The notes under the pieces were generated by a model, which worked only from the letters and a program-made list of their open reading frames with translations, was not told the origin of the DNA and ran no database searches. From assembly GCA_016218715.1 (NCBI GenBank), contig JACRDG010000122.1, positions 1-64,000 on the forward strand: DNA of 64,000 nucleotides, given 5' to 3'. The DNA is from Desulfomonile tiedjei. GTDB taxonomy: Bacteria > Desulfobacterota > Desulfomonilia > Desulfomonilales > Desulfomonilaceae. The position numbers were made by a program, and so were the translations under genes. This document shows, piece by piece, positions 1-64,000 of the stretch (the first letter of the stretch is position 1; each line of letters starts with the position of its first letter).

Positions 1-2
1 AG

Positions 3-221
3 GGCCGAGAGAGCAGGCCGATCCTCATCACCAACACGATCAGTCCTTTCAATGAATTGGCCCGCTCGCTCCGGGAAGCGGTACCTCCGGAGAAAGTGTC
101 AGCCGCGTGCAGCGACCTGTTGGCGAATCCGCCTACCAAACGCGGTCCGCTGGTACAGGCGTGGATCGTCGGGCTGGTCTTCCTGGCCATCGTGGTGGGG
201 AGAATGCTCGGCTACGGCTGA
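3..221 (+). CDS. C-terminal part of a tail-anchored protein (5' end outside window)
   Basis: This frame is open from the window edge and ends at TGA 219-221. The visible 72 residues are a mostly polar stretch followed by one hydrophobic helix (WIVGLVFLAIVVGRM) and only a few residues after it, as in a tail-anchored or single-pass membrane protein. I do not recognise the family. A competing frame starting at 52 runs on to 306 but reads as an Arg/Ser/Trp-rich shadow. The next gene on the same strand starts 130 bp downstream. Confidence 0.6.
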   Translation, partial: GRESRPILITNTISPFNELARSLREAVPPEKVSAACSDLLANPPTKRGPLVQAWIVGLVFLAIVVGRMLGYG

Positions 222-350
222 CGCTCCTCGGGGGTGCCAATCCCGCAGCGACTGTCGGGATCGGGCTGAGACGATAAACCTTGACAGCAACTCTTGCGAG
301 CGCTAACTTGCCGCCGCGACCGATTTCCAAGCCCGCGAAGGGGTACCGGC

Positions 351-1124
351 ATGAAGATTACCCCGCTGGCCAGCGGCAGTTCCGGCAATTCTTTCGTGAT
401 TCAGACCGACGCTTCGACAGTGCTGGTGGACGCCGGTCTCACCGGCAAGCGCATGGTGGATCGCATGGGAGCGGCCGGCGTGGACCCCTGCGGGCTGAGC
501 GGAATCATCGTGTCCCATGCGCATACCGACCACACCAAAGGGGTAGGGGTCCTGTCCCGGAAGTTCAAGATTCCCGTCTGGATGAACCGGGGGACCTGGG
601 ACGCGGCTCGGGCGACCGTGGGCAAGGTCCATCGCCTCGAGTTTTTCGAGACCGGCCGTATCTTCCAGGTCGCAGGATTGCGAGTCCATCCCTTCTCGGT
701 ACCGCACGATTGCGCAGATCCGGTGGGCTTCCGGATCTCGTACGGCACGTGCCGTTTGGGCATCGCGACGGATCTGGGCACGGCCACGGGGCTGGTCGTC
801 AAGATCCTGGCGGGCTTACAGGTGGTTGTTCTGGAGAGCAACCACGACCCGGCCATGCTGAGAGACGGTCCGTACCCGTGGGAACTCAAACAACGGGTCC
901 GAGGCCGACTCGGGCACCTCTCCAATCCCGAGAGCGCCGGCCTCCTTCAGCGGATCGTCTCGGACGAGCTGACGGCAGTCGTCCTGGCCCACATGTCCGA
1001 GACCAACAACCGTGCCGATCTTGCCCTGGAATGCGCCAGGGCATCGTTGGGCGAGTTCGTCCGCAACAGGGGAACGGTCTGTTGTGCGCTGCAAAACGAG
1101 GTGGGACCTACCATAGAATGGTAA
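351..1124 (+). CDS. MBL-fold metallo-hydrolase (YycJ/WalJ-like)
   Basis: A 257-residue metallo-beta-lactamase-fold hydrolase, probably a cytoplasmic phosphodiesterase or nuclease of the YycJ/WalJ group. It opens with MKITPLASGSSGNS, the usual start of that group, followed by the metal motif HAHTDH at residues 56-61. Further His residues at SVPHD, the DLG motif and ESNHD fit the later metal ligands. The start at 351 is chosen because the family N-terminus begins there; an in-frame ATG at 294 would add an Arg-rich non-family tail. The enoyl-CoA hydratase follows 75 bp downstream. The substrate is unknown. Confidence 0.85.
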   Translation: MKITPLASGSSGNSFVIQTDASTVLVDAGLTGKRMVDRMGAAGVDPCGLSGIIVSHAHTDHTKGVGVLSRKFKIPVWMNRGTWDAARATVGKVHRLEFFETGRIFQVAGLRVHPFSVPHDCADPVGFRISYGTCRLGIATDLGTATGLVVKILAGLQVVVLESNHDPAMLRDGPYPWELKQRVRGRLGHLSNPESAGLLQRIVSDELTAVVLAHMSETNNRADLALECARASLGEFVRNRGTVCCALQNEVGPTIEW

Positions 1125-1199
1125 CTGCCGCTCAAGACGCCCTCACATGCATCGACAATTCAAAAGCAGCCGAACGCACGCCGGACAGGAGCGCATGCC

Positions 1200-1952
1200 A
1201 TGGGGTTTCTCCTCACGCATATCGAAGACGACCTTGCCACGCTGATGGTCGACCGGCCCAAGGTCAATGCCATCAATGAACCCCTCACGGAAGAGTTGCT
1301 CGCCTGTTTTCGCGATCTGGCAGGGAACCACCACGTCAAGGCGGTCATTATCACCGGGCAAGGGAAATTCTTCTCCTTCGGCCTGGACATCCCGGAGTTC
1401 CTCACCTACTCCAAGAAATCGTTCCTCCGGTTCACGGCCAAGTTCGCAATGCTCTACACGGAGATATTCCTCCATCCAAAGCCCGTTATTGCCGCTCTCA
1501 ACGGACACGCCATCGCTGGCGGTTGCATGCTCGCCACTGCGTGCGACTCGAGGATCATGGTCGCCGGCAGGGCCCGGATTAGTCTGAACGAAATCAATTT
1601 CGGCTCCTCGTTGTTTCCGGGGAGCGTCGAGATGCTAAAGTACTGGGTGGGAAACAAGAACGCGGAGACCGTAGCCTTCTCGGGTGCGATGTACTCCGCG
1701 GAAGAGGCCAAAGCCATTGGGCTGGTAGATCAGGTGGTGCCTCAGGAAGCGCTGGCAGATCACGCACTGATGGCGGCACGCCAGTTCGCACTCCGGTACG
1801 GCCCGGCCTTCGAGAGTATCAAAGGGCTCCTGAGGAGAGAAGTCGGGGACCTCATGAAACGAAAGGATGAACTCTACCGACCCGAGATGGTCGATATCTG
1901 GTACTCCGAGAACACCTGGGAACAGCTCCAAAACATCAAGATTCACGGATAG
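1200..1952 (+). CDS. enoyl-CoA hydratase/isomerase family protein
   Basis: A 250-residue crotonase-fold protein acting on acyl-CoA thioesters. Visible signatures are the first oxyanion-hole strand (KFFSFGLDI, near residue 60), the second (GHAIAGGCMLATACD, near 100), and a NEINFG segment that puts a Glu where crotonases often carry a catalytic acid. I could not assign the second catalytic Glu, so hydratase versus isomerase or another crotonase activity stays open. Acyl-CoA dehydrogenase and MeaB lie about 3.6 kb downstream, which fits fatty-acid or branched-chain acid metabolism, but they are not in the same operon. Confidence 0.85.
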   Translation: MGFLLTHIEDDLATLMVDRPKVNAINEPLTEELLACFRDLAGNHHVKAVIITGQGKFFSFGLDIPEFLTYSKKSFLRFTAKFAMLYTEIFLHPKPVIAALNGHAIAGGCMLATACDSRIMVAGRARISLNEINFGSSLFPGSVEMLKYWVGNKNAETVAFSGAMYSAEEAKAIGLVDQVVPQEALADHALMAARQFALRYGPAFESIKGLLRREVGDLMKRKDELYRPEMVDIWYSENTWEQLQNIKIHG

Positions 1953-1975
1953 GTTCGGACCGCCGCGGCTCCCTG

Positions 1976-2188
1976 TCAGGGTTCGGAGACTCTCGAGAAG
2001 CTCCGTTTCCATATGGGTTCTTCAGCGCTCTCCTGCCCAAGCTTGGTGCATTCGAAGAAGTGATCGCGGGTTTCTTGGTCCAGCGCCACATCCACCAGAT
2101 ATGACCCCAGCTTCCAACCGGCTCCCAGGGCGAAGCCGACGGCCGCGAATCCCAGGAACTTTACCGGAAACAGTAACAGACTGCTCAT
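1976..2188 (-). CDS. small membrane protein, unknown function
   Basis: A 70-residue protein with one hydrophobic N-terminal segment (LLFPVKFLGFAAVGFALGAG) and a charged C-terminal half. A good ribosome binding site (GGGAGG, about 7 nt before ATG 2188) supports translation. It is convergent with the enoyl-CoA hydratase gene, leaving 23 bp between the stops. I do not recognise the family. Confidence 0.6.
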   Translation of the reverse strand: MSSLLLFPVKFLGFAAVGFALGAGWKLGSYLVDVALDQETRDHFFECTKLGQESAEEPIWKRSFSRVSEP

Positions 2189-2336
2189 AGGGGTACCTCC
2201 CTCTCACTGAGGCTGACCGCTGTCGACAGAGTGCCGTGCATTGAAATCCACGGCACTCCTCAAATGCTCTCACAAGAGACGGAGCGAGTCAAACACCCTT
2301 TCTTCTCGCCGGAGCCTTCCCGGGCCGATCCCGCTC

Positions 2337-2391
2337 CCAGGGTGACCGTTCAGTTACCCAGGGTGACCGTTCAGTTACCCAGGGTAACCGG
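2337..2391. repeat. 21-bp tandem direct repeat, about 2.6 units
   Basis: Units at 2337-2357 and 2358-2378 are identical, and a partial third starts at 2379. Each carries GGTGACC, and the last carries the palindrome GGTAACC. The array lies between a minus-strand gene ending its leader near 2200 and the next plus-strand gene, so it could be a protein-binding array or a simple slippage product. Confidence 0.75.
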
Positions 2392-2432
2392 TCGACTCTG
2401 TTGACTCAGGGACAATCCCCCGGCTTTACGTC

Positions 2433-2514
2433 GTCACCACGGCGAAGGCCGGGGTCCAGACGATGTCCAACCCAGCGAAGAGCGGAACTGGATTCCGGCC
2501 TCCGCCGGAATGAC
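2433..2514. repeat. extragenic inverted repeat of the common GTCATTCCGG type
   Basis: Arms of 27 nt at 2433-2459 and 2488-2514 match in 21 of 27 positions when one is reverse-complemented. The right arm, read on the minus strand, starts GTCATTCCGGCGGAGGCC. This resembles an extragenic palindrome I have seen between genes in many proteobacterial genomes. No gene overlaps it. Confidence 0.65.
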
Positions 2515-2674
2515 GAAGAAGGAGGTCCTCTTTCTTATGGTCCAAGTTGAACACTCAAGTGCCGCGCGCACGTGAAGGGTTACCTCCCAGGCAGGATTCC
2601 CCTTGACGTGGAGCCGTGTTTGTGGTTTATATAGTAGCATCGGGAGAGGGGAGTCTTCGTGCAGAGGGTCTGTA

Positions 2675-2908
2675 GTGAGGGTTTCACTCTCCTTTTTCTT
2701 ATGTATTCTGCTTTGTTCAGGTTGCGTGGCCTCCCGTCTCCCGTATGGAGCGGTCAAGGCGGCTCCTGGTCCCCAGTCCGAATCGACTGCCATGGCCAAG
2801 ACATCCCGGCCCGAACCTTTGTCCCAGCCTGCCAGGCCCTCCCAGCCGGTCGCAGGAAGTCTGCAACACGCGTCCTTTTCCGTGGCTGCGGAACTCGATC
2901 AATTCTAG
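2675..2908 (+). CDS. putative small lipoprotein
   Basis: From GTG 2675 this frame encodes 77 residues beginning with a classic lipoprotein signal: VRV, a hydrophobic run, then the lipobox LCSGC with the acylated Cys at residue 17. The mature part is Pro/Ser/Ala-rich and low in complexity. The ATG-like starts further upstream would place the signal internally, so the GTG is preferred. An overlapping frame starting at 2659 lacks a lipobox. There is no family assignment. Confidence 0.5.
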   Translation: MRVSLSFFLCILLCSGCVASRLPYGAVKAAPGPQSESTAMAKTSRPEPLSQPARPSQPVAGSLQHASFSVAAELDQF

Positions 2909-3136
2909 AAGGCTGTTACGTAGCGCAATGTTTTCCCGACAACGTGCTAAGATGCCGGTCGATTTGCAGCCTTTTGATAAAAGGCAACCAGGCCAACCCC
3001 TCAGTCTGTTAGACTTTCTAGGAGCCGCTGTTTGTGCTGGCAACAGTGCCGATTTCACCTGAGTCGCCGATCACGGATGATTTTGGGGTTACGCGACAGG
3101 CTCCTGGCGCCGCGCGTGATTTCCATGTCCTACGGA

Positions 3137-3235
3137 TTGTGGTATACGAATTCGCTGTCCAAGAGGTAGTATGGAGGGGAATTCCTTCGCGGAGAGTAGT
3201 CCCCAGAACTACTTCTCGGAAAGCGATCTAGAATT
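3137..3235. repeat. degraded copy of dispersed palindromic element (family 2)
   Basis: The stretch from GTGGTATACG to about 3235 aligns by eye with the better copies at 38928-39022 and 47730-47852. It shares a GGTAT start, an AAGAG segment, a central GGGGA...TCCCC stem and a right half close to CCCCAGAACTACTTCT. The stem is imperfect here, so this looks like an old copy. It precedes the small gene at 3286. Confidence 0.45.
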
Positions 3236-3285
3236 AAGCGATCGGGAATAGACCGGCATGGCCGGAGTGCGTATCGAGGATGACC

Positions 3286-3525
3286 ATGGGAAGAGAACCG
3301 AAACAGAAAGTAAATGTGAAAGGGAGCCAATTACTGGCCCGCGGGGATATCGTGCGGGTTATGGACCAGGGATCGCTCGTGAAGTGCAAGGTCCTCTCCT
3401 GCGTGGCGGCCGACGGAGGGGGTTTCCACGCCAGTCTGGAGATTCTGGAGGGTGACCGGTCCGGAGAACGCATCGCCGCGACCCTCAAACCCGCTGAAGG
3501 CCCGCCTGCTGAGGAAAGCCGATAG
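3286..3525 (+). CDS. hypothetical protein
   Basis: A 79-residue protein with no membrane segment. It contains a beta-rich pattern (DIVRVMDQGSLVKCKVL ... FHASLEILEGD) that could be a small barrel, then a Pro/Glu-rich tail. ATG 3286 is preferred over ATG 3280 because the GAGG at 3276-3279 would touch the earlier codon but is 6 nt from the later one. Family unknown. Confidence 0.55.
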   Translation: MGREPKQKVNVKGSQLLARGDIVRVMDQGSLVKCKVLSCVAADGGGFHASLEILEGDRSGERIAATLKPAEGPPAEESR

Positions 3526-3601
3526 CAGCGTCACGGTTCGGATCGCGTCGAGCCCAACCCAACCTGCCCGCACCCAGGAGATGTGCTTTGCCGTCAACCA
3601 A

Positions 3602-4114
3602 TCACGCGATGTGCGCGGTTCCCGTGTCCATGAATTGCTTTTTCGCGTGGGTGAGCATCCTGATGTGACCCATTTCCGCCAGGATGAGTTTGTCGATTTC
3701 GTTCCTCCCTTTCGGTTCGGGAAGGATTTCCTTCATTCCGACGAAAAAGGTCACGGAGTCCTTCTCGAACTGCATTGCCAGATCGATAACTTCCGACGGC
3801 GTCTTGACCCGTTGCAGCCGGCTCTCGGCCGACTCGACGGTGAAGATGTGGGTGTCTGCGGTGGCCTGGAGATAGCTCTCTGCCAGCCCTTCCGGGTCCC
3901 AGATTGCGTCCGCGGGAAAAGATCCGGGTAAATCTTTCCGGAGCGCCTTGAAAGCATCGGCGTGACCTTGCTCCATTTGAGCGAGACTGTCCAAGAGCGT
4001 CTTTATTTGCCGATTCTCGGCTCGCGCAGCTGCGCCCGCATAGAACGCACACCCGTTCTCCTCGATGCGAATGGCCATCGTGAACACATCCTCTGCTGTG
4101 CCAAAAACAAACAT
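3602..4114 (-). CDS. ferritin-like diiron protein (rubrerythrin-type domain)
   Basis: A 170-residue all-helical protein. Two ExxH pairs are visible, EQGH at residues 48-51 and EMGH near the C-terminus, together with upstream Glu residues (RIEENG near 18-19, FEKD near 118). This is the ligand pattern of a rubrerythrin-like diiron centre. No C-terminal rubredoxin Cys pairs follow, so it is the short form. In anaerobes such proteins usually act in peroxide or iron handling. Start 4114 is set by a strong AAGGAG 7 nt upstream; a longer frame to 4192 lacks one. Confidence 0.85.
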   Translation of the reverse strand: MFVFGTAEDVFTMAIRIEENGCAFYAGAAARAENRQIKTLLDSLAQMEQGHADAFKALRKDLPGSFPADAIWDPEGLAESYLQATADTHIFTVESAESRLQRVKTPSEVIDLAMQFEKDSVTFFVGMKEILPEPKGRNEIDKLILAEMGHIRMLTHAKKQFMDTGTAHIA

Positions 4115-4228
4115 AACCGTCTCCTTAAAGTATGAGGCAAGGTCAGGGCCTTGCCGGTTCATGCCGGTGTTGTGGTCCTCCGTCGTCCACACAAGGGACT
4201 GCGTTTGTCCTCGTGGACGGTGACCCGG

Positions 4229-5230
4229 CTATTCGAGCTTCTTGTACACGTTGAGCCCGATCTTTTCTTCTCTCCCAAACACGAGTTGGTTCCCCTCGGT
4301 GGAACCGATGATGACGGTCTTTCCCGATTTCGAGGGTCCCTTTTCTTTGGATAGATCCACGGTAATCTTCAGCTCATCGCCATGCAGGTCCATCTCGACG
4401 TTGTTGAACGAGCTTTTTCGCCCTTTGCCGGTCTTTTTCCCTTCTTGCCGGTAGATGTTGAGCCCCACCTTTTCCTCTCTGCCGGGAACGGACTTGTTCC
4501 CCTCCGTGGAGGCCACGATGATGGTTTTGCCTGATTTCGACGGCCCGAAGTCCTTGGACAGGTCGATGACCAGCGTGAGCGTATCCCCTTCCACGGCCAT
4601 GTCCACGTTCTTCATCCCCCCGCGGCGGCGTTGGGGAGTCGAGGCATTCAGCGGCGGAACTGCTCCACCCTGGCCCGCTTCGCTCGGTTGAAACGCGGCT
4701 TGTTCGAGCGAGAGCGTCCCATTACCGGGAGCGTTCGACGGATAGGCCAATTGGATCACCGCGCACGACTCATTGAGGAGTAGTGCCTTCACTTCGTCCG
4801 AGATGTCCAGGAGGGGGGCCAGGTCCTTTTCCATGATTTTACCCGGATTCCACCCTGATTGTTCGAGCCATGCCTGCAAGGCACCCTTGCTTTCCCGTGG
4901 CTGCTCACCGATAACCCGGAGGGCCTCGCGTACGAAAGCTCTCGCCCGGTCGAAGTCCTGGAACCACTCAAGGAAGTGATTGATGATCGTCATGACCTCG
5001 CCCATTTTGTCCGCGTCGATCATCCCTGTTTCGGGTTCCGTGATCATGTGCTTCCACTTAGCAGGGGTCGGCTCGCCTTCTTCTCGATAGTAATTACGAA
5101 AGTCTTCGGCACTGACGAAGAATTCGAATCCGTCTTCCGCTCGCACCCGGAAGGGAGAGCTCGAATCATCCGTGAGTTCAACCAGAAGCCCTGGCCGAGT
5201 TCCGAGAAATTGCTGGTACTTTGTTACCAT
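4229..5230 (-). CDS. uncharacterised protein with tandem-duplicated C-terminal domain
   Basis: A 333-residue soluble protein. Residues 1-65 form one domain (MVTKYQQFLGTRPGLLVEL, then FEFFVSAEDFRNYYRE). A Pro/Gln-rich linker near 165-205 leads to two copies of a roughly 56-residue domain at 207-262 and 276-331. Each copy has an NV-[DE]-M start, an [IV]DLSK strand, GPSKSGKT, then STEGN and GREEK[VI]GLN[IV]Y. GPSKSGKT formally matches the P-loop pattern GxxxxGKT, but no Walker B is visible, so nucleotide binding is doubtful. A strong AAGGAG precedes ATG 5230. I cannot assign a function. Confidence 0.8.
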   Translation of the reverse strand: MVTKYQQFLGTRPGLLVELTDDSSSPFRVRAEDGFEFFVSAEDFRNYYREEGEPTPAKWKHMITEPETGMIDADKMGEVMTIINHFLEWFQDFDRARAFVREALRVIGEQPRESKGALQAWLEQSGWNPGKIMEKDLAPLLDISDEVKALLLNESCAVIQLAYPSNAPGNGTLSLEQAAFQPSEAGQGGAVPPLNASTPQRRRGGMKNVDMAVEGDTLTLVIDLSKDFGPSKSGKTIIVASTEGNKSVPGREEKVGLNIYRQEGKKTGKGRKSSFNNVEMDLHGDELKITVDLSKEKGPSKSGKTVIIGSTEGNQLVFGREEKIGLNVYKKLE

Positions 5231-5549
5231 GCGGTCTCCTTTCCAAAATTCGGGGGGTCATCATATAGCAGTCTTCCCAGAACGTCTATACCGGACCACG
5301 CGACCCGCGCGATTCGTTTCCCACGGCCCTGCAGGACAGGTAATCCCTAAGGGCTTGCGGACAATGATCTTTTTGCCTCGCAGACTTCCCGTCTTGAAGT
5401 TCGAGCCTAAAACTCGTCCATAACAGTCTATTTCCTATTGACAATCAGGATGGCGACTTCTACCAATAGACCGATGAGGGGCTCGGCCGCGACCCAGGTC
5501 GAAAGACCGCCTCTCACGGCTGAGCGAATCATGGTTTCAGGAGTGGAGC
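5231..5549. other. divergent intergenic region, no gene
   Basis: The 319 bp separate the minus-strand gene ending its leader near 5245 from the acyl-CoA dehydrogenase. I see no coding signature. TTGACA at 5439-5444 is a possible -35 for the plus-strand gene, but no good -10 stands at the right distance. Confidence 0.4.
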
Positions 5550-6701
5550 ATGGACTACCTGCTGACCGAAGAACAAAAGATGGCCCGAGACATGGCCCGT
5601 AGGTTTGCCGATAACGAGCTGAAACCTATAGCGGATCGACTCGATCGAGAGCACACCCATTCGCCGGAAGTGCTCCAACAGCTCGGAGAAATGGGGATAA
5701 TGGGCGTGGCAGTCCCCGAGGAATACGGCGGTGGGGGGATGGACTACGTCTCGTATTCGCTTATTGTGACGGAGATCTCTCGCGCGTGCGGAGGCACCGG
5801 CACCATTGTGGCCGCGCACAACTCGCTCTACTGTTACCCGGTCCTTAAATTCGGTACCGAGGAACAGAAGCAGAAGTTCCTCCAACCCTGCGCGTCGGGC
5901 CGCTCCGTGGGGTGTTACGCGCTCACGGAAGCGGATGCGGGGAGCGATCCGGCAGCCCTGCGTACCACCGCTCGGCTCGACGGCGACTCCTGGGTGATCA
6001 ATGGGGAGAAGAAGTTCATCTCCAATGGTAATATCTCGGATTACTGCGTGTTTGCAGCGGTGACGGACAAGGCGAAGGGGTACAAGGGGATCAGCCAGTT
6101 CGTGTGCGATCTCCGCGAAACCCCCGGTTTTAAGGTCGGCCGCGTCGAGGAAAAACTCGGAATCAACGCGTCCGGTACCGCGGAACTCGTCTTCGAGGAT
6201 GCCCGGGTCCCGAAAGACGCGATTCTGGGAGAACCCGGGGCGGGTCTCCGGCAGATGCTGGAAACCCTGGACAGCGGCAGGATCAGCATTGCATCCCAGG
6301 CGCTCGGCATTGGCCGCGCAGTGCTCGAAGAATCCATCGAATATGCCAAGACCCGAGTTCAATTCGGAAAACCCATCGCGGAGTTCCAGGCTATCCAGTG
6401 GAAATTGGCTGACATGGCGACTCAGCTCGATGCCGCGGCGCTGCTCATCTGGCGGGCCGCGTGGCTCGAAGATCACGACATGCGTTTCGAGATGGAAGCG
6501 GCCATGGCCAAGATGTACGCGTCCGATGCCGCGATGCACGCCGCATTGGAAGGGGTCCAGATACTCGGCGGGTACGGCTACGTCCGGGACTACCCGATGG
6601 AAAGACACTTCCGGGACGTGAAGATCACGCAGATATACGAGGGGACGAACGAGATCCAGAGGCTCGTCATTGCCCGCAATATACTGGGAAAACGCGGCTG
6701 A
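5550..6701 (+). CDS. acyl-CoA dehydrogenase (short/branched-chain type)
   Basis: A 383-residue flavoprotein that oxidises acyl-CoA to enoyl-CoA and passes electrons to an electron-transfer flavoprotein. Its length is normal. Signatures: GIMGVAVPEEYGG near residue 50, the FAD/substrate motif CYALTEADAGSDPA near 125, ARTRVQFGKPI-like KTRVQFGKPI near 268, and QILGGYGYVRDYPMER followed by IYEGTNEIQR, where the Glu before GTN is the usual catalytic base. It resembles butyryl/isobutyryl-type enzymes; exact chain length cannot be read by eye. meaB starts 34 bp downstream, so the two are probably co-transcribed. Confidence 0.93.
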   Translation: MDYLLTEEQKMARDMARRFADNELKPIADRLDREHTHSPEVLQQLGEMGIMGVAVPEEYGGGGMDYVSYSLIVTEISRACGGTGTIVAAHNSLYCYPVLKFGTEEQKQKFLQPCASGRSVGCYALTEADAGSDPAALRTTARLDGDSWVINGEKKFISNGNISDYCVFAAVTDKAKGYKGISQFVCDLRETPGFKVGRVEEKLGINASGTAELVFEDARVPKDAILGEPGAGLRQMLETLDSGRISIASQALGIGRAVLEESIEYAKTRVQFGKPIAEFQAIQWKLADMATQLDAAALLIWRAAWLEDHDMRFEMEAAMAKMYASDAAMHAALEGVQILGGYGYVRDYPMERHFRDVKITQIYEGTNEIQRLVIARNILGKRG

Positions 6702-6735
6702 ACCCGCGCGCTTTCTAGCTTGAGAGTATACAACT

Positions 6736-7698
6736 GTGCTGGCTGAACGAATCATGCAGGGCGATGTGCGAGCCACGGCCCGGTTGATCCGGCGCATTGA
6801 CGACGGAGAACGGGACGTCTTCACGGAATTGGCCAAGCTCTACCGCCACGCGGGAAAGGCCCATGTAATAGGCTTCACCGGGTCTCCGGGGGTGGGCAAG
6901 TCCACGCTGGTGGACCGCGTGGTCGCCAAGTACCGGGAAGATGGAAAGACGGTCGGTATCCTCGCGGTGGACCCGACCAGTCCGTTCACCGGCGGCGCGA
7001 TCCTGGGCGATCGCATCCGAATGCAGCGACACTTCCTCGACGACGGCGTCTTCATCAGATCCATGGCTACCCGGGGCAAATTCGGCGGTCTCACTCGATC
7101 CACCGCGGATGCGATTGTCGTCCTGGACGCGATGGGGAAGGACGCGATCATTGTGGAAACCGTCGGAGTCGGTCAAGACGAGGTTGAGATCGTGCACAAC
7201 GCGCACACCACGGTTCTGGTGACCGTTCCCGGCATGGGAGATGATATCCAAGCGATTAAAGCCGGGCTCATGGAAATCGGCGACATCTTCGTGGTCAACA
7301 AGGCGGACCGGGAAGGCGCGGGCAAGACGATTCGAGAACTCAAGATGATGCTGCAGATGTCCCTGGAGCGCTATCAAGCCGGAGGGTGGTTTCCGCCGGT
7401 ACTTGAGTCGGTGGCCGCGGAGGACCGGGGCGTGGACGAGCTCTATCGCGCCATCGTAGACCATCGGGCTCATCTCGAGGCGCATAACCGCGACAAGCTG
7501 ATCTCCGTGGAACGGCACAGGGCCGCGAATCAACTGCTGGATCTCCTCAAGGAGAACCTGATGGACACCGCACTGGAACGGCTCGGAGGAACCGATACGG
7601 TGAACGATCTCGTCAACGAGATCGTGGCCCGACGTACGGATCCCTATGCCGCAAGCCAGGAACTGGTCAAACGACTCTTGGGAGGACCTCTCCGTTGA
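6736..7698 (+). CDS. meaB: MeaB/ArgK-family GTPase, methylmalonyl-CoA mutase chaperone type
   Basis: A 320-residue G3E-class GTPase. The P-loop GSPGVGKS spans residues 49-56, DPTSPFTGGAILGDRIRM is the family's long switch segment, VETVGVGQDE follows, and NKAD gives guanine specificity. The family protects and reloads B12-dependent acyl-CoA mutases, so the organism should carry such a mutase elsewhere. The start is GTG 6736 with a weak Shine-Dalgarno. Its TGA overlaps the TTG start of the next gene, and the acyl-CoA dehydrogenase lies upstream: a three-gene operon. Confidence 0.92.
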   Translation: MLAERIMQGDVRATARLIRRIDDGERDVFTELAKLYRHAGKAHVIGFTGSPGVGKSTLVDRVVAKYREDGKTVGILAVDPTSPFTGGAILGDRIRMQRHFLDDGVFIRSMATRGKFGGLTRSTADAIVVLDAMGKDAIIVETVGVGQDEVEIVHNAHTTVLVTVPGMGDDIQAIKAGLMEIGDIFVVNKADREGAGKTIRELKMMLQMSLERYQAGGWFPPVLESVAAEDRGVDELYRAIVDHRAHLEAHNRDKLISVERHRAANQLLDLLKENLMDTALERLGGTDTVNDLVNEIVARRTDPYAASQELVKRLLGGPLR

Positions 7699-10130
7699 TT
7701 TCTGCCAAAGCTCTCCTGAAGATGGATATGGACCCGGTCAGGCTTCTCCGGATCTTCACGGTGATCCCGGTGGTCCTCATCCTTCTGGCCGGAGCCGGCG
7801 CCCTCTGGATCTACTTCTTTGTGCACTCGCTCCTTCCGCAGGGCCAGTCGCTCGTCGAGACACCCGGGCTCACCGCGGAGGTCAAGGTGGTCCGCGACCG
7901 GAACGGCGTGCCGGGGATCATCGCAGAGCGGGAAGAAGACCTGGCGCTTGTTCTCGGCTATGTGATGGCCCAAGATCGCCTCTGGCAGATGGATTATCTC
8001 CGCCGAGCGGGGAGCGGCCGCCTGGCCGAGATTTTCGGTCGGCAGTACCTGGACGGAGATCACCTGATGCGGATGGTCCGAGCCGGAAGACCACCGGACG
8101 ACTACCTCTCTTCTCTGGACGAGCGAGAACGAAGGTGGCTCGACCAATTTGTCCAGGGAATCAATCGGTACATTGCCAGTCGTTCGGAAAAGCTGCCGGT
8201 GGAGTTTTCTCTGCTGGAATACCGCCCCGCCCTCTTCTCCGCGGAAGACGTGGCCTCGATCTGTCTTGCCGTTGCCTGGGAAAGCTCCGTTGCCGGCCGC
8301 GTTGACCCGGTGATGGCCCGCATCCTCGGCAGATTGGGCAAAGACCGGGCATTGGCCCTTTTTCCCACCGACCCGGCCGGGTCTCACGATCTGGTGGTAT
8401 CGGATCTACAAGGATGGGAGCCCACGGGCATCCTCTTCTCGCGGCCTGGCGGAGGTCCTGCTTGGGAGCGTGTGCCGGGACTGCGATCGGGAGCGGCGTG
8501 GGTGGTGAGCGGGGACCGCAGCCTCAGTCGCCATCCGGTCACCGCCTGCTCGGTTTATCAGACGCTTACCGCTCCGGGATTCTGGTACCGCGCGCGATTG
8601 GCAACGGAGCATTTCCATCTGTCGGGCGCGTTCATTCCGGGGGTCCCCGCCGCGCTCGTGGGAACGAACGAGCGGATAAACTGGGGTTGTATTTCCGCTC
8701 CGGCCGACGACGCGGACCTCTTTATCGAGCGCTGCGATTCCGATTCTCCCGCCAGCTACTGGCGCGTGGATCGATGGCGGAAACTTCACAAGGTGACGGA
8801 GAAGTACCGACTCCGTGGCGGTTCGTCGGCTTCTCGAACCATATCGTTGACGGAAACGGGTCCCGTGGTTTCGGACATCGATCAGAAGCGAGCACTATCG
8901 TTGCGGTGGACCGGTCGCGAAGGGACCGGCCTGTTCCCAGCGCTCTTTCGCTTGAATCGTGCGGGCTCGGGAAAAGAGGTCAAGAGCGCCCTGAAGAGCC
9001 TCGTTGCACCCTGCATGAATGTCGTATGGGCCGATAAAGAGGGCGAATACGGCGTTCAGACCGCGGGCCGTGTCCCCGTGCGCGCGGCCGGCAGCGACGG
9101 CATCGTTCCCATGCCCGGGTGGACGGGGGTGAATGACTGGGGCGGGTACGTGCCTTTCGAGGAGCTGCCCTCCAGCACGAACCCGGCCAAGGGGTTCGCT
9201 GTGGTTTCAGACGAGCGGCCCGGTGGGAAGGACTATCCGTACCTCGTGAGCTGCTACTGGAACGACGACGCGCGGGCCGCGCGGATTATCGAACTGCTCG
9301 AACAGGCCGGGAGTCACTCACGGGAGAGCTTTCAGAAAATCCACGCGGACACGCTCTCTCCCCTGGCTCGACAACTGACACCGCTGCTGCTGGCCGCTCT
9401 GCAGAGGCAGAACGATCGGAGCCCCGAAGAGGAAGCAATCATCAAGATGCTGGCCGCGTGGGATTTCGAGATGAAGCGAGAGTCGCCTGCCGCGGCCTTC
9501 TACGGGATGTTCTTCCAGGCCCTCGTGAAAGAGCTGTTCCTCGAACCGTTGGGAGCGAAGCTGTTCAAGCAGTATACCGCGTATCCCCCTCTGACATCAC
9601 GGGCCGTGCGGGAGATCTTCCTCCACAACCGGACTGCTTGGCCGGCGGCCGCGGACTCGGACAAAACCCTGGTCAGCGCATGCCGCAAGGCCATTGCTCA
9701 GGGGAACAGCCTCTTGGCTGTGGACCCGGCCAAGTGGAAATGGGGCGACCTCCATACCGCGAGCTTCAGCCACCCGCTCGCTTCGAGATCGAGGTTCCTT
9801 GAAGCGCTCTACGATGTGGGGCCTGTGTCGCTCCCGGGGTCGGATGACACCATCTCCTCGGCGGTATGGTCCAAGGCGTACCCGTTCCGGGTCGTGGAAG
9901 GGGTCACCTTGCGGCAGTCGAGTGACATGACGGAACCTCCGCAGGTATTCGCGGTCTCCGCACTGGGGAGTTCGGCCCATTTCTTCTCGACGCACTACAA
10001 GGGGCAGGTGCGGGCCTGGGCTGAAGGGAGATATTTCCAGGAGCCGACCGTTATCGCGGAAATCCGCAAAATGGGCGGCAATGCGGTCGTGTTCAAGCCG
10101 AGCCTCGTCGGGCCCATCTCGCAGCGCTAG
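7695..10130 (+). CDS. penicillin acylase family protein with atypical nucleophile site
   Basis: An 811-residue Ntn-hydrolase-fold protein, anchored or exported through a hydrophobic segment at residues 18-45. The alpha-chain region shows RDRNGVPGI near 68, QDRLWQMDYLRRAGSGRL near 93-110 and the SGDRS region after the processing site. In the family the beta chain begins S-N-x-W. Here the Trp is residue 269, the position three before it is Gly266, and Ser265 sits one place earlier (SGAAW). The oxyanion Asn is kept in GTNERINWG (Asn325). It may be inactive or use a shifted Ser. TTG start with GGGAGG upstream, overlapping the meaB stop. Confidence 0.85.
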   Translation: MISAKALLKMDMDPVRLLRIFTVIPVVLILLAGAGALWIYFFVHSLLPQGQSLVETPGLTAEVKVVRDRNGVPGIIAEREEDLALVLGYVMAQDRLWQMDYLRRAGSGRLAEIFGRQYLDGDHLMRMVRAGRPPDDYLSSLDERERRWLDQFVQGINRYIASRSEKLPVEFSLLEYRPALFSAEDVASICLAVAWESSVAGRVDPVMARILGRLGKDRALALFPTDPAGSHDLVVSDLQGWEPTGILFSRPGGGPAWERVPGLRSGAAWVVSGDRSLSRHPVTACSVYQTLTAPGFWYRARLATEHFHLSGAFIPGVPAALVGTNERINWGCISAPADDADLFIERCDSDSPASYWRVDRWRKLHKVTEKYRLRGGSSASRTISLTETGPVVSDIDQKRALSLRWTGREGTGLFPALFRLNRAGSGKEVKSALKSLVAPCMNVVWADKEGEYGVQTAGRVPVRAAGSDGIVPMPGWTGVNDWGGYVPFEELPSSTNPAKGFAVVSDERPGGKDYPYLVSCYWNDDARAARIIELLEQAGSHSRESFQKIHADTLSPLARQLTPLLLAALQRQNDRSPEEEAIIKMLAAWDFEMKRESPAAAFYGMFFQALVKELFLEPLGAKLFKQYTAYPPLTSRAVREIFLHNRTAWPAAADSDKTLVSACRKAIAQGNSLLAVDPAKWKWGDLHTASFSHPLASRSRFLEALYDVGPVSLPGSDDTISSAVWSKAYPFRVVEGVTLRQSSDMTEPPQVFAVSALGSSAHFFSTHYKGQVRAWAEGRYFQEPTVIAEIRKMGGNAVVFKPSLVGPISQR

Positions 10131-10170
10131 CTCCCCAATTAGCACTCTCTTTACTGCAACGGAACCGACC

Positions 10171-10794
10171 ATGCACGAGATTCCCCCCACCATACTCATC
10201 GCCACCAAAAACCGGGGAAAGGTTGCCGAAATAAGTGACCTGGTGAAGGACCTCTCCGTGACTTTCCTGTCTCTGGCTGACGTTGCCAACGCTCCGGACG
10301 TCATCGAAGACGGCGCTACCTTCGAAGAGAATGCGCTCAAGAAGGCTCGCGTCATTGCCAAGGCCACCGGTGTGGCCACGATCGCGGACGACTCAGGGCT
10401 CTGTGTGGACGCGTTGGACGGCAGGCCCGGCGTCTTTTCCGCGCGCTACGCCGGTGAGCACGCGACCGACGCTCAGAAGTGCGCCGGCCTCCTCGAGGAA
10501 ATGCGGGACGTTCCGAACGAACTGCGAACCGCGAGGTTCATCTGCGTGATCGCCCTGGTCACTCCGGATGGTGAAGAGAGGCTCTTCCATGGGGTGTGCG
10601 AAGGCCGCATTACCTTCGAGCCGCGCGGCGATGGTGGATTCGGATACGACCCGATCTTCTACAACGAGCAAGCCGGCAGAACCTTTGCTGAAATGGAGCG
10701 GGATGAGAAAAACCTGATCAGCCACCGGGGCAGGGCCCTGCGGCAGTTCTCCGCCTATCTGAGAGGCTTCTGTAGCCCGGCATCGTTGCCCTGA
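10171..10794 (+). CDS. rdgB: RdgB/HAM1 family XTP/dITP pyrophosphatase
   Basis: A 207-residue house-cleaning enzyme that hydrolyses ITP, dITP and XTP to monophosphates. Family signatures are clear: ATKNRGKVAEI at the N-terminus (family: T-x-N-x-x-K), FEENALKKA near 52, ADDSGLCVDALDGRPGVFSARYAG near 72-95, GFGYDPIF near 157 and MERDEKNLISHRGRA near 175. Start ATG 10171 gives the family N-terminus; an earlier in-frame ATG at 10081 lies inside the acylase gene. It follows the acylase gene by 40 bp and may be read with it. Confidence 0.93.
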   Translation: MHEIPPTILIATKNRGKVAEISDLVKDLSVTFLSLADVANAPDVIEDGATFEENALKKARVIAKATGVATIADDSGLCVDALDGRPGVFSARYAGEHATDAQKCAGLLEEMRDVPNELRTARFICVIALVTPDGEERLFHGVCEGRITFEPRGDGGFGYDPIFYNEQAGRTFAEMERDEKNLISHRGRALRQFSAYLRGFCSPASLP

Positions 10795-10833
10795 AGAGGA
10801 GCGAATTGATCGGCATCCCAGTTGCCCGTCGTC

Positions 10834-11655
10834 TCAACAGTTGTCTCCTTCCGACCCCATCTCCAGCAACGAACGGACCAGGTGGCAGGTTGCGAACTGG
10901 CCGTTCGTGAATTGCGCAAAGGGGTGCTCGCCCCCGAAAACGTCCCTGACCATGTCATCGACGGTTAGGCCGGATCGTTCCAGCTCTTTCACCTTTGCCG
11001 CGAGGCCGGCGAGGTAGTCGATGCAATGGGAAAGAGCGGTTCTTCCATCCTCCACGATCTTACCCACCGCGGTGAAGAGGACGAGCCTGTCCGTCGGCAG
11101 GGCAAGGATCTTGCGCATGGATCGGACAATCTCGCCCATGTTCTCGTCGGCTCTGATGAATTTCGGCTTCTCCCGGGCGAAAATATCGCCGGTGAAGCAC
11201 CAGCCTTGCGACAGTTCCGCGAGGCAGATATGCCCTGCACTGTGGCCGGGAGTTTCCACTACCCGGAAGGTGTAGCGATCCGCCTTCACGATGTCGGAAA
11301 CTGGTTTCACCTCAGTGGGCACAGGATAACCCCAGGTGATTTCCTGATAGGGGTACAGGTCCAATCGCTTCTCTATGAGCGGGACGGAATCGGGATGCGC
11401 ATATACGTCCACGCGGTACCTGGTCATGATGTCATGGTTCCCGCCTACATGGTCTTCGTGGAAGTGGGTGTTTACGGCCAGCCTGAGATCCTTCCCTTCC
11501 AGGAATGAAGCCAGTTCGTTGGACGTGTAGCTGCAACCGGTGTCGACGAGCAGTCCGTCAACCAAATAGGCCGCCACCCAATAGACCGGCTTCCCGTCGA
11601 GTTCCCGACTCATCCGTATCTGGGTTACTCCCTCGTATCCTGCTGTCTCTATCAC
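10834..11655 (-). CDS. MBL-fold hydrolase, glyoxalase II-like
   Basis: A roughly 273-residue metallo-beta-lactamase-fold protein with HFHEDH, GHSAGH and FTGDIF motifs, which supply the two-metal ligands in order. The substrate cannot be told. The preferred start is GTG 11655, with AGGTGGAG about 7 nt upstream; the frame is open further to a TTG at 11721. It lies 94 bp downstream of the MarR gene on the same strand and is probably its regulated partner. It is convergent with rdgB. Confidence 0.8.
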   Translation of the reverse strand: MIETAGYEGVTQIRMSRELDGKPVYWVAAYLVDGLLVDTGCSYTSNELASFLEGKDLRLAVNTHFHEDHVGGNHDIMTRYRVDVYAHPDSVPLIEKRLDLYPYQEITWGYPVPTEVKPVSDIVKADRYTFRVVETPGHSAGHICLAELSQGWCFTGDIFAREKPKFIRADENMGEIVRSMRKILALPTDRLVLFTAVGKIVEDGRTALSHCIDYLAGLAAKVKELERSGLTVDDMVRDVFGGEHPFAQFTNGQFATCHLVRSLLEMGSEGDNC

Positions 11656-11749
11656 TGTTTCACTCCACCTCAATGGACAGGTAAGTAAAGTGTCGTCCAG
11701 CACCCATCGGTTTTGTGCCAAACTAATTGGGCCAACAAAAAAGCCTGCG

Positions 11750-12178
11750 CTACATGTTGCGGTAAACCTTGCCGATGAGCTTGAAGAGCATGGTCTTTTC
11801 TTCTTCGGTGAACCCCTGGAACAGTCGGGCGTTCATTCTTCTCGAGATCTCGAAGAGCATCGGCCTGAGTCTGTTTGCCTCGGGGGTCAGTGTCAGATTC
11901 GTGCGGCGCGCGTCCCCTGCATCCCTTTCCTTGGTGACATAGCCGCCTGCTTCGAGCTTCTTGATTACCGAGGAGACGGTCGATTTGTCCTTCATTGTGT
12001 GTTTCGCCAACTCCTGCAGGGTGATCGTGCCTTTCCGATCGAGAACAAAGAGGATATTCCCGTACGACGGCGCTATACCCTTGATATTCTCCTTTGCGAG
12101 TTCGTTTTCAAGGAACGCGAACAGCCGCTGGCGGATATTGGTCATGACGTACAAGAAATTGGATTCCTTGATTTCCAT
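11750..12178 (-). CDS. MarR family transcriptional regulator
   Basis: A 142-residue winged-helix dimer of normal MarR length. The DNA-binding core is visible as ITLQELAKHTMKDKSTVSSVIKKLEAGGYVTKERDAGDARRTNLTLT, the family's helix-turn-helix plus wing with the DxRR tip. It likely represses its own promoter and the MBL hydrolase downstream, because an 18-bp palindrome begins 2 nt before its ATG (see 12181-12215). No Shine-Dalgarno precedes the ATG, which fits a leaderless message. The ligand is unknown. Confidence 0.88.
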   Translation of the reverse strand: MEIKESNFLYVMTNIRQRLFAFLENELAKENIKGIAPSYGNILFVLDRKGTITLQELAKHTMKDKSTVSSVIKKLEAGGYVTKERDAGDARRTNLTLTPEANRLRPMLFEISRRMNARLFQGFTEEEKTMLFKLIGKVYRNM

Positions 12179-12180
12179 AA

Positions 12181-12215
12181 TAGTTTTGTATAAAACTAAC
12201 AGGGCATCCTGTCAA
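12181..12215 (-). promoter_or_regulatory. marR promoter with -10 box inside a palindromic operator
   Basis: On the minus strand TTGACA (12215-12210) and TATACA (12192-12187) are separated by exactly 17 bp, a near-consensus sigma-70 promoter. The -10 lies inside the palindrome TAGTTTT-N4-AAAACTA (12181-12198). With 8 nt between the -10 and ATG 12178, transcription should start at or within a few bases of the start codon. This predicts a leaderless, autorepressed transcript. Confidence 0.7.
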
Positions 12216-12268
12216 TTGAATTCCCGCTCTCCTTTTGGCCTCCGCCAGCTCCCTTCCAGACGCCGCGG

Positions 12269-13174
12269 TCAGCGCAGCTCAGCCTCTTCCCTGACCCGCT
12301 CGACGGAATCGGTAAACCCGTCCTTGTCGATCAGGTCGATGCGTTGGCCGTCCACTCGGGCTAAAAGCTCGTTAGCCGGCGTCGTGACGGTAAAACCGAC
12401 GGCAATCCCGGAGCGCTCCAGTGCCGCGGCCATCGCTTCCACGTGGCCGATTCTTTGGCCGCGAGACAGCTCGGCCCATCGGTCCCCGGCAGCAAAGCGA
12501 GTGTAATCCTCGTTTGCACCCGAGATAATCCCTTCCTGTGTCAAGGCCTCCACGATCATCTCGATTTCGCCGGGGATCTTCCTTTTCGTTTCGGTCAGGT
12601 CCAGCGCTGCTCGACTCTTTGCCAGGGCCGTCGCCGTTCCCGTCGACGCTTTTTTCGAGTGAGCCTCCGCCGCAGCCGACTTCTGCGCCTTTTCCGCGGC
12701 AGTGCTGCGCATCGAAACAAGCATCCCTTTGAAGGTGTAAAACACGAGAAGCCCGATCGGCAAGGCAATGATGCAGCCCCACACGATGGGAGGCACGCGA
12801 TCGAGCAGCCCCTTCTTCGGTTCCAAGTTGGACCAACGCTCCTCTCCGGGGAGGACGTGCCCGCATTCGGGGCATGTCAGCAATTTCTCAGTGACTGCGG
12901 CGCGGCATTGCGGGCACGTTGAAACGAACTCCTCCGGCCGCGGCAGGTCCGGTTGGTCCAAGCCGGTGAGGGATGCTTCCACACGAGCGGCCTCAACGGC
13001 CCGGATTTCCAGGTCGGCAGAGCTAAGGAGTCGCTTCTGCTCCAGCACGCGGAGGAGCTTCTTCAAAGCAGACTGTTTCAGGTCGTGTTTACGTGCCAAT
13101 TCTTCATCGGAACAACCCGACCGGAAGTCCACCAGGAATTTCGTCACATTGATCTTTTGCTTGGGTTTGTCCAT
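12269..13174 (-). CDS. membrane protein with N-terminal HTH-like domain and zinc ribbon
   Basis: A 301-residue protein. Residues 8-58 form a helical domain (FRSGCSDEELARKHDLKQSALKKL...) resembling a helix-turn-helix. A CxxC-x10-CxxC zinc ribbon sits at Cys87/90/101/104, a transmembrane segment at about 130-147, then an Ala/Lys-rich linker and a C-terminal domain of roughly 80 residues. The first two domains are shared, with identical Cys spacing, by the protein at 48529-48933. ATG 13174 lacks a clear Shine-Dalgarno; the frame is open to 13228. The function is unknown; the layout suggests a membrane-tethered regulator or adaptor. Confidence 0.75.
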   Translation of the reverse strand: MDKPKQKINVTKFLVDFRSGCSDEELARKHDLKQSALKKLLRVLEQKRLLSSADLEIRAVEAARVEASLTGLDQPDLPRPEEFVSTCPQCRAAVTEKLLTCPECGHVLPGEERWSNLEPKKGLLDRVPPIVWGCIIALPIGLLVFYTFKGMLVSMRSTAAEKAQKSAAAEAHSKKASTGTATALAKSRAALDLTETKRKIPGEIEMIVEALTQEGIISGANEDYTRFAAGDRWAELSRGQRIGHVEAMAAALERSGIAVGFTVTTPANELLARVDGQRIDLIDKDGFTDSVERVREEAELR

Positions 13175-13276
13175 TTCGATTGTTATGGGAATCTCTGGCG
13201 AATTGCTCCGCGACCATCCCTGAGCCACCTTCCGGCGGCGGGGAGCAATGCAAACCCCAGTCTCCGGAGCTGGATT

Positions 13277-13335
13277 GGTGAGACAGGCGTCTTGCCTGAG
13301 ATTTCTTGAGCGGTAGGCAAGGCGCCTATCCCACC
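13277..13335. repeat. dispersed palindromic element (family 1), diverged copy
   Basis: An inverted repeat with arms GGTGAGACAGGCGTCTTGCC (from 13277) and TAGGCAAGGCGCCTATCCC (to about 13332). It matches the near-perfect copy at 46031-46089. It lies between the HTH/zinc-ribbon gene and the kinase gene, which are on the same strand, so it could act as an RNA hairpin in the message. Confidence 0.65.
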
Positions 13336-13400
13336 CTGCTCTCTACTATACGTGAACGAACTCACGAAACGAAGTACGAAGCTGCGTCTAATCTATCGGC

Positions 13401-16400
13401 CTAGACTGCGGAGAATTCCCATTCCAGCCCCCAGACTCTTACCGATCCATCGCTCCCGCCACTTGCGATCATCGACAGGTTCGGAAAAAAGCGAGCCACC
13501 CGAACCGGGAACGAATGTCCTTCCAGAACCGCCAGGCAACGCTCTTCGGAAATGTCCCACACCCGAAGCGAACAGTCATCCGACGCGCTCAGGCACAGTT
13601 CCCCACCTTTAGAACGGCTCACCGAGCGTACCGCCTCACGGTGTCCCCGCAGGACAATCACATTCACGCCGGACCCGCCTGCGTAGAGTGCCACCTCACC
13701 GTTTTCCAGACCTGCCACGACCATGTCCCCCGAGCCGTCGGCCATGAGGGAAGTGACTGGGTGTCCCAGATCTCTCAACGCTCCCAGGTTGCGCGCGGTG
13801 GCCACGGACCAGCGTAAGATTCGTTTCCCGTCCCGCAAGCTGTAGAGGGTTTCTCGATCGCGGGAGAAGCAGGCAAACGAAGTGCCGGGAATGGGCGGCC
13901 CCTTGGGGCTGATTTCACCCGAGTCGAGATCGACGATCACCGGGACGTTTTCCTTGGACAGTGCGGCTATCTCCCACCCTTTTCCCACAGACAGGAAAGG
14001 GGACTGAACCCCGAGAATCTGTCTGATCAACTTTCCGCGCGGATCCCACCGTCTGAGGACCCGGTCTTCGCTCCAGGCAATGACACCCGCACCTTCTGGA
14101 AGGAAGAAGACCTTCCTTACCGGACTGTCCACCTGCATGCGCGCGAGGCAGCGGCCCGTTACAACATCCCAAACGAGAACCGTGCCGTCAAGACTTCCCG
14201 AAACAAGCCGCAGACTGTCCGGGGTCGTCGCGAGGGTCGCCACCGTATCCCGATGCCCAGGAAGAGACCGGATGAAAGATGAAGATTTCAGGCGTCTACG
14301 GCGTGCCCCCTCTTCGAGGAGACTGCGGACGCGAATCGCGTCCTCGGACCAACAAAAGCCAGGAATGCCCCTCACGCGCTCGAAAACCTCGAGCGCTCGG
14401 ATGACCTTCCCTTTTTCCCATTCCCTGGAGAAGTCCTCTATCGTTTGCTTGAAATCATGGTGCAGCCCGGTCAACTCCTGGAAGGTCTTGGGCCTGCAGA
14501 CCGCGGGATCGAGAAAATCGGTCGCAAACCAGCGGGTGTCCAGCGACCATACGCGCACCGCGCCTCGGCTCCCGCCGAACAACAGGTGCCTGCCGTCAGC
14601 CGCGACTTCGCAACAGGTCACGGCTTCTCCCGGGTGAGCGATGGTGCGGTAACACCTCCCGGTGGAAGTTCTCCAAATCTTGACCGTTTCGTCAGCGGAG
14701 GCGGAGACCAGATGCTGGCCGTCCGGGGTGAATCGAAGGCTTGAAATCCCGCGTCGATGACCGAAGAACTGGCGAATCCTCTCCCCTCCACGCGCATCCC
14801 AAAGGGATATCGTCTCGTCCGCACCTCCTGTGAGCAGTCTTGTCCCGTCCTGAGAAGAGTCGATGGCGCACACAGGCCCGTTGTGGGCGGTCGAGCGAAA
14901 TACCCCGTGCCCCGAGGGCAGCTCTCGCACGGTCAATGTCCCGTCAGCCCCACCTATGGCAATAAGGTCGCCGCCGCTGAGAAATGCAATGGAGGAGACC
15001 TCTCCCTGTTCCCCCGTCAAGTCCAGCGCCACCTGCCCCGAAGAAGTCTCAATGACCCACACATGGCCGTCAGGGCCGAACCCGGCGAGGTACCGTGAAT
15101 CACGGGAAAAACGGAGGCCTGAAACGGCCATGCTGGGACACTTCCGGAGCGGACGCCCCTCGTTCATGCCCCACAGGTCCAGGGTCTTGAACGCTGCACC
15201 GTATGCGGTGGCCGCCAGTCGGCCGTCGGGAGAAAAGGCCGCAGCCACGGGCACGACCGTGAACGTGCGGAGATTCTTCAGGCACCGGCCGGTTCCGGTG
15301 TCCCAGACGCGGATCGATCGATCCTCGCCGACAGAGTACGCCAGCGGCGAACCGGGTGCGAATGCGGTGGCAAGGACTGTCTTTATATGCCCGGCCAGCG
15401 AAGCCTCCTCGCTGATAGGGAGGAATCCGAGCGACTTGACAAAACCGCGTGGGTCTTTTCCGAAGTCATCCCATCGTTCTTTGTACAGGGTACTCTCGCT
15501 GCAAGCCTTTTCCAGCAGACTCACTCCGCGAGCCGGATCTCCTCTCTGGAGCGCGATCAGTCCCATGGCATGCGAGAATTCCGGGGTTTCGCGCACCTCG
15601 ATCTTCAAAGATTCCATGCGGTTGATCACGTCCACATCGGAAGCCTCGGCTTTGGCCCAACGCAGCGTGTGGAGGTTGTAAACCGCCTCCAGGTGCTCGG
15701 TGTTGGACGAATGGGCGTCCTCCAGGAGCGCAATAGCCTCTTCCGTTCGCCCCAGGTCCAAGAGGGATACAGCTTGATTGTTCAGAGAGTCCGCTTTCAA
15801 GCCGACGAGATTCGGTCGGGATCGCGGTTCCCTTCCGGGGCGCACTATTCGATGGAGGGACTCCATGGCCGTGGAGAGATCCACAAACGAGGGATAGCGA
15901 TTATCCGGTCTCTTTTCGAGACAGGTCATGATGATCTCCACCAGTGCACGCGGCAGATCGGCATTTATGGTAAGGGGGTCTGTCGGCGGAGCCCGAAGAT
16001 GGCTCTTCACGAGTGTGGCGAGCGAAAACCCCTTGGGAAAGCGAAAGGGCATCTCTCCCAGAACCACCTCGTAGAGCATGACGCCGAAGGAGTAGATGTC
16101 TGCACGGCTGTCTTCTCGTGCGTGCTCACGGAATCTTTCCGGTGCCATGTACCAAGGAGACCCGACCACTCCTCCCTCGAACATCGTCAGGCCTGCATCG
16201 GTGATTCTCCCCGAAGTTATGTCCGTTTCCGCGTCGACCGATTGCACGGGAGCGGGTGGTCCGTCCACGCGCTTGACCAGGCCGAAGTCGGTAACCTTGA
16301 GGGTCCGGTCGCCAGCGATGAGGCAGTTCGCCGGCTTGATATCCCGGTGGATGAGGCCTCTTTCTTCAGCGTACATCATCCCGTGGCAGAACTGGAGCAT

Positions 16401-17075
16401 GAGGTCGACGACGGTTCGCAAGTCCTTGAGCAGCTTCCGCTCGATCCAATCGTCCAGCGAACCGCCGTCGACGTACTCGATGAACAGCCGCGGGAGACCG
16501 TCGATCACTCGTGCGTAGTAACAGGTCGCAATGTTCGGGTGCAGTCCAAGGTTCACCCACAGCTCGGCTTCTCGCAGAAAGCGAAGGAGGCGGGCTTCGT
16601 TCTTTCCCGCCATCTGCAGAGGGGTCTTGATGGCCAGCATCATCTTCCACAGGCGATGGTAGACAAAATAGACCCTTCCCATCCCGCCCGCGGCAGATCC
16701 CAACACCTCGTACAGGCCTTCGATAACCTCGCCCTTTTTCCAATCGGATGGTGCTTGACTCCTTGGGGACTGTGGTCTGAAGACCCTCCCCGTTGTCCCC
16801 AGGGAAACCTCCTGCCGCGTATGATTCGTGTGATTGAGTTCCGCGGGCGCGAGGGAAACGTTCAGACCGTACCGTCTCAAGGTTGAGATCACCTGATCCA
16901 AATCGTCGGTGAAGACTACCTTGGAAATCCGGATCTTCTTCGTCGATAATGCCTGGCGCACATCGTCGGGAGTTCGCTTGAGCCACCGCGCCACGATGCC
17001 CACCACCTTGTCGGAGAGGCTCCCCCCTTCGGCCGCAGATATGGTCATGGACACGTAACGGGTCTGATTTTCCAT
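13401..17075 (-). CDS. Ser/Thr protein kinase with TPR-like and WD40 propeller domains
   Basis: A 1224-residue cytoplasmic Hanks-type kinase. Order: an N-terminal alpha/beta domain (about 1-80) that by eye resembles the ribosomal L7/L12 C-terminal fold; kinase domain (about 115-405) with GGMGRVY glycine loop, AIK lysine, HRDIKPAN loop, DFG and APE-like PERF, so all catalytic residues are present; TPR-like helices (about 435-520); then about 14 WD40 blades (VRVWD-type strands), enough for two seven-blade propellers. The start is ATG 17075 with GAGG 9 nt upstream. The patatin gene lies upstream on the same strand. Substrates are unknown. Confidence 0.92.
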   Translation of the reverse strand: MENQTRYVSMTISAAEGGSLSDKVVGIVARWLKRTPDDVRQALSTKKIRISKVVFTDDLDQVISTLRRYGLNVSLAPAELNHTNHTRQEVSLGTTGRVFRPQSPRSQAPSDWKKGEVIEGLYEVLGSAAGGMGRVYFVYHRLWKMMLAIKTPLQMAGKNEARLLRFLREAELWVNLGLHPNIATCYYARVIDGLPRLFIEYVDGGSLDDWIERKLLKDLRTVVDLMLQFCHGMMYAEERGLIHRDIKPANCLIAGDRTLKVTDFGLVKRVDGPPAPVQSVDAETDITSGRITDAGLTMFEGGVVGSPWYMAPERFREHAREDSRADIYSFGVMLYEVVLGEMPFRFPKGFSLATLVKSHLRAPPTDPLTINADLPRALVEIIMTCLEKRPDNRYPSFVDLSTAMESLHRIVRPGREPRSRPNLVGLKADSLNNQAVSLLDLGRTEEAIALLEDAHSSNTEHLEAVYNLHTLRWAKAEASDVDVINRMESLKIEVRETPEFSHAMGLIALQRGDPARGVSLLEKACSESTLYKERWDDFGKDPRGFVKSLGFLPISEEASLAGHIKTVLATAFAPGSPLAYSVGEDRSIRVWDTGTGRCLKNLRTFTVVPVAAAFSPDGRLAATAYGAAFKTLDLWGMNEGRPLRKCPSMAVSGLRFSRDSRYLAGFGPDGHVWVIETSSGQVALDLTGEQGEVSSIAFLSGGDLIAIGGADGTLTVRELPSGHGVFRSTAHNGPVCAIDSSQDGTRLLTGGADETISLWDARGGERIRQFFGHRRGISSLRFTPDGQHLVSASADETVKIWRTSTGRCYRTIAHPGEAVTCCEVAADGRHLLFGGSRGAVRVWSLDTRWFATDFLDPAVCRPKTFQELTGLHHDFKQTIEDFSREWEKGKVIRALEVFERVRGIPGFCWSEDAIRVRSLLEEGARRRRLKSSSFIRSLPGHRDTVATLATTPDSLRLVSGSLDGTVLVWDVVTGRCLARMQVDSPVRKVFFLPEGAGVIAWSEDRVLRRWDPRGKLIRQILGVQSPFLSVGKGWEIAALSKENVPVIVDLDSGEISPKGPPIPGTSFACFSRDRETLYSLRDGKRILRWSVATARNLGALRDLGHPVTSLMADGSGDMVVAGLENGEVALYAGGSGVNVIVLRGHREAVRSVSRSKGGELCLSASDDCSLRVWDISEERCLAVLEGHSFPVRVARFFPNLSMIASGGSDGSVRVWGLEWEFSAV

Positions 17076-17235
17076 GGTGGACGGACCTCAAGCGGGCCGA
17101 ATGCGTGCGCATTCCTCGTCAATTGATTATGCGCTATTTGGTGCGGAATGACAACCTGACCATTCGTGCAGACGAAAGCAGACCGGTTTCCGCGGACGGT
17201 GGCTCCAGACGTCACCGGAAGAGCCAGAGCGGAGG

Positions 17236-18165
17236 TCATGCGCCTGGATGCACCCGCTCCCTCTCCAGCACGATCGAGGCGTCCTCGTATCCCCGCTCCA
17301 TCCACTCCATTACAGCCGACCGGGTGAAGCGAAACGTGGCCGCCGGAAATCTCCCCAGGGGTCTTTTCGGCTTGATCAGCACGATGCGTTTGCCGGGATG
17401 CGCACCGGGCGAGATCCGGGTATCGGCCTTGGTACTCACGACCACCAGATGCGTCGTACTGCTTTCGCGGAGCGGAGCGAGAGGGAGCCACTGCCCGAGG
17501 CCGCCATCGACATACCGATCGCCCTGCATCTCGATGGACGAGAACAGGAAGGGGAGGGCCATAGAAGCGGCCAATGTCTTCCATGCATCCTCTTCCGAAA
17601 GATTTTGCAGTTTGAAGCAGTGCGCACTTCCCAGCGGCGCGGAGGCCTTCGGGGGGCTGCTTGCCGTCACAAAAAGCGGTACAGGCTGCTTGAGTACTGC
17701 CCGCAGATCGAGGTATCGCATTAAGAGGGGCTTGAAACTCCCGATATCGATCAAGCCATCCCGGCGCAAAGACCCCAAGGACCCCCAACGTGAAGTGGAC
17801 CACAGCGCCGAAACCGCGTATTTGAGGAGTTTCACTCCCTTGATATTCGGGACCGGCATCAGGAATAACGCCAAGTCCCACGCAGCGGCAGCTGCAAAGG
17901 CTTTCAGCCGGTCCATGTCGGGGCTGATGATCCTCGTCCGCGTGAGTTCCAGCCACAGGTCGGAGGCCCTTGACCAGTCTCCCTGGCACACGAGCGCACC
18001 GTTGAGCGCACCAATGGAACTCCCCGAAATCGCGCCGATACGGAGGCCCCGTTCCTGCAAGGCCCGCCAGCATCCTATTTGATAGGCTCCCCGCGCACCT
18101 CCGGCCGAAAGCACAAGTCCTATGCTTGATGAACGAGAAGCGATGCTATCCTTATCGTGCTTCAT
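17236..18165 (-). CDS. patatin-like phospholipase/acylhydrolase
   Basis: A 309-residue patatin-fold serine hydrolase acting on phospholipid or other acyl esters. It shows the oxyanion loop SAGGARGAY (residues 20-28), the nucleophile elbow GSSIG (Ser50) and the DGG dyad Asp (VDGGLGQW, near 198). There is no signal peptide. ATG 18165 is chosen because the family N-terminus (IGLVLSAGGARG) follows closely; the frame continues to 18273 through an unconvincing Ser/His-rich extension. It precedes the kinase gene by 160 bp. Confidence 0.9.
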   Translation of the reverse strand: MKHDKDSIASRSSSIGLVLSAGGARGAYQIGCWRALQERGLRIGAISGSSIGALNGALVCQGDWSRASDLWLELTRTRIISPDMDRLKAFAAAAAWDLALFLMPVPNIKGVKLLKYAVSALWSTSRWGSLGSLRRDGLIDIGSFKPLLMRYLDLRAVLKQPVPLFVTASSPPKASAPLGSAHCFKLQNLSEEDAWKTLAASMALPFLFSSIEMQGDRYVDGGLGQWLPLAPLRESSTTHLVVVSTKADTRISPGAHPGKRIVLIKPKRPLGRFPAATFRFTRSAVMEWMERGYEDASIVLERERVHPGA

Positions 18166-18309
18166 GCTCCACTCGTGATAATAAGGATAGTGCTCGTGCC
18201 CTCTCGCTGAGCCACGTGGCGCGAAAGACGGGTGGTCGGACGAGCCGGAGCAGGAGGCGGTCCGTCTTGACAACCGGGGAACGACTCTCTACAATGCGGT
18301 TCCATCCGG

Positions 18310-18384
18310 GGCGGCTTAGCCAAGTGGTAAGGCGACGGTCTGCAAAACCGTTATACGGCGGTTCAAATCCGCCAGCCGCCTCCA
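18310..18384 (+). tRNA. tRNA-Cys (anticodon GCA)
   Basis: The acceptor stem GGCGGCT (18310-18316) pairs with AGCCGCC (18374-18380), followed by T and an encoded CCA. The anticodon loop CTGCAAA carries GCA at 18342-18344 between ACGGT and ACCGT arms, and the T-loop GGTTCAAATCC is standard. A strong terminator follows. Confidence 0.95.
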
Positions 18385-18408
18385 GACAAAGATCGCGGAA
18401 GTTTCCAG

Positions 18409-18449
18409 GAAGGCCTTGCGGGACAGAAAACCCGTAAGGCCTTCTTTTT
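18409..18449 (+). terminator. rho-independent terminator after tRNA-Cys
   Basis: A 14-bp stem with a single G-U pair joins 18409-18422 (GAAGGCCTTGCGGG) to 18431-18444 (CCCGTAAGGCCTTC) across an 8-nt loop, and is followed at once by TTTTT (18445-18449). Confidence 0.9.
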
Positions 18450-18747
18450 GTCCCTTCCTCCCAGCCACCCGTTCGGCAAGGCTCGCCGCTATCGTCGCGC
18501 GGCTGCCCGCTCCTTCTCGCGAGGGGATGAATTCGGTCCTCGCTGGTTTTCGTGAGTACGGGGTCACGGTCTCGTCGGTGGAGATTTCTTCCTTGCAGTG
18601 AGGCAATGCATGCTTCCGGGCGTCCGCTCGCGCGGTGCGACGTTTTCAGCGTCACCATAGTGTAAGGAGCCGAATACGAAGGGGCTGGCCAGGTTTCTCA
18701 CGACCAGCATGTTCCAACGGGAATGCGCCGGGTTCCACGATAGCTTT

Positions 18748-19128
18748 CTAGTCCTGCCCAAAATCGTCCGCAGGACCTGGCGGCTCCCATCCCGGCAGGT
18801 CATCCAGAATGTCGGAGAGCGTATCGTCGGCGATTTCTATGGAATCATGGAGTACCAGGCCGTAATCGACGGCCTTGGGTGTCTTGAACAGAGGCCAGAG
18901 TCCATACTTCTTCCAGAGCGCGAACTCGCGTTTCTTGTTCGGATAGTACGCCGCGTAGTAGGGGTCCTCTCTGGGCGGGCAGGCTTGTTTCAAGGCCTTC
19001 CTGAGGGCCATCTCCTCGTCCAGACCGCTCTGCTGGTACTCGGTAAACAACGCCCAGGCCTTGAGTCTCGTTTGGGAAGAAACTCTCCAGATCTCTTCGG
19101 GACTCCTGGCTTTCCGCTTCTCTTGCAT
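18748..19128 (-). CDS. hypothetical protein
   Basis: A 126-residue, charged, probably helical soluble protein rich in aromatic residues (DPYYAAYYPNKKREFALWKKYGLW). AAGGA precedes ATG 19128 by about 9 nt. There is no membrane segment or known motif. The region 18450-18747 between the tRNA terminator and this gene shows no convincing gene. Confidence 0.6.
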   Translation of the reverse strand: MQEKRKARSPEEIWRVSSQTRLKAWALFTEYQQSGLDEEMALRKALKQACPPREDPYYAAYYPNKKREFALWKKYGLWPLFKTPKAVDYGLVLHDSIEIADDTLSDILDDLPGWEPPGPADDFGQD

Positions 19129-19476
19129 CGGCTGTGTCCTTTTTCTATAGGGTGCGATCCGTCGCAGTCATCGGAGGGAACGGATTCCAGCACCCTCAGG
19201 GGCGCACGCTCACGCCCGGAAGCCTCACGGTTCGGCGGACGATCCGCACGAAACGGACGCGCCTCACTTCCCGAGCGTCCACGATAGAGTGTATGATTCG
19301 CTCCTTGTGTGTCAAGAAGAAGCTTCACCGTGTTGTATTTATTCACTTATCAAGGCGAAGGATCCTCAACAGGTTTCTCGCACATCACCTGTCAGAAAGC
19401 GCATCCGTATGCGGAATCGCTCGGGAGGTACGCTCGTGCGATCGAGGCTTCTGTATCGTCTCGAGGCGAACTCGTA
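19129..19476. other. intergenic region, no gene seen
   Basis: About 348 bp between the hypothetical gene and ybeY, both on the minus strand. Open frames here give Arg/Ser-rich translations without ribosome binding sites. No repeat or terminator stands out. Confidence 0.4.
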
Positions 19477-19923
19477 TCAGTCCGGTGGGGGGTAGAAATC
19501 TGCGAAGATCGCATCCACACGTTGCTGCATGGTTGCAGCTTCCATCGGCTCGTCGTGGACATGCCCGAGAAGGTGTAGGATGCCGTGGATGAGTAGGTAC
19601 AGGAGCATTTCTTCTTCGGTGTAACCCAGTTCTGCAGCGTCATCGGCAGCCCGATCAGTACAGATGACCACATCCCCCAAGAGATTGGGGTGCTGCTGCA
19701 GGTCTGCTCCCTCCAATTGCGAGAAAGAGAGCACGTTGGTAGGCCCTTCCTTCCCGCGATACACGCGGTTCAGTTCCGCCATTTCCGTGGCGTCGACCAA
19801 CATCACCGAGAGAGCCGTGGTCGTGTCACAGCCCAAGTCTTCTAATATTCTTTCCGCCTTCTTCCGGAGTTCGACTTGATCGATGTCGATCCTTTTCTGT
19901 CGGGAGTCGATGCAGATCTCCAT
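19477..19923 (-). CDS. ybeY: endoribonuclease YbeY, rRNA maturation factor
   Basis: A 148-residue zinc-dependent endoribonuclease that processes rRNA 3' ends and takes part in 70S quality control. The metal signature HGILHLLGHVHDE is intact, preceded by LNRVYRGKEGPTNVLSF and GDVVIC motifs. ATG 19923 with AGGA 8 nt upstream is preferred to an ATG 21 bp earlier. It is the last gene of the phoH-pgpH-ybeY cluster and overlaps the 3' end of pgpH by about 98 bp. Confidence 0.95.
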   Translation of the reverse strand: MEICIDSRQKRIDIDQVELRKKAERILEDLGCDTTTALSVMLVDATEMAELNRVYRGKEGPTNVLSFSQLEGADLQQHPNLLGDVVICTDRAADDAAELGYTEEEMLLYLLIHGILHLLGHVHDEPMEAATMQQRVDAIFADFYPPPD

Positions 19924-22330
19924 TCTGTTTTTCCTGCGCCCCATTGTCGGATGGATAGTCGATGCGAGCGTGCATTATCCCTTGCAAGGCTCTCACAAAA
20001 GACCGCGTGATGGCATGAAGGTCCTTGAGGGTAAGGGTCGACTGGTCGAGTTCCCCTTCGCTGAACAGGCTCATAATGAGTTCCTGCACTCGCTTTTGTA
20101 TCCTGGCGGGAGTCGGGTCGGTGAGGGTGCGGCAGGCTGCCTCGACGACATCGGCCAGCATGACGAGCGCGGCTTCTTTGCTCTGCGGCCGCGGTCCGGG
20201 ATAGTGGTACTTATCGTCCGACACGACCTGATGATTCTTGTTAGCCCGTTCAAGGGCCTTGTTGTAGAAGAACTTTATGAGGCTCGTTCCGTGGTGCTGC
20301 TGAATGATATCGACGATCGGTGCACCCAGCCTATGCTCCCGAGCCTTCTCGACGCCATGTTTCACGTGGGCCACGAGAATCAAAGCGCTCATGCTCGGTT
20401 CCAGCTTATCGTGGGGATTGGGTCCTCGACCCTGATTCTCGATGAAGTAGCCAGGTTTGGTCTTGCTCGCTACCTTGCCGATATCGTGATAGTACGCCCC
20501 GACTCTCGCCAGGAGCGGATTGGCACCGATGGATTCTGCAGCAGCCTCAACCAGGTTCCCCACCATGATCGAGTGATGGTAGGTCCCCGGCGCTTCGAGG
20601 GCCAATGCCTTGAGAAGCGGATGGTTGAAATTGGCAAGCTCGAGGAGCCTTACGTTCGTGGTGTAGCCCAGCGGCTCCAACAAGGGGGCAAACCCCGACA
20701 CGAGCACTCCGCAAACGATGCCGCCAAGAAAACCGAGCCCCGTCTCGTAGAAATCCTGAATGTGGGTGAGGTTTCCCAGGGCCATCTTGATGGACAGGAT
20801 GACCAGCATGTTGGCAAGACCCACCACCAGTCCTGCGCGGAGCACGGAAGTGCGGTCAAGGGTCCGGGTCATGCCGTGGAGCCCCACGATCCCCGCAACA
20901 AAGTAGAAGGCAAACACGTACAGGTCACCTTCGACGGTCAAGGACGCAGCCATGGCAGCCAGGACCGCAAAGATGAATGCAATCCTCGCATCGACCATGA
21001 GCGCGACCAACATGGCGCCGGTCGCAACGGGCGCGGCAAAGAGAATCGAGCGCGGACCCATCCCCTGTCCTGCGGTGGGAATGACGGTACCCAGCCATGA
21101 GACGACGCGAACAAGCACGATGGTGCCGATGAGGAGGATACAGAAAAGAAGAATATCTCTCGTGGAGCTTCTCGCGCGGTTCAAGTGCTGTTCCGCAAAA
21201 TAGAAGCAAAACCGCATCAACAGCACCAGCATCAACGAGAAACCGCCAAAAATCATGTACTGGCTGTACGCGGGGTTGGCACTGTTGAGTCCGGCGAGCT
21301 TCTTGAGGTGCCCCTCGTTGACGGGTTCCCCCTTCTTGATGATCGACTCTCCCTTGGAAACCTGGAAATAGACGGGCTTGACCGCAGCGAGAGCCGTCTC
21401 TCGCAGAGCCGCGCTCTTGTCACGATTATACGCGATGTTTACGTCCACCAGGGCGGTCGCGAGCCTGCGGATTTCCTGTGCCAGCGCCGGGTCCGCCGCA
21501 AGGTCACTCTGTTTGAGGGTCTCTCCCGTGTTGATAAAGTTTTCGGCCTCCTTGAGGTCGAAGATCGTGGACAGGTCTTTGAGTGGCTCCAATTTGTCTT
21601 TGGACCTCACTCGCAACAGAATGCCTCGCTTGCCGTCCCTTATCACCAGTTCTCGGCTGAGAACGACCCCCTTCAAGAGAACCGGCACGACGAGGGAGCG
21701 CAGATCGGTCTCGACACGGGAGTTGAACCCCACAGCCTTGAGCGCAAAGAACGCGGGCGGATGAACGGTCACGCCGAGAAGATTCTCAAAGCCCGTACGC
21801 AGCGTCTGGTCGTCGATGGGTCGAAAACCGGGGGATTCGGCCGGTGCTGCCGAAACCTGCGGTTCGGGCGGCGATTCCGGCGTCTTGTACGGCTCCAACG
21901 GTCCCTTGGTTGCCGCGGCTGCGAGGTATTCCCGCAAGGAGCGGAAGGCGTTCCTTATCCTGTCCTGCACGTCGTGGACCATTTCGTCGTCGAAGTCGTA
22001 CACGGGGAGCGTAGATCGGAGCACCTCGTCTCTGCTCTTCCCGGTCGCCGATTCGTCGACGACACGGAACGTTATGGGAGAGACGATCGTCTCTCTGGCA
22101 GGCTCGCCCAGCACCAGGTTGTAAACCCTGAAGGAATGGGGAGCCATCAAGAACGCAGCGACCAGGGAGGTCCCTACGATCAGAGACCATCGCAATTTCG
22201 GGTCATCGACCGTATAACGTCCGCCGGGAAAGACCCGATCGACCGCTCTGCGTACTACCGAACTGTGCTGCTTTGACTTGTCAGGCATTCTGCCGCCATC
22301 AGGCATCTTGTTCTTTTCTTGTTGAGGCAT
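19826..22330 (-). CDS. pgpH: 7TM-HD family phosphohydrolase (PgpH-type c-di-AMP phosphodiesterase)
   Basis: An 834-residue inner-membrane protein: a short cytoplasmic N-terminus, one helix (LRWSLIVGTSLVAAFLMAP, about 45-65), a large extracytoplasmic region, seven transmembrane helices (about 350-560) and a cytoplasmic HD domain. The HD ligands appear as GTYHHSIMVGNLVEAA and AYYHDIGK. The family degrades c-di-AMP in Firmicutes; that role here is by homology. The last 45 or so residues run in another frame over ybeY and do not resemble the family C-terminus. phoH ends 6 bp upstream of its ATG. Confidence 0.92.
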   Translation of the reverse strand: MPQQEKNKMPDGGRMPDKSKQHSSVVRRAVDRVFPGGRYTVDDPKLRWSLIVGTSLVAAFLMAPHSFRVYNLVLGEPARETIVSPITFRVVDESATGKSRDEVLRSTLPVYDFDDEMVHDVQDRIRNAFRSLREYLAAAATKGPLEPYKTPESPPEPQVSAAPAESPGFRPIDDQTLRTGFENLLGVTVHPPAFFALKAVGFNSRVETDLRSLVVPVLLKGVVLSRELVIRDGKRGILLRVRSKDKLEPLKDLSTIFDLKEAENFINTGETLKQSDLAADPALAQEIRRLATALVDVNIAYNRDKSAALRETALAAVKPVYFQVSKGESIIKKGEPVNEGHLKKLAGLNSANPAYSQYMIFGGFSLMLVLLMRFCFYFAEQHLNRARSSTRDILLFCILLIGTIVLVRVVSWLGTVIPTAGQGMGPRSILFAAPVATGAMLVALMVDARIAFIFAVLAAMAASLTVEGDLYVFAFYFVAGIVGLHGMTRTLDRTSVLRAGLVVGLANMLVILSIKMALGNLTHIQDFYETGLGFLGGIVCGVLVSGFAPLLEPLGYTTNVRLLELANFNHPLLKALALEAPGTYHHSIMVGNLVEAAAESIGANPLLARVGAYYHDIGKVASKTKPGYFIENQGRGPNPHDKLEPSMSALILVAHVKHGVEKAREHRLGAPIVDIIQQHHGTSLIKFFYNKALERANKNHQVVSDDKYHYPGPRPQSKEAALVMLADVVEAACRTLTDPTPARIQKRVQELIMSLFSEGELDQSTLTLKDLHAITRSFVRALQGIMHARIDYPSDNGAQEKQNGDLHRLPTEKDRHRSSRTPEEGGKNIRRLGL

Positions 22331-22336
22331 GTCGTC

Positions 22337-23341
22337 TTATCTCGAGGAACGATCGCGGTGAGGCGTGGTTTTGGCTTCGTAGGCCTTGATTATTTCTTGT
22401 ACGAGCGGATGCCGGACCACGTCCTGTTCCGTAAACATGAGGATGGCGATTCCCTCGATTTCGGACAGAATGTCGCGTGCCTCCACCAGGCCGGATCGGG
22501 TCCCTTCCGGGAGGTCTATCTGGGTGATATCACCCGTAATAACAGCTTTGGACGAGTAACCGAGACGCGTGAGAAACATTTTCATTTGCTCTGACGTAGT
22601 ATTCTGCGCCTCATCCAGTACGACGAAAGAGTCGTTGAGGGTCCTTCCACGCATGAATGCCAGGGGCGCCACTTCAATGTCGCCTCGCTCGATCATGCGC
22701 GTGGCCTTCTCAAATTCGATCATATCATGAAGCGCGTCGTACAAGGGCCTTAAATATGGGTTGACCTTTTCGTACATGTCCCCCGGGAGGAACCCCAACC
22801 TCTCGCCAGCCTCCACGGCAGGCCGCGCGAGTATAATCCTGCGCACTTCTTTCTTGGCCAGGGCGGCCATAGCCATGGCCATGGCAAGAAATGTCTTCCC
22901 GGTCCCGGCAGGGCCGATTCCGAACACGATGTCGTGGGTCTGGATCGCGTGAATGTAGTCTTTCTGCGTGGGGCTCTTCGGAGTAATGGGTCTCTTGCCG
23001 GGTGACGTGAAAATCGTCTCGCGCAAGAACTCCTTGAGTTTGGCCTCCCTGTTTCTGAGCAGCAATCGCACGCCCTGGTCCAGGTCTGCAGGGTGAATCG
23101 GATAACCGTCTCGCACGAGCGGATAGAGTTGCTTGAGCAATTGCTCTGCAACGTCGCTGTTGGGCGACTCGCCGAAGATGGCAATGGTGTTGCCCTTGAC
23201 GGAAATAGTGACCTGGAGAGCTTTTTCGAGGTGCTTGATATTCTTGCTGAATTCTCCGACTAATGCCTGAAAAGCTCCTATATTATCGAAACTGACGCGG
23301 AGAGGCGGTCTCTCTTCCGGCGATACCTGGTTCGTGTTCAA
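22337..23341 (-). CDS. phoH: PhoH family ATPase
   Basis: A 334-residue P-loop NTPase with an N-terminal KH-like segment and the core [13 protein letters not shown] (Walker A), [16 protein letters not shown], and [10 protein letters not shown] (Walker B) followed by [10 protein letters not shown]. It is thought to act on RNA with YbeY. The start is TTG 23341, decided by GGAGG 5 nt upstream. It heads the phoH-pgpH-ybeY cluster. Confidence 0.93.
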
Positions 23342-23784
23342 AAAGCCTCCGGCCCGGCAATCCTACCTACAATCTTTCCCGCGTATCGTATACACCATAG
23401 AGATGCGCCCGGCAACTCTTTCCCTTACCACTCTCGGCCCTGATCGCGACGACTGGGCTATCATAAAATAAGTGTTCCTCGAGGCACTTGCAAGACGTGA
23501 TACGATCGTTACGCTCCAGGCCGAGGCCTCATTATGGGTCGCCATCCGCGGGGCCAGCGACGAGCGCACGCAAACATCCTGTCCCGTCTTGAACCGCGAG
23601 ACAGTCGGGTATAGAGTATCCCGTGAATCGAGGTGTCGCATCGTCGGCACGAGCCCGATGCACCGGTCGGGAATTACGCGGTGCATCGCAGTCCCGGGCC
23701 GACATCCCGCGCACGTGGAAGCGCGAGAGCCCTCTCCCTTCCACTTAATTCCGCGGCAGTGAAGCGACACCACTCAGGAGAGGA
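23342..23784. other. intergenic region with nested inverted repeats
   Basis: A 443-bp gap between divergent phoH and mazG without a convincing gene. At 23657-23665 and 23679-23687 a perfect 9-bp stem (GATGCACCG/CGGTGCATC) encloses a 13-nt loop. Outside it GTCGGC (23644-23649) pairs with GCCGAC (23698-23703). Together they could form a roughly 60-nt structured RNA or DNA element upstream of mazG. Confidence 0.45.
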
Positions 23785-24609
23785 ATGGCTGGCATGGATC
23801 CTGTTGACACGTCGGTGAAGGATCGAGAGGCTTTCGGCCGATTGATTGAACTCATCGGAACCCTCCGATCGGAAAACGGCTGCCCCTGGGACCGGAAACA
23901 GACGCCCCAGAGCATGCATCACTATATCTTGGAAGAATACCATGAGATGGTCGATGCACTTAATCGAGGCGTTCCTGCGGAAATTGCCGATGAAATGGGG
24001 GACCTGATCTTTCTGGTGATCTTTGTCGCGTACGTGCTCCAGCAGCAGGGTGTGGCATCCTTGACCGAAGTCCTCGAAGGGGTCGCCGAGAAAATGGAGC
24101 GTCGGCACCCGCACGTGTTCGGCGACGTCAAGGTCAGCTCTGCGGACGAGGTGGTGGACAACTGGACCAAAATAAAGGCCTCGGAAGAAAACATTCGCCG
24201 CCGCGAATCGATCCTAGACGGCGTTCCGCGATCGCTGCCGGCGCTCAGTCGCGCGCAAAAGCTGGCCCGCAGGGCCGCAAAGGTCGGTTTCGACTGGACG
24301 CGGCCCGAAGAAGTCTTCCACAAGGTGGATGAGGAACTGGCGGAATTCAAAGAGGCCGTGTCCCAAGGCTCCCGCGGCGAAATCCGCGAGGAACTCGGCG
24401 ATCTCCTCTTTGTCATCGTCAACGCTGCCCGTCACCTGGAAGTCAACGCGGAAACCGCGCTCGACGAAACGTCGGACAAATTCGAACGGCGCTTCCGCCA
24501 CATAGAAAAAGGGCTGTCCGATCGAGGCACGACTGTCGAGCAGGCTTCCTTGGCAGAGATGGACGAGCTTTGGGACGAGGCCAAGCGCGAAGAGAAACGG
24601 CGGTGGTGA
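23785..24609 (+). CDS. mazG: nucleoside triphosphate pyrophosphohydrolase MazG
   Basis: A 274-residue enzyme with two MazG repeats. The first has CPWDRKQTPQSM, EEYHEMVDAL and DEMGDLIF; the second has DEELAEFKEAV and EELGDLLFV. Acidic EExxE-type metal sites are present in both. It hydrolyses all NTPs to NMPs and PPi and can lower (p)ppGpp in E. coli. AGGAGAGGA immediately precedes ATG 23785. Confidence 0.95.
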   Translation: MAGMDPVDTSVKDREAFGRLIELIGTLRSENGCPWDRKQTPQSMHHYILEEYHEMVDALNRGVPAEIADEMGDLIFLVIFVAYVLQQQGVASLTEVLEGVAEKMERRHPHVFGDVKVSSADEVVDNWTKIKASEENIRRRESILDGVPRSLPALSRAQKLARRAAKVGFDWTRPEEVFHKVDEELAEFKEAVSQGSRGEIREELGDLLFVIVNAARHLEVNAETALDETSDKFERRFRHIEKGLSDRGTTVEQASLAEMDELWDEAKREEKRRW

Positions 24610-24772
24610 ATTCCTTGTTCGCGGATTAAGTAGTGAAGAGGCCTTCCATGGGGATTTCCTCCCCATTGAGATGCATCCCCCTGGAAGCCTCAAGCCCCGT
24701 CCACGAGCAGGATCGGCACGGACCGGTGCGCACCATGCGGCATCAAGTGCTGGCCGTCACTGACAATGGCGC

Positions 24773-25210
24773 TCAGGCCACCGTGGCCACTCCAGGAATA
24801 TTGAGGATATGCATGCCGGCCTGTTTCTGGACAATAACCTCCAGGCTGTCGTCGCGAATTCCCAGGGCTAGCACCCCCTTGCCGGTCGGCCCCTCCAGTC
24901 CGGTGATGTCCCGGAGGATCTCCAGGCCCCTGGCGATGATGTGCGACGGCGCTTTCGGGAGCGTGTAGGTACTTTCCCCGTACACCGTCACGCCTATATC
25001 TTTGTCCACCGACAGACGTACCGCTCGCTCCTCGATGGCGTCGAGTAGCACCAAAGCTAAATACTTCAAGGGGGTCTCGTCCCAGTCGGTGCCGGGCTCA
25101 TCCCCCCATCCTTCACGTTCCCAGGCTGCCAAAACGTCCTTAGGATTGACCTCTAATTGGCAATCAATCTGTTGTTGCAGCCGTAAATGATCTCCATCCA
25201 GACTTGCCAT
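24773..25210 (-). CDS. hypothetical protein downstream of fmdB
   Basis: A 145-residue soluble protein with an acidic helical N-terminal half (KDVLAAWEREGWGDE, LKYLALVLLDAIEER) and a mixed C-terminal half. ATG 25210 is supported by GGAAGGGGG upstream. The frame continues to 25519 only as a shadow of fmdB. It follows fmdB by 37 bp and is probably in its operon. Family not recognised. Confidence 0.65.
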   Translation of the reverse strand: MASLDGDHLRLQQQIDCQLEVNPKDVLAAWEREGWGDEPGTDWDETPLKYLALVLLDAIEERAVRLSVDKDIGVTVYGESTYTLPKAPSHIIARGLEILRDITGLEGPTGKGVLALGIRDDSLEVIVQKQAGMHILNIPGVATVA

Positions 25211-25247
25211 CGCGAGACCCCCTTCCGCCCTGCTGCCCCTCTCTGTG

Positions 25248-25466
25248 TCAGTGGCAACCGGCGCAAGACGTTGCTGAACAGGTGCTGCACCCTGACTTGC
25301 CGGTACCCGAGGTCTTGAAGTCGCCCGCGGCACTCTTGAAACTGCACGCGGACATGAGTTTCTGAACCTGGCACCCGCAGGTCGGGCATACAACTTCATC
25401 CTGGCCGAACACCAGTTTCTCGAAGTCGAGTTGGCACTTGTCGCAACGGTATTCATAGATTGGCAT
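25248..25466 (-). CDS. FmdB-type zinc ribbon protein
   Basis: A 72-residue protein starting MPIYEYRCDKCQLDFE, the standard start of the FmdB/Zn-ribbon regulatory family, with a second CPTC pair closing the ribbon. The C-terminus is Cys-rich (GCSTCSATSCAGCH). The role in most genomes is unproven. A good GGAGAC-type site precedes ATG 25466; an earlier in-frame start at 25532 is not family-like. Confidence 0.9.
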   Translation of the reverse strand: MPIYEYRCDKCQLDFEKLVFGQDEVVCPTCGCQVQKLMSACSFKSAAGDFKTSGTGKSGCSTCSATSCAGCH

Positions 25467-25565
25467 ATGCACCGTCTCCTTCCGGCGGTTTCTTCTGATA
25501 GGTAAGATGCCTCGGGCATCCAAAGGATGCACGGTTAGTCCAGGTATTCACCTTGCGGCTGCTTT

Positions 25566-25895
25566 TTACTTGGTGGGGTAGTCGCGATAGATAAAAGTGT
25601 CGCCCGCGGGAAACGTGATGGTGCTTCCTCTGTCGGTCTCCACGATCCGGGCGGGTTGCAGGAGATGCTTGGCTAGCTTGCGACTCTCCTTGTAGGCGTT
25701 GTCGAAATCGAGGTGCTTCCAGTCGGTATGGCCGTCCGGGTAGTGCAGCAACAGCGCACCGTTTGGACAGACCTGAGTCACCACAGCGCACCCTGGTTTG
25801 GCCAATTGCCCTCCACAACCCGTGAGAGCAAGAACGCAGACTACTCCCAGCAGAATAGCGACCAGAATAGCCTTGTTTGGCGAGAAAGGCAACAT
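25566..25895 (-). CDS. putative lipoprotein
   Basis: A 109-residue protein with a hydrophobic signal (AILVAILLGVVCVLA) and lipobox LTGC (Cys27). The mature part has two more Cys residues (GCAVVTQVC) and a DGHTDWKHLDF segment. The family is unknown. It is divergent from lexA, with 241 bp between the two starts. Confidence 0.7.
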   Translation of the reverse strand: MLPFSPNKAILVAILLGVVCVLALTGCGGQLAKPGCAVVTQVCPNGALLLHYPDGHTDWKHLDFDNAYKESRKLAKHLLQPARIVETDRGSTITFPAGDTFIYRDYPTK

Positions 25896-26026
25896 CTTGA
25901 CATTCTTACCATGGATGCAAGGAGCAAGTCAATATTTTTGCCTTATAACCAATATATTGGAACAATTTGCTCAGGTGTAATATTAACGATACGGCGCCGC
26001 TCCGGGTACGGCTGAATGGGGCACCT

Positions 26027-26070
26027 TTCGTAGAAAATTCGATTGACTTTCGTAAAAGATTCGCCATAAT
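26027..26070 (+). promoter_or_regulatory. lexA promoter overlapped by four phased TTCG motifs
   Basis: TTGACT (26043-26048) and CATAAT (26065-26070), 16 bp apart, make a good promoter 66 bp before ATG 26137. TTCG occurs at 26027, 26038, 26049 and 26060, that is every 11 bp (TTCG-N7 four times), covering the -35 and the spacer. This is the natural place for the LexA operator, but the motif is not one I know as a LexA box. Confidence 0.6.
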
Positions 26071-26136
26071 ATGAGCGATACCGGCTTTGGGAAGCTCCAA
26101 AGTCACGGTTCGCTCAATCTCCTGGAGGACCCGCCG

Positions 26137-26775
26137 ATGCAGCAAACGCCGAAGCAGTCTCTGCCCGCGCTGACGAGAAAGCAAAGACTCGTCCTCGACT
26201 TTATCACCGCGTTCATCGACCGGCACGGCTACTATCCCAGCTACGGAGAAATCGCTCGTGGCATGGGGCTTGCCGCTCAGTCCACGGTGTGCGTGCACGT
26301 CGAGAATCTGCGAAGGAAAGGATACCTCTTCCGGAAATGGAACGCGAAGCGGGCGGGCGAACCGGTCACGGAGCGAACGCTTCCGTCCGCGACGGAGGAC
26401 GTGCCCCTTGCCGGAAGGATTGCAGCCGGTCTTCCCATCGAGGCCGTGCCGGACCATCAAACCATCGGGATTCCTTCCGACATGCTTGGGAAGAACGAAA
26501 CTTATGTGCTCCAGGTGAAGGGCGATTCCATGATCGATGCACACGTGATGGACGGCGATTACGTCATCGTCTCGCGGCAGCAGTGGGCACACGACGGCGA
26601 CATGGTGGTTGCCCTGGTTCGAGGCAGTGAGGCGACGCTGAAGCGGTTCCGACGAAAAAAGGACAAGATCGTGCTGGAACCGGCCAACCCCGAGCACCGG
26701 CCGCAGGTATACGACGAACAAGACGTGACGGTTCAAGGGGTTGTGGTCGGGTTGCTGAGAAAATACGCTCGATGA
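26137..26775 (+). CDS. lexA: LexA repressor
   Basis: A 212-residue SOS repressor. The winged helix (KQRLVLDFITAFIDRHGYYPSYGEIARGMG region, residues 15-70) carries an unusual recognition helix (AAQSTVCVHVENLRRKGYL). The autocleavage site is Ala97-Gly98 (GRIAAGLP), the catalytic Ser is 131 (KGDSMID) and Lys 169 (TLKRF). Start 26137 has GGAGG 8 nt upstream; an earlier in-frame ATG at 26071 abuts the -10 box. Its stop overlaps the dinB start (ATGA), forming an SOS operon. Confidence 0.95.
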   Translation: MQQTPKQSLPALTRKQRLVLDFITAFIDRHGYYPSYGEIARGMGLAAQSTVCVHVENLRRKGYLFRKWNAKRAGEPVTERTLPSATEDVPLAGRIAAGLPIEAVPDHQTIGIPSDMLGKNETYVLQVKGDSMIDAHVMDGDYVIVSRQQWAHDGDMVVALVRGSEATLKRFRRKKDKIVLEPANPEHRPQVYDEQDVTVQGVVVGLLRKYAR

Positions 26776-28046
26776 GGAGAATCACGCGCCCGCGGTACGG
26801 TCGCGGCGCTTCCGGTTCACGCTTCGTGCCACCAAACGCTGAGGTTGCAGTGTCTGCCCTTCCCGGAGAACGATACATCCTGCACGTGGATGCGGACGCG
26901 TTCTTCGCTTCCGTCGAGCAGGTCTTGCGCCCCGATCTCCAGGGGTTGCCGGTCATCGTCAGCGGGGGTGATCGCGGGGTGGTCTCCGCCGCGTCGTACG
27001 AAGCGCGGAGATTTGGTGTGCATTCGGCCATGCCGACTGTCCAAGCCCGGAAGCTCTGTCCTCGGGCGGTGTTCCTCTCTCCCAACTTCTCAGCCTACAA
27101 GGAATTCTCGACCCGCATGTTCGCCATCATGAAGGGCTACTCCCCTCAGGTTGAGGTGACCAGCGTGGATGAGGGATACGTGGATCTGACGGGCACGTTC
27201 AGGCTTCACCGCGCGCCGCCGTGGGAGATCGCCCACCGGATGCTCTCGGAAATAAGAGCCGGGCTGGGGATAAACGTTTCCGGCGGCATTGCGGGGACCA
27301 AGTGTTTTGCCAAGATGACCACCGGCCTGGCCAAACCCAACGGCCTGCTGTATCTGGAACCTCAGCACGCTCGGATCGTGCTGGCACGGCTGCCGGTGGA
27401 ATCGATCCCGGGGGTAGGGAAAAAAGCGGAAGAGATCCTGAAACGCCGGGGCATCATGACCGTCGGGGATGTGGCGGATCTTTCCCGTAGGAGGCTCCAG
27501 CGTCTCCTCGGGAAGTGGGGGGGTGCGCTGTGGGAACTGGCCACCGGTAACGATGGGAGACCGGTGGTCTCGTCTCACCGTGATCCGCAGAAATCCTATT
27601 CCAAAGAGCATACCCTGGAACAGGACTCCAAAGACCTCGGGCACGTGTGGTCCGTGGTCGCCCAACTCACCGAGAAAGTCGCCGCCCGCCTGCGAGCTGA
27701 CGGAAGGGGTGCGTGTACCGTCACAGTCAAAGTGCGGTCCGCGGATTTTTCCGACATGAGCAGATCGATGTCTTTGAAATTCCCAACGAATTTGACCAGA
27801 GATCTCCTCGATTGCGCTGCGCGGCTGTTCCGGCTGACCGCGGGCCGGAGATTCGGGATACGCCAGGTCGGGGTGAAGCTCTCCGGCATCGACGTTCCTG
27901 TCCTCCAAACCGACCTGTTCGAACCCCGCCGGCACATCGCCGCGGCACGGGATCGCACGGTTGACCAGATCCGCAACCGATTCGGATTTCACGCGGTGAA
28001 GATCCTTCGTGGCAGCGGTTACGGTCAGCCTCCTGGGGTAGGTTGA
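26772..28046 (+). CDS. dinB: DNA polymerase IV (Y family)
   Basis: A 424-residue translesion polymerase. Palm motifs are ILHVDADAFFASVEQ (metal Asp) and VEVTSVDEGYVDLT (SVDE), with KPNGLLYL and IPGVGKKAEE (HhH) later. A QTDLF motif near residue 385 is the beta-clamp-binding pentapeptide. About 35 Arg-rich residues precede the usual start; the ATGA overlap with lexA supports this longer form. Expression should follow LexA. Confidence 0.94.
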   Translation: MRRITRPRYGRGASGSRFVPPNAEVAVSALPGERYILHVDADAFFASVEQVLRPDLQGLPVIVSGGDRGVVSAASYEARRFGVHSAMPTVQARKLCPRAVFLSPNFSAYKEFSTRMFAIMKGYSPQVEVTSVDEGYVDLTGTFRLHRAPPWEIAHRMLSEIRAGLGINVSGGIAGTKCFAKMTTGLAKPNGLLYLEPQHARIVLARLPVESIPGVGKKAEEILKRRGIMTVGDVADLSRRRLQRLLGKWGGALWELATGNDGRPVVSSHRDPQKSYSKEHTLEQDSKDLGHVWSVVAQLTEKVAARLRADGRGACTVTVKVRSADFSDMSRSMSLKFPTNLTRDLLDCAARLFRLTAGRRFGIRQVGVKLSGIDVPVLQTDLFEPRRHIAAARDRTVDQIRNRFGFHAVKILRGSGYGQPPGVG

Positions 28047-28159
28047 CTTCCTCGGGAAGGTGGATGGGCAGAGGGGCACCCCTGTCGGAAGGATCCCCTC
28101 TGTTGATAAACGTCAGAATATGGTGGGCTGCGGAAGCGGCGCGCAGGGTTTTCCGAAGA

Positions 28160-28774
28160 TCAAGCCTCGGGAGCGGGCTCGGTAGGAGCTTCCTCTTCTG
28201 CTTCCTCTTTCTTCTGAGCCACGACGGTTGCCACGGCCAGGCCGGCGTCCTGAGCCGGAGAGACACCCGCCGGTAGCTCTATTTCGCCAACGTGAAGTGA
28301 ATTGCCGACGTCCAGCCCGGAGACTTCCACGACGATCTCGTTGGGAATATCGTCAGGGAGACAAGAGACCTTCAGCTCTCGCACAGCGGCCTGGAAGAGC
28401 CCGCCCTTATCTAAACCGACCGGTTTCCCGTCAAAACGAATCGGCACCGTCACTTCGATCGCTTCGGTCATCAGGATTTCCAGGAAATCCAGGTGGATGA
28501 TTTCTCCGTCCACGGGTCGAATCTGGCGTTCCTTCATGATGGCCGTTCGTCTCATGGGGCCGGATTCGCCGCCGGAGATCAGAAGATTGAACAGAACGTT
28601 GGTTCCGGCCTGGCTTATGATCTTCCTGAACTCCCGTACGTTCACCGCGAGTTTGATAGGCTCCACCTTCTGCCCGTATAGGACGGCAGGTGCGTTTCCC
28701 GTAGCCCTGAGGCGTCTCGCAGGGCCTTTCCCGGTTTCAGAGCGTTGTTGAACCTCAAGCGTTACCTTGTCCAT
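28160..28774 (-). CDS. rplY: 50S ribosomal protein L25/general stress protein Ctc
   Basis: A 204-residue two-domain form: an N-terminal 5S-rRNA-binding L25 domain (GKGPARRLRATGNAPAVLYG, residues 14-34) and a C-terminal TL5-like beta domain, ending in an acidic Glu/Pro tail. Two ATGs lie side by side; GGAGG is 5 nt from the second (28774), which I prefer. It follows prs, the usual neighbour. Confidence 0.95.
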   Translation of the reverse strand: MDKVTLEVQQRSETGKGPARRLRATGNAPAVLYGQKVEPIKLAVNVREFRKIISQAGTNVLFNLLISGGESGPMRRTAIMKERQIRPVDGEIIHLDFLEILMTEAIEVTVPIRFDGKPVGLDKGGLFQAAVRELKVSCLPDDIPNEIVVEVSGLDVGNSLHVGEIELPAGVSPAQDAGLAVATVVAQKKEEAEEEAPTEPAPEA

Positions 28775-28843
28775 CATTTCCTCCGGCAGGAATCGGTCCG
28801 CGGAACCGTCGTCCCGGACTCCCTGATTCCCGATGATTGTTTG

Positions 28844-29788
28844 TTAGACGAAAAGTTCCGATACGGAGACTTCCCGGTGAATTCTGCTTATGGCCTCGCC
28901 GAGGAGCGGTGCTACGGATTCCACCTGCAGCTTGGCGCAGATCTCCATTTTCTTCTCGACCGATATGGTGTCCGCAATGTAGAGCTTCTTAATGGGAGAC
29001 TGATTGATTCGCGTCATTGATTCGCCGGAGAGGACCGGGTGGGTGCAGCAGGCATAGATGTCCCGAGCGCCTGACTGTTTCAGGGCTTCTGCCGCGGTTA
29101 CCAGCGTCCCGGCAGTGTCTACCATGTCGTCGCAAATGATCGCGTCTCGTCCGGTCACATCGCCGATTACGTGCATGACCGCGGATTCATTGGGTTTAGC
29201 TCGCCGTTTGTCGATGATGGCAAGGGTCGCGCCGAGTCTCTTGGCAAAGGCTCGGGCTCGTTCCACACCACCTGCGTCAGGTGAGACCACAGTGCACCGG
29301 CTGGTCTCGAGTTCTGCCCGGATGCTTTCCGCCATGATTGGGCTTGCGTAAAGGTGATCGACAGGGATGTCAAAGAATCCCTGAATCTGCCCTGCATGGA
29401 GGTCGATGGTGAGCACGCGATCAGTCCCGGCAGCGGTGATGATATCCGCGATGAGCTTGGCGGTGATAGGCGCTCGGCTGGCGACCTTCCGGTCCTGCCG
29501 CGCGTACCCGTAATACGGCATCACCGCGGTGACGCGGCTGGCGGATGCACGCTTGAGCGCGTCCACCATGACGAGAAGTTCCATGATATTGTCGTTCACC
29601 GGTTGGCAGGTGGACTGGATGACAAAGACATCCATGCCTCTGACGTTTTCCCTGAATTCCACCTGGATTTCCCCGTCGCTGAACGATCCCACCATGGCAA
29701 CGCCGAGCGGGATACCCATATAGCGGGTAATAGCTTCCGCGAGACGCGGGTTGGAGTTTCCGGCAAAGATTTTGAGTCCGACCCTCAT
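28844..29788 (-). CDS. prs: ribose-phosphate pyrophosphokinase
   Basis: A 314-residue enzyme making PRPP from ribose 5-phosphate and ATP. Motifs: SFSDGEIQVEF near residue 35, the ATP site MPYYGYARQDRK near 90, the flexible loop DKRRAKPNESAVMHVIG near 192 and the PRPP loop IICDDMVDTAGTL near 215. Class I length. GAGGA precedes ATG 29788. Confidence 0.96.
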   Translation of the reverse strand: MRVGLKIFAGNSNPRLAEAITRYMGIPLGVAMVGSFSDGEIQVEFRENVRGMDVFVIQSTCQPVNDNIMELLVMVDALKRASASRVTAVMPYYGYARQDRKVASRAPITAKLIADIITAAGTDRVLTIDLHAGQIQGFFDIPVDHLYASPIMAESIRAELETSRCTVVSPDAGGVERARAFAKRLGATLAIIDKRRAKPNESAVMHVIGDVTGRDAIICDDMVDTAGTLVTAAEALKQSGARDIYACCTHPVLSGESMTRINQSPIKKLYIADTISVEKKMEICAKLQVESVAPLLGEAISRIHREVSVSELFV

Positions 29789-30101
29789 TGCTAAGTCCTC
29801 GCACCGTAAAGACGACTAACCCGTTAAACCATCAACCTTAATTGTTCTCCGAGAGCATGTCAATCAAAAACTCTGTCTCCGTCATGCGTGCACGTACGCG
29901 GGGCGAAGGGACGCCGCACCCCTTCGCTGGACATCCTGTCCATGACTTATACGATTCTGCACCCAGACGTGAAGTCGGCCAGCCCTCACCTTGTCCCTCT
30001 CCGAGTGGGAGAGAACTCGGCATGTGGGCGTCAGGCTTTCTCGCTTAACAGCGCGATCGAAATCGACGCTCTATTATGGAGATTCTCTGTGGGACAAACC
30101 G
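29789..30101. other. intergenic region, no gene seen
   Basis: About 313 bp upstream of prs and downstream of the outer-membrane candidate. It contains a CCCTCACCTTGTCCCTCTCC stretch followed by GGGAGAGAAC (about 29983-30014). This resembles the extragenic palindromes common in Proteobacteria. No gene or terminator is clear. Confidence 0.4.
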
Positions 30102-31034
30102 CTAGAAAGGACTGGCAAATCCGAGAGACACGCTGCCGCCAACCGTCCAGGACCGGATGTCCACGACCCACGAAATGGGTTCTGAAACGCTGCCAGCAAG
30201 ATTTCGCGTCGCAGTTTGCACGTGCAGGGCGTTCCACTTCGCGAACCCGCCCAGACTCAGGTCACAGGCTATTCTTAAACGATACTCCGCGAGGAGTTCC
30301 ATAAAATATCCCTGGCTCACGTCAAAGTTCCCGAACTCCGCGAAACCGGTATTGGTCCAGAAGTGATATCTGATGCTCCCGGGGACGAGCGGCGTGCCGA
30401 CGAATCGCACGAGCACCGAACCGAGGGAAGTTGGCTGGTTGACCTGCGCACCGATGAACGGGATGTATTCGTTCATAATGTAGTCGTCAGACGTATTGTC
30501 GCTGTAGTCGACCCTTGTGCTCGTGTGATCCCACCGGAAACCCGCGATGAGTTGGAACGATCCGGAAATCCGCTGGGTGACGAGAGCGTCCAAGGAGCAC
30601 CACTCGTACGACGGGACTTCAAAGTCCACCGATCCGCCGATGGGGGGGGACTGAGACCATGTTCCCGCGCTCCGCTGCGGAAAGAAGACCGATCCTGAAA
30701 GGGAGAGGCCGAGTCCGTCGCGAAACATGAAATCGTCGGTTGCTTGAAGCCAGAATCCCTTGAGCGGCCACGCCGCGGTTCCCGTCGAGGCAACTCGCTG
30801 CAGGGCCCACGTGGCCCCGTTGGGGTGCTCGAGCCAGCCGAAGTAGATCCGTGGCGTTCCGATGACGCCGGGCTGCGGCTGATCGCAGCCGCTGACCATA
30901 CCGCTCAAGCGGGGGAAGAGAAAGCCTGTCAGACCCGGGTTTGCCTGATACCCCACATACCCTTGCGCGAATGCACCGGCAGGAGCGACCCAGAACATCA
31001 CCACACCCATGAGAACGACACAAAGCCTCTTCAT
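30102..31034 (-). CDS. putative outer-membrane beta-barrel protein
   Basis: A 310-residue protein with a Sec signal peptide (MKRLCVVLMGVVMFWVAPAGAFAQ, cleavage after about residue 23). The mature part alternates polar and hydrophobic residues and is rich in Gly, Ser, Trp and Tyr. It ends in Phe (SLGFASPF), as barrels often do. GGAGG lies 7 nt before ATG 31034, which also fixes the start over a longer open frame. The specific role is unknown. Confidence 0.7.
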   Translation of the reverse strand: MKRLCVVLMGVVMFWVAPAGAFAQGYVGYQANPGLTGFLFPRLSGMVSGCDQPQPGVIGTPRIYFGWLEHPNGATWALQRVASTGTAAWPLKGFWLQATDDFMFRDGLGLSLSGSVFFPQRSAGTWSQSPPIGGSVDFEVPSYEWCSLDALVTQRISGSFQLIAGFRWDHTSTRVDYSDNTSDDYIMNEYIPFIGAQVNQPTSLGSVLVRFVGTPLVPGSIRYHFWTNTGFAEFGNFDVSQGYFMELLAEYRLRIACDLSLGGFAKWNALHVQTATRNLAGSVSEPISWVVDIRSWTVGGSVSLGFASPF

Positions 31035-31283
31035 GGCAAGACCTCCAAATAGGTCTGTAAAACTGCCTTCCTGCCTGTGGGATTCCTCCCACCGCAGGCC
31101 CTTCTCGGCATGACAATGATAAAGCGATGCGTTCTGTTTACAGGAAAACCGAGACCTCGGCAAGTACGATTCTCGGGTTGCGGTGAGATCCCTGCTCGCT
31201 CGACTCGCCGGGGTTTGATTCAGGCCCAGGGCTCTGCTATGCTTCAATATTGTGACCACGCGACTACGAGGGAGGCTTATACA

Positions 31284-31610
31284 ATGAAATCTTGGATCGC
31301 GGTCATCGTTGGGCTCAGTCTGCACCTGCTCATCGTGACTCCTGCCTGGGCGGGCGGGGTCGAAGGAGGCCGAGAAGGCTACGGATGGAAGAAGGGCGAG
31401 CGGATCACCCAGTACGATCCGAGAGTCCAGTGTCCGGTCGTACGCCGGAGTGCGGCGCCCATTTCCGCTCTTATTGAAGATGGCCTTGCCTATCTGCTGG
31501 ACATCCCTCTCGCGATGGTGAGCCCTATCACCTGTCCGATCGCGGCGTACCTCTTGGAGCGCCTCGATTCCGGTCCTGACAGGACCTACGCGCGGTGTCG
31601 GAAAAGATGA
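31284..31610 (+). CDS. small exported protein, unknown function
   Basis: A 108-residue protein with a signal peptide (MKSWIAVIVGLSLHLLIVTPAWA). The mature part is GGVEGGREGYGWKKGE plus a hydrophobic C-terminal half. GGAGG precedes ATG 31284. Its TGA overlaps the ATG of the next gene (ATGA), so the two are translationally coupled. Confidence 0.65.
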   Translation: MKSWIAVIVGLSLHLLIVTPAWAGGVEGGREGYGWKKGERITQYDPRVQCPVVRRSAAPISALIEDGLAYLLDIPLAMVSPITCPIAAYLLERLDSGPDRTYARCRKR

Positions 31611-32125
31611 CCGAGATTCGCCCGCCCCATCCCGTCGATGGCCTGAGTTCGGAGCAGAAGTGCAAGATCTACTACCGACGTGTAGTTGACCTGGCCGTTC
31701 GTTTCGGACTCCTCAGGTCCGATCCCGACACGGAAATCGGTCATTTTGCATTTTCTCGGCATTACCACGAAGGAAGGGCGCTCGACCTGAAGCTTCAGAC
31801 AGCACTGACCACGTTCGCCGAGCGGTTCCCTGAACTGATCCTCGACCGGCGGCACGATCAAGACGAGGCTCTGGCGGGTGTAGCCACCGTGTTCCACCAG
31901 GCTTCCAACGAAGAGAAGCTGCGGGATCTCATCCTGATCGGTGCCACGTACCGGGTGTGGCCGGTCGGCACGTCGTTCGCTCTGACTTATCCGTGGGATT
32001 TGGAGGGTCGCGGGAGCCTCGTCCAGTTTCGGTCGGATCTGCCGGATTTCATGAAACGGCGCATTGTGGACATCTTGAAAAAGGCGGGGAAGCTCCAGAC
32101 CCCGAACCTGTTTGAGGAAGGGTAA
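31607..32125 (+). CDS. hypothetical protein coupled to the upstream exported protein
   Basis: A 172-residue soluble protein with a helical first half and no recognised motif (FSRHYHEGRALDLKLQTALTTF; RVWPVGTSFALTYPWDLEGRG). The start at ATG 31607 comes from the ATGA overlap with the preceding gene; an in-frame GTG at 31595 is possible. Family not recognised. Confidence 0.6.
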   Translation: MTEIRPPHPVDGLSSEQKCKIYYRRVVDLAVRFGLLRSDPDTEIGHFAFSRHYHEGRALDLKLQTALTTFAERFPELILDRRHDQDEALAGVATVFHQASNEEKLRDLILIGATYRVWPVGTSFALTYPWDLEGRGSLVQFRSDLPDFMKRRIVDILKKAGKLQTPNLFEEG

Positions 32126-32182
32126 CCTGTTTCTCGTCCGCTCGCGCCCGCTCGGGTGAGGGGCGAGACTTCAGGGCCGCCA

Positions 32183-32767
32183 CTATCGCTTGCGGTTGTT
32201 CTTCACGTCCTCTTCACCGGACTCGCTCTTGAGGACGAAGCATTTCTCGTCGCCGACCTCTCCCTTGACATGGTATTCGATCTGTTCCTTGGGCAGATTT
32301 TCTTGGCGGAAGACGGGTTCCCATTCTTTTGAAGTGTCGTTCCACGAGAATTGCTGAAGATCGGTCTTCTTGCCGCGAGCGACGTACAGGATCAGGTACC
32401 ATCCGCCGTACAACTTTGAGAAACAGGTCTTGACGTACTTCACATGGGGGTAGTTTTGCGCGAAATCGAGTGCAGCCTGATTAATCTCGGATCGTTGATG
32501 CAGGCCTGGCCGCCCTGCCAGAACCTTTTCCTCGTCCGGCAGGGGGGGCGATTTGAGATCCGACTGAGCGGCGGTTTGTGCGCCGGCCGTTGGCTTTTCC
32601 AGCGGTTTCAAGGCCTTGGATGCGTCGACAGGAGGCTGGCCCGGCCTCAGAGGCATAGGGCTGCCCGGCTCTGGAGCCGTGCGGGATGAACGTAACCCGG
32701 GGATGCAGGAGGAGAGGAGGGCCGCGGCAAGAAGTGCGGCGACCAGAGAACTGAAGAAGTGTTTCAT
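32183..32767 (-). CDS. putative lipoprotein
   Basis: A 194-residue protein with signal and lipobox LLSSC (Cys21), a Pro-rich spacer (residues 25-70) and a C-terminal folded part with a possible disulphide (KTCFSKLYGGWYLILYV ... EKCFVLKS). GAGGG about 9 nt before ATG 32767 fixes the start. Its promoter region faces der. Confidence 0.7.
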   Translation of the reverse strand: MKHFFSSLVAALLAAALLSSCIPGLRSSRTAPEPGSPMPLRPGQPPVDASKALKPLEKPTAGAQTAAQSDLKSPPLPDEEKVLAGRPGLHQRSEINQAALDFAQNYPHVKYVKTCFSKLYGGWYLILYVARGKKTDLQQFSWNDTSKEWEPVFRQENLPKEQIEYHVKGEVGDEKCFVLKSESGEEDVKNNRKR

Positions 32768-32911
32768 AAACTTCTTTCCCTCAAGGCGCTTGATCGACCT
32801 CAGGACGCAAGAATAGCACCAGCACAGTGAAATTTCAAGCCTATAGAGGGACGCGCTTTGGGCAAGAATTCTCGCGCAACGAACCCTCCTCGATGTGGTA
32901 TAGATCACAAC

Positions 32912-34303
32912 ATGGCCAATCGATTATCAAAACCTCTCGTGTCTCTGGTAGGACGCCCCAATGTGGGAAAATCCACCATGTTCAACCTGCTCTGCGGGCG
33001 GCGAAAAGCCCTCGTGGAGAACACGCCGGGTCTGACCCGGGACCGAAACTATGCGGAAGTGACTGTCAGGGACCGCGAGATCATCGTGGTGGATACTGGA
33101 GGATTCGAGCCGACCAGCAGTGACGTCATGCTCTCCCAGATGCGAACCCAAACCATGGTCGCTATCGAGCAGTCCGATATTATTATTTTTCTTGGAGACG
33201 GGAAGGTCGGCGTCACTCCCTCCGACCACGAGATCGTCCGGCTCCTGCAACAGACCGACAAGAAGGTCTTCTACGCGGTGAACAAGATCGACTCGGAAAA
33301 ACAGGAGAACGCCTACGTTGACTTTTATTCCCTCGGTGTCGAGACGCTCTACCCGGTAAGCGCCATGACGGGTTACGGGATGGGCGAACTCATCGACGCG
33401 TTCACCGACGAGATCCCGGAAGATATTGCCGCATCCGAACGGGCCGCGGCGCGCGCCCGGCCGTCGATACACGTCGCTGTGGTAGGACGCCCCAACGTCG
33501 GAAAATCGACTCTGATCAACCTCTTCCTCGGCGAGGAGCGTCTGGTGGCCAATCCGAAACCGGGCACCACGCGAGACTCCATTGATACGGTGGTACGCCA
33601 TTACGGCAAGGAATACCTATTCATAGACACCGCCGGGATCAGGCGAAGAGCCAGGATTGTGGACCGCGTCGAGAAGTACAGCGTTATCAAGGCATTCCAG
33701 AGTATCGATCGTGCGGACATCATTCTCGTCGTTATGGACGCGCAGGAGCCGGTGACCGAACAGGATGGCCGGATAGCGGGCTATGCGTACGAGAAAGGCC
33801 GCGGAGTCATTCTGGTCCTGAACAAGTGGGACTTGATCGAGAAGGACAGCACCACCATCAACAAGTACATGGACAAGGTCCGGGAGGAACTGAAGTTTCT
33901 CCAGTACGCGCCGGTTGTCACCATATCCGCGTTGAAAGGGACCAGGGCGCCGAAGCTCTTCGAGATGGTCGACGATCTTTATGCGCGTTACTCGAAGCGG
34001 GTTCCAACGGCCGGACTGAACCGGTTCCTCGAAGAAGTGGTAGCCAGCCGCCCTCCCGGCATGCACCACAAGACAAAACCGATCAAGATCTACTACCTGA
34101 CGCAGGTACGGGTTGCGCCGCCGACGTTCTCCTTCTTTTGTAATTACCCTGAATCAATACATTTCTCGTACCAGCGTTTCCTGGAAAATCGCCTCAGGGA
34201 GACTTTCGGGTTCGACGGATCGCCGCTGCGCCTCCAATTCAGGAAACGCCAGGGGAGGGCCCCGGCCCCCGGCGCGCGGGGCAAGCCGCGACGCACCGCG
34301 TAG
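32912..34303 (+). CDS. der: ribosome biogenesis GTPase Der (EngA)
   Basis: A 463-residue essential GTPase with two tandem G domains and a C-terminal KH-like domain that binds 50S precursors. Each G domain has GRPNVGKST, a TPGLTRD or KPGTTRD switch, DTGGF or DTAGI, and NKID or NKWD. ATG 32912 gives the family start but has a weak ribosome site. TTG 32858, with GAGGG 7 nt upstream, would add 18 residues and cannot be excluded. Confidence 0.96.
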   Translation: MANRLSKPLVSLVGRPNVGKSTMFNLLCGRRKALVENTPGLTRDRNYAEVTVRDREIIVVDTGGFEPTSSDVMLSQMRTQTMVAIEQSDIIIFLGDGKVGVTPSDHEIVRLLQQTDKKVFYAVNKIDSEKQENAYVDFYSLGVETLYPVSAMTGYGMGELIDAFTDEIPEDIAASERAAARARPSIHVAVVGRPNVGKSTLINLFLGEERLVANPKPGTTRDSIDTVVRHYGKEYLFIDTAGIRRRARIVDRVEKYSVIKAFQSIDRADIILVVMDAQEPVTEQDGRIAGYAYEKGRGVILVLNKWDLIEKDSTTINKYMDKVREELKFLQYAPVVTISALKGTRAPKLFEMVDDLYARYSKRVPTAGLNRFLEEVVASRPPGMHHKTKPIKIYYLTQVRVAPPTFSFFCNYPESIHFSYQRFLENRLRETFGFDGSPLRLQFRKRQGRAPAPGARGKPRRTA

Positions 34304-34765
34304 TGCTCTGTTAGCCTTACTCTTGCCTGTTCAGGGGGGCCGGCATCTTACCGGTCACTCTCCCCTTTCAGCTATGTTCCGATGGCCCAATCCCGGCCAC
34401 TGGCACTCTGACCTACGAGCCTGTGAAAGCGAGGATGAATACGCGGCCGTATTTATGAAATGGCTGTATTAGTCACGTCCACGGCCGATCGGGTGCCGTG
34501 CACGAGGCCCATGGAACTCTTCCCGCGGTGGATGTCTCTAACAAAATATGGCGCCGTTGAACCTGGCAGCGTCGATCGGGTTGGAGGCAGCAGAACCAAC
34601 AATGAGCGCCGAGGTGGCCGACGAGGCGCTGGAGTACGATCTTCGCCTCTTGTGGACGTTTTCCTCAATTCCCAAGGAGCACGGGCCAAGCCGCGTGTGG
34701 GCGAGCAGATCCTCTGGAGCAAAAAAAGCGCACCGAACTGGGATGAGTTGAGTTATCATGAGAAC
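34304..34765. other. intergenic region with diverged family-1 repeat
   Basis: About 460 bp between der and the rel gene. The stretch 34317-34358 aligns with 37017-37060 (ACTCTTG...GGGGGGCCGGCATCTTACCGGTC). 34434-34463 aligns with 37103-37131 (CGCGGCCGTATTTATGAAAT). Both suggest a diverged copy of the same mobile palindromic element. The rel frame is open back to 34460 but reads as non-family sequence before 34766. Confidence 0.45.
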
Positions 34766-36940
34766 ATGAGCCAAGCCGGAGAGTCCATAGCTCGATTCAG
34801 CGAGATCGAGGAACTGGTCAAGACCGCCTATCCCGATGCCGATCTCGACCTGATTCGTGCCGCATACGTCTATTCCGCCCGGGTCCATCGTGGGCAAACC
34901 CGGCGAAGTGGTGAGCCGTACCTCGTCCACCCGGTGGCGGTGGCGAGAATCCTCGCGTCCATGAAACTCGACGAAGCGTCAGTGGCTACGGGACTCCTTC
35001 ACGACACAGTGGAGGACACACTCGCAACCATCGAGGAGATCGAAGAGTTTTTCGGCGAAGAGATCGCCGCGCTCGTGGACGGCGTCACGAAGATCAGCAA
35101 GATCGAATTCCAGTCGAGGGAGGAGCGGCAAGCCGAGAGCTTCCGAAAGATGATCCTCGCGATGAGCCGGGACATCAGGGTCCTCCTCGTCAAGCTTGCC
35201 GACCGGCTCCACAACATGCGCACCTTGGGCTCGATGCCGCCGGAGACTCAGAAACGCAAGGCCAGGGAGACCATGGAGATCTATGCTCCCCTGGCAGCAC
35301 GGCTCGGTATTTATTGGATACGGACTGAATTGGAGGACTTGGCGTTCCGGTACCTCGACCCGGAGCGGTACAGCTTCATCAAAGAAAAACTCGAAGAATC
35401 GATCAAACGGAGTGAAGAATACGTCAACAACGTCCTGAGAATCATCCGGGAACGACTGGAACAGTACCACATCGAGGCGGTAGCCAAAGGGCGCAACAAA
35501 GAGATCCACAGCATTCACCACAAGATGGGCACCCAGAATCTGGATTTCGAGCAGATCCATGACCTGACTGCGTTCCGCGTCGTTCTGAACAGCGTGAGCG
35601 AGTGCTATGCCGTCCTCGGGCTCATTCATTCACTCTGGAGACCGGTGCCCGGGAGATTCAAGGACTACATCGCGATGCCGAAAGGGAACGGGTATCAGTC
35701 GCTCCACACCACGGTCATCGGCCCGGACGGCGCACGCATCGAAATCCAGATACGAACCGAAGAGATGGACCTCATCGCGGAAGAAGGAATCGCAGCGCAC
35801 TGGTCGTACAAGGAGGGGAAGGCGGTCCAGGCCGAAGACGTCAAGCTGACCACGTGGCTGCGGCAGATGATGGAGTGGCAGCAAGACCTGGAAGACCCGA
35901 GAGAATTTCTCGAGAGTGTCCGGGTCGATCTCTATCCGGATGAGGTGTACGTGTTCACCCCCAAGGGAGAGGTCAAGGAGTTCCCCAAGGGGTCCACACC
36001 GCTTGATTTCGCCTACGCGATCCATTCCGAGGTCGGCCATCGTTGCGTGGGCGCGCGGGTCAACGGCAAGATGGTGCCGCTGAAGTACCAGCTCAAGACC
36101 GGTGACTCCGTCGCCATCGTCACGTCGGTCCACCAGAAGCCGAGCAAGGATTGGCTGAAATTCGTCAAGACCGGCCGGGCCAGGACCAAGATCCGTCACT
36201 ACGTGCTCGCGGAAGAGCGGGATCGTTCGATTCAGATCGGGCGGGAAAGCGTCGAGCGCGAGCTCAAGAAGTGGCGCATCGATCTGGCACGGGCGGAGCG
36301 GGAAGGGGAACTGGTCAAGCTTGCTCAGGAATACAGCTTCAAGAATGAAACCGACCTGTACGCGGCCATCGGGTACGGAAGGGTGTCCCCCAAGGTCGCG
36401 ATCACGCGACTGGTGCCTCCGCAGGAGCGAGAAAAAGCCAAGGCGGAATTGAAGGATGACCGGCCGGTCAGAAAGCAGCGCGCGTCAACAAGAAGCGGCG
36501 TGAGAATCGAAGGGCTGGCCGACGTGATGGTGAACTTCGCCAAGTGCTGTAATCCGCTGCCGGGAGACCCGATCCGCGGATTCATCACGAGAGGCCGCGG
36601 GGTGACCATTCACAAGAGTGATTGTGTCAACCTGCAGACCGTAGACTCCAAGCGCGTCGTCGATACTCAATGGGATGAAGAACAACCTCTCAGCCGTATC
36701 GTGAGCCTGGAGGTCTCCTGCGAGGACCGAACCGGGATGCTGGCCAGCATAAGCGGCGTGTTTTCTTCCAACGATTCATCCATCGTCCAGGCAAGCATCA
36801 AGACCGGCGATCACCACGCTCAGGGCCTGTTCAGAGTATCTGTAAAGGATCTCGACCACCTCAACCGCATCATGAATGCCCTCAAGCAGGTCAAAGGCGT
36901 GGAAAGAGTCGAACGCCTGGGAACCATCCGAACTCTCTGA
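34766..36940 (+). CDS. bifunctional (p)ppGpp synthetase/hydrolase (Rel/SpoT)
   Basis: A 724-residue stringent-response enzyme. Hydrolase domain: HPVAVARIL and LLHDTVEDT (HDxxED), followed by KLADRLHNMRT. Synthetase domain: VPGRFKDYIAMPKGNGYQSLHT, where RFKD is the bifunctional type. TGS domain begins VYVFTPKGEVKEFPKGSTP. A C-terminal zinc-finger-like CCNPLPGD and an ACT domain (VSLEVSCEDRTGML) complete the long form. The ribosome site is weak; ATG 34766 is chosen by length and homology. Confidence 0.95.
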   Translation: MSQAGESIARFSEIEELVKTAYPDADLDLIRAAYVYSARVHRGQTRRSGEPYLVHPVAVARILASMKLDEASVATGLLHDTVEDTLATIEEIEEFFGEEIAALVDGVTKISKIEFQSREERQAESFRKMILAMSRDIRVLLVKLADRLHNMRTLGSMPPETQKRKARETMEIYAPLAARLGIYWIRTELEDLAFRYLDPERYSFIKEKLEESIKRSEEYVNNVLRIIRERLEQYHIEAVAKGRNKEIHSIHHKMGTQNLDFEQIHDLTAFRVVLNSVSECYAVLGLIHSLWRPVPGRFKDYIAMPKGNGYQSLHTTVIGPDGARIEIQIRTEEMDLIAEEGIAAHWSYKEGKAVQAEDVKLTTWLRQMMEWQQDLEDPREFLESVRVDLYPDEVYVFTPKGEVKEFPKGSTPLDFAYAIHSEVGHRCVGARVNGKMVPLKYQLKTGDSVAIVTSVHQKPSKDWLKFVKTGRARTKIRHYVLAEERDRSIQIGRESVERELKKWRIDLARAEREGELVKLAQEYSFKNETDLYAAIGYGRVSPKVAITRLVPPQEREKAKAELKDDRPVRKQRASTRSGVRIEGLADVMVNFAKCCNPLPGDPIRGFITRGRGVTIHKSDCVNLQTVDSKRVVDTQWDEEQPLSRIVSLEVSCEDRTGMLASISGVFSSNDSSIVQASIKTGDHHAQGLFRVSVKDLDHLNRIMNALKQVKGVERVERLGTIRTL

Positions 36941-36993
36941 CAACCATCCGAACCAGATACACGACCGCGATGTTCAGTCTTAGCTCACCGTCT

Positions 36994-37126
36994 CATAAAT
37001 ACGGTCTCGCCTGGAGGCTCTGCTCTTGGCTGGTCAGTGGGGCCGGCAGCTTGCCGGTCCATTGAGAAGTGACGGGCCAGATGCCTGTCCCTCCAAGAAA
37101 CCTAAAATCCGCGACCGTATTTGTGA
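36994..37126. repeat. MITE-like palindromic element with terminal inverted repeats (family 1)
   Basis: Ends CATAAATACGGTC (36994-37006) and GACCGTATTTGTG (37114-37126) are inverted copies with one mismatch. Inside lies a diverged copy of the GACAGGC-type palindrome (about 37040-37098). There is no coding capacity. It sits between rel and rpmB. Confidence 0.55.
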
Positions 37127-37158
37127 AATAGAGTACTTAGCGCACACTCCGGGCGTTG

Positions 37159-37353
37159 TTATGGCGCCTTGGTGATCATGTTGGATCGTATGCACCGCGT
37201 GCAGACTCTTGCCCGGCGCACTCTTCCCGAAGATTCGAGGATCCTCACCTTCTGAAGGTTGGGCAACGAGATCTTCTTTGTGCGATTGTGCGCGTGACTG
37301 ACGTTGCAGCCGTTCAACGGTCCCTTGCCGCATATCTCGCAAATTCTGGACAT
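37159..37353 (-). CDS. rpmB: 50S ribosomal protein L28
   Basis: A 64-residue ribosomal protein: [27 protein letters not shown] is the standard start, with a second Cys pair (CTRC) near the end, so it is the zinc-binding form. GAGGAG precedes ATG 37353. Confidence 0.96.
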
Positions 37354-37391
37354 TGTATACTCCTCATTCCATCGCCCTGTAGGCGGATAGT

Positions 37392-37802
37392 TTACTTGGA
37401 AACCTCGACAAAGGCCAATCGGAGCTGGAAGAGCGTTTCCTTCAGGATTCTGGCTTCTTGCTCGGTCAAGTTTCCCTTGGTCTTCTCCTCGAGAAGCGCG
37501 ATGAGATCGATCGTCTGGCGCGCGCCCGGGAGGTCCTTCTTGACCTCCTCAGATTCCGAAGCCCGGATGAGGCCGAGCTGAAACAGGGCCGTGTTGGCCA
37601 AGCTCAGGATGAGCGTCGCGAAGTCCATCGGCCGCGGAGGCGGCTGGGGACCGGCGGTCGGCTCTTCTTTTGCCTCAGCCTCTTCCTGCGGGCTTTCCTT
37701 GACCTGCTCCTCGGGCTGGGGTTCGTCCTTGCTCGCGCCTTCCGTCGTGAACCTGCGCCTGTCCTTTACCGTAAACCCTTCGTTTGATTCGGGATCTTCC
37801 AT
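37392..37802 (-). CDS. DUF1844 family protein
   Basis: A 136-residue protein with an acidic, Pro/Glu-rich N-terminal half and the DUF1844 core: [19 protein letters not shown], then a [24 protein letters not shown] segment. The function is unknown. AGGAGAG lies upstream of ATG 37802, and the DnaJ-like gene ends 3 bp before the ATG, so the two are co-transcribed. Confidence 0.88.
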
Positions 37803-37805
37803 GTC

Positions 37806-38774
37806 CTACTCTCCTGCCGTCCGCCATTCGCTGCCCCACAGGGCTTCACGCGGATTCGCGGCATTGCGGCGTTCAAGCTCCTCCAGGAGTTTCCTGGAGG
37901 CCGGATCGAGTCGTTCCGGGACCACGACGTGGGTGGTCACGAAGAAATCTCCCCTGGCATCGCCCTGCAGTGATGGGAACCCGAAGTTCCCGAAACGGAA
38001 TACCGTCCCGGACTGGGTTCCGGCGGGGATCTTCAGGGTCAACGGTCCGTCCGGTCCCGGAATCTCCAACCGGACGCCGAAGACTGCTTCCCCTACGGTA
38101 ACGGGCAAGACCAAGTGAATATGGTTGCCCTCTCGCCGAAAGTACCGATGCGGCAGGACCTCGATTTCGAGCAGCAGGTCACCCCGCGGTCCTCCGTTTG
38201 GCCCGGCCGCGCCGCGAGCGGGCAGCCGCATCTTGGCCCCATTCTCCACTCCTGCCGGCACGCGAACGTGCACCCTGTTTCCGAGGCATCGGAAGTCGAG
38301 CAAAGCCCCGTGATAGGCCTGCTCGAATGCCACAGAGAGCTTCTGTTGGACGTCACTCCCTTTCTGCCAGGAGGAGCTTTGGCGGCCGCGACCCCGGTCT
38401 CGCAGAATTTCCCATAATATATCCTCGAAACCCGTTTGTCCAGTATAAGCATGGCGGAAAGTTCTCGTCCCCGAAGAATCGCGCTTCACTCGGCCGGCTC
38501 CATCGGCGTGGCTCCAGGGGCTGCTGACCGAACTTCCCGGATACCTCGAGCCGGTCCCGTCATGAGCCAGCGTGTCGTAGTCGCGGCGTCGGGAGGTATC
38601 GCCAAGCACCTCATATGCCGCGGCCAAAGCCTTGAATTGCGCCTCGGCCCTGGGGTCGTTCTGATGCAGGTCAGGATGGCACAGCCGCGCCAATCTTCGG
38701 TACGCTCTTCTTATGTCCTCTTCCGAGGCCGATTGGCTCACTCCCAGAATGTTGTAAAGGTCTTCTCGGTGCAT
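37806..38774 (-). CDS. DnaJ/CbpA-type Hsp40 co-chaperone
   Basis: A 322-residue type II Hsp40: J domain at residues 1-70 with the HPD motif (CHPDLHQ), a Ser/Gly-rich linker, then the C-terminal substrate-binding barrels (KLSVAFEQAYHGA ... GNHIHLVLPVTVGEAVFG). There is no zinc-finger repeat. It should activate DnaK. ATG 38774 is the family start. It is followed by the DUF1844 gene. Confidence 0.92.
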   Translation of the reverse strand: MHREDLYNILGVSQSASEEDIRRAYRRLARLCHPDLHQNDPRAEAQFKALAAAYEVLGDTSRRRDYDTLAHDGTGSRYPGSSVSSPWSHADGAGRVKRDSSGTRTFRHAYTGQTGFEDILWEILRDRGRGRQSSSWQKGSDVQQKLSVAFEQAYHGALLDFRCLGNRVHVRVPAGVENGAKMRLPARGAAGPNGGPRGDLLLEIEVLPHRYFRREGNHIHLVLPVTVGEAVFGVRLEIPGPDGPLTLKIPAGTQSGTVFRFGNFGFPSLQGDARGDFFVTTHVVVPERLDPASRKLLEELERRNAANPREALWGSEWRTAGE

Positions 38775-38840
38775 ACCACGATTTCGCGTTTTGAACGGTG
38801 AACTGAGGGAACTATCACCCGGTCCCACTTGCGATCTCTT

Positions 38841-38932
38841 ATACCACTTCGCATTCATGCAGGGAATCAGAACCGGCAACGCCGCGGGCACGGCACCGCC
38901 GCCCTGGTCCTTGCGTGGACGCGAAGTGGTAT
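38841..38932. repeat. inverted repeat with 12-bp perfect arms
   Basis: ATACCACTTCGC (38841-38852) and GCGAAGTGGTAT (38921-38932) are perfect inverted copies flanking a GC-rich centre. It adjoins the family-2 element that follows, so the two may form one composite. Confidence 0.6.
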
Positions 38933-39027
38933 CATATCACGTCGCAATCTCAAGAGTAACTTTGGGAGACTTCTTCGTACAAAGAAGTCCCCCAGTCTAC
39001 TTCTTTGAACGCGAATCGGTATTACAC
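38933..39027. repeat. dispersed palindromic element (family 2)
   Basis: The centre is a hairpin GGGAGACTTCTT / AAAGAAGTCCCCC (38964-38993 region) nearly identical to that at 47775-47806. It is followed by a right half (AGTCTACTTCTTTGAACGCGAATCGG) shared with the copies at 3137, 47730 and 53790. It lies upstream of the DnaJ-like gene. Confidence 0.6.
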
Positions 39028-39112
39028 TATTTCGGGGAGGACGCGCAACATCGGTGGCTGACCCGCGCGCTCGGCGTACGACGGGGGTTACGACCCGCAA
39101 GACAATGGATCT

Positions 39113-39550
39113 TCAGCGGAGGTTGACGATGGTGAGAACGCGCCCGAGGTCCTCGCTCGATTTCGGAAATTCGATCGTGAGGACACCGTCCACGTACTTG
39201 GCTTCAGCATCTTCCACATCCGCGTCGGCAGGCAGCTCGAAGCTTCGCTCGAACGCGCCGTGCGCCCGTTCGACTGTGTGGTAGGCCGCGGGCTCTCGCG
39301 TGGCCTCGGTGCGCTCGCCCGCTATGGTCAAACGCCGGCCGCGGACTTCGATGTGGATGTTGTCCTTACCGACCCCTGGGAGTTCCATGTTGATGACATA
39401 GGAGTCCGGTGTCTCCAGCATGTCCACAACCGGGCACCAGCATGCACGACGTCCGCAGGAAGCCTCATGACTGGTCGCGGCGACCAGGCGGCTTACCCTC
39501 TCTTGAAAATTCAGGAGATCCCGCAAGGGGTCCCATCGGTTGAGTGTCAT
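39113..39550 (-). CDS. Hsp20/alpha-crystallin small heat-shock protein
   Basis: A 145-residue ATP-independent holdase. The alpha-crystallin domain runs from about residue 40 (PVVDMLETPDSYVINMELPGVGKD) to the C-terminal strand DGVLTIEFPK. The usual C-terminal I-x-I/V tail is represented by VLTIVNLR. GGAG upstream of ATG 39550. It lies 339 bp upstream of the DnaJ-like gene on the same strand. Confidence 0.93.
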   Translation of the reverse strand: MTLNRWDPLRDLLNFQERVSRLVAATSHEASCGRRACWCPVVDMLETPDSYVINMELPGVGKDNIHIEVRGRRLTIAGERTEATREPAAYHTVERAHGAFERSFELPADADVEDAEAKYVDGVLTIEFPKSSEDLGRVLTIVNLR

Positions 39551-39674
39551 GCTCTCATCTCCAGGTCTTGGACCGCGTTAGTCACGGTCATTCGTCAATA
39601 TTTTCAACGTCAGCGTACGACCTTTCGCGGCCGGAGTCAAGCCCTAACCGGACGAGGCCGGGCAGACGATCGCG

Positions 39675-40685
39675 TCACGGCTTTGCCGGCGGAGCGAGGT
39701 ACCCCTGTTTCGTGAGGTTGTCTACGAGAGCTTGTCCCTTTCCCTTCGGTGCCGCGACGGCATGGGGAAAAGGCTTGCCCCCTACACGCGCAGGAAAGAT
39801 CGGCTGGGAAACCTTGATCTTGGGGTTAAGGCCAAGGATTTCCCGCGGGGGCGTTCCCGTGAACTTGGCGATCTCGCCTACGGGAAGGTCTTTTGCAAGG
39901 AGAAGCCCTGAAACCTGGTCGAAGGTCAATGGAGGAGGCGGCGTGAATCTCAAGCCGTACTCCTGCCTGTTGGCATCAATAAGCGCGAGGGCTATCCAGC
40001 GGGCAACAATATCTTCCGCAAGATCGGGAAGGGGGAGATCCCAGAAGACCGAGGTGCCCCACCGTGCCCGGAGATCCTGGACCGTCTTGACCGACGTGAC
40101 GTATGCGGTCACGGACATGAGCCAGCCCTGGTCGCCTAATTCTTTGCGGATGTTCTTAAGTCGGGTGGCAAAACACCGCGTGGAAAGTTCCAGGTCCAGC
40201 CTGTCGTCATGCCAGGAATCTTGAGTCATATCGACACCCTCTGCTGCCGTGCAGGGGCTCGTCAGCGCCCACCACCCTGCGCTTGCCCCGCGGGGTGAAG
40301 GGCTTGCGTTCAGGCTCGCAATGACAGGGGCCAACAACACCAGGTCCTTCGGAAGCCCCTCTTTGGCGAAGAGCTCCTCGAAGATCCATGCGTAACGCGC
40401 CTTCTCGGAGAGCCATTCAGTAAGAACACCTCGCGCGTCCATCAGGAGGAAATTCATGTGGCAAAGAATGCGATAGTGTACGTCAGGCCGCTGCAAGGGA
40501 ATCGGCTCGTCGGCAAACCGGAATGGCTTGTCAATGGCTGAGGCCGGAAGCGGATATCTCACCCGATCCGCTTGGGGCGCTTTTGCCGGCCCCTCGGCGA
40601 GAGACAGAACGGGACCGACCGCCAGGAGCGCCGCACAGCAACCCAAGGCGATCAGTGGCCTGAAGGCTCGTCGTTTGCCCATCAT
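39675..40685 (-). CDS. lytic-transglycosylase-like (MltD-type) exported protein lacking the catalytic Glu
   Basis: A 336-residue exported protein with a signal peptide (ending VLSLAEG). The central part matches MltD-type transglycosylases: RYAWIFEELFAKEGLPKDLVLLAPVIASLN corresponds to the family's EEGLP...LALIESGFN. Here Ala replaces the catalytic Glu (VIASLN), and the later AYNAG motif reads AYVTS. Cell-wall cleavage is therefore unlikely; it may bind glycan. A C-terminal LysM-like part (LPVGEIAKFTGTPPREILGLNPKI) follows. Two ATGs (40685, 40682); the upstream TPR gene ends 1 bp before. Confidence 0.75.
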   Translation of the reverse strand: MMGKRRAFRPLIALGCCAALLAVGPVLSLAEGPAKAPQADRVRYPLPASAIDKPFRFADEPIPLQRPDVHYRILCHMNFLLMDARGVLTEWLSEKARYAWIFEELFAKEGLPKDLVLLAPVIASLNASPSPRGASAGWWALTSPCTAAEGVDMTQDSWHDDRLDLELSTRCFATRLKNIRKELGDQGWLMSVTAYVTSVKTVQDLRARWGTSVFWDLPLPDLAEDIVARWIALALIDANRQEYGLRFTPPPPLTFDQVSGLLLAKDLPVGEIAKFTGTPPREILGLNPKIKVSQPIFPARVGGKPFPHAVAAPKGKGQALVDNLTKQGYLAPPAKP

Positions 40686-40686
40686 C

Positions 40687-42426
40687 TCATTTGCTTTGTG
40701 AACCCGTCTCCTGCTCCACCTTACCGAGTTTATCGCGGACGATCAGGTTCTCCGGGTTCTCTTTGAGGGACTTCCTGTATGCGTTTATCGCTTCTTCTTT
40801 CTTTCCGAGGTCCAGCAGGACATCTCCGAGATGTTCCGCAATGATCGGATCGTGTTTGACCTTTTCCGTCGCCTTTTCAAAGAGTTTCCGCGCCTCTTCC
40901 AGCTCTCCCTTCTTATAGGCGATGTATCCGAGAGAGTCCGTCACATAGCCGTCGTCCGGTCTGAGCTGGTTGGCCTTGCGGATGAGCGTTTCGGCCCTTT
41001 CGATGTCCTTGCCTGAAACGGCCAGGGTGTATCCGATGAAGTTCAGTGCGCTGGCGTCTTCAGGATTCTCCGCCAGGATGCGTTCCATTTCCGCCAGGCC
41101 GCGAGACCGCCGGCCGCTTTTCTCGAGCACGTTGCCGAGAGAATAGCGGATTCTCGTATTGGTGTTGTCCATCTCCAGGGCCTTTTCGTACGACCTGATC
41201 GCCTCGTCGAACCGGTGGAGTTCTTCCAGGACCGACCCCCGGATATGCAGCAACTCGGCATCCGATGCATCTTCTTCTATCGCCTGGTCGATGTATTTCA
41301 CCGATTTATCCAGTTTTTTCGCCTTGAGAAACATGATCGCCAGCATGATTCTGGAGCGGACGAACGTCGGTTGGCCTTTGTGGATCTGCGCGAATTCTTC
41401 TTCAGCTTTATCGAGTTTCCCTTGTTCCCGCAGGACCATGCCCAGTTGATAGCGCACCTGGTCCCAACCCGGTTTCTTTTGGCGGATTTTGTCTAGGATT
41501 TCCGTTGCCTTATCAAACTGCTTCTGCTCGGCGAGGATCTGCGCCATCTTGATCTGGATGCCCACGTTCGACGGGGCGAGTTTGGAAAGTTCCTCGAAAA
41601 CCTCATATGATTCTTCGTACTTCTTCTGAGCTGCGAGGACCTGGCCCAGATTGAGCCGAGCATTGACGTTGAGCTGATCGAGGTTCACCGCTTCACGGAA
41701 CTGCTTTTCTGCCTCAGGGTAATTCTTCTGCAGAATGTACACACTGCCGAGTTCCACACGAACCTGCGCAGCGGAATCCGGGCGTTTCTCCAACAGCTTG
41801 TTGAAGGTCTCCACCGCCTTGTCGTAATCTTTGTTCTCGACATAGACGCGTCCCAGGTAGAAGTAGCCTTCTCGCTCCTCCGGGAACCGCTCGATCATCT
41901 TGTTGAAGGTCTTCTCCGCCTCGGCATACAGCTTCTGGGAAGCCTGCAACGACCCGATGAATACGTACAGATCCGCCTCGTCCGGCTTGAGTTCGAGTGC
42001 CCTCGTATAGGCCTCTATTGCCCGGTCCCGATCTCCGGCGATGGTGTAGAGTTTGCCCAGCAGCGTGAACGCCTCGTCAAAGTGCGGGTCAAAGGTGGTC
42101 GCGTTCTTGGCCATGATGAGAGCATCGGCCAGTTTGCGGTTCCGGGCGAGCAGCATGGCGATCCGGGTGTTCAGATACGCCGAGGTCGGATCGAGCTGCA
42201 AGGCTTTGCGAAAATAGCGCAGGACCGCATCGGTATCACCCATGGCTTCAGCCTGTTCGGCCATGAGAAAATAGAGGCCCGGGTCACGGTCCAGATCGGG
42301 AAGCCGGATGCTTTTCGGCGCACGGACAAGATCTTTGTCTGTAGCGCCCTGGCATGGAAGCGCCATCACGAGGGTGATCCCCGCGAGCGCCACAAGGAAG
42401 CCCAGTCGGCTCATTTGCTTTTTCAT
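40687..42426 (-). CDS. exported TPR-repeat protein
   Basis: A 579-residue protein with a signal peptide (MKKQMSRLGFLVALAGITLVMALPCQG) and about 14 consecutive tetratricopeptide repeats from residue 50 to the end. Typical repeat cores are AIEAYTRALELKPDEADLY and AIRSYEKALEMDNTN. It is likely a periplasmic or envelope scaffold. Its TGA ends 1 bp before the MltD-like gene, so both proteins are made together and may act as a complex. rpe lies upstream. Confidence 0.88.
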   Translation of the reverse strand: MKKQMSRLGFLVALAGITLVMALPCQGATDKDLVRAPKSIRLPDLDRDPGLYFLMAEQAEAMGDTDAVLRYFRKALQLDPTSAYLNTRIAMLLARNRKLADALIMAKNATTFDPHFDEAFTLLGKLYTIAGDRDRAIEAYTRALELKPDEADLYVFIGSLQASQKLYAEAEKTFNKMIERFPEEREGYFYLGRVYVENKDYDKAVETFNKLLEKRPDSAAQVRVELGSVYILQKNYPEAEKQFREAVNLDQLNVNARLNLGQVLAAQKKYEESYEVFEELSKLAPSNVGIQIKMAQILAEQKQFDKATEILDKIRQKKPGWDQVRYQLGMVLREQGKLDKAEEEFAQIHKGQPTFVRSRIMLAIMFLKAKKLDKSVKYIDQAIEEDASDAELLHIRGSVLEELHRFDEAIRSYEKALEMDNTNTRIRYSLGNVLEKSGRRSRGLAEMERILAENPEDASALNFIGYTLAVSGKDIERAETLIRKANQLRPDDGYVTDSLGYIAYKKGELEEARKLFEKATEKVKHDPIIAEHLGDVLLDLGKKEEAINAYRKSLKENPENLIVRDKLGKVEQETGSQSK

Positions 42427-42529
42427 AATCCACCTTTGTATCCCAACAGGACTCTCCGTGAAGAGGGAATGCGGTCTGAAGCCGGACGCGAGGTCTCACC
42501 GGGATCGCGTTCACCTGGGTTTCCAAGAA

Positions 42530-43204
42530 TCACGTGGAACTCCTCGGGACGCGCAACGTTCTGATAATCCGGTCATAAGGCGGGTGCCCGAAGACCGCGC
42601 TCCCCGCCACAAAGACGTCCGCACCGCGGTCTGCCAATTCCGGCGCGGTGTTTGGATTCACTCCGCCATCCACTTCGATCAGGATTTCATACCCCACCTC
42701 GTCGATCAAGTCGCGCAAAGCCCGTACCTTGGGCAATACCGAGTTGATGAACGACTGGCCGGGAAAGCCTGGGTTTACGGTCATGAGCATGATCACGTCG
42801 AGTTCTTCGAGCACATAGCGCACCGCTTCGAGTCCCGTGGACGGATTCAGCGCTGCCCCGGCCTTCATCCCCAGCTCGCGAATCCTGCTCAACGTCCGAT
42901 GGAGGTGATTGGTCGCTTCCGGATGGACGGTGAGGATGTCTGCTCCGGCTTCGCGAAAATCCTCCAGAAACTGGTCGGCGTTTGAAATCATGAGGTGGAC
43001 GTCCAGCGGGATCCGGGTGATCTTCTTCACCGCGGCCACCACCATCGGACCGATCGTGATGTTGGGGACAAAGTGTCCATCCATAACGTCGATATGCAAC
43101 CAGTCCGCTCCGGCTGCTTCCACGGCACGCACCTCTTCGCCCAGCCGAGTGAAATCCGCCGACAGAATGGAAGGCGAAATGAGAATCTCTTTATTTTTGA
43201 CCAC
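42530..43204 (-). CDS. rpe: ribulose-phosphate 3-epimerase
   Basis: A 224-residue TIM barrel interconverting ribulose 5-phosphate and xylulose 5-phosphate. Signatures: ISPSILSADF, HIDVMDGHFVPN (metal and base), PLDVHLM, MTVNPGFPGQSF and EVDGGVNPNT. The start is GTG 43204, with GAGGG upstream. Confidence 0.96.
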   Translation of the reverse strand: MVKNKEILISPSILSADFTRLGEEVRAVEAAGADWLHIDVMDGHFVPNITIGPMVVAAVKKITRIPLDVHLMISNADQFLEDFREAGADILTVHPEATNHLHRTLSRIRELGMKAGAALNPSTGLEAVRYVLEELDVIMLMTVNPGFPGQSFINSVLPKVRALRDLIDEVGYEILIEVDGGVNPNTAPELADRGADVFVAGSAVFGHPPYDRIIRTLRVPRSST

Positions 43205-43335
43205 CAGGTCCCTCGCTTGATTTTTTTTCGGTCCGCACCTTCTTCCAGGATGTTCGGAAACCGTCTCGCCGTACCGGACCGAGGTGAAGGATCGGGAGTT
43301 TCACGGGTCAGCCCGTGCGGCGTTTCCGAATTCTT

Positions 43336-44349
43336 CTACATCTCAACCCCTTCGATTCGGTATCCGCATTTGATGCACGCGCCGTCCTTTATGTCGTATC
43401 GCCGCGTCGAGTAGCCGACTCGGTCCACCACGGTGTGAGAACAGCTTGGGCACTTCGTCTGCTCGCCGACATCACCCGGCACGTTTCCCGTGTAGACGTA
43501 CTGCAGCCCTTCATCAAGACCTATTTGCCTGGCCTTGCTCAGTTCCGCCACCGCAGTGGGCGGCAACGCCTGCTCCTTGTACCGCGGATAGAATCGACTG
43601 ATGTGCCACGGCGCGGCAGGGCCGAGTTCCTCGCGGATGAACCGTGCGAGCTCGTGCAGCTCGCCGGGATCGTCGTTCAACGTGGGTATCAGGAGCGTGG
43701 TAACTTCCACCCAGATACCCAACTGTTTCATGTACCGCAGCGTGTCCAGGACACCCTTACGACGTGCCTTGCAGAAATGAGCGTAGAAGTGATCGTTGAA
43801 CGCCTTCAGATCCACGTTTGCCGCATCCATCAGTCCCCGGCAGTCGTCGAGCATCTCGCGAGTCATGTATCCGTTGGTGACGAACACGTTGAGCAGGCCT
43901 TTTTCCTTGGCGAGTTCCATGGTATCTCGCGCCAGTTCGTAAAAGATCGTCGGCTCGGTATAGGTGTAGGAGATGCTCCGGCATCCGTAACGGACAGCGA
44001 GTTCGACGATTTCCGAAGGCGGAATCTCTTCTCCCACGATGCGGCCCTCATCACGAGGCATCTGAGAGATCGAGTAGTTCTGACAGAAGGAGCAGCGGAA
44101 ATTACACCCCACGGTCGCGATGGAAAAGGAACTCGATCGCGGGGCAAAGTGGAACAGCGGTTTTTTCTCGATAGGATCGACGTTGGTGGATATCACCCTG
44201 TCGTACACGAGCGTGTACAGCGTGCCTCCCTGGTTGGTTCGAACGCCGCAAAGCCCTTTCCTGCCATCCACGATCTTGCACCCGTGCCGGCAGAGATGAC
44301 ATTTCACCGCGCCCGAATCAAGCCGGTCATACAGAACGGCCTCTTTCAT
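43336..44349 (-). CDS. amrS: AmmeMemoRadiSam-system radical SAM enzyme (AmrS/PflA-like)
   Basis: A radical SAM protein of about 337 residues. The cluster motif CNFRCSFCQN lies near residue 84; N-terminal CHLCRHGCKI and C-terminal CPSC ... CIKCG pairs suggest additional metal sites, and YTYTEPTIFYE is the PflA-like SAM segment. The partners Memo and AMMECR1 are not in this window. ATG 44349 is preferred over GTG 44358 because GAGGGG is 8 nt upstream of it. It overlaps the mpl end region. Confidence 0.88.
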   Translation of the reverse strand: MKEAVLYDRLDSGAVKCHLCRHGCKIVDGRKGLCGVRTNQGGTLYTLVYDRVISTNVDPIEKKPLFHFAPRSSSFSIATVGCNFRCSFCQNYSISQMPRDEGRIVGEEIPPSEIVELAVRYGCRSISYTYTEPTIFYELARDTMELAKEKGLLNVFVTNGYMTREMLDDCRGLMDAANVDLKAFNDHFYAHFCKARRKGVLDTLRYMKQLGIWVEVTTLLIPTLNDDPGELHELARFIREELGPAAPWHISRFYPRYKEQALPPTAVAELSKARQIGLDEGLQYVYTGNVPGDVGEQTKCPSCSHTVVDRVGYSTRRYDIKDGACIKCGYRIEGVEM

Positions 44350-44354
44350 CGTGC

Positions 44355-45806
44355 TCACCCCTCGAGCGTTTCCAGAAGACGCGTGCTCAAATTGTCGAAA
44401 CTGCCATTGGACATGATCAGGACCACATCGCCTTCCGTCAGTTGGCTAGCGAGGTAGTCCAGGATTCCGTCCGTCTCGTCGAAGGCCCGTGCCGTCTTGC
44501 CGCGAGCGCGGAGATCGTCGGCCAGCCGCCGAGAGCTGAATCGATCGGATGGCGGAAGATGCCCGACGTCACGAGGTTCCCTGACGAGCACCAGGTCCGC
44601 GTCCAGGAGCGCTGACACGTACTCTGTCTGAAACACGGCTCGCCTGCTCGTGTTGGTCCTTGGTTCGAACACCGCCACGAGGCGCCTGCGCGGGAACCGG
44701 GAGCGGACAGCAGCGCAGGTCACTTGGACCGCGGTAGGGTGATGTGCAAAATCGTCGATGACGAGGATTCCTCTGGCTTCACCCACGATCTCCTGTCTTC
44801 TCTTGACACCTCGGAACGATCCCAGTGCCAGGATCGCCTGCTCGACCGGAACGCCGACTCGATGAGCCGCGGCAATCGCCGCGACCGCATTGAGCACGTT
44901 GTGCCGGCCGAATACCGGCAGGGTCGCTGAGGCAACCGGGCTCCCGTTGCGCACGATGGAAGCCCTGATCCCTTCAGGGCTGTCATGGACTTCCGAGGCC
45001 GACCAGTTCGACCCCTTGCCGAATCCGTAGAGAGTTGCGGGGACCGCGGCATTGGCCACGAGGGCACGGACCCGCGGATCGTCGCCGCAGGCCAACAGGA
45101 ATCCGTCCCGCGGGACCAAACCCGCAAACGCGGCGAGCTGCGCTTCAATCTGATCGAGGCTTGCGTAAATGTCCGCATGATCGAATTCGCAGGAGGTAAT
45201 CACCGCGATACTTGGCTGATAGTGCAGCAGTTTCGGCCTCTTGTCGAAATAGGCCGTATCGTACTCGTCCCCTTCGATGACAAAGAAAGGACCGGTGCCC
45301 AAGCGGTAGTTCTTCGCGAAATTCCGTACCAGACCGCCGATCATGAATCCCGGGTCCAGCCCCGCGTGGTGGAGTATCCACGTGATCATTGCGCTTAGGG
45401 TGGTCTTACCATGCGTGCCCGCCACCACAATGCGGGTCTTGTCCCCGCTGAAGTGTCGAATCAGGGCCACCGGCATGGATTCGAATGGTACTCCGGATTG
45501 TTCCAGGGCCACCGCTTCGGGGTTGGTTCGGCGAATCACGTTGCCGACCACCGCCAGGTCGGGCCGAGGATCGAGGTTGTCGGGGCTGTACCCCTCATGT
45601 ACGGTGACTCCCAGTTCCGCCAGGAAGTCGCTCATGGGAGGGTACATGGCCTGATCCGAACCGCTGACCCGGAATCCCCGCTCGTGGAACATACCCGCGA
45701 GTGAAGCCATCCCCGTGCCGCAAATGCCCAGCAAGTGCACGTGGCCGTTGTGCGCGGAACGATTCGCGTTACGCTGAGTGCTGCTTTGAATAGGAATCTT
45801 GGGCAT
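44355..45806 (-). CDS. mpl: UDP-N-acetylmuramate:tripeptide ligase Mpl
   Basis: A 483-residue Mur-ligase family enzyme that recycles the peptidoglycan tripeptide onto UDP-MurNAc. Motifs: HLLGICGTGMASLAGM (UDP-MurNAc binding), VVAGTHGKTT (ATP P-loop, near residue 128), IEGDEYDTAYFDKR, which distinguishes Mpl from MurC, and DDFAHHPTAV. amrS follows at once. The cell wall must contain meso-DAP. Confidence 0.92.
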   Translation of the reverse strand: MPKIPIQSSTQRNANRSAHNGHVHLLGICGTGMASLAGMFHERGFRVSGSDQAMYPPMSDFLAELGVTVHEGYSPDNLDPRPDLAVVGNVIRRTNPEAVALEQSGVPFESMPVALIRHFSGDKTRIVVAGTHGKTTLSAMITWILHHAGLDPGFMIGGLVRNFAKNYRLGTGPFFVIEGDEYDTAYFDKRPKLLHYQPSIAVITSCEFDHADIYASLDQIEAQLAAFAGLVPRDGFLLACGDDPRVRALVANAAVPATLYGFGKGSNWSASEVHDSPEGIRASIVRNGSPVASATLPVFGRHNVLNAVAAIAAAHRVGVPVEQAILALGSFRGVKRRQEIVGEARGILVIDDFAHHPTAVQVTCAAVRSRFPRRRLVAVFEPRTNTSRRAVFQTEYVSALLDADLVLVREPRDVGHLPPSDRFSSRRLADDLRARGKTARAFDETDGILDYLASQLTEGDVVLIMSNGSFDNLSTRLLETLEG

Positions 45807-46175
45807 CTTGAGTTGCTATCACCTGATCGAAACCGTGTCAAGCATCGGAAAAAACACGTGCTTACCGGAAAGCTCGAGCATTCGCTGGCCGATGAACCTG
45901 CTGAACCGAGACCGCTGCTCTCGACGGGAACGTCCCAGGTCCTCAACGGTCCCGTCCTCAGGCCCTTCGAGTTCCGCTCGGTCGCGTAGTACAGGTTTTC
46001 GTAAGTTCAGTCACGCGTCTTGGGGAGTAAGGTGGGACAGGCATCTTGCCTGTCCATCGGAAAATGACAGGCAAGATGCCTGTCCCACCAATACAGCCAC
46101 AGCCAGCGGAGCCGCGGTGGTCTCTAACAACCGCCTCCCACGGGAATACGCGACCCTATGCATGAAACGTGTCCC
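45807..46175. other. intergenic region with family-1 palindrome
   Basis: Separates mpl from a small winged-helix gene, both on the minus strand. It contains the near-perfect palindrome at 46031-46089 and a segment (46147-46167, AATACGCGACC...ATGAAA) resembling the right end of the element at 36994-37126. Confidence 0.5.
46031..46089. repeat. dispersed palindromic element (family 1), best copy
   Basis: Two 24-nt arms (46031-46054 and 46066-46089) are perfect inverted copies around an 11-nt loop. Each arm also contains its own palindrome, GACAGGC-ATCTT-GCCTGTC, so the element can fold as one long or two short hairpins. Related copies are at 13277, 34317, 36994, 57545 and 58104. Confidence 0.9.
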
Positions 46176-46361
46176 TCAACTATCGGAGGGCGCATAGTAG
46201 CAGCGCTTTGGGCACACCACAAAACCCTGCTTCTTGAGCGAGTCGATGATCTTGGAGACTTCCTTGGAATCGAGATCGAGGCTCTTGGCCACGTCTCCAG
46301 GCCTGACCGGCTTTCCCGCCTTTTTCATGGCGCCGAGCACCAGCTTTTCCTTGTCGTCCAT
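46176..46361 (-). CDS. small winged-helix protein (putative regulator)
   Basis: A 61-residue protein: MDDKEKLVLGAMKKAGKPV, then DVAKSLDLDSKEVSKIIDSLKKQGFVV, the pattern of a minimal winged helix, ending CPKRCYYAP with a Cys pair. AGGAAGGG upstream of ATG 46361 fixes the start. Probable DNA binding; target unknown. Confidence 0.75.
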   Translation of the reverse strand: MDDKEKLVLGAMKKAGKPVRPGDVAKSLDLDSKEVSKIIDSLKKQGFVVCPKRCYYAPSDS

Positions 46362-46521
46362 GGCAGTTTCCCTTCCTGCGTAGTTTTCCCGCAATTCTAG
46401 CCCGTCAGCGGCACATGTGCAACTGTTACCGCGGCCGAGGGAATTCATCAATTGCCAGCAAGAGGGTCATTTGCTAAGTAATGTGTACCAAACCCCGGCC
46501 TTGACGGGAAGGAGCATCGAT

Positions 46522-47088
46522 ATGCTGGAACACTATCCCAAAGAAATCGTGATCAAGGACGGTACACCCGTCCTGATTCGTCCGGCGACCAAAGAAGACG
46601 AACAGGCACTGAACGAGTTCTTTGCCCGCATCCCGCAGGATGAGCGCTGGTTTCTTAGAGACGATCTGGCCGATCCCGTGGACCTGCGCCGCTGGATCGA
46701 GCAACTCGACTACAACAAGGTCATGCCCCTGGTGGCGGTGAACCAACAGGACGGCGCCATCATAGCCGAGGTCAGATTGCACAGGCGCCTGGCCCGCTGT
46801 CTGAGGCACGTGGCGCACCTGAGGATCGGGGTGGATCCTGCATACCGGAACCAGAGGCTTGGCACCTGGATGCTCATCGACGTCATCAAGCTCGCCATGG
46901 ACCTGGGGCTGGACAAACTTCTGGCTGAATTCGTCCAAGAAGCCGAGGAAGCCGCCATACACGCGGCGAGAAGACTCGACTTCTTCGAGCACGCGATCAT
47001 CAGGGACTATTGTAAGGACGTGAAGGGGAATTATCACGACCTGCTCATCATGGTAAAAACACTCCATTCAGACTGGTGCGACTTTTGA
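46522..47088 (+). CDS. GNAT family N-acetyltransferase
   Basis: A 188-residue acetyltransferase: LIRPATKEDEQAL start, and the acetyl-CoA-binding segment HLRIGVDPAYRNQRLGTWML near residue 110. AAGGAG precedes ATG 46522. It overlaps the AcuA-like gene by about 13 bp, so the two are coupled. The substrate may be a protein such as acetyl-CoA synthetase. Confidence 0.85.
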   Translation: MLEHYPKEIVIKDGTPVLIRPATKEDEQALNEFFARIPQDERWFLRDDLADPVDLRRWIEQLDYNKVMPLVAVNQQDGAIIAEVRLHRRLARCLRHVAHLRIGVDPAYRNQRLGTWMLIDVIKLAMDLGLDKLLAEFVQEAEEAAIHAARRLDFFEHAIIRDYCKDVKGNYHDLLIMVKTLHSDWCDF

Positions 47089-47747
47089 CCGACGTTTCCC
47101 AAAGAGACAATTCGCGCGACGACGAGAAAGGCGCGATAACCGTGGAAACCCCGAAGGGCCCGGTCCTCATCTATTCGCAGTGCATGCCGGGGTTCTTCAG
47201 CGACCTGCGCCTCGATGCGGGACTCGGCCATTTCTCGCACTATTCGTCGATTATCCAGAAGCTGGAGGTGTTTGAAAAGATCGCGGCCGGTAAAGACGGA
47301 CGGGTCTCCCTGGGCCTCGTGGACGACAAGGTCGTCGTAGCCTACGGCGTGGGATACTATCCCGACTCCACCGAACGCTGGAGCAAGCTCGGGGACCTCA
47401 TGTACGAAGTGGCCGCCATCGAGGTGAGCCGCCACTACCGAAGCATGAAGATTGCCGATGTCATGCTCTCGGAAATGGTAAACGACGAGTTGTTCGCAGA
47501 CAAGATCCTGTACATGAACGGCTTCTCATGGCACTGGGATCTCGACGGTAAGGGGCTTACCATGGCCCAGTACCGCAAGATGATGATGAATTTCTTCAAG
47601 ACGCACGGGTTCCAGGAGAACTACACCAACGAGCCGAATATCGCACTCCGGGAAGAGAACCTCTTCATGGTGCGCATCGGACCCAAGGTTTCCCCCGAAG
47701 ACCAACAACGCTTCCGCAACCTCCGCTTCGGCATCGTCAACCGCTGA
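47076..47747 (+). CDS. AcuA-like protein acetyltransferase
   Basis: A 223-residue GNAT protein resembling Bacillus AcuA, which acetylates and inactivates acetyl-CoA synthetase. Shared features, from memory, are DSTERWSKLGDLMYEVAAIEV, the WHWDLDGK segment near residue 150, YRKMM, TNEPNI and MVRIGPKVS...QRFRNLRF. The start is GTG 47076, or TTG 47085 within TTGA of the previous stop. The last 18 nt of coding sequence lie in the left arm of a palindromic element. Confidence 0.8.
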   Translation: MRLLTDVSQRDNSRDDEKGAITVETPKGPVLIYSQCMPGFFSDLRLDAGLGHFSHYSSIIQKLEVFEKIAAGKDGRVSLGLVDDKVVVAYGVGYYPDSTERWSKLGDLMYEVAAIEVSRHYRSMKIADVMLSEMVNDELFADKILYMNGFSWHWDLDGKGLTMAQYRKMMMNFFKTHGFQENYTNEPNIALREENLFMVRIGPKVSPEDQQRFRNLRFGIVNR

Positions 47748-47852
47748 CACCAGAGGCTTCCAAGAAGCAATCTGGGGGGAACTTCTTTGCACAAAGAAGT
47801 TCCCCCGAATTATTCCTTGGATTGCCACTCGGTGTCAGCGGTTGACGATGCC
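47730..47852. repeat. dispersed palindromic element (family 2) with 22-bp perfect outer arms
   Basis: Outer arms 47730-47751 and 47831-47852 are perfect inverted copies of 22 bp. The left arm contains the final codons and stop of the AcuA-like gene. Inside, GGGGGAACTTCTTTG (47775-47789) pairs perfectly with CAAAGAAGTTCCCCC (47792-47806). This could serve as a two-way transcription stop between acuA and cdd. Confidence 0.85.
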
Positions 47853-47898
47853 GGAAGTGCTTGACCCGAATGCCGGGGTGATGATATCCAGGGTCGCC

Positions 47899-48396
47899 AT
47901 GAGTTCCATCCATTCGGTGACCTTGGATCACACTAATGAAGCACAGTGGCGACTGGAAGAGCTGCTCTCCGCGGCTCACCAGGTCAAGGAGAACGCGTCC
48001 GTCCCCTTGAGCCGATTCCGCGTGGGCGCGGCAGTCCTGACCAGGAGCGGTGACATCTTCGAGGGGTGCAATACCGAGTCGCTCATCCCCGTGCTCGGGG
48101 TGTGCGCGGAGCGAAACGCGATCAATCATGCCTTGATTCACGGCGAGAAATCCTTCATCGCGGTGGCGGTCGTGTCGGATCTCCATTCCCCCTTGTTGCC
48201 CTGCGGCACCTGCCTGCAATACCTCCAGGAATTCGCCCGGCAGGACGGCCGAGACATCCTCATCATCGCGGAGGGACGCTCCGGAGATCGCGTCATTACC
48301 AGCCTGGACGAGCTATTCAAAGGGGGATTTCCGCCGGAGACCACGGTCACGGAAATTCAGGAGTGCTTTCGCTGGACCACCGGCGATGAAGAGTAG
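47899..48396 (+). CDS. cdd: cytidine deaminase
   Basis: A 165-residue zinc enzyme converting cytidine to uridine. Motifs: FRVGAAV, CNTES and CAERNAI (zinc Cys and catalytic Glu), and PCGTCLQYL. ATG 47899, with AGGG upstream, is preferred; the frame is open from 47842, inside the palindromic element. A tail of about 25 residues extends past the usual end. Confidence 0.93.
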   Translation: MSSIHSVTLDHTNEAQWRLEELLSAAHQVKENASVPLSRFRVGAAVLTRSGDIFEGCNTESLIPVLGVCAERNAINHALIHGEKSFIAVAVVSDLHSPLLPCGTCLQYLQEFARQDGRDILIIAEGRSGDRVITSLDELFKGGFPPETTVTEIQECFRWTTGDEE

Positions 48397-48469
48397 CACC
48401 ACGACACGCTCGCTCCCCTCAAGCCTATTCTGCGGCTTCCCTCGACAAACATCTATGACAACAATACTA

Positions 48470-48499
48470 TTGCAATATCGGTATGATTTGTGGTATAGT
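48470..48499 (+). promoter_or_regulatory. putative sigma-70 promoter
   Basis: TTGCAA (48470-48475) and TATAGT (48494-48499) stand 18 bp apart, 30 bp before ATG 48529. This predicts a leader of about 22 nt carrying the GGAG ribosome site. Confidence 0.5.
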
Positions 48500-48528
48500 T
48501 AATGTATTCCATTAACTGGAGCACCACA

Positions 48529-48933
48529 ATGAAACGAGTACTCACGGTCACCAAGACCACGCGAGTGCTGAAGATCAGGGATCTCCTTGCCGACATGCAG
48601 GCGGGAATCAGTGACGAGGACCTGCTGGACCGACACAATCTGCGCTGGGAGCAGCTCGAAAAGGTTTACAGCAAGCTCTATTACGGCGGTTTCCTCAGTC
48701 AGGAGGACTTGAGCTGGAGGGTAGAGCTCAGGAACGGCAGGGACGCGTCACACATTCCCTTCACGGAGCTTGAAGCTTCCGGCACGTTGTACCAGTGCGG
48801 GATCTGCGGCTTCGTATCTCCGCTCCACTTCAGCACCTGTCCCCGATGCCGCGAGATCAACCTCCGGCGCCTGACGACGCGGGTTCTCAATTCCGCCACG
48901 TCGAGTCAAGTCGTTCACCAGAGCGCCTATTAG
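48529..48933 (+). CDS. HTH-like plus zinc-ribbon protein
   Basis: A 134-residue soluble protein. Residues 15-65 are a helical domain (IRDLLADMQAGISDEDLLDRH...) matching the one in the protein at 12269-13174: G-x-SDE[DE]L-x-x-[RK]H and a final LS-x-x-DL-x-x-R. A CxxC-x10-CxxC zinc ribbon follows at Cys90/93/104/107. There is no membrane segment. It is likely a DNA- or RNA-binding regulator; the target is unknown. GGAG precedes ATG 48529. Confidence 0.75.
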   Translation: MKRVLTVTKTTRVLKIRDLLADMQAGISDEDLLDRHNLRWEQLEKVYSKLYYGGFLSQEDLSWRVELRNGRDASHIPFTELEASGTLYQCGICGFVSPLHFSTCPRCREINLRRLTTRVLNSATSSQVVHQSAY

Positions 48934-49372
48934 GGTCACGCATCCGCGGCCCCGGCCCGCACGCCTTCCACTAGAAATGACGGTCCTATCCATTCTCGGG
49001 TGGGACCGTCCCGCCGCGAATTGGTATCAGCCCCTCGGTCCTGGAGCAGTTCCACGCCGTGACCGCCATCAAATTCGCCTGGAGGGAGGCGCAGAGGAAA
49101 CTTTGCTGGGCACGTGGTCTTTCCACCATGCAGTCCAGGTATTTCGCGCTCGTCCTTCCCGTCGAGGTCAATCTGTCCTGTGGTTCACGACCGGCAAGAG
49201 GTTGGCGCAATCGAACCCACACGCCACCGATTCGAGAACTTGCGGATTGCCTGGAACGCGGAATAGCGGCATAATCGGCGTGACAGATGCGGCGCGGAAC
49301 CTGCCCAAGGTTCGAGAAGTCCTATTGTTAAGAATAGTTGAGATACCTCAATTCCGTTGGAGAGGGGAAGAG
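48934..49372. other. intergenic region upstream of nrdJ
   Basis: The nrdJ frame is open back to 48977, but the translation there is low-complexity and not family-like. I looked for a cobalamin riboswitch and saw none. One frame (49023-49274) gives a plausible-looking but unrecognised peptide without a good start. Confidence 0.4.
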
Positions 49373-52114
49373 ATGGCCAGGCGGCTCAAATCAGTGAACA
49401 GTCCCACAGCAAAGCGGCGTGCCACGACTTCGCGTGCGTCCGCTGAAGCGCTGACATTTCGACGGTTCTTCTCCACGGCAGGCCAAGATCCGCTGGAAGG
49501 CGTGGAGTGGTCCGAACGATCCGCAACCATACGGGATGCGACCGGCAAGGTTATTTTCGAGCAGCACAACATTGAAGCGCCGTCTTCCTGGTCCGACATG
49601 GCGCTCAACGTCGTTGCTTCCCGGTACTTCAGGGGAAAGGTCGGGACTCCCGAACGGGAGAACAGCGTCCGGCATCTTATTTGCCGGGTTACGGACACGA
49701 TACTCGAGTGGGGGAAAGAACAGGGGTATTTCGCGACCGATGAGGATGCGGCCGTGTTCCGGGACGAACTCGTGTATCTGATCGTGCACCAGATAGCCTC
49801 GTTCAACAGCCCCGTGTGGTTCAACGTCGGGGTCGAACCGAATCCCCAGTGTTCGGCTTGCTTCATCCTCAGTGTGGATGACTCCATGGGTTCTATCCTG
49901 GAATGGTATCGGCAGGAAGGGATGATCTTCAAAGGCGGGTCCGGTGCCGGGATAAACGTGTCTCGACTCAGATCCTTGCGAGAACGCCTCAGCGGCGGAG
50001 GAACCGCTTCCGGGCCGGTATCTTTTATGAAGGCTGCAGATTCGCTGGCGGGGGTGATCAAATCAGGGGGAAAGACGCGTCGGGCAGCCAAGATGGCCAT
50101 TCTTGACGCGGAACACCCGGACGTTTTTGAATTCATTCGCAGCAAGGCGACCGAGGAGAGTAAGGCGCAGGCGCTCGTGCGAGCCGGGTACGACGACTCG
50201 TTCGAGGGGCCGGCGTACAATACGGTCGCGTTTCAGAACTCGAATCATTCCGTGCGGGTGACCGATGAGTTCATGGAGGCGGATCAGAAGGACGAAGAGT
50301 GGAAGACCAGGCTCGTGGTGACCGGCGAACCAGCGGACACGTTCCGCGCAAGGGACGTCATGCGAGAAATCGCCCTCGCGGCTCATGCCTGCGGAGATCC
50401 CGGGATCCAGTTCCACACGACCATCAACGGGTGGCACACCTGTCCCGAGACAAGCCCAATCAGGGCTTCGAACCCCTGTTCGGAATATATGCATGTGGAC
50501 GATTCGGCCTGTAACCTGGCTTCCGTAAGGCTTTCCGCATTCCTGGACGAATCGGATCGGTTCCAGGTGGGCGCCTTTCAGCATGCGGTGGACGTCATGA
50601 TCACCGCACAGGATGTCCTGGTGGACAAGGCCTCGTACCCGACCCCGGCCATCACGAGAAACTCGCACCGGCTGCGAGCCCTCGGGCTCGGGTTTGCGGA
50701 TCTGGGATCGCTCATCATGAGATTGGGACTGGCGTACGACTCTGACGCAGGCCGTTCCTGGGGAGCAGCCATTGCATCGCTCATGACCGCGGAAGCATAC
50801 GCGCAATCCGCGCGAATTGCGCGTGGCCGCGGCGCGTTCGCGGAATTCGAGAGGAATCGGACCGCGATGCTCCGCGTCATCCAGAGGCATCGCGACAACA
50901 ATGACCGCATAGACTCATCGCTCGTTCCCGGGGAAGTCGTGAGCGCAGCCATCAAGGCCTGGGAGCATGCCCTGGAACTCGGGGAACGCTTCGGGTACGC
51001 CAATTGCCAGACCACCGTCCTCGCGCCGACCGGGACCGTCGCATTCATGATGGATTGCGACACCACCGGCATCGAACCTGAATTGGCTCTCGTGAAGTAC
51101 AAGGCCCTGGTGGGAGGCGGCCAGCTCAAGCTGGTCAACCGTGCAGTGGGGCCGGCCCTGGAAAAACTGGGGTACACTCCTTCGGAGATTCAGCTTATCC
51201 TGCAAAAAATCGAGGAGACCGGCACCATAGAAGGGATCGAAGAGATCAAGCCCGAGCATCAGTCCGTCTTCGACTGTGCGTTTAGGCCGCTTCGCGGGAA
51301 GCGGTACATATCGACGCAGGGGCACCTCCTCATGATGGCGTCCGTGCAGCCGTTCATTTCCGGCGCGATCTCCAAGACCGTGAATTTACGGCGTGACACG
51401 ACTGTGGCGGAAATCGAAGAGATCTTTCGCCTCGCCTGGAAGCTGGGGCTCAAGTCGATCTCGGTCTATCGCGACGGCTGCAAGGGGTTCCAGCCGCTCG
51501 TCCTGAGTTCCCGGGAGATCGGAACCACCGCCCGTCCGGTGCGCCACCGCCTGCCCGTGGACTGCAAGAGCGCTCGCCACAAATTCGAGATCGCCGGGCA
51601 GAAGGGGTACATCCACACCGGATTCTACGAGGACGGCAAGGTCGGAGAGATCTTTATCAGCGTGTCCAAGGAGGGGAGCACCATTTCAGGGCTGATGGAC
51701 ACCATCGCGACACTCACCTCCATTGCGCTCCAGTACGGCGTGCCCCTGGAAGTGCTGGTGAACAAGTTCAGCCACGTCAGGTTCGAACCCTCGGGGTTCA
51801 CGAGCAATCCGGACGTCCCCTTCGCAAAATCCCTCACCGATTACATTTTCCGCTACCTCGGAACCCGTTTCCTGACACGGGAACAGCAGGAATCCGCGGG
51901 GCTGCTCGCCGCTCGTGATGCCGGCGAGCAGACGCAGCAGGGGGCCGCGGGAGCCGCCGGAAGCCGTACGCAGATTCTCACCGGAGGGGTATTCGGACAC
52001 GCGTTCCAGCCCCAGTCAGACGCTCCGCCGTGCCAAGACTGCGGCGCGATTACCGTGAGGAGCGGTTCCTGCTACAAGTGTCTCAACTGCGGCGCCACAT
52101 ACGGATGCTCTTGA
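49373..52114 (+). CDS. nrdJ: adenosylcobalamin-dependent ribonucleotide reductase (class II)
   Basis: A 913-residue enzyme making deoxyribonucleotides without oxygen. Motifs: FNSPVWFNVG, PQCSACFILSVDD (first redox Cys), GMIFKGGSGAGINVSRLRS, NPCSEYMHVDDSACNL (thiyl Cys and Glu) and APTGTVAFMMDCDTTGIEPE. A C-terminal Cys-rich ribbon (CQDCG...CYKCLNCGATYGCS) is typical of NrdJ. GGAGAGGGG lies before ATG 49373. It requires B12. Confidence 0.96.
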   Translation: MARRLKSVNSPTAKRRATTSRASAEALTFRRFFSTAGQDPLEGVEWSERSATIRDATGKVIFEQHNIEAPSSWSDMALNVVASRYFRGKVGTPERENSVRHLICRVTDTILEWGKEQGYFATDEDAAVFRDELVYLIVHQIASFNSPVWFNVGVEPNPQCSACFILSVDDSMGSILEWYRQEGMIFKGGSGAGINVSRLRSLRERLSGGGTASGPVSFMKAADSLAGVIKSGGKTRRAAKMAILDAEHPDVFEFIRSKATEESKAQALVRAGYDDSFEGPAYNTVAFQNSNHSVRVTDEFMEADQKDEEWKTRLVVTGEPADTFRARDVMREIALAAHACGDPGIQFHTTINGWHTCPETSPIRASNPCSEYMHVDDSACNLASVRLSAFLDESDRFQVGAFQHAVDVMITAQDVLVDKASYPTPAITRNSHRLRALGLGFADLGSLIMRLGLAYDSDAGRSWGAAIASLMTAEAYAQSARIARGRGAFAEFERNRTAMLRVIQRHRDNNDRIDSSLVPGEVVSAAIKAWEHALELGERFGYANCQTTVLAPTGTVAFMMDCDTTGIEPELALVKYKALVGGGQLKLVNRAVGPALEKLGYTPSEIQLILQKIEETGTIEGIEEIKPEHQSVFDCAFRPLRGKRYISTQGHLLMMASVQPFISGAISKTVNLRRDTTVAEIEEIFRLAWKLGLKSISVYRDGCKGFQPLVLSSREIGTTARPVRHRLPVDCKSARHKFEIAGQKGYIHTGFYEDGKVGEIFISVSKEGSTISGLMDTIATLTSIALQYGVPLEVLVNKFSHVRFEPSGFTSNPDVPFAKSLTDYIFRYLGTRFLTREQQESAGLLAARDAGEQTQQGAAGAAGSRTQILTGGVFGHAFQPQSDAPPCQDCGAITVRSGSCYKCLNCGATYGCS

Positions 52115-52504
52115 CAATCTAGCCTCTATCGGCGAACCTGTAGGATAGTGTCGTTTCGTCAGCACGTCGCATCCGATTCACGAGGATGTAGCACCGGGGG
52201 AGGGGGGGCGATCCCCTCTGCGATTTCAGGTACTTGAGATCGAGTGGTACGAGCACGGGTTCCCATCGGCGCGTAATGTACGCGCATGACCCCTTTGGTG
52301 AGGGGTCGGAAGCCGCGTCGAGGTGTTTTTTTTTCGCGTCTGAGATTTTTCTTGCGCGTTCGTTGCACATCCTATCTTAGACCTGCGAGGCTCTAGGAGC
52401 GCGCTTGGGGGAAGCCGGCGGTCTCGTCTGGGAACGATCCGTGAAGGATTGCGTTCAGCAGAACGTCTAGACAAACACTTTACCTTATCTTATAAATTAC
52501 CTTC
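52115..52504. other. intergenic region downstream of nrdJ
   Basis: No gene seen. A GACCCCT...AGGGGTC hairpin (about 52289-52308) is followed some 17 nt later by a run of nine T (52324-52332), too distant for a classic terminator. A G-rich stretch lies near 52196-52209. Confidence 0.35.
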
Positions 52505-52650
52505 AGGCAAACGTAAATGTGCCTCATTATCAGGCACCTTTCGGGCCAATGGCCGGGAGAGGCCAAAACAAGTGCCGCCGGGTGTGTTTCCGGACGGCTG
52601 ATCGATTCGGGAATCCCCCGTCACTTACGCCGGCGGGGAAGAGCCGAATC
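52505..52650 (+). ncRNA. candidate structured leader RNA
   Basis: A series of stems lies upstream of ATG 52678: AGGCA/TGCCT (52505-52524), GGCAC/GTGCC (52533-52576), GCCGCCGG/CCGG-A-CGGC (52574-52598), GATTCGG/CCGAATC (52604-52650) with CCCCG/CGGGG inside it. The second and third stems share bases 52574-52576, so they compete. This is the layout of a switch, but it matches no riboswitch I know. Confidence 0.4.
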
Positions 52651-52677
52651 TTTGGTCACTTCATGAAAGGAGGAGAG

Positions 52678-52905
52678 ATGGAAATCGGAGACGTTATTCA
52701 TCTGGACGGGCAGAAGGCAGAGTACAGCCTCTATGGTCGGGATCGGTTCACGAGCTGCACGCTACCGGACGGCAATTACGTCATCGTGGAGATTGAAAAC
52801 GACGGATTCGTAAAACTTGCCTGGAGGGAATTCGGCGGCGTTCCTTCACGAAAACACCGGTACCGAATCAACACGGAAGCCTTTGTGGTGACTCACGACG
52901 CTTAG
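52678..52905 (+). CDS. hypothetical protein
   Basis: A 75-residue, probably beta-rich soluble protein (MEIGDVIHLDGQKAEYSLYG ... NYVIVEIENDGFVKLAW). AAAGGAGG, 4 nt before ATG 52678, is one of the strongest ribosome sites in the window. The membrane-protein gene follows 29 bp later. Family not recognised. Confidence 0.65.
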   Translation: MEIGDVIHLDGQKAEYSLYGRDRFTSCTLPDGNYVIVEIENDGFVKLAWREFGGVPSRKHRYRINTEAFVVTHDA

Positions 52906-52934
52906 GAGATTTTCTCACTACATACCGGAGTGTT

Positions 52935-53381
52935 ATGGATCTTATTGAGGAACAAGTCAAACCCGCTGCCCGGGGGTTGGCCGCGTGGCAGTGGGTGGGT
53001 GTCAGTCTGGTGGTCGGGATCTTCTTCGGTTTTCTGGACACGCTTATGATTGGAGCTGTGATCGGATATCTGGGGTTTAAAGTCCCTGCGTATTTCGGGG
53101 TTCCGACCACCTTTACCGGGTATTTCCTGGCAGGCATGGTCCTGGCCCGTATCGCTCCGGCAGCGATCCTCTGGCAGATCCCCGGCGGGATCGTGATATG
53201 TGCCGCGCTGGTGATGCTCGGTTTGGCCGGGCTCAGCGGGCACGGCGTCTTTTGGTTCCTGGTGAATTTCTTCGTGATCCCGGCTCTGGCCGGTGGCGCC
53301 TGCTACGCGGGGGTGTGGTTCGTTCGGAGAAACTCCGTTCAGAGACCGTCGGACGAAGCGGCCTCCGAGGGGCCTCCCTGA
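52935..53381 (+). CDS. membrane protein, unknown function
   Basis: A 148-residue protein with about four transmembrane helices (about 20-40, 42-58, 75-105, 108-125) and a short charged tail. GGAG precedes ATG 52935. It probably shares a transcript with the small gene upstream and ends before a terminator at 53459. Confidence 0.7.
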   Translation: MDLIEEQVKPAARGLAAWQWVGVSLVVGIFFGFLDTLMIGAVIGYLGFKVPAYFGVPTTFTGYFLAGMVLARIAPAAILWQIPGGIVICAALVMLGLAGLSGHGVFWFLVNFFVIPALAGGACYAGVWFVRRNSVQRPSDEAASEGPP

Positions 53382-53458
53382 TCCCCTGCCGCGAACCGTT
53401 TACAAGGGGGGGAGTCACAACAATTACCGTTTGGGTAACTCGGGACACGCAACCCGAC

Positions 53459-53487
53459 AGGCCGGTCACATAACCCCGGCCTTTTTT
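53459..53487 (+). terminator. rho-independent terminator
   Basis: AGGCCGG (53459-53465) pairs with CCGGCCT (53476-53482) across a 10-nt loop, followed by a T run to 53487. Confidence 0.8.
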
Positions 53488-53635
53488 ATTGCCCACCTTT
53501 GACCGGCGAAGTCCCGGCACGAATGGGATCGGCTCCCTTCGTTTTCCCGCTTTCGTTTCTCTAACAGCTTGGTTGTGATAAAATATACGTGCGGCCTCGA
53601 CGATCGCGAAGTCGTATCACCCGGGAGGTGCGATC

Positions 53636-53791
53636 ATGGCCCAGGATCATTCCTGCGTAGACTGCAAGAGCGGTTGCGCTGCACGGCATACCGAAGAGAG
53701 AACCGCCGAAGAAATCCAGGCAGGCCCCTACCTTCTGTTCGCTGCCGCTGCCATCGTGCTGTTGAGCTTGGCCGTGCGGTGGCTGGTCTAA
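53636..53791 (+). CDS. 51-residue membrane protein with CxxCxxxC motif
   Basis: ATG 53636 has GGGAGG 6 nt upstream. The product has an N-terminal CVDCKSGC (Cys7, Cys10, Cys14), an acidic stretch (EERTAEE), and one hydrophobic helix (LLFAAAAIVLLSLAVRWLV) at the very C-terminus, so the Cys motif probably faces the cytoplasm. It lies 92 bp upstream of the FIST gene. The Cys triplet could bind a metal or sense redox state. The function is unknown. Confidence 0.65.
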   Translation: MAQDHSCVDCKSGCAARHTEERTAEEIQAGPYLLFAAAAIVLLSLAVRWLV

Positions 53792-53852
53792 TACCGAGTC
53801 GCATGCAAAGAAGCTCCCCACAAGGTTACTCTTTGGATTCCGACTTGGTCTG
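53790..53852. repeat. dispersed palindromic element (family 2), short copy
   Basis: ACCGAGTCG and CGACTTGGT form the outer stem, and CAAAGA/TCTTTG an inner one. The right half (CCCCACAAGGTTACTCTTTGG) resembles the copies at 38933 and 47730. It lies directly after the small Cys-motif gene. Confidence 0.5.
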
Positions 53853-53883
53853 AGAGCCCTGGTGGGCGAAAGGAGCAGGCGAG

Positions 53884-55062
53884 GTGGGAACCATCGGTTA
53901 CGGCGCCAGTTACCTGAAGAATCCGTCCAAGGCAGGTGAAGAGGCCGCGCGCCAGGCACTGGACCAGTTGTCCGGGAAGCGCTGCCATTCCTGCATCGTC
54001 TTCACGACGGTCGGGTATCCACCGGAGACCATTCTGGAGGCTATCAAAGGCGAAACCGGGCCTGTTCCGATGGTTGGGTGCTCGGCCGCGGGGATCATTG
54101 CTCCGGGGGTGGCCGACGAGAGCAACCACGCAGTATTGGTTTTGGCCCTCGCCGATCCACGGATAAGGTTGACGACCACCGGACACCCTTGTGTGGCGGA
54201 TTCGCAGGTTGCCGCTGCCGCGGTCGCGGGGAAGCTCAACGAAGCCCTGTCTGAGGACGCCCGCTTCGTGCTGGTCTTTCCCGACGGCCTGAACGTGGTG
54301 GCGGACGAGTTTATCGAGGCAATGGAGTCACACCTGGGAGCTGCACTCCCTCTGCTGGGAGGGTCTGCAGGCGAAAACTGGCGCTGGCGCGGCACGTACC
54401 AGTTTCACGACTGGCAGGCGTACACCGGCGGCGTAGCGGCCGCATTGGTCAGCGGAGATTTCACCGCGACGACGGTGGTATCGCATGGATGCCTCCCCAT
54501 AGGGAGCGAACTGGAAATTACCAAGATCGAAGGGAACCGCTTGTACGAATTCGACCACCGGCCGGCTATGGACGTCATGGCGGAGTATGTGGGCGCTGAT
54601 GTCTGGTCGGATTTCGGAAAGGTGGCGATCCATTTCTGCCTGGCGCTTCCTCTGGATCCGAACACGGCCCAGGGGTACGATCCTTTTATCGTCCGTTTTA
54701 TCCCAAAGAGTCACCCGGAAGACAAGTCCGTATCCCTTCCCGTCAGAATGAGGAAAGGCGATCGGGTCTGGATGACGCGCCGCGATCACGAGAAGATGGC
54801 TCGGTCGGCCCAACAGAGCGTTGCACGATTGAACGAGGAGTTGCGGGGCCGTGTCCCCTTTCTGGTCTTACACTTCGACTGTGCCGGAAGAGGCCGTGTC
54901 GTGCTCTCGGAAGCGGACAAACTCGAGCTCATACGATCTCTTCAAAAAGGGGTTGCGGCCGACACCCCATGGGTAGGCTTCTATACCTACGGCGAGTTTT
55001 GCCCCATCGGCAGCAAGAATCATTTTCACAATTACACAGCCGTCATCGTTGCACTCGCGTGA
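53884..55062 (+). CDS. FIST domain sensory protein
   Basis: A 392-residue protein with FIST-N (about 30-220: PMVGCSAAGII, LPLLGGSAGENW) and FIST-C (about 225-390: FLVLHFDCAGRG, YGEFCPIG). FIST domains are thought to bind small ligands such as amino acids and feed signalling proteins. The start is GTG 53884, with AAGGAG 8 nt upstream. The hybrid histidine kinase lies 105 bp downstream, a common pairing. Confidence 0.9.
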   Translation: MGTIGYGASYLKNPSKAGEEAARQALDQLSGKRCHSCIVFTTVGYPPETILEAIKGETGPVPMVGCSAAGIIAPGVADESNHAVLVLALADPRIRLTTTGHPCVADSQVAAAAVAGKLNEALSEDARFVLVFPDGLNVVADEFIEAMESHLGAALPLLGGSAGENWRWRGTYQFHDWQAYTGGVAAALVSGDFTATTVVSHGCLPIGSELEITKIEGNRLYEFDHRPAMDVMAEYVGADVWSDFGKVAIHFCLALPLDPNTAQGYDPFIVRFIPKSHPEDKSVSLPVRMRKGDRVWMTRRDHEKMARSAQQSVARLNEELRGRVPFLVLHFDCAGRGRVVLSEADKLELIRSLQKGVAADTPWVGFYTYGEFCPIGSKNHFHNYTAVIVALA

Positions 55063-55167
55063 GCGAGAAGGGTACCGACTTGCCACGGGCCGCGGCCTTG
55101 AAGTAGGATGCACTACCCGCGATAGTGTCACTTCGCGGAAGCCCCTCTCGTAGATCGGACCAAGGCC

Positions 55168-57453
55168 ATGGACGCCCCGGATGACCGACGCACTATTATT
55201 GCGCGCCTTCACAAACAGGCCACGGAGCTAGAAGAGCAGGTCAAGAGATTTGTCACCGCGGAGCGAATCCAATACGATCTTCAGGCCCGACTCGACCTGC
55301 AACTCAAGACTCAGACCCAACTCCTCCGACTGAGCGAACGATTGCACCACTGCCGCGATGAGGCCGGTGTTGCGGCGCTGGTCGCGGAAGGGCTGGTTGA
55401 ACACTTCGAATTCGAGAAGGCTGTTGTGATGGTTTACAGCCGGACTCTCGCGCCTCCCTCGGCCGTGGCCCTCGACGGATACTATGCCGAGGGCGAAGCA
55501 GACCGCGTCAGGCAAGCCGTGGCGGACTTCCTCTACGTGCCCGGGCCGGGGCAGGCGGACATACGAGTCGAGCGGAACCAGCCCCCGGCACTTCTGGGAA
55601 TGGACGACCGGGTCAGTGTTGTCTGCCGGTCGAGCACGGGCGATCTCCTTGGATGCATCGTGTTCGGCACCAGTCGTGACAGGGGGGATTTCCACCGAAC
55701 CATTGATGACAAAGACCGGCCCGTATGGGAAACGGTGGCGAGTCTTACCTCGACTGCCCTGGAGAATGCCCGACTGTACGAGGAACTCGCGCGCGAGCGG
55801 GAAAGCCTCAAAAAGGCTCGAGATCACCTACGCGAACTCAACGAACAGCTCGAACTCCTCGTCCGGGAACGAACCAGGGCATTGGCCGAATCCGAATCGC
55901 GGTTCAAGGAGCTGTACTGGGAATCCCAACGAAATAGCGAGATGTACCGGACACTCCTCGACGTGTCTCCGGACCCGATTATCGTCTGCGATGTCAGAGG
56001 CTGGCCGGTTTACCTTAATCCTGCCTTCTCTCGGGTGTTCGGCTGGACGTTCGATGAAGTGAAAGGCCGCAGTATCGCATTCGTCCCCCCCGAAGAGCAG
56101 CCGGAGAGCGACGAGATGATCCGGAAGGTCGTCAACGGAATAAGTTTTTCCAATCAGGAAACCAGGCGCTACACCAAAGACGGACGCATCATCGACGTGA
56201 GCATCAGTGGTGCCAGTTACTTCGATCAGGCGGGAAAAGCCGCGGGGAGCATCATTCATCTGCGGGACATCACCAACCGGAAGAAGCTGGAAGAGGAGCT
56301 GTCGAAAGTGGGAAAGCTGAAGGCCGTCGGACGCCTGGCGGGCGGCATAGCTCACGATTTCAATAATCTCTTCTCCGGCATCCTGATGAATGCTCAACTG
56401 GCCGAACAGGTCCTCGCGCGTGATCCCGCCGGCGCTGTGGGGTACCTATCCGGCATCCAACAGGCGACGGAACGGGCTGCGGCCCTGACCCAGCAACTGC
56501 TCACCTTTGCCGAAGGGGGCGCGCCGGTTCGTAGGGCTGCATCCATAGCCCAGTTGATCAAGGATTCGGTCGAATACCTGTCGTGCGGTTCCGGGGTGCA
56601 GTATGCGTTTACCCTCCCGGAGAGCTTGTGGCCGGTGGAGATCGATCACGGCCAGATGAGTCAAGTGATCAGCCACCTCGTCATCAACGCGGCCCAGGCG
56701 ATGGACGGTGCGGGAGTCATCCAGGTCACGGGGCAAAATGTGGCGCTCCGCGAAGAGGACACCGGAACGAGCCTCCCTCTGAAGCCGGGACGCTACGTGA
56801 AGGTATCCATCGAGGATCATGGCCGTGGGATACCCGCCGAGAATCTGCAACGAGTCTTCGATCCGTATTTCAGCACCAAAGACGGCGGAAGCGGTCTCGG
56901 ACTCGCCATCACCTTCTCCATCGTCAGCAAGCATCACGGGTACATCTCGGTTGATTCGCGGCTGAACCAAGGGAGCACATTCCATGTCTATCTCCCCGCG
57001 ACCGAGACCGATTCATGTGCCATGGGGAGCGGTTCTGGTGAGAACCGGCCCGCGGCAGGGGAGGGGAGCATCCTGGTGATGGATGACGAAGAAATCCTCA
57101 GACAACTCGTCACGGATCTGCTGACCAGCTACGGATACGAGGTAACCACGGCCGCGGACGGTGAGCAAGCAGTGAAACTCTACGACCAGGCCTTATCCCG
57201 CGGGCAGGCGTTCGATGTCGTCCTGATGGACCTGACGGTTCCCGGACGGATGGGCGGAAAAGACGCGATGCAACGGCTTCTGGAGATAGACCCTCACGTG
57301 AAAGCGGTCGTGTGCAGCGGGTATTCAAACGACCCGATCATGGCTGATTACAGGCGTTATGGATTCCAAGGGGTGGTGGGTAAACCGTATCGCGCGGAAC
57401 GTTTGATAGAGGAACTCAACCGCATCCTGCACAATTCGGATTCTCACGAGTGA
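55168..57453 (+). CDS. hybrid sensor histidine kinase/response regulator
   Basis: A 761-residue soluble kinase: coiled coil (1-55), GAF (about 60-205), coiled coil (205-255), PAS (about 265-375, VSPDPIIVCDVRGWPVYLN), HisKA with the phospho-His in IAHDFNNLFSG (about 392), HATPase (NAAQAMDG, GRGIPAENL, GSGLGLAI) and a C-terminal receiver (Asp in VVLMDLTVPG; Lys in VVGKPYR). It has no transmembrane segment. It probably takes input from the FIST protein. No output gene is adjacent. Confidence 0.93.
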   Translation: MDAPDDRRTIIARLHKQATELEEQVKRFVTAERIQYDLQARLDLQLKTQTQLLRLSERLHHCRDEAGVAALVAEGLVEHFEFEKAVVMVYSRTLAPPSAVALDGYYAEGEADRVRQAVADFLYVPGPGQADIRVERNQPPALLGMDDRVSVVCRSSTGDLLGCIVFGTSRDRGDFHRTIDDKDRPVWETVASLTSTALENARLYEELARERESLKKARDHLRELNEQLELLVRERTRALAESESRFKELYWESQRNSEMYRTLLDVSPDPIIVCDVRGWPVYLNPAFSRVFGWTFDEVKGRSIAFVPPEEQPESDEMIRKVVNGISFSNQETRRYTKDGRIIDVSISGASYFDQAGKAAGSIIHLRDITNRKKLEEELSKVGKLKAVGRLAGGIAHDFNNLFSGILMNAQLAEQVLARDPAGAVGYLSGIQQATERAAALTQQLLTFAEGGAPVRRAASIAQLIKDSVEYLSCGSGVQYAFTLPESLWPVEIDHGQMSQVISHLVINAAQAMDGAGVIQVTGQNVALREEDTGTSLPLKPGRYVKVSIEDHGRGIPAENLQRVFDPYFSTKDGGSGLGLAITFSIVSKHHGYISVDSRLNQGSTFHVYLPATETDSCAMGSGSGENRPAAGEGSILVMDDEEILRQLVTDLLTSYGYEVTTAADGEQAVKLYDQALSRGQAFDVVLMDLTVPGRMGGKDAMQRLLEIDPHVKAVVCSGYSNDPIMADYRRYGFQGVVGKPYRAERLIEELNRILHNSDSHE

Positions 57454-57544
57454 CCTGTGGCTTCGTGCCGGGTTTCACAAATGGGGTGCCGGATTCCAGC
57501 GGCAAATGACCTATCTTCTCTTACCGCGGCCTCACTTGCTGTTC

Positions 57545-57598
57545 GGTGGGACAAGCTTCCCGCCTGTCATCTCTTAAGGGTTAGGCGGGATGAAAGGC
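57545..57598. repeat. dispersed palindromic element (family 1), diverged copy
   Basis: GGTGGGACAAGCTTCCCGCC followed by TTAGGCGGGATGAAAGG retains the GTGGGAC start and the GGCGGG/CCCGCC pairing of the family. It lies between the hybrid kinase and the membrane-protein gene, which converge. Confidence 0.5.
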
Positions 57599-57618
57599 TC
57601 TCTTAACGCGAAGAGGCA

Positions 57619-58023
57619 TCAAGCCCGCCGGGTCCGACACAGTACCACAGGAATCAGGCACAGGATGCCTCCAGTCAGAAAGGCTCCAGTGAGCCCCACG
57701 GAAATCGGTTTAGCCGCAAAGCCAAAAAACACCAACTGTTCCAAGGTCCTGCAAAACCAGAAGAGTGAAAATCCGACCAGCAGGGTGTTTCCCAGGCGGG
57801 TGGCCATCAATTCCGCTGCGTGGGCAAAGCACGCGTAAGCTATGAGAAAGAAGACAAACGTGAGTCGCAAGTTGAGAATCTGCATGATTGAGCGATTGAT
57901 GAGGTCAAGGCATGCGAGATTCTTCTCCCACTGGAAGATCCTCCAGAATCCCAAATGAAAGAGCCCGAACGCCACATGGAACACTCCGATAGCCCAAATG
58001 ATTTTGTGTGCGGGGTTGGTCAT
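57619..58023 (-). CDS. membrane protein, unknown function
   Basis: A 134-residue protein with four predicted transmembrane helices (about 8-28, 50-70, 78-98, 108-128) and few charges. AGAGGAAG lies 12 nt before ATG 58023, a somewhat long spacing. Family not recognised. Confidence 0.65.
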   Translation of the reverse strand: MTNPAHKIIWAIGVFHVAFGLFHLGFWRIFQWEKNLACLDLINRSIMQILNLRLTFVFFLIAYACFAHAAELMATRLGNTLLVGFSLFWFCRTLEQLVFFGFAAKPISVGLTGAFLTGGILCLIPVVLCRTRRA

Positions 58024-58103
58024 GGCAGAATGAACTTCCTCTTATGCCAACTCCATAACTGCAGAGCTATGGAGTTGTGTGAGTATGCCGTGTCTCAATG
58101 TCT

Positions 58104-58146
58104 GGTGGGTCAGGTGGGAAACGAAGGCCAAGACACCTGTCCCGCC
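58104..58146. repeat. dispersed palindromic element (family 1), short copy
   Basis: GGTGGGTCAGGT (58104-58115) and ACCTGTCCCGCC (58135-58146) pair in 10 of 12 positions. It lies between two minus-strand genes. Confidence 0.5.
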
Positions 58147-58168
58147 TCACAACGGTTTGGAAGCCGGG

Positions 58169-58600
58169 TCAGCCTTTCTTGCGATCTTCCATACGGACCT
58201 CCATCACGATGTGGCCCCATCCGCCGCACTGAATGCCGACATCGGAGCAGCCGGTCCTCCTGAACCGCATTTTATTCGGATCGACCCCAGCATAGAGCAA
58301 CTCGTTCAGAGCGAACACGCCAGGAACGATGGCGTGAAGAGCGTAGATGCACACCCTGCTCGGGCACAGTTTGGAGATGAGATTTCCCGCTCCGTCCATG
58401 TAAAACTTGTCTCCCGCCTTGTGGCCGCTGTTGCATCCGTGGGATTCCAGGACCTCGGCAACGATGGTCTTGTTCATCAACGCCAGGCCTTTGGAGAGCA
58501 CGTCCTCGTTTCGGGGGTCGTTCCTGAATTGAGCCATTTCCTCGTCACTGTAGCCCAGATGCTGCTGAAAGTAGCTCCACACGTTCTCATCGACCATCAT
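58169..58600 (-). CDS. conserved Cys-rich protein, TIGR04076-like
   Basis: A 143-residue protein with HGCNSGHKAGDKFYMD, KLCPSRVCIYALHAIVPGVFAL and CSDVGIQCGGWGHIVMEV, an order of Cys and Gly motifs resembling the TIGR04076 family from memory. The function is unknown; the Cys set suggests metal or redox chemistry. GAGGAG precedes ATG 58600. It is the last gene of the TetR operon. Confidence 0.6.
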   Translation of the reverse strand: MMVDENVWSYFQQHLGYSDEEMAQFRNDPRNEDVLSKGLALMNKTIVAEVLESHGCNSGHKAGDKFYMDGAGNLISKLCPSRVCIYALHAIVPGVFALNELLYAGVDPNKMRFRRTGCSDVGIQCGGWGHIVMEVRMEDRKKG

Positions 58601-58658
58601 CTCTGCTCCTCTCCGGGTTTTACATCCCCATAGATGGGGTTTGGTGAGCCAATTCGCA

Positions 58659-59180
58659 TCAGGGGAAAGCGAACCGGATGTGGCCCGCGCACGTCCCGTC
58701 CGCGTGAAAGAGACAGCCGTCTACCTGGGGCGATACGCGGTACTGTACCCCCAGAGCGTCGAGCCAGCAGAACACTCTGTACATGACACCGCACTGGTAG
58801 CGGTCGATGACTCCCAACCGCTTCATGCCTCTGTAGGCGAAACATCCCTGGTCTCCAACCTGCCACCGCATGACATTCGTCTCGGGGAAGCTGAAGCTTC
58901 CTCCCATGAAATCACCGAGGCTCAGCGCAAATGCCCCGTCGATGAAGTCTTTTAGTTCGTCGAAGGTATCGACGCGGTCCTTTTCGATCCCATGGATTCG
59001 CGCGGCTCTCTTGACCTCGATGCCGGCCAGCGACTTGATGGCAGCCTTGTTCAGCTCGTTGGTTCGGTCGATGCCGAGCGCCTGCACGCAATGAGCGAAC
59101 CACATCCCGTCGTGCGTCATCCAGTTCTTGAGCAACAGGTCTTTCAATTCGTGAATACCGATTTCTTCAAGAGTTTTCAT
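58659..59180 (-). CDS. DUF6125-like conserved protein
   Basis: A 173-residue protein: LLLKNWMTHDGMWFAHCVQALGIDRTNELNKAAIKS near the start, and GCFAYRGMKRLGVIDRYQCGVMYR later. It resembles DUF6125 (related to amino-thiazoline hydrolase-like proteins) from memory. AAGGAG lies inside the 3' end of the TetR gene, and the two frames overlap by 14 bp, so they are coupled. Confidence 0.6.
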   Translation of the reverse strand: MKTLEEIGIHELKDLLLKNWMTHDGMWFAHCVQALGIDRTNELNKAAIKSLAGIEVKRAARIHGIEKDRVDTFDELKDFIDGAFALSLGDFMGGSFSFPETNVMRWQVGDQGCFAYRGMKRLGVIDRYQCGVMYRVFCWLDALGVQYRVSPQVDGCLFHADGTCAGHIRFAFP

Positions 59181-59805
59181 GGTTCACTCCTTTCCTTGCA
59201 GCATCCGTCTTCAGGGAACGCCAGGCCGCGGTGCCGAGTTCGTGAATGGCCCGGTCCAGGGGGGTGCAGGGGCGGCCGGAGACATAGTGCCGAGTGAATT
59301 CCATGCACGGCCCGAGGAGTACGGACAAGTACACGTCAGGCGGCAGTCGCCGTAAGGTCCCGGCCTTGACGTGTCTGACGAACCATCGGGAACACCGTTG
59401 GACGAATTCAGTATTCATCCCTGCAAAATCATCATCAGTCGAGTCCATGAACTCCGCGTGCCGTTTCTGGAACAGAAACCGCGTCCAATCGGGATGGGCC
59501 TCGACCCACCTCAGGTGATAAGCGACCACTGCAAAAATCCCGCCGCGAGCGCTCTCCTGGTCCTCCAAGGTTGTCAGCAGGCCTGCCTGGTAATCGCGGA
59601 TCCCTTCGAGGTAGATCTCCGCGGCCAGTTGTTCCTTGCTCTTGAAATGATGGTAAATGCTCCCGGTGCTGGCGTTGGACCGGCGCCGGATATCCGCCAT
59701 GCTCGTCTCCGTAAATCCCCGCTCGGTGAAGCAGGCCAGGGCTGCCTGGATGATCTCCTTGCGGCGGGACGCGGACTTTCCCTGTCTCTTCGGTACGGTC
59801 TTCAT
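59167..59805 (-). CDS. TetR family transcriptional regulator
   Basis: A 212-residue repressor: RKEIIQAALACFTERGFTETSMADIRRRSNASTGSIYHHFKSKEQL is the TetR DNA-binding domain (residues 14-60), followed by a variable helical ligand domain. It heads an operon with the DUF6125-like and TIGR04076-like genes. Two overlapping palindromes lie directly before its ATG. Confidence 0.92.
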   Translation of the reverse strand: MKTVPKRQGKSASRRKEIIQAALACFTERGFTETSMADIRRRSNASTGSIYHHFKSKEQLAAEIYLEGIRDYQAGLLTTLEDQESARGGIFAVVAYHLRWVEAHPDWTRFLFQKRHAEFMDSTDDDFAGMNTEFVQRCSRWFVRHVKAGTLRRLPPDVYLSVLLGPCMEFTRHYVSGRPCTPLDRAIHELGTAAWRSLKTDAARKGVNHENS

Positions 59806-59807
59806 TA

Positions 59808-59846
59808 CTAGAATCCTATTCTAGAATATAGTTCTAATTCCGTCAA
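59808..59846 (-). promoter_or_regulatory. tetR promoter with overlapping palindromic operators
   Basis: CTAGAAT-CCT-ATTCTAG (59808-59824) and TAGAA-TATAG-TTCTA (59822-59836) overlap. On the minus strand TTGACG (59846-59841) and TAGAAT (59823-59818) are 17 bp apart, so the -10 lies in the first palindrome. The ATG follows 12 nt after the -10, predicting a very short or absent leader. Confidence 0.7.
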
Positions 59847-59981
59847 GGACAAAATCCGAGCCGCTTCCTTTTCGAGCCATGGCTGGTGCAGGAATAATGT
59901 CCGACGGACGGGACAGCTCTGGTGGGACAATCTCGCGTCGCGCGGGACATACCGTCATTGATCGAGAAGCGGCGCGCTCTT

Positions 59982-61847
59982 TCAGATGGGGGTTTCAGTT
60001 TCACGGGGTTCGGCCGCGCGGGGCAGGGTGAACGAGAAGGTGCACCCCTTACCGAGCCCTTCCGACTCCAGCCAGATTCGGCCGCCATGCACCTCGATGA
60101 TGCGCTTGACCAGGGCCAATCCGATACCGGTCCCCTCGGTTTGTTCGTCCAGCTTGTCGAACAAACGGAACACCCGGTCCTGATGGGAAGGCTCTATGCC
60201 GACACCGTTGTCTCGCACATAGAAGACTGTTTCAGGTCCTTCCTGTCTTGCGCCGATCTCGATGAAGGGATGGGGTTGATCGCCCATGAACTTGACGGCG
60301 TTTTCGATCAGGTTTTGGAGGACCTCGAACATGCGGGGACGGTCTCCGTACACAATAGGCAGGTCCGGCGCTATTTTCACGTCAACGGCGCTCTCAAGAA
60401 GCCTTCCCGACAGGAGTTCCACCACCTCACCCACGAGGTCGTGCATGGAAATCTCCGTCGACGGATTGATCATGCGGCCGATACGGGATAGTTCCAAGAT
60501 CTCCTCGAGCAGACGTCCCATCTTCTCGGCAGCGTTGGAAATTCGTTCCAGATCCGGCTGGAGATTCTCGAGATTGCCGCCGGCCGCGTCTGCCTCGATG
60601 AACCCGACGAAGGACTTGATAGTTATCAGAGGGCTTTTGAGATCGTGGGAGACCGAGTACGTGAATCTTTCCAGTTCAGTGTTCTTGGCTTCAAGCTCCG
60701 CAATCAGTCTTTCGCGCTCGGCCTCCGCAAGCTTCCGCTCGGTAATGTCGCGGGCTGCGGCAAAGAGCCCGACAATTCTCCCTGATGCGGAACGATAGAC
60801 GCAGGCGTTGTACATGACGGGGGTCAACGCTCCGCTCTTGTGGCGGATCTCCAGTTCATAGTCCCTTAGCGAACCCGCTTCAAAGGCCTTCCGGTATCCA
60901 GCCCGGGCTTTTTGGGGATCGGTGAAGTAATGCGATAAATCCGTTCCAATGAGTTCATCGCGCGCGTAACCCGTGACCGATTCGGTCGCGGTGTTCACAT
61001 CGGTAATCGCTCCTTGCGCGCTCACGGTCACCAGGGGATCGAGACAGGCTTCAATGAGGCTGCGGTTGTACGCGCTGGCTGCTTGCAGTTCCTCTCGGGC
61101 TTGATCGCGTTCCTGTTCGCGGCGCTCCAACCTCCCCATTCCCAGGAAGATCCCGACCAATCCAATGGCAAACACGGAACCATGCGTCACGAGGTGGGTT
61201 CTGGTGTCGAGTCGCTGCGCCTCCAGAAAGGCCCCGATCGGCAGAGCCACGCCTGCGCCGCCACGCACATCTCCTTCTCTGTAATAGGGGTGACACTTCA
61301 GGCACCCTTTGGCACAAATCATGGGCCTCATCAACCTGAGGCAGGGCTTCCCATCGATCTCGGTAACCTCGGCAACTTCCGTTTCACCCCTTTCGAAAGC
61401 TTCCAGCGCCTTCTTCTCCCACTCATCGGGGCGGTTTTCGGGTCGAAGTGGGTTCAGACTGGTTATATGGCCGCCGACCCCGTACAACTCCGCGAAATCT
61501 CTATGGAGCTGGCGGAGCATATAGGAAGGGTTCATCAAGGTGAGCTTCTTGCCCGACGGGGTTTCGATATCGCGCTCGGTCAACCCTTCCAGATGGGGAT
61601 TGGGGGGCGTCCTCTCGTCCGCAGGAACGTAGACCCCGCCGTGAGATGTTGCCCAGAACCGGAACGCCTGATCTTTGTTGAAGTGCGCTAGGGCTACATG
61701 ATTGGCGAGCCACTCGGTGGTCTCCCGGTGTTCCGCGATGTCCCAGGCGAGTGTACCCAATATCGTGGCTGACCACATGGCCATCAAAAGATAGGAATAC
61801 CGGCGCAGCGACCGGTCTCTGCCGTCAATTCCTTTTGTGGTACGCAT
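59982..61847 (-). CDS. membrane sensor histidine kinase with heme-c (DUF3365-like) sensor domain
   Basis: A 621-residue kinase: TM helix (about 18-38), periplasmic DUF3365-like domain (about 45-215) with one CxxCH (CLKCH) for covalent heme, TM helix (about 222-240), coiled coil, PAS (about 265-380), HisKA (His in SVSHDLKSPL), HATPase (NLIENAVKFMG, GVGIEPSHQDRVF, GTGIGLALV). It probably senses redox or gas ligands. ATG 61847, with GGGGGAC upstream, is preferred over a GTG 12 nt earlier. No response regulator is adjacent. Confidence 0.9.
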   Translation of the reverse strand: MRTTKGIDGRDRSLRRYSYLLMAMWSATILGTLAWDIAEHRETTEWLANHVALAHFNKDQAFRFWATSHGGVYVPADERTPPNPHLEGLTERDIETPSGKKLTLMNPSYMLRQLHRDFAELYGVGGHITSLNPLRPENRPDEWEKKALEAFERGETEVAEVTEIDGKPCLRLMRPMICAKGCLKCHPYYREGDVRGGAGVALPIGAFLEAQRLDTRTHLVTHGSVFAIGLVGIFLGMGRLERREQERDQAREELQAASAYNRSLIEACLDPLVTVSAQGAITDVNTATESVTGYARDELIGTDLSHYFTDPQKARAGYRKAFEAGSLRDYELEIRHKSGALTPVMYNACVYRSASGRIVGLFAAARDITERKLAEAERERLIAELEAKNTELERFTYSVSHDLKSPLITIKSFVGFIEADAAGGNLENLQPDLERISNAAEKMGRLLEEILELSRIGRMINPSTEISMHDLVGEVVELLSGRLLESAVDVKIAPDLPIVYGDRPRMFEVLQNLIENAVKFMGDQPHPFIEIGARQEGPETVFYVRDNGVGIEPSHQDRVFRLFDKLDEQTEGTGIGLALVKRIIEVHGGRIWLESEGLGKGCTFSFTLPRAAEPRETETPI

Positions 61848-62060
61848 TCCGTCCCCCACTCGTGTCTGCGTATCTATCAGAAAACCAGCAATTCGCCCAC
61901 AACCTGTACTGAGAAAACCTCATCTTTCAGACCCGTGCCGAGACCGGCAATGACGAGTAGGCCCCCGTTCACTCCTTTTCGTCGAAGCAGAATTCAGGCC
62001 TTGTACGCACCGTGTTTGTAGCTCTGCGCGTCACTCTTCGGACATGCCGGACCCCCAGGA

Positions 62061-62795
62061 CTAAGAAGCTCCGCTCCTTTTATGCCACACGTTGGGCATT
62101 TCGTCCCAAATCCGCCCGTTGAGAAGCCGTCCGGTCTTCTTTTTGTTCCTGCCGCCCCATTGCTTGAAGAAGAAAGGTACGCCAGCCCCCCGGCACTGGT
62201 CCAGTATCTCAGTCACCCATGCAGGAGACATCGGCCTTGCACGCGGTCCTGATTCTCCTCCGACAATTACCCAATCAATGCCTCTCAAATCGAGATTTCG
62301 AATTGACCCGAGAAGCGGCTCGAACGAGACGAACTTGACCGCGGCCCTCGTTCTGCGGAGATGGTCGAGCCGGAAGACGTAGTCCGCGGACTCCACGGTA
62401 ACGCCCATCCATATGTTGTTGGACCACACCAATTCCGGACCGAGATCCGACAACCGCTCTGCTCGCTTGGTCAAGACTTGGAACTGGTGCTGCCGTGCCT
62501 TACCCATCACTTCAAAAACCTTGAGAATGAAGTCAGTTGGCACTTCTTCGTGGAAAAGGTCGCTCATGGAGTTTACAAACACTCGCATTGGCCGTTTCCA
62601 CCGAAGGGGTACGGACAAGACATGGTCGTGAACCGTCAGCTTGAAGCCATTGGAGTAATTGGGAGACCCCATGGCTTGCAAGCGGCGGGCCATGCACTCG
62701 GCATAGCAATTCCGACAACCGGCGCTGATTTTCGTGCAGCCAGTCAACGGGTTCCAGGTCCCCTGGGTCCATTCAATGGAGGAGTTGAGCGCCAT
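62061..62795 (-). CDS. DUF5131/phage Gp37-Gp68 family (three-Cys-motif) protein
   Basis: A 244-residue protein with [32 protein letters not shown], the family's radical-SAM-like three-Cys motif (Cys19, 26, 29), then [33 protein letters not shown] and VIVGGESG. The family occurs in phages, plasmids and bacterial islands, and its activity is unknown to me. Its ATG overlaps the stop of the TcmP gene by one base, so the two are coupled. Confidence 0.88.
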
Positions 62796-63625
62796 CAGGC
62801 TTGCCCCCCTTTGCGATACTTCTTGAAAATGTCGGCGACAATCTTTTCGCCGGTCTGGTTGTGCGACGCGAAGAAAAGGTAGTAGACTACTGCGTTCTGA
62901 CTGTTTAGCATTGCCAATGGTTGCGGGACGAAAGCAAATCCCGCAACATTCAAAAGACGCTGTCTGAAACCTTCAACCACCTCCTGGTTTGTGGTTTTCT
63001 CTGCGATCTCCCCGAAGAGACCTGGCTGTGAGGTGTATGCTACTCCGCGCCACGATTCATCACCCCAGAAGGCGTTCAGTCGTTCTCTTTGACGAGGATC
63101 AACGCGGTCTGGGTTTGTCCACAGCACGTTGCGATTCATGTCGGCCACAGGGAAGTTCAAGAAGATCTCGATGCTCTTCATGCCGGCAGACATAGCGATC
63201 ACTTCCCAATTCAGGTGGAGTCCATACGGGTCGAGGAGCATCAGGCCGCGCTTGAATTGATCATATCTTATCCGGGGGAAGATGGACTCCAGCAGGATTG
63301 AGTTGCAGTCCCCTTGGTAGAGGTGAACATCCGCACGGTCCTGCGCGATCTCTCGAAGGGACTTGATCTTCGTCTCTTTGAGGTCGATAAAATGGTATTC
63401 CTTGAAAGGAGGGTCTATTCCCAGCGCAATCTGAGGAGATCCAGGCACAAGTTCGCCGGACGTGAGTGAAAAGTGCCTTCCCCCTCCCGCAAAGGCATCG
63501 ACGTACACGTGGTGAAGGCTGTTCTTCTGCATTATCTTCGAATAAGCGGAGGCGTATTTGCGCAAGATGTCCAGCTTGATCTCGGACCAATAGCCAATTC
63601 TGTCGTAGGCTTCATCCGCGCACAT
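62795..63625 (-). CDS. tcmP: three-Cys-motif partner protein TcmP
   Basis: A 276-residue protein: [33 protein letters not shown] (methyltransferase-like GxGG), [21 protein letters not shown] and [12 protein letters not shown] match the TcmP family, which regularly accompanies the three-Cys protein. DAFAGGG and LDPYG resemble DNA methyltransferase motifs, but activity is unproven. GGAG precedes ATG 63625. The pair lies downstream of lepA. Confidence 0.85.
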
Positions 63626-63763
63626 ATCGGTGGCTCCCCATGAGATGAACCGTCACCCCCCGGATTTGTAACACAGTCCCCGGACTACCGCGCTCCTTTT
63701 GGCCGCCACCCGGCAATCGTGTTTCAAAATTCCACGCGGAAAGGTGGCGAGGGAGCGCGCACA

Positions 63764-64000
63764 TCACTCCTCTTCGTCGGTCTTGAGGACTGCGAGGAAC
63801 GCGGACTGAGGAATGGAAACGTTGCCCACCTGTTTCATCCGCTTCTTTCCTTCCTTCTGTTTTTCCAGCAATTTCTTCTTGCGCGTGATGTCGCCGCCGT
63901 AGCACTTCGCGGTCACGTCCTTGCGGAGCGGTGAAATCGTCTCGCGCGCGATGATCTTCCCACCGATCGCACCCTGAATGGGAACCTTGAAGAGCTGCCG
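63764..64000 (-). CDS. lepA: elongation factor 4 (LepA), C-terminal fragment at window edge
   Basis: The last 78 codons of lepA run off the window. The segment [22 protein letters not shown], then [27 protein letters not shown] and a [10 protein letters not shown] end, is the LepA C-terminal domain that enters the peptidyl-transferase centre. LepA is a ribosomal back-translocase/assembly GTPase. The TGA is at 63764-63766. Confidence 0.95.

Follow-up and report, generated by a model that had tools for sequence, protein, structure and literature searches.

The lexA-dinB promoter of Desulfomonile tiedjei carries four phased copies of the tetranucleotide TTCG, and this array is very probably the autoregulatory operator of the LexA protein encoded behind it (LexA-A), a putative operator for which we infer both binding and repression. 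In the window, i.e. the whole stretch of 64,000 nucleotides that was analysed, the copies start at 26027, 26038, 26049 and 26060 of the plus strand and every step is exactly 11 bp, as originally predicted. The array is conserved, specific to lexA-A promoters and overlaps the core promoter of lexA-dinB. The features of the locus are:

26027..26063, plus strand: four-copy array TTCG-N7-TTCG-N7-TTCG-N7-TTCG, putative LexA operator (from sequence and from conservation in six promoters)
26027..26041, plus strand: copies 1-2, the pair lying upstream of the -35, which may be the site of a second dimer (copy 1 kept in 5/6 promoters, copy 2 in 6/6)
26043..26048, plus strand: -35 hexamer TTGACT, flanked by copies 2 and 3 (its TTGAC is identical in all six genomes)
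26049..26063, plus strand: copies 3-4, pair between -35 and -10 (TTC in 6/6 for both copies; G in 4/6 for copy 3 and 5/6 for copy 4)
26065..26070, plus strand: -10 hexamer CATAAT, after copy 4 (spacer of 16 from the -35)
26124..26128, plus strand: ribosome-binding site GGAGG (from sequence)
26137..26775, plus strand: lexA (LexA-A), 212 aa, LexA DNA-binding domain and S24 peptidase (TIGR00498, PF01726, PF00717)
26275..26313, plus strand: recognition-helix region of LexA-A, about residues 47-59, AQSTVCVHVENLR (by alignment, the extent following the E. coli LexA fold)
26772..28046, plus strand: dinB (DNA polymerase IV), its start overlapping the lexA stop (ATGA)

Architecture and conservation of the array

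The array covers the -35 hexamer and the spacer of the lexA-dinB promoter and is phased on one face of the DNA, which upholds the original prediction. The two hexamers match the sigma-70 consensus at 10 of 12 positions. As in direct-repeat LexA operators, the half-sites have a TTC core, lie in direct orientation and are 11 bp apart. The bases preceding TTCG are T, A, T and A, and the array does not have the G directly before TTC in both half-sites that characterizes the alphaproteobacterial box GTTC-N7-GTTC. The inverted repeat GAAC-N4-GTTC, a palindromic box of the Gram-positive type, was not found in the lexA promoter of the window.

Translation of lexA likely starts at the ATG at 26137, behind the GGAGG, and not at the first in-frame ATG at 26071. 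LexA-A reaches 186.9 bits against TIGR00498 (cut-off 110.95) and also passes the cut-offs of PF01726 and PF00717; alignment with E. coli LexA revealed an intact cleavage site (A97-G98) and an intact Ser-Lys dyad (S131, K169). The dinB gene is the sole PF00817 match in the genome, and the gene order lexA-dinB recurs in two relatives (G003 and G005).

A run of three TTCG copies at 11-bp steps occurs only at this site in the whole 5.55-Mb genome (two overlapping matches; none in the control). In shuffled versions of the window, such runs averaged 0.025 per window, and none had a run of four. If any 4-mer and any period from 8 to 24 are allowed, about 0.3 four-fold runs are expected per window, so that the array in a single sequence is weak, at most suggestive evidence. 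It is conservation that decides the question, and the array is not a product of chance. LexA-A orthologs of 57-61% identity are encoded in five more genomes of the family (G003, G005, G006, G010 and G012), and each of the six lexA-A promoters holds exactly four phased copies (for G003, TTTCGCAACAATTTCGCTTGACTTTCGTATTATGTTCG); the prediction, which stood or fell with the presence of the array upstream of orthologous lexA genes, holds in six of six. In an alignment of these promoters that was anchored on TTGAC and contained no gaps, conservation in five or all six genomes applies to 15 of the 16 TTCG columns, compared with 4 of the 94 flanking columns (Fisher p = 5e-14; six orthologous promoters). 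The spacers between the copies are much less conserved than the C and G of TTCG, and none of the six promoters extends the array by a fifth copy at either end. Copy 3 reads TTCT in G010 and G012 and copy 4 reads TTCA in G005; apparently, the full half-site is not required of every copy.

A profile of the element gave one strong match (44.7-51 bits) per genome with LexA-A (6 of the 18 genomes of the family), always upstream of lexA-A, and the remaining matches in the 18 genomes scored 17.3 bits or less. A match ahead of an Lrp-like regulator in G012 (L118) was taken as chance. By the same search, the full element is absent from the 12 genomes without detected LexA-A, carriers of a second LexA (LexA-B) among them; since several of the twelve are incomplete, the absence of the LexA-A gene itself is uncertain there. 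The proposed spread of the motif to other SOS genes was borne out, in the form of a TTCG pair, for recA of some Acidobacteriota (see below) and not for recA in the family of the window: upstream of recA in this family no TTCG-N7-TTCG was seen, as would mark a classical multi-gene SOS regulon, and the profile search of the window genome returned the lexA site only, with no clear copy at another SOS gene. The LexA-A regulon may thus consist of one operon. With a loose 16-base pattern and one mismatch allowed, counts in the window genome were near control, and an excess in G005 was due to a repeated sequence (ATTCGGCTGGCTTTCG). Of two pattern matches, L048 and L049, the latter precedes an isoleucyl-tRNA-synthetase-like reading frame. 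Among plasmids, searches found only distantly related LexAs and no DNA that matched the array promoter.

TTCG pairs in other phyla and known LexA operators

The array had been suspected to be a new operator type and the recognition helix of LexA-A to be unusual, but neither suspicion withstood comparison with other phyla. A GTDB-wide scan was followed up for the best 80 LexA loci, mostly from Acidobacteriota and Patescibacteria. TTCG-N7-TTCG is widespread upstream of lexA in these phyla and others: it was present in 40 of 83 related promoters tested, where 0.23 were expected (maximum 2), and in a comparison of spacings from 0 to 20 enrichment was restricted to N7 and its multiple N18. In the relatives the pair usually lies directly after TTGACW and directly before the -10. 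Most relatives with a TTCG pair share the helix pattern S-x-[AS]-T-[VI]-x-x-H, to which the recognition helix of LexA-A (AQSTVCVHVENL) loosely conforms; the helix is ordinary for the group.

Outside the family of LexA-A, its nearest relatives include the LexAs of Acidobacteriota. In one acidobacterial family, 28 of 29 readable lexA promoters (loci L247-L276) have TTCG-N7-TTCG between -35 and -10, whereas a strict GTTC-N7-GTTC is found in 1 of the 29 and the half-site is usually TTCGC; promoter L255 lies outside the 29 counted, yet has the pair. The LexA box of Acidobacterium capsulatum, which resembles the array as an 11-bp direct repeat upstream of lexA, was reportedly described as GTTC-N7-GTTC by Mazon in 2006. 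In view of the counts above, the GTTC description of the acidobacterial box may be incomplete. Acidobacteriota keep their TTCG pairs with GC-richer spacers and have two, sometimes three copies, one to two below the four of the window. Three copies are seen in several of them, and in two of these TTGAC lies between copies 1 and 2, compared with copies 2 and 3 in the window. A TTCG pair also precedes recA in the Acidobacteriota loci L209 and L211, and a weaker form is present in L224. Many lexA promoters of Patescibacteria have TTCGG-N6-TT[CT]GG between -35 and -10, likewise a TTCG-type direct repeat but with two copies, the second often being TTTG. In both phyla the two-copy operator occupies the position of copies 3-4 of the window, to which copies 1-2 are an addition.

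On a tree of the LexA proteins the motif is clustered (18 changes of label, compared with 33.6 after shuffling), yet at least 11 changes are forced. Motif and protein thus track each other imperfectly, and a single origin of the motif is unsupported. Upstream of lexA in G042 (L009), the sequence TTCACCTTTTTTTCACC repeats TTCA directly with an 11-bp period and may represent another variant of the operator class to which the array belongs.

Published LexA motifs span palindromes to direct repeats, such as GTTC-N7-GTTC with its 11-bp period (PMC8565304, PMC3323433), and direct-repeat motifs from Balneolaeota, Acidobacterium and Patescibacteria have also been reported or are cited (PMC7739468); for the latter, a passage of that paper cites the LexA of Patescibacteria (Sanchez-Osuna 2017) among those recognising a direct repeat. 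Together with the TTCG pairs found throughout phyla, the published repeats of 11-bp period place the array in an operator class that is already known. The closest known type is, as predicted, the alphaproteobacterial box, a direct repeat with a TTC core and an 11-bp period that overlaps lexA and SOS promoters. In the window, however, the fourth conserved base follows TTC, a leading G is lacking and there are four copies. The Balneolaeota operator, TTACACATATTTTWTACATA (PMC7739468), is also a direct repeat but differs from the array in sequence and length. The lexA promoter of E. coli bears two LexA operators (PMC9210283) and shares with the window more than one operator and negative feedback; its operators are palindromes of the type CTGT-N8-ACAG, unlike the direct repeats described here. 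We found no earlier description of a four-copy array, where elsewhere two and sometimes three copies are usual, in combination with a LexA-dinB module of its own. An array of four appears to be special to the family of the window. Also new is that a genome with this array encodes, beside dnaE2, a second LexA whose box differs and is palindromic.

Proposed repression by LexA-A and competing explanations

From established LexA biology, LexA-A dimers would be expected to bind the TTCG half-sites in head-to-tail orientation, as direct repeats spaced by one helical turn. LexA-A bound over the -35 and the spacer would exclude RNA polymerase, and lexA and dinB, the latter coding for a mutation-prone polymerase, would thereby be held low. 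Upon DNA damage, RecA-stimulated self-cleavage at A97-G98 (S131/K169) would free the promoter, and LexA and Pol IV would rise. What the copy number by itself suggests is that copies 1-2 and 3-4 could take up two LexA-A dimers on one face of the DNA, with the register 2-3 possible too, and that paired sites could act cooperatively and give tighter repression and a steeper switch than a single pair.

A serious, if somewhat doubtful, possibility is that one pair (3-4 or 2-3) is the real operator and the other copies are spare half-sites; one dimer would then slide between registers, and the local affinity would be raised without cooperativity of two dimers. The outgroup operators, with two copies at the position of copies 3-4, fit this explanation, as do the TTCT variants of copy 3 in two genomes and the TTCA variant of copy 4 in one. 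Against it, the number of copies is four, without a fifth, in all six diverged genomes, and the upstream pair is as well conserved as copies 3 and 4.

The genome of the window (G000) encodes three LexA homologues, and this raises the question whether LexA-B, LexA-C or an unrelated protein binds the array instead of LexA-A. The two further homologues are:

Contig C93, L240 7662-8276: LexA-B, followed by a dnaE2-type polymerase (4797-7544)
Contig C11 (6 kb), L239 3726-4373: LexA-C, with neighbour genes without Pfam matches

The promoter of LexA-B contains the palindrome GAGAACAAATGTTTCC. LexA-B promoters bear a different box, of the type GAGAACAN2TGTTCTC, and it is here that the Gram-positive-type inverted repeat, missing from the lexA-dinB promoter, occurs; a search with PF00817 found no ImuB. 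The region ahead of LexA-C holds the palindrome CGAACCG-GACT-CGGTTCG, perfect in its 7-4-7 layout. With 3.71% contamination on record for the assembly, LexA-C may be foreign to the genome, and its contig may represent a mobile element or a contaminant. Binding by another regulator is quite unlikely: the twelve genomes of the family in which LexA-A was not detected, some of them with LexA-B, also lack the element, while G005, rated 99% complete, has the array and gave no match for LexA-B. Moreover, in other phyla TTCG-N7-TTCG goes together with LexAs whose helix is similar.

Helical phasing, AT-rich spacers and the position inside the core promoter would also be expected of a structural element, in which an 11-bp T-rich periodicity serves as a DNA bend or an extended promoter contact and not as a repressor site. 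This is highly improbable, since it is the C and G of TTCG that are conserved and far less the spacers, Acidobacteriota keep TTCG despite their GC-richer spacers, and the pair is found beyond lexA promoters too. A chance repeat, for which only the expectation of runs of any 4-mer per window could be quoted, is practically negligible given that six genomes conserve the array and that N7 is enriched across phyla. An operator of LexA-A remains by far the most probable reading.

A shared promoter of a phage-like cluster

The best secondary match to the profile, TTTCGTATTATTTTCG in G005 (17.3 bits), lies in the promoter of a phage-like cluster that encodes an SU10-like major capsid protein, portal, adaptor, large terminase and an NlpC/P60-like protein, and the only further LexA-B-type palindrome in the window genome sits in the promoter of the homologous cluster:

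G000, contig C108, about 272-285 kb: phage-like cluster (L290, continuing in L291)
G005, contig C1, about 3.897-3.917 Mb: phage-like cluster (L289/L292)

In each of two genera the cluster adjoins the same housekeeping genes. Relatives of it occur in 10 of the 18 family genomes, one in each; it may be a domesticated prophage or an element similar to a gene transfer agent. Six cluster promoters were aligned (L285 of G005, L284 of G012, L280 of G003, L279 of G000, L281 of G010 and L282 of G001). Behind the -10, five of the six have a LexA-B-type palindrome, imperfect in G012. Ahead of the -35, an exact TTCG-N7-TTCG is present in G005 and G012 and a degenerate TTCG-N7-TTTC in G003. Apparently, the cluster is under LexA control. 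In G005, where LexA-B was not found, the palindrome has decayed next to an intact TTCG pair; although drawn from few genomes, two of them in one genus, this observation independently supports the TTCG pair as the box of LexA-A.

LexA operators have changed many times in evolution, and duplication of lexA has been proposed as the cause (PMC8565304). Taken together, our observations lead to a tentative picture, which we rate somewhat short of even. TTCG-N7-TTCG would be a phylum-spanning class of LexA operator that Desulfomonilaceae have expanded to a cooperative lexA-dinB switch of two dimers and four half-sites, and a second LexA, which has a palindromic box, would run a separate dnaE2 module. 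Both modules would converge on a single promoter, that of an SU10-like capsid cluster fixed in the chromosome, and the LexA boxes there would follow the LexA repertoire of the host. Some genomes of the family have two LexAs that differ in operator type and one is without the second LexA, and the boxes of the shared third promoter appear to track this repertoire. This provides a natural series for testing operator swaps, and the four-site array is a compact test of cooperative binding of LexA to direct repeats.
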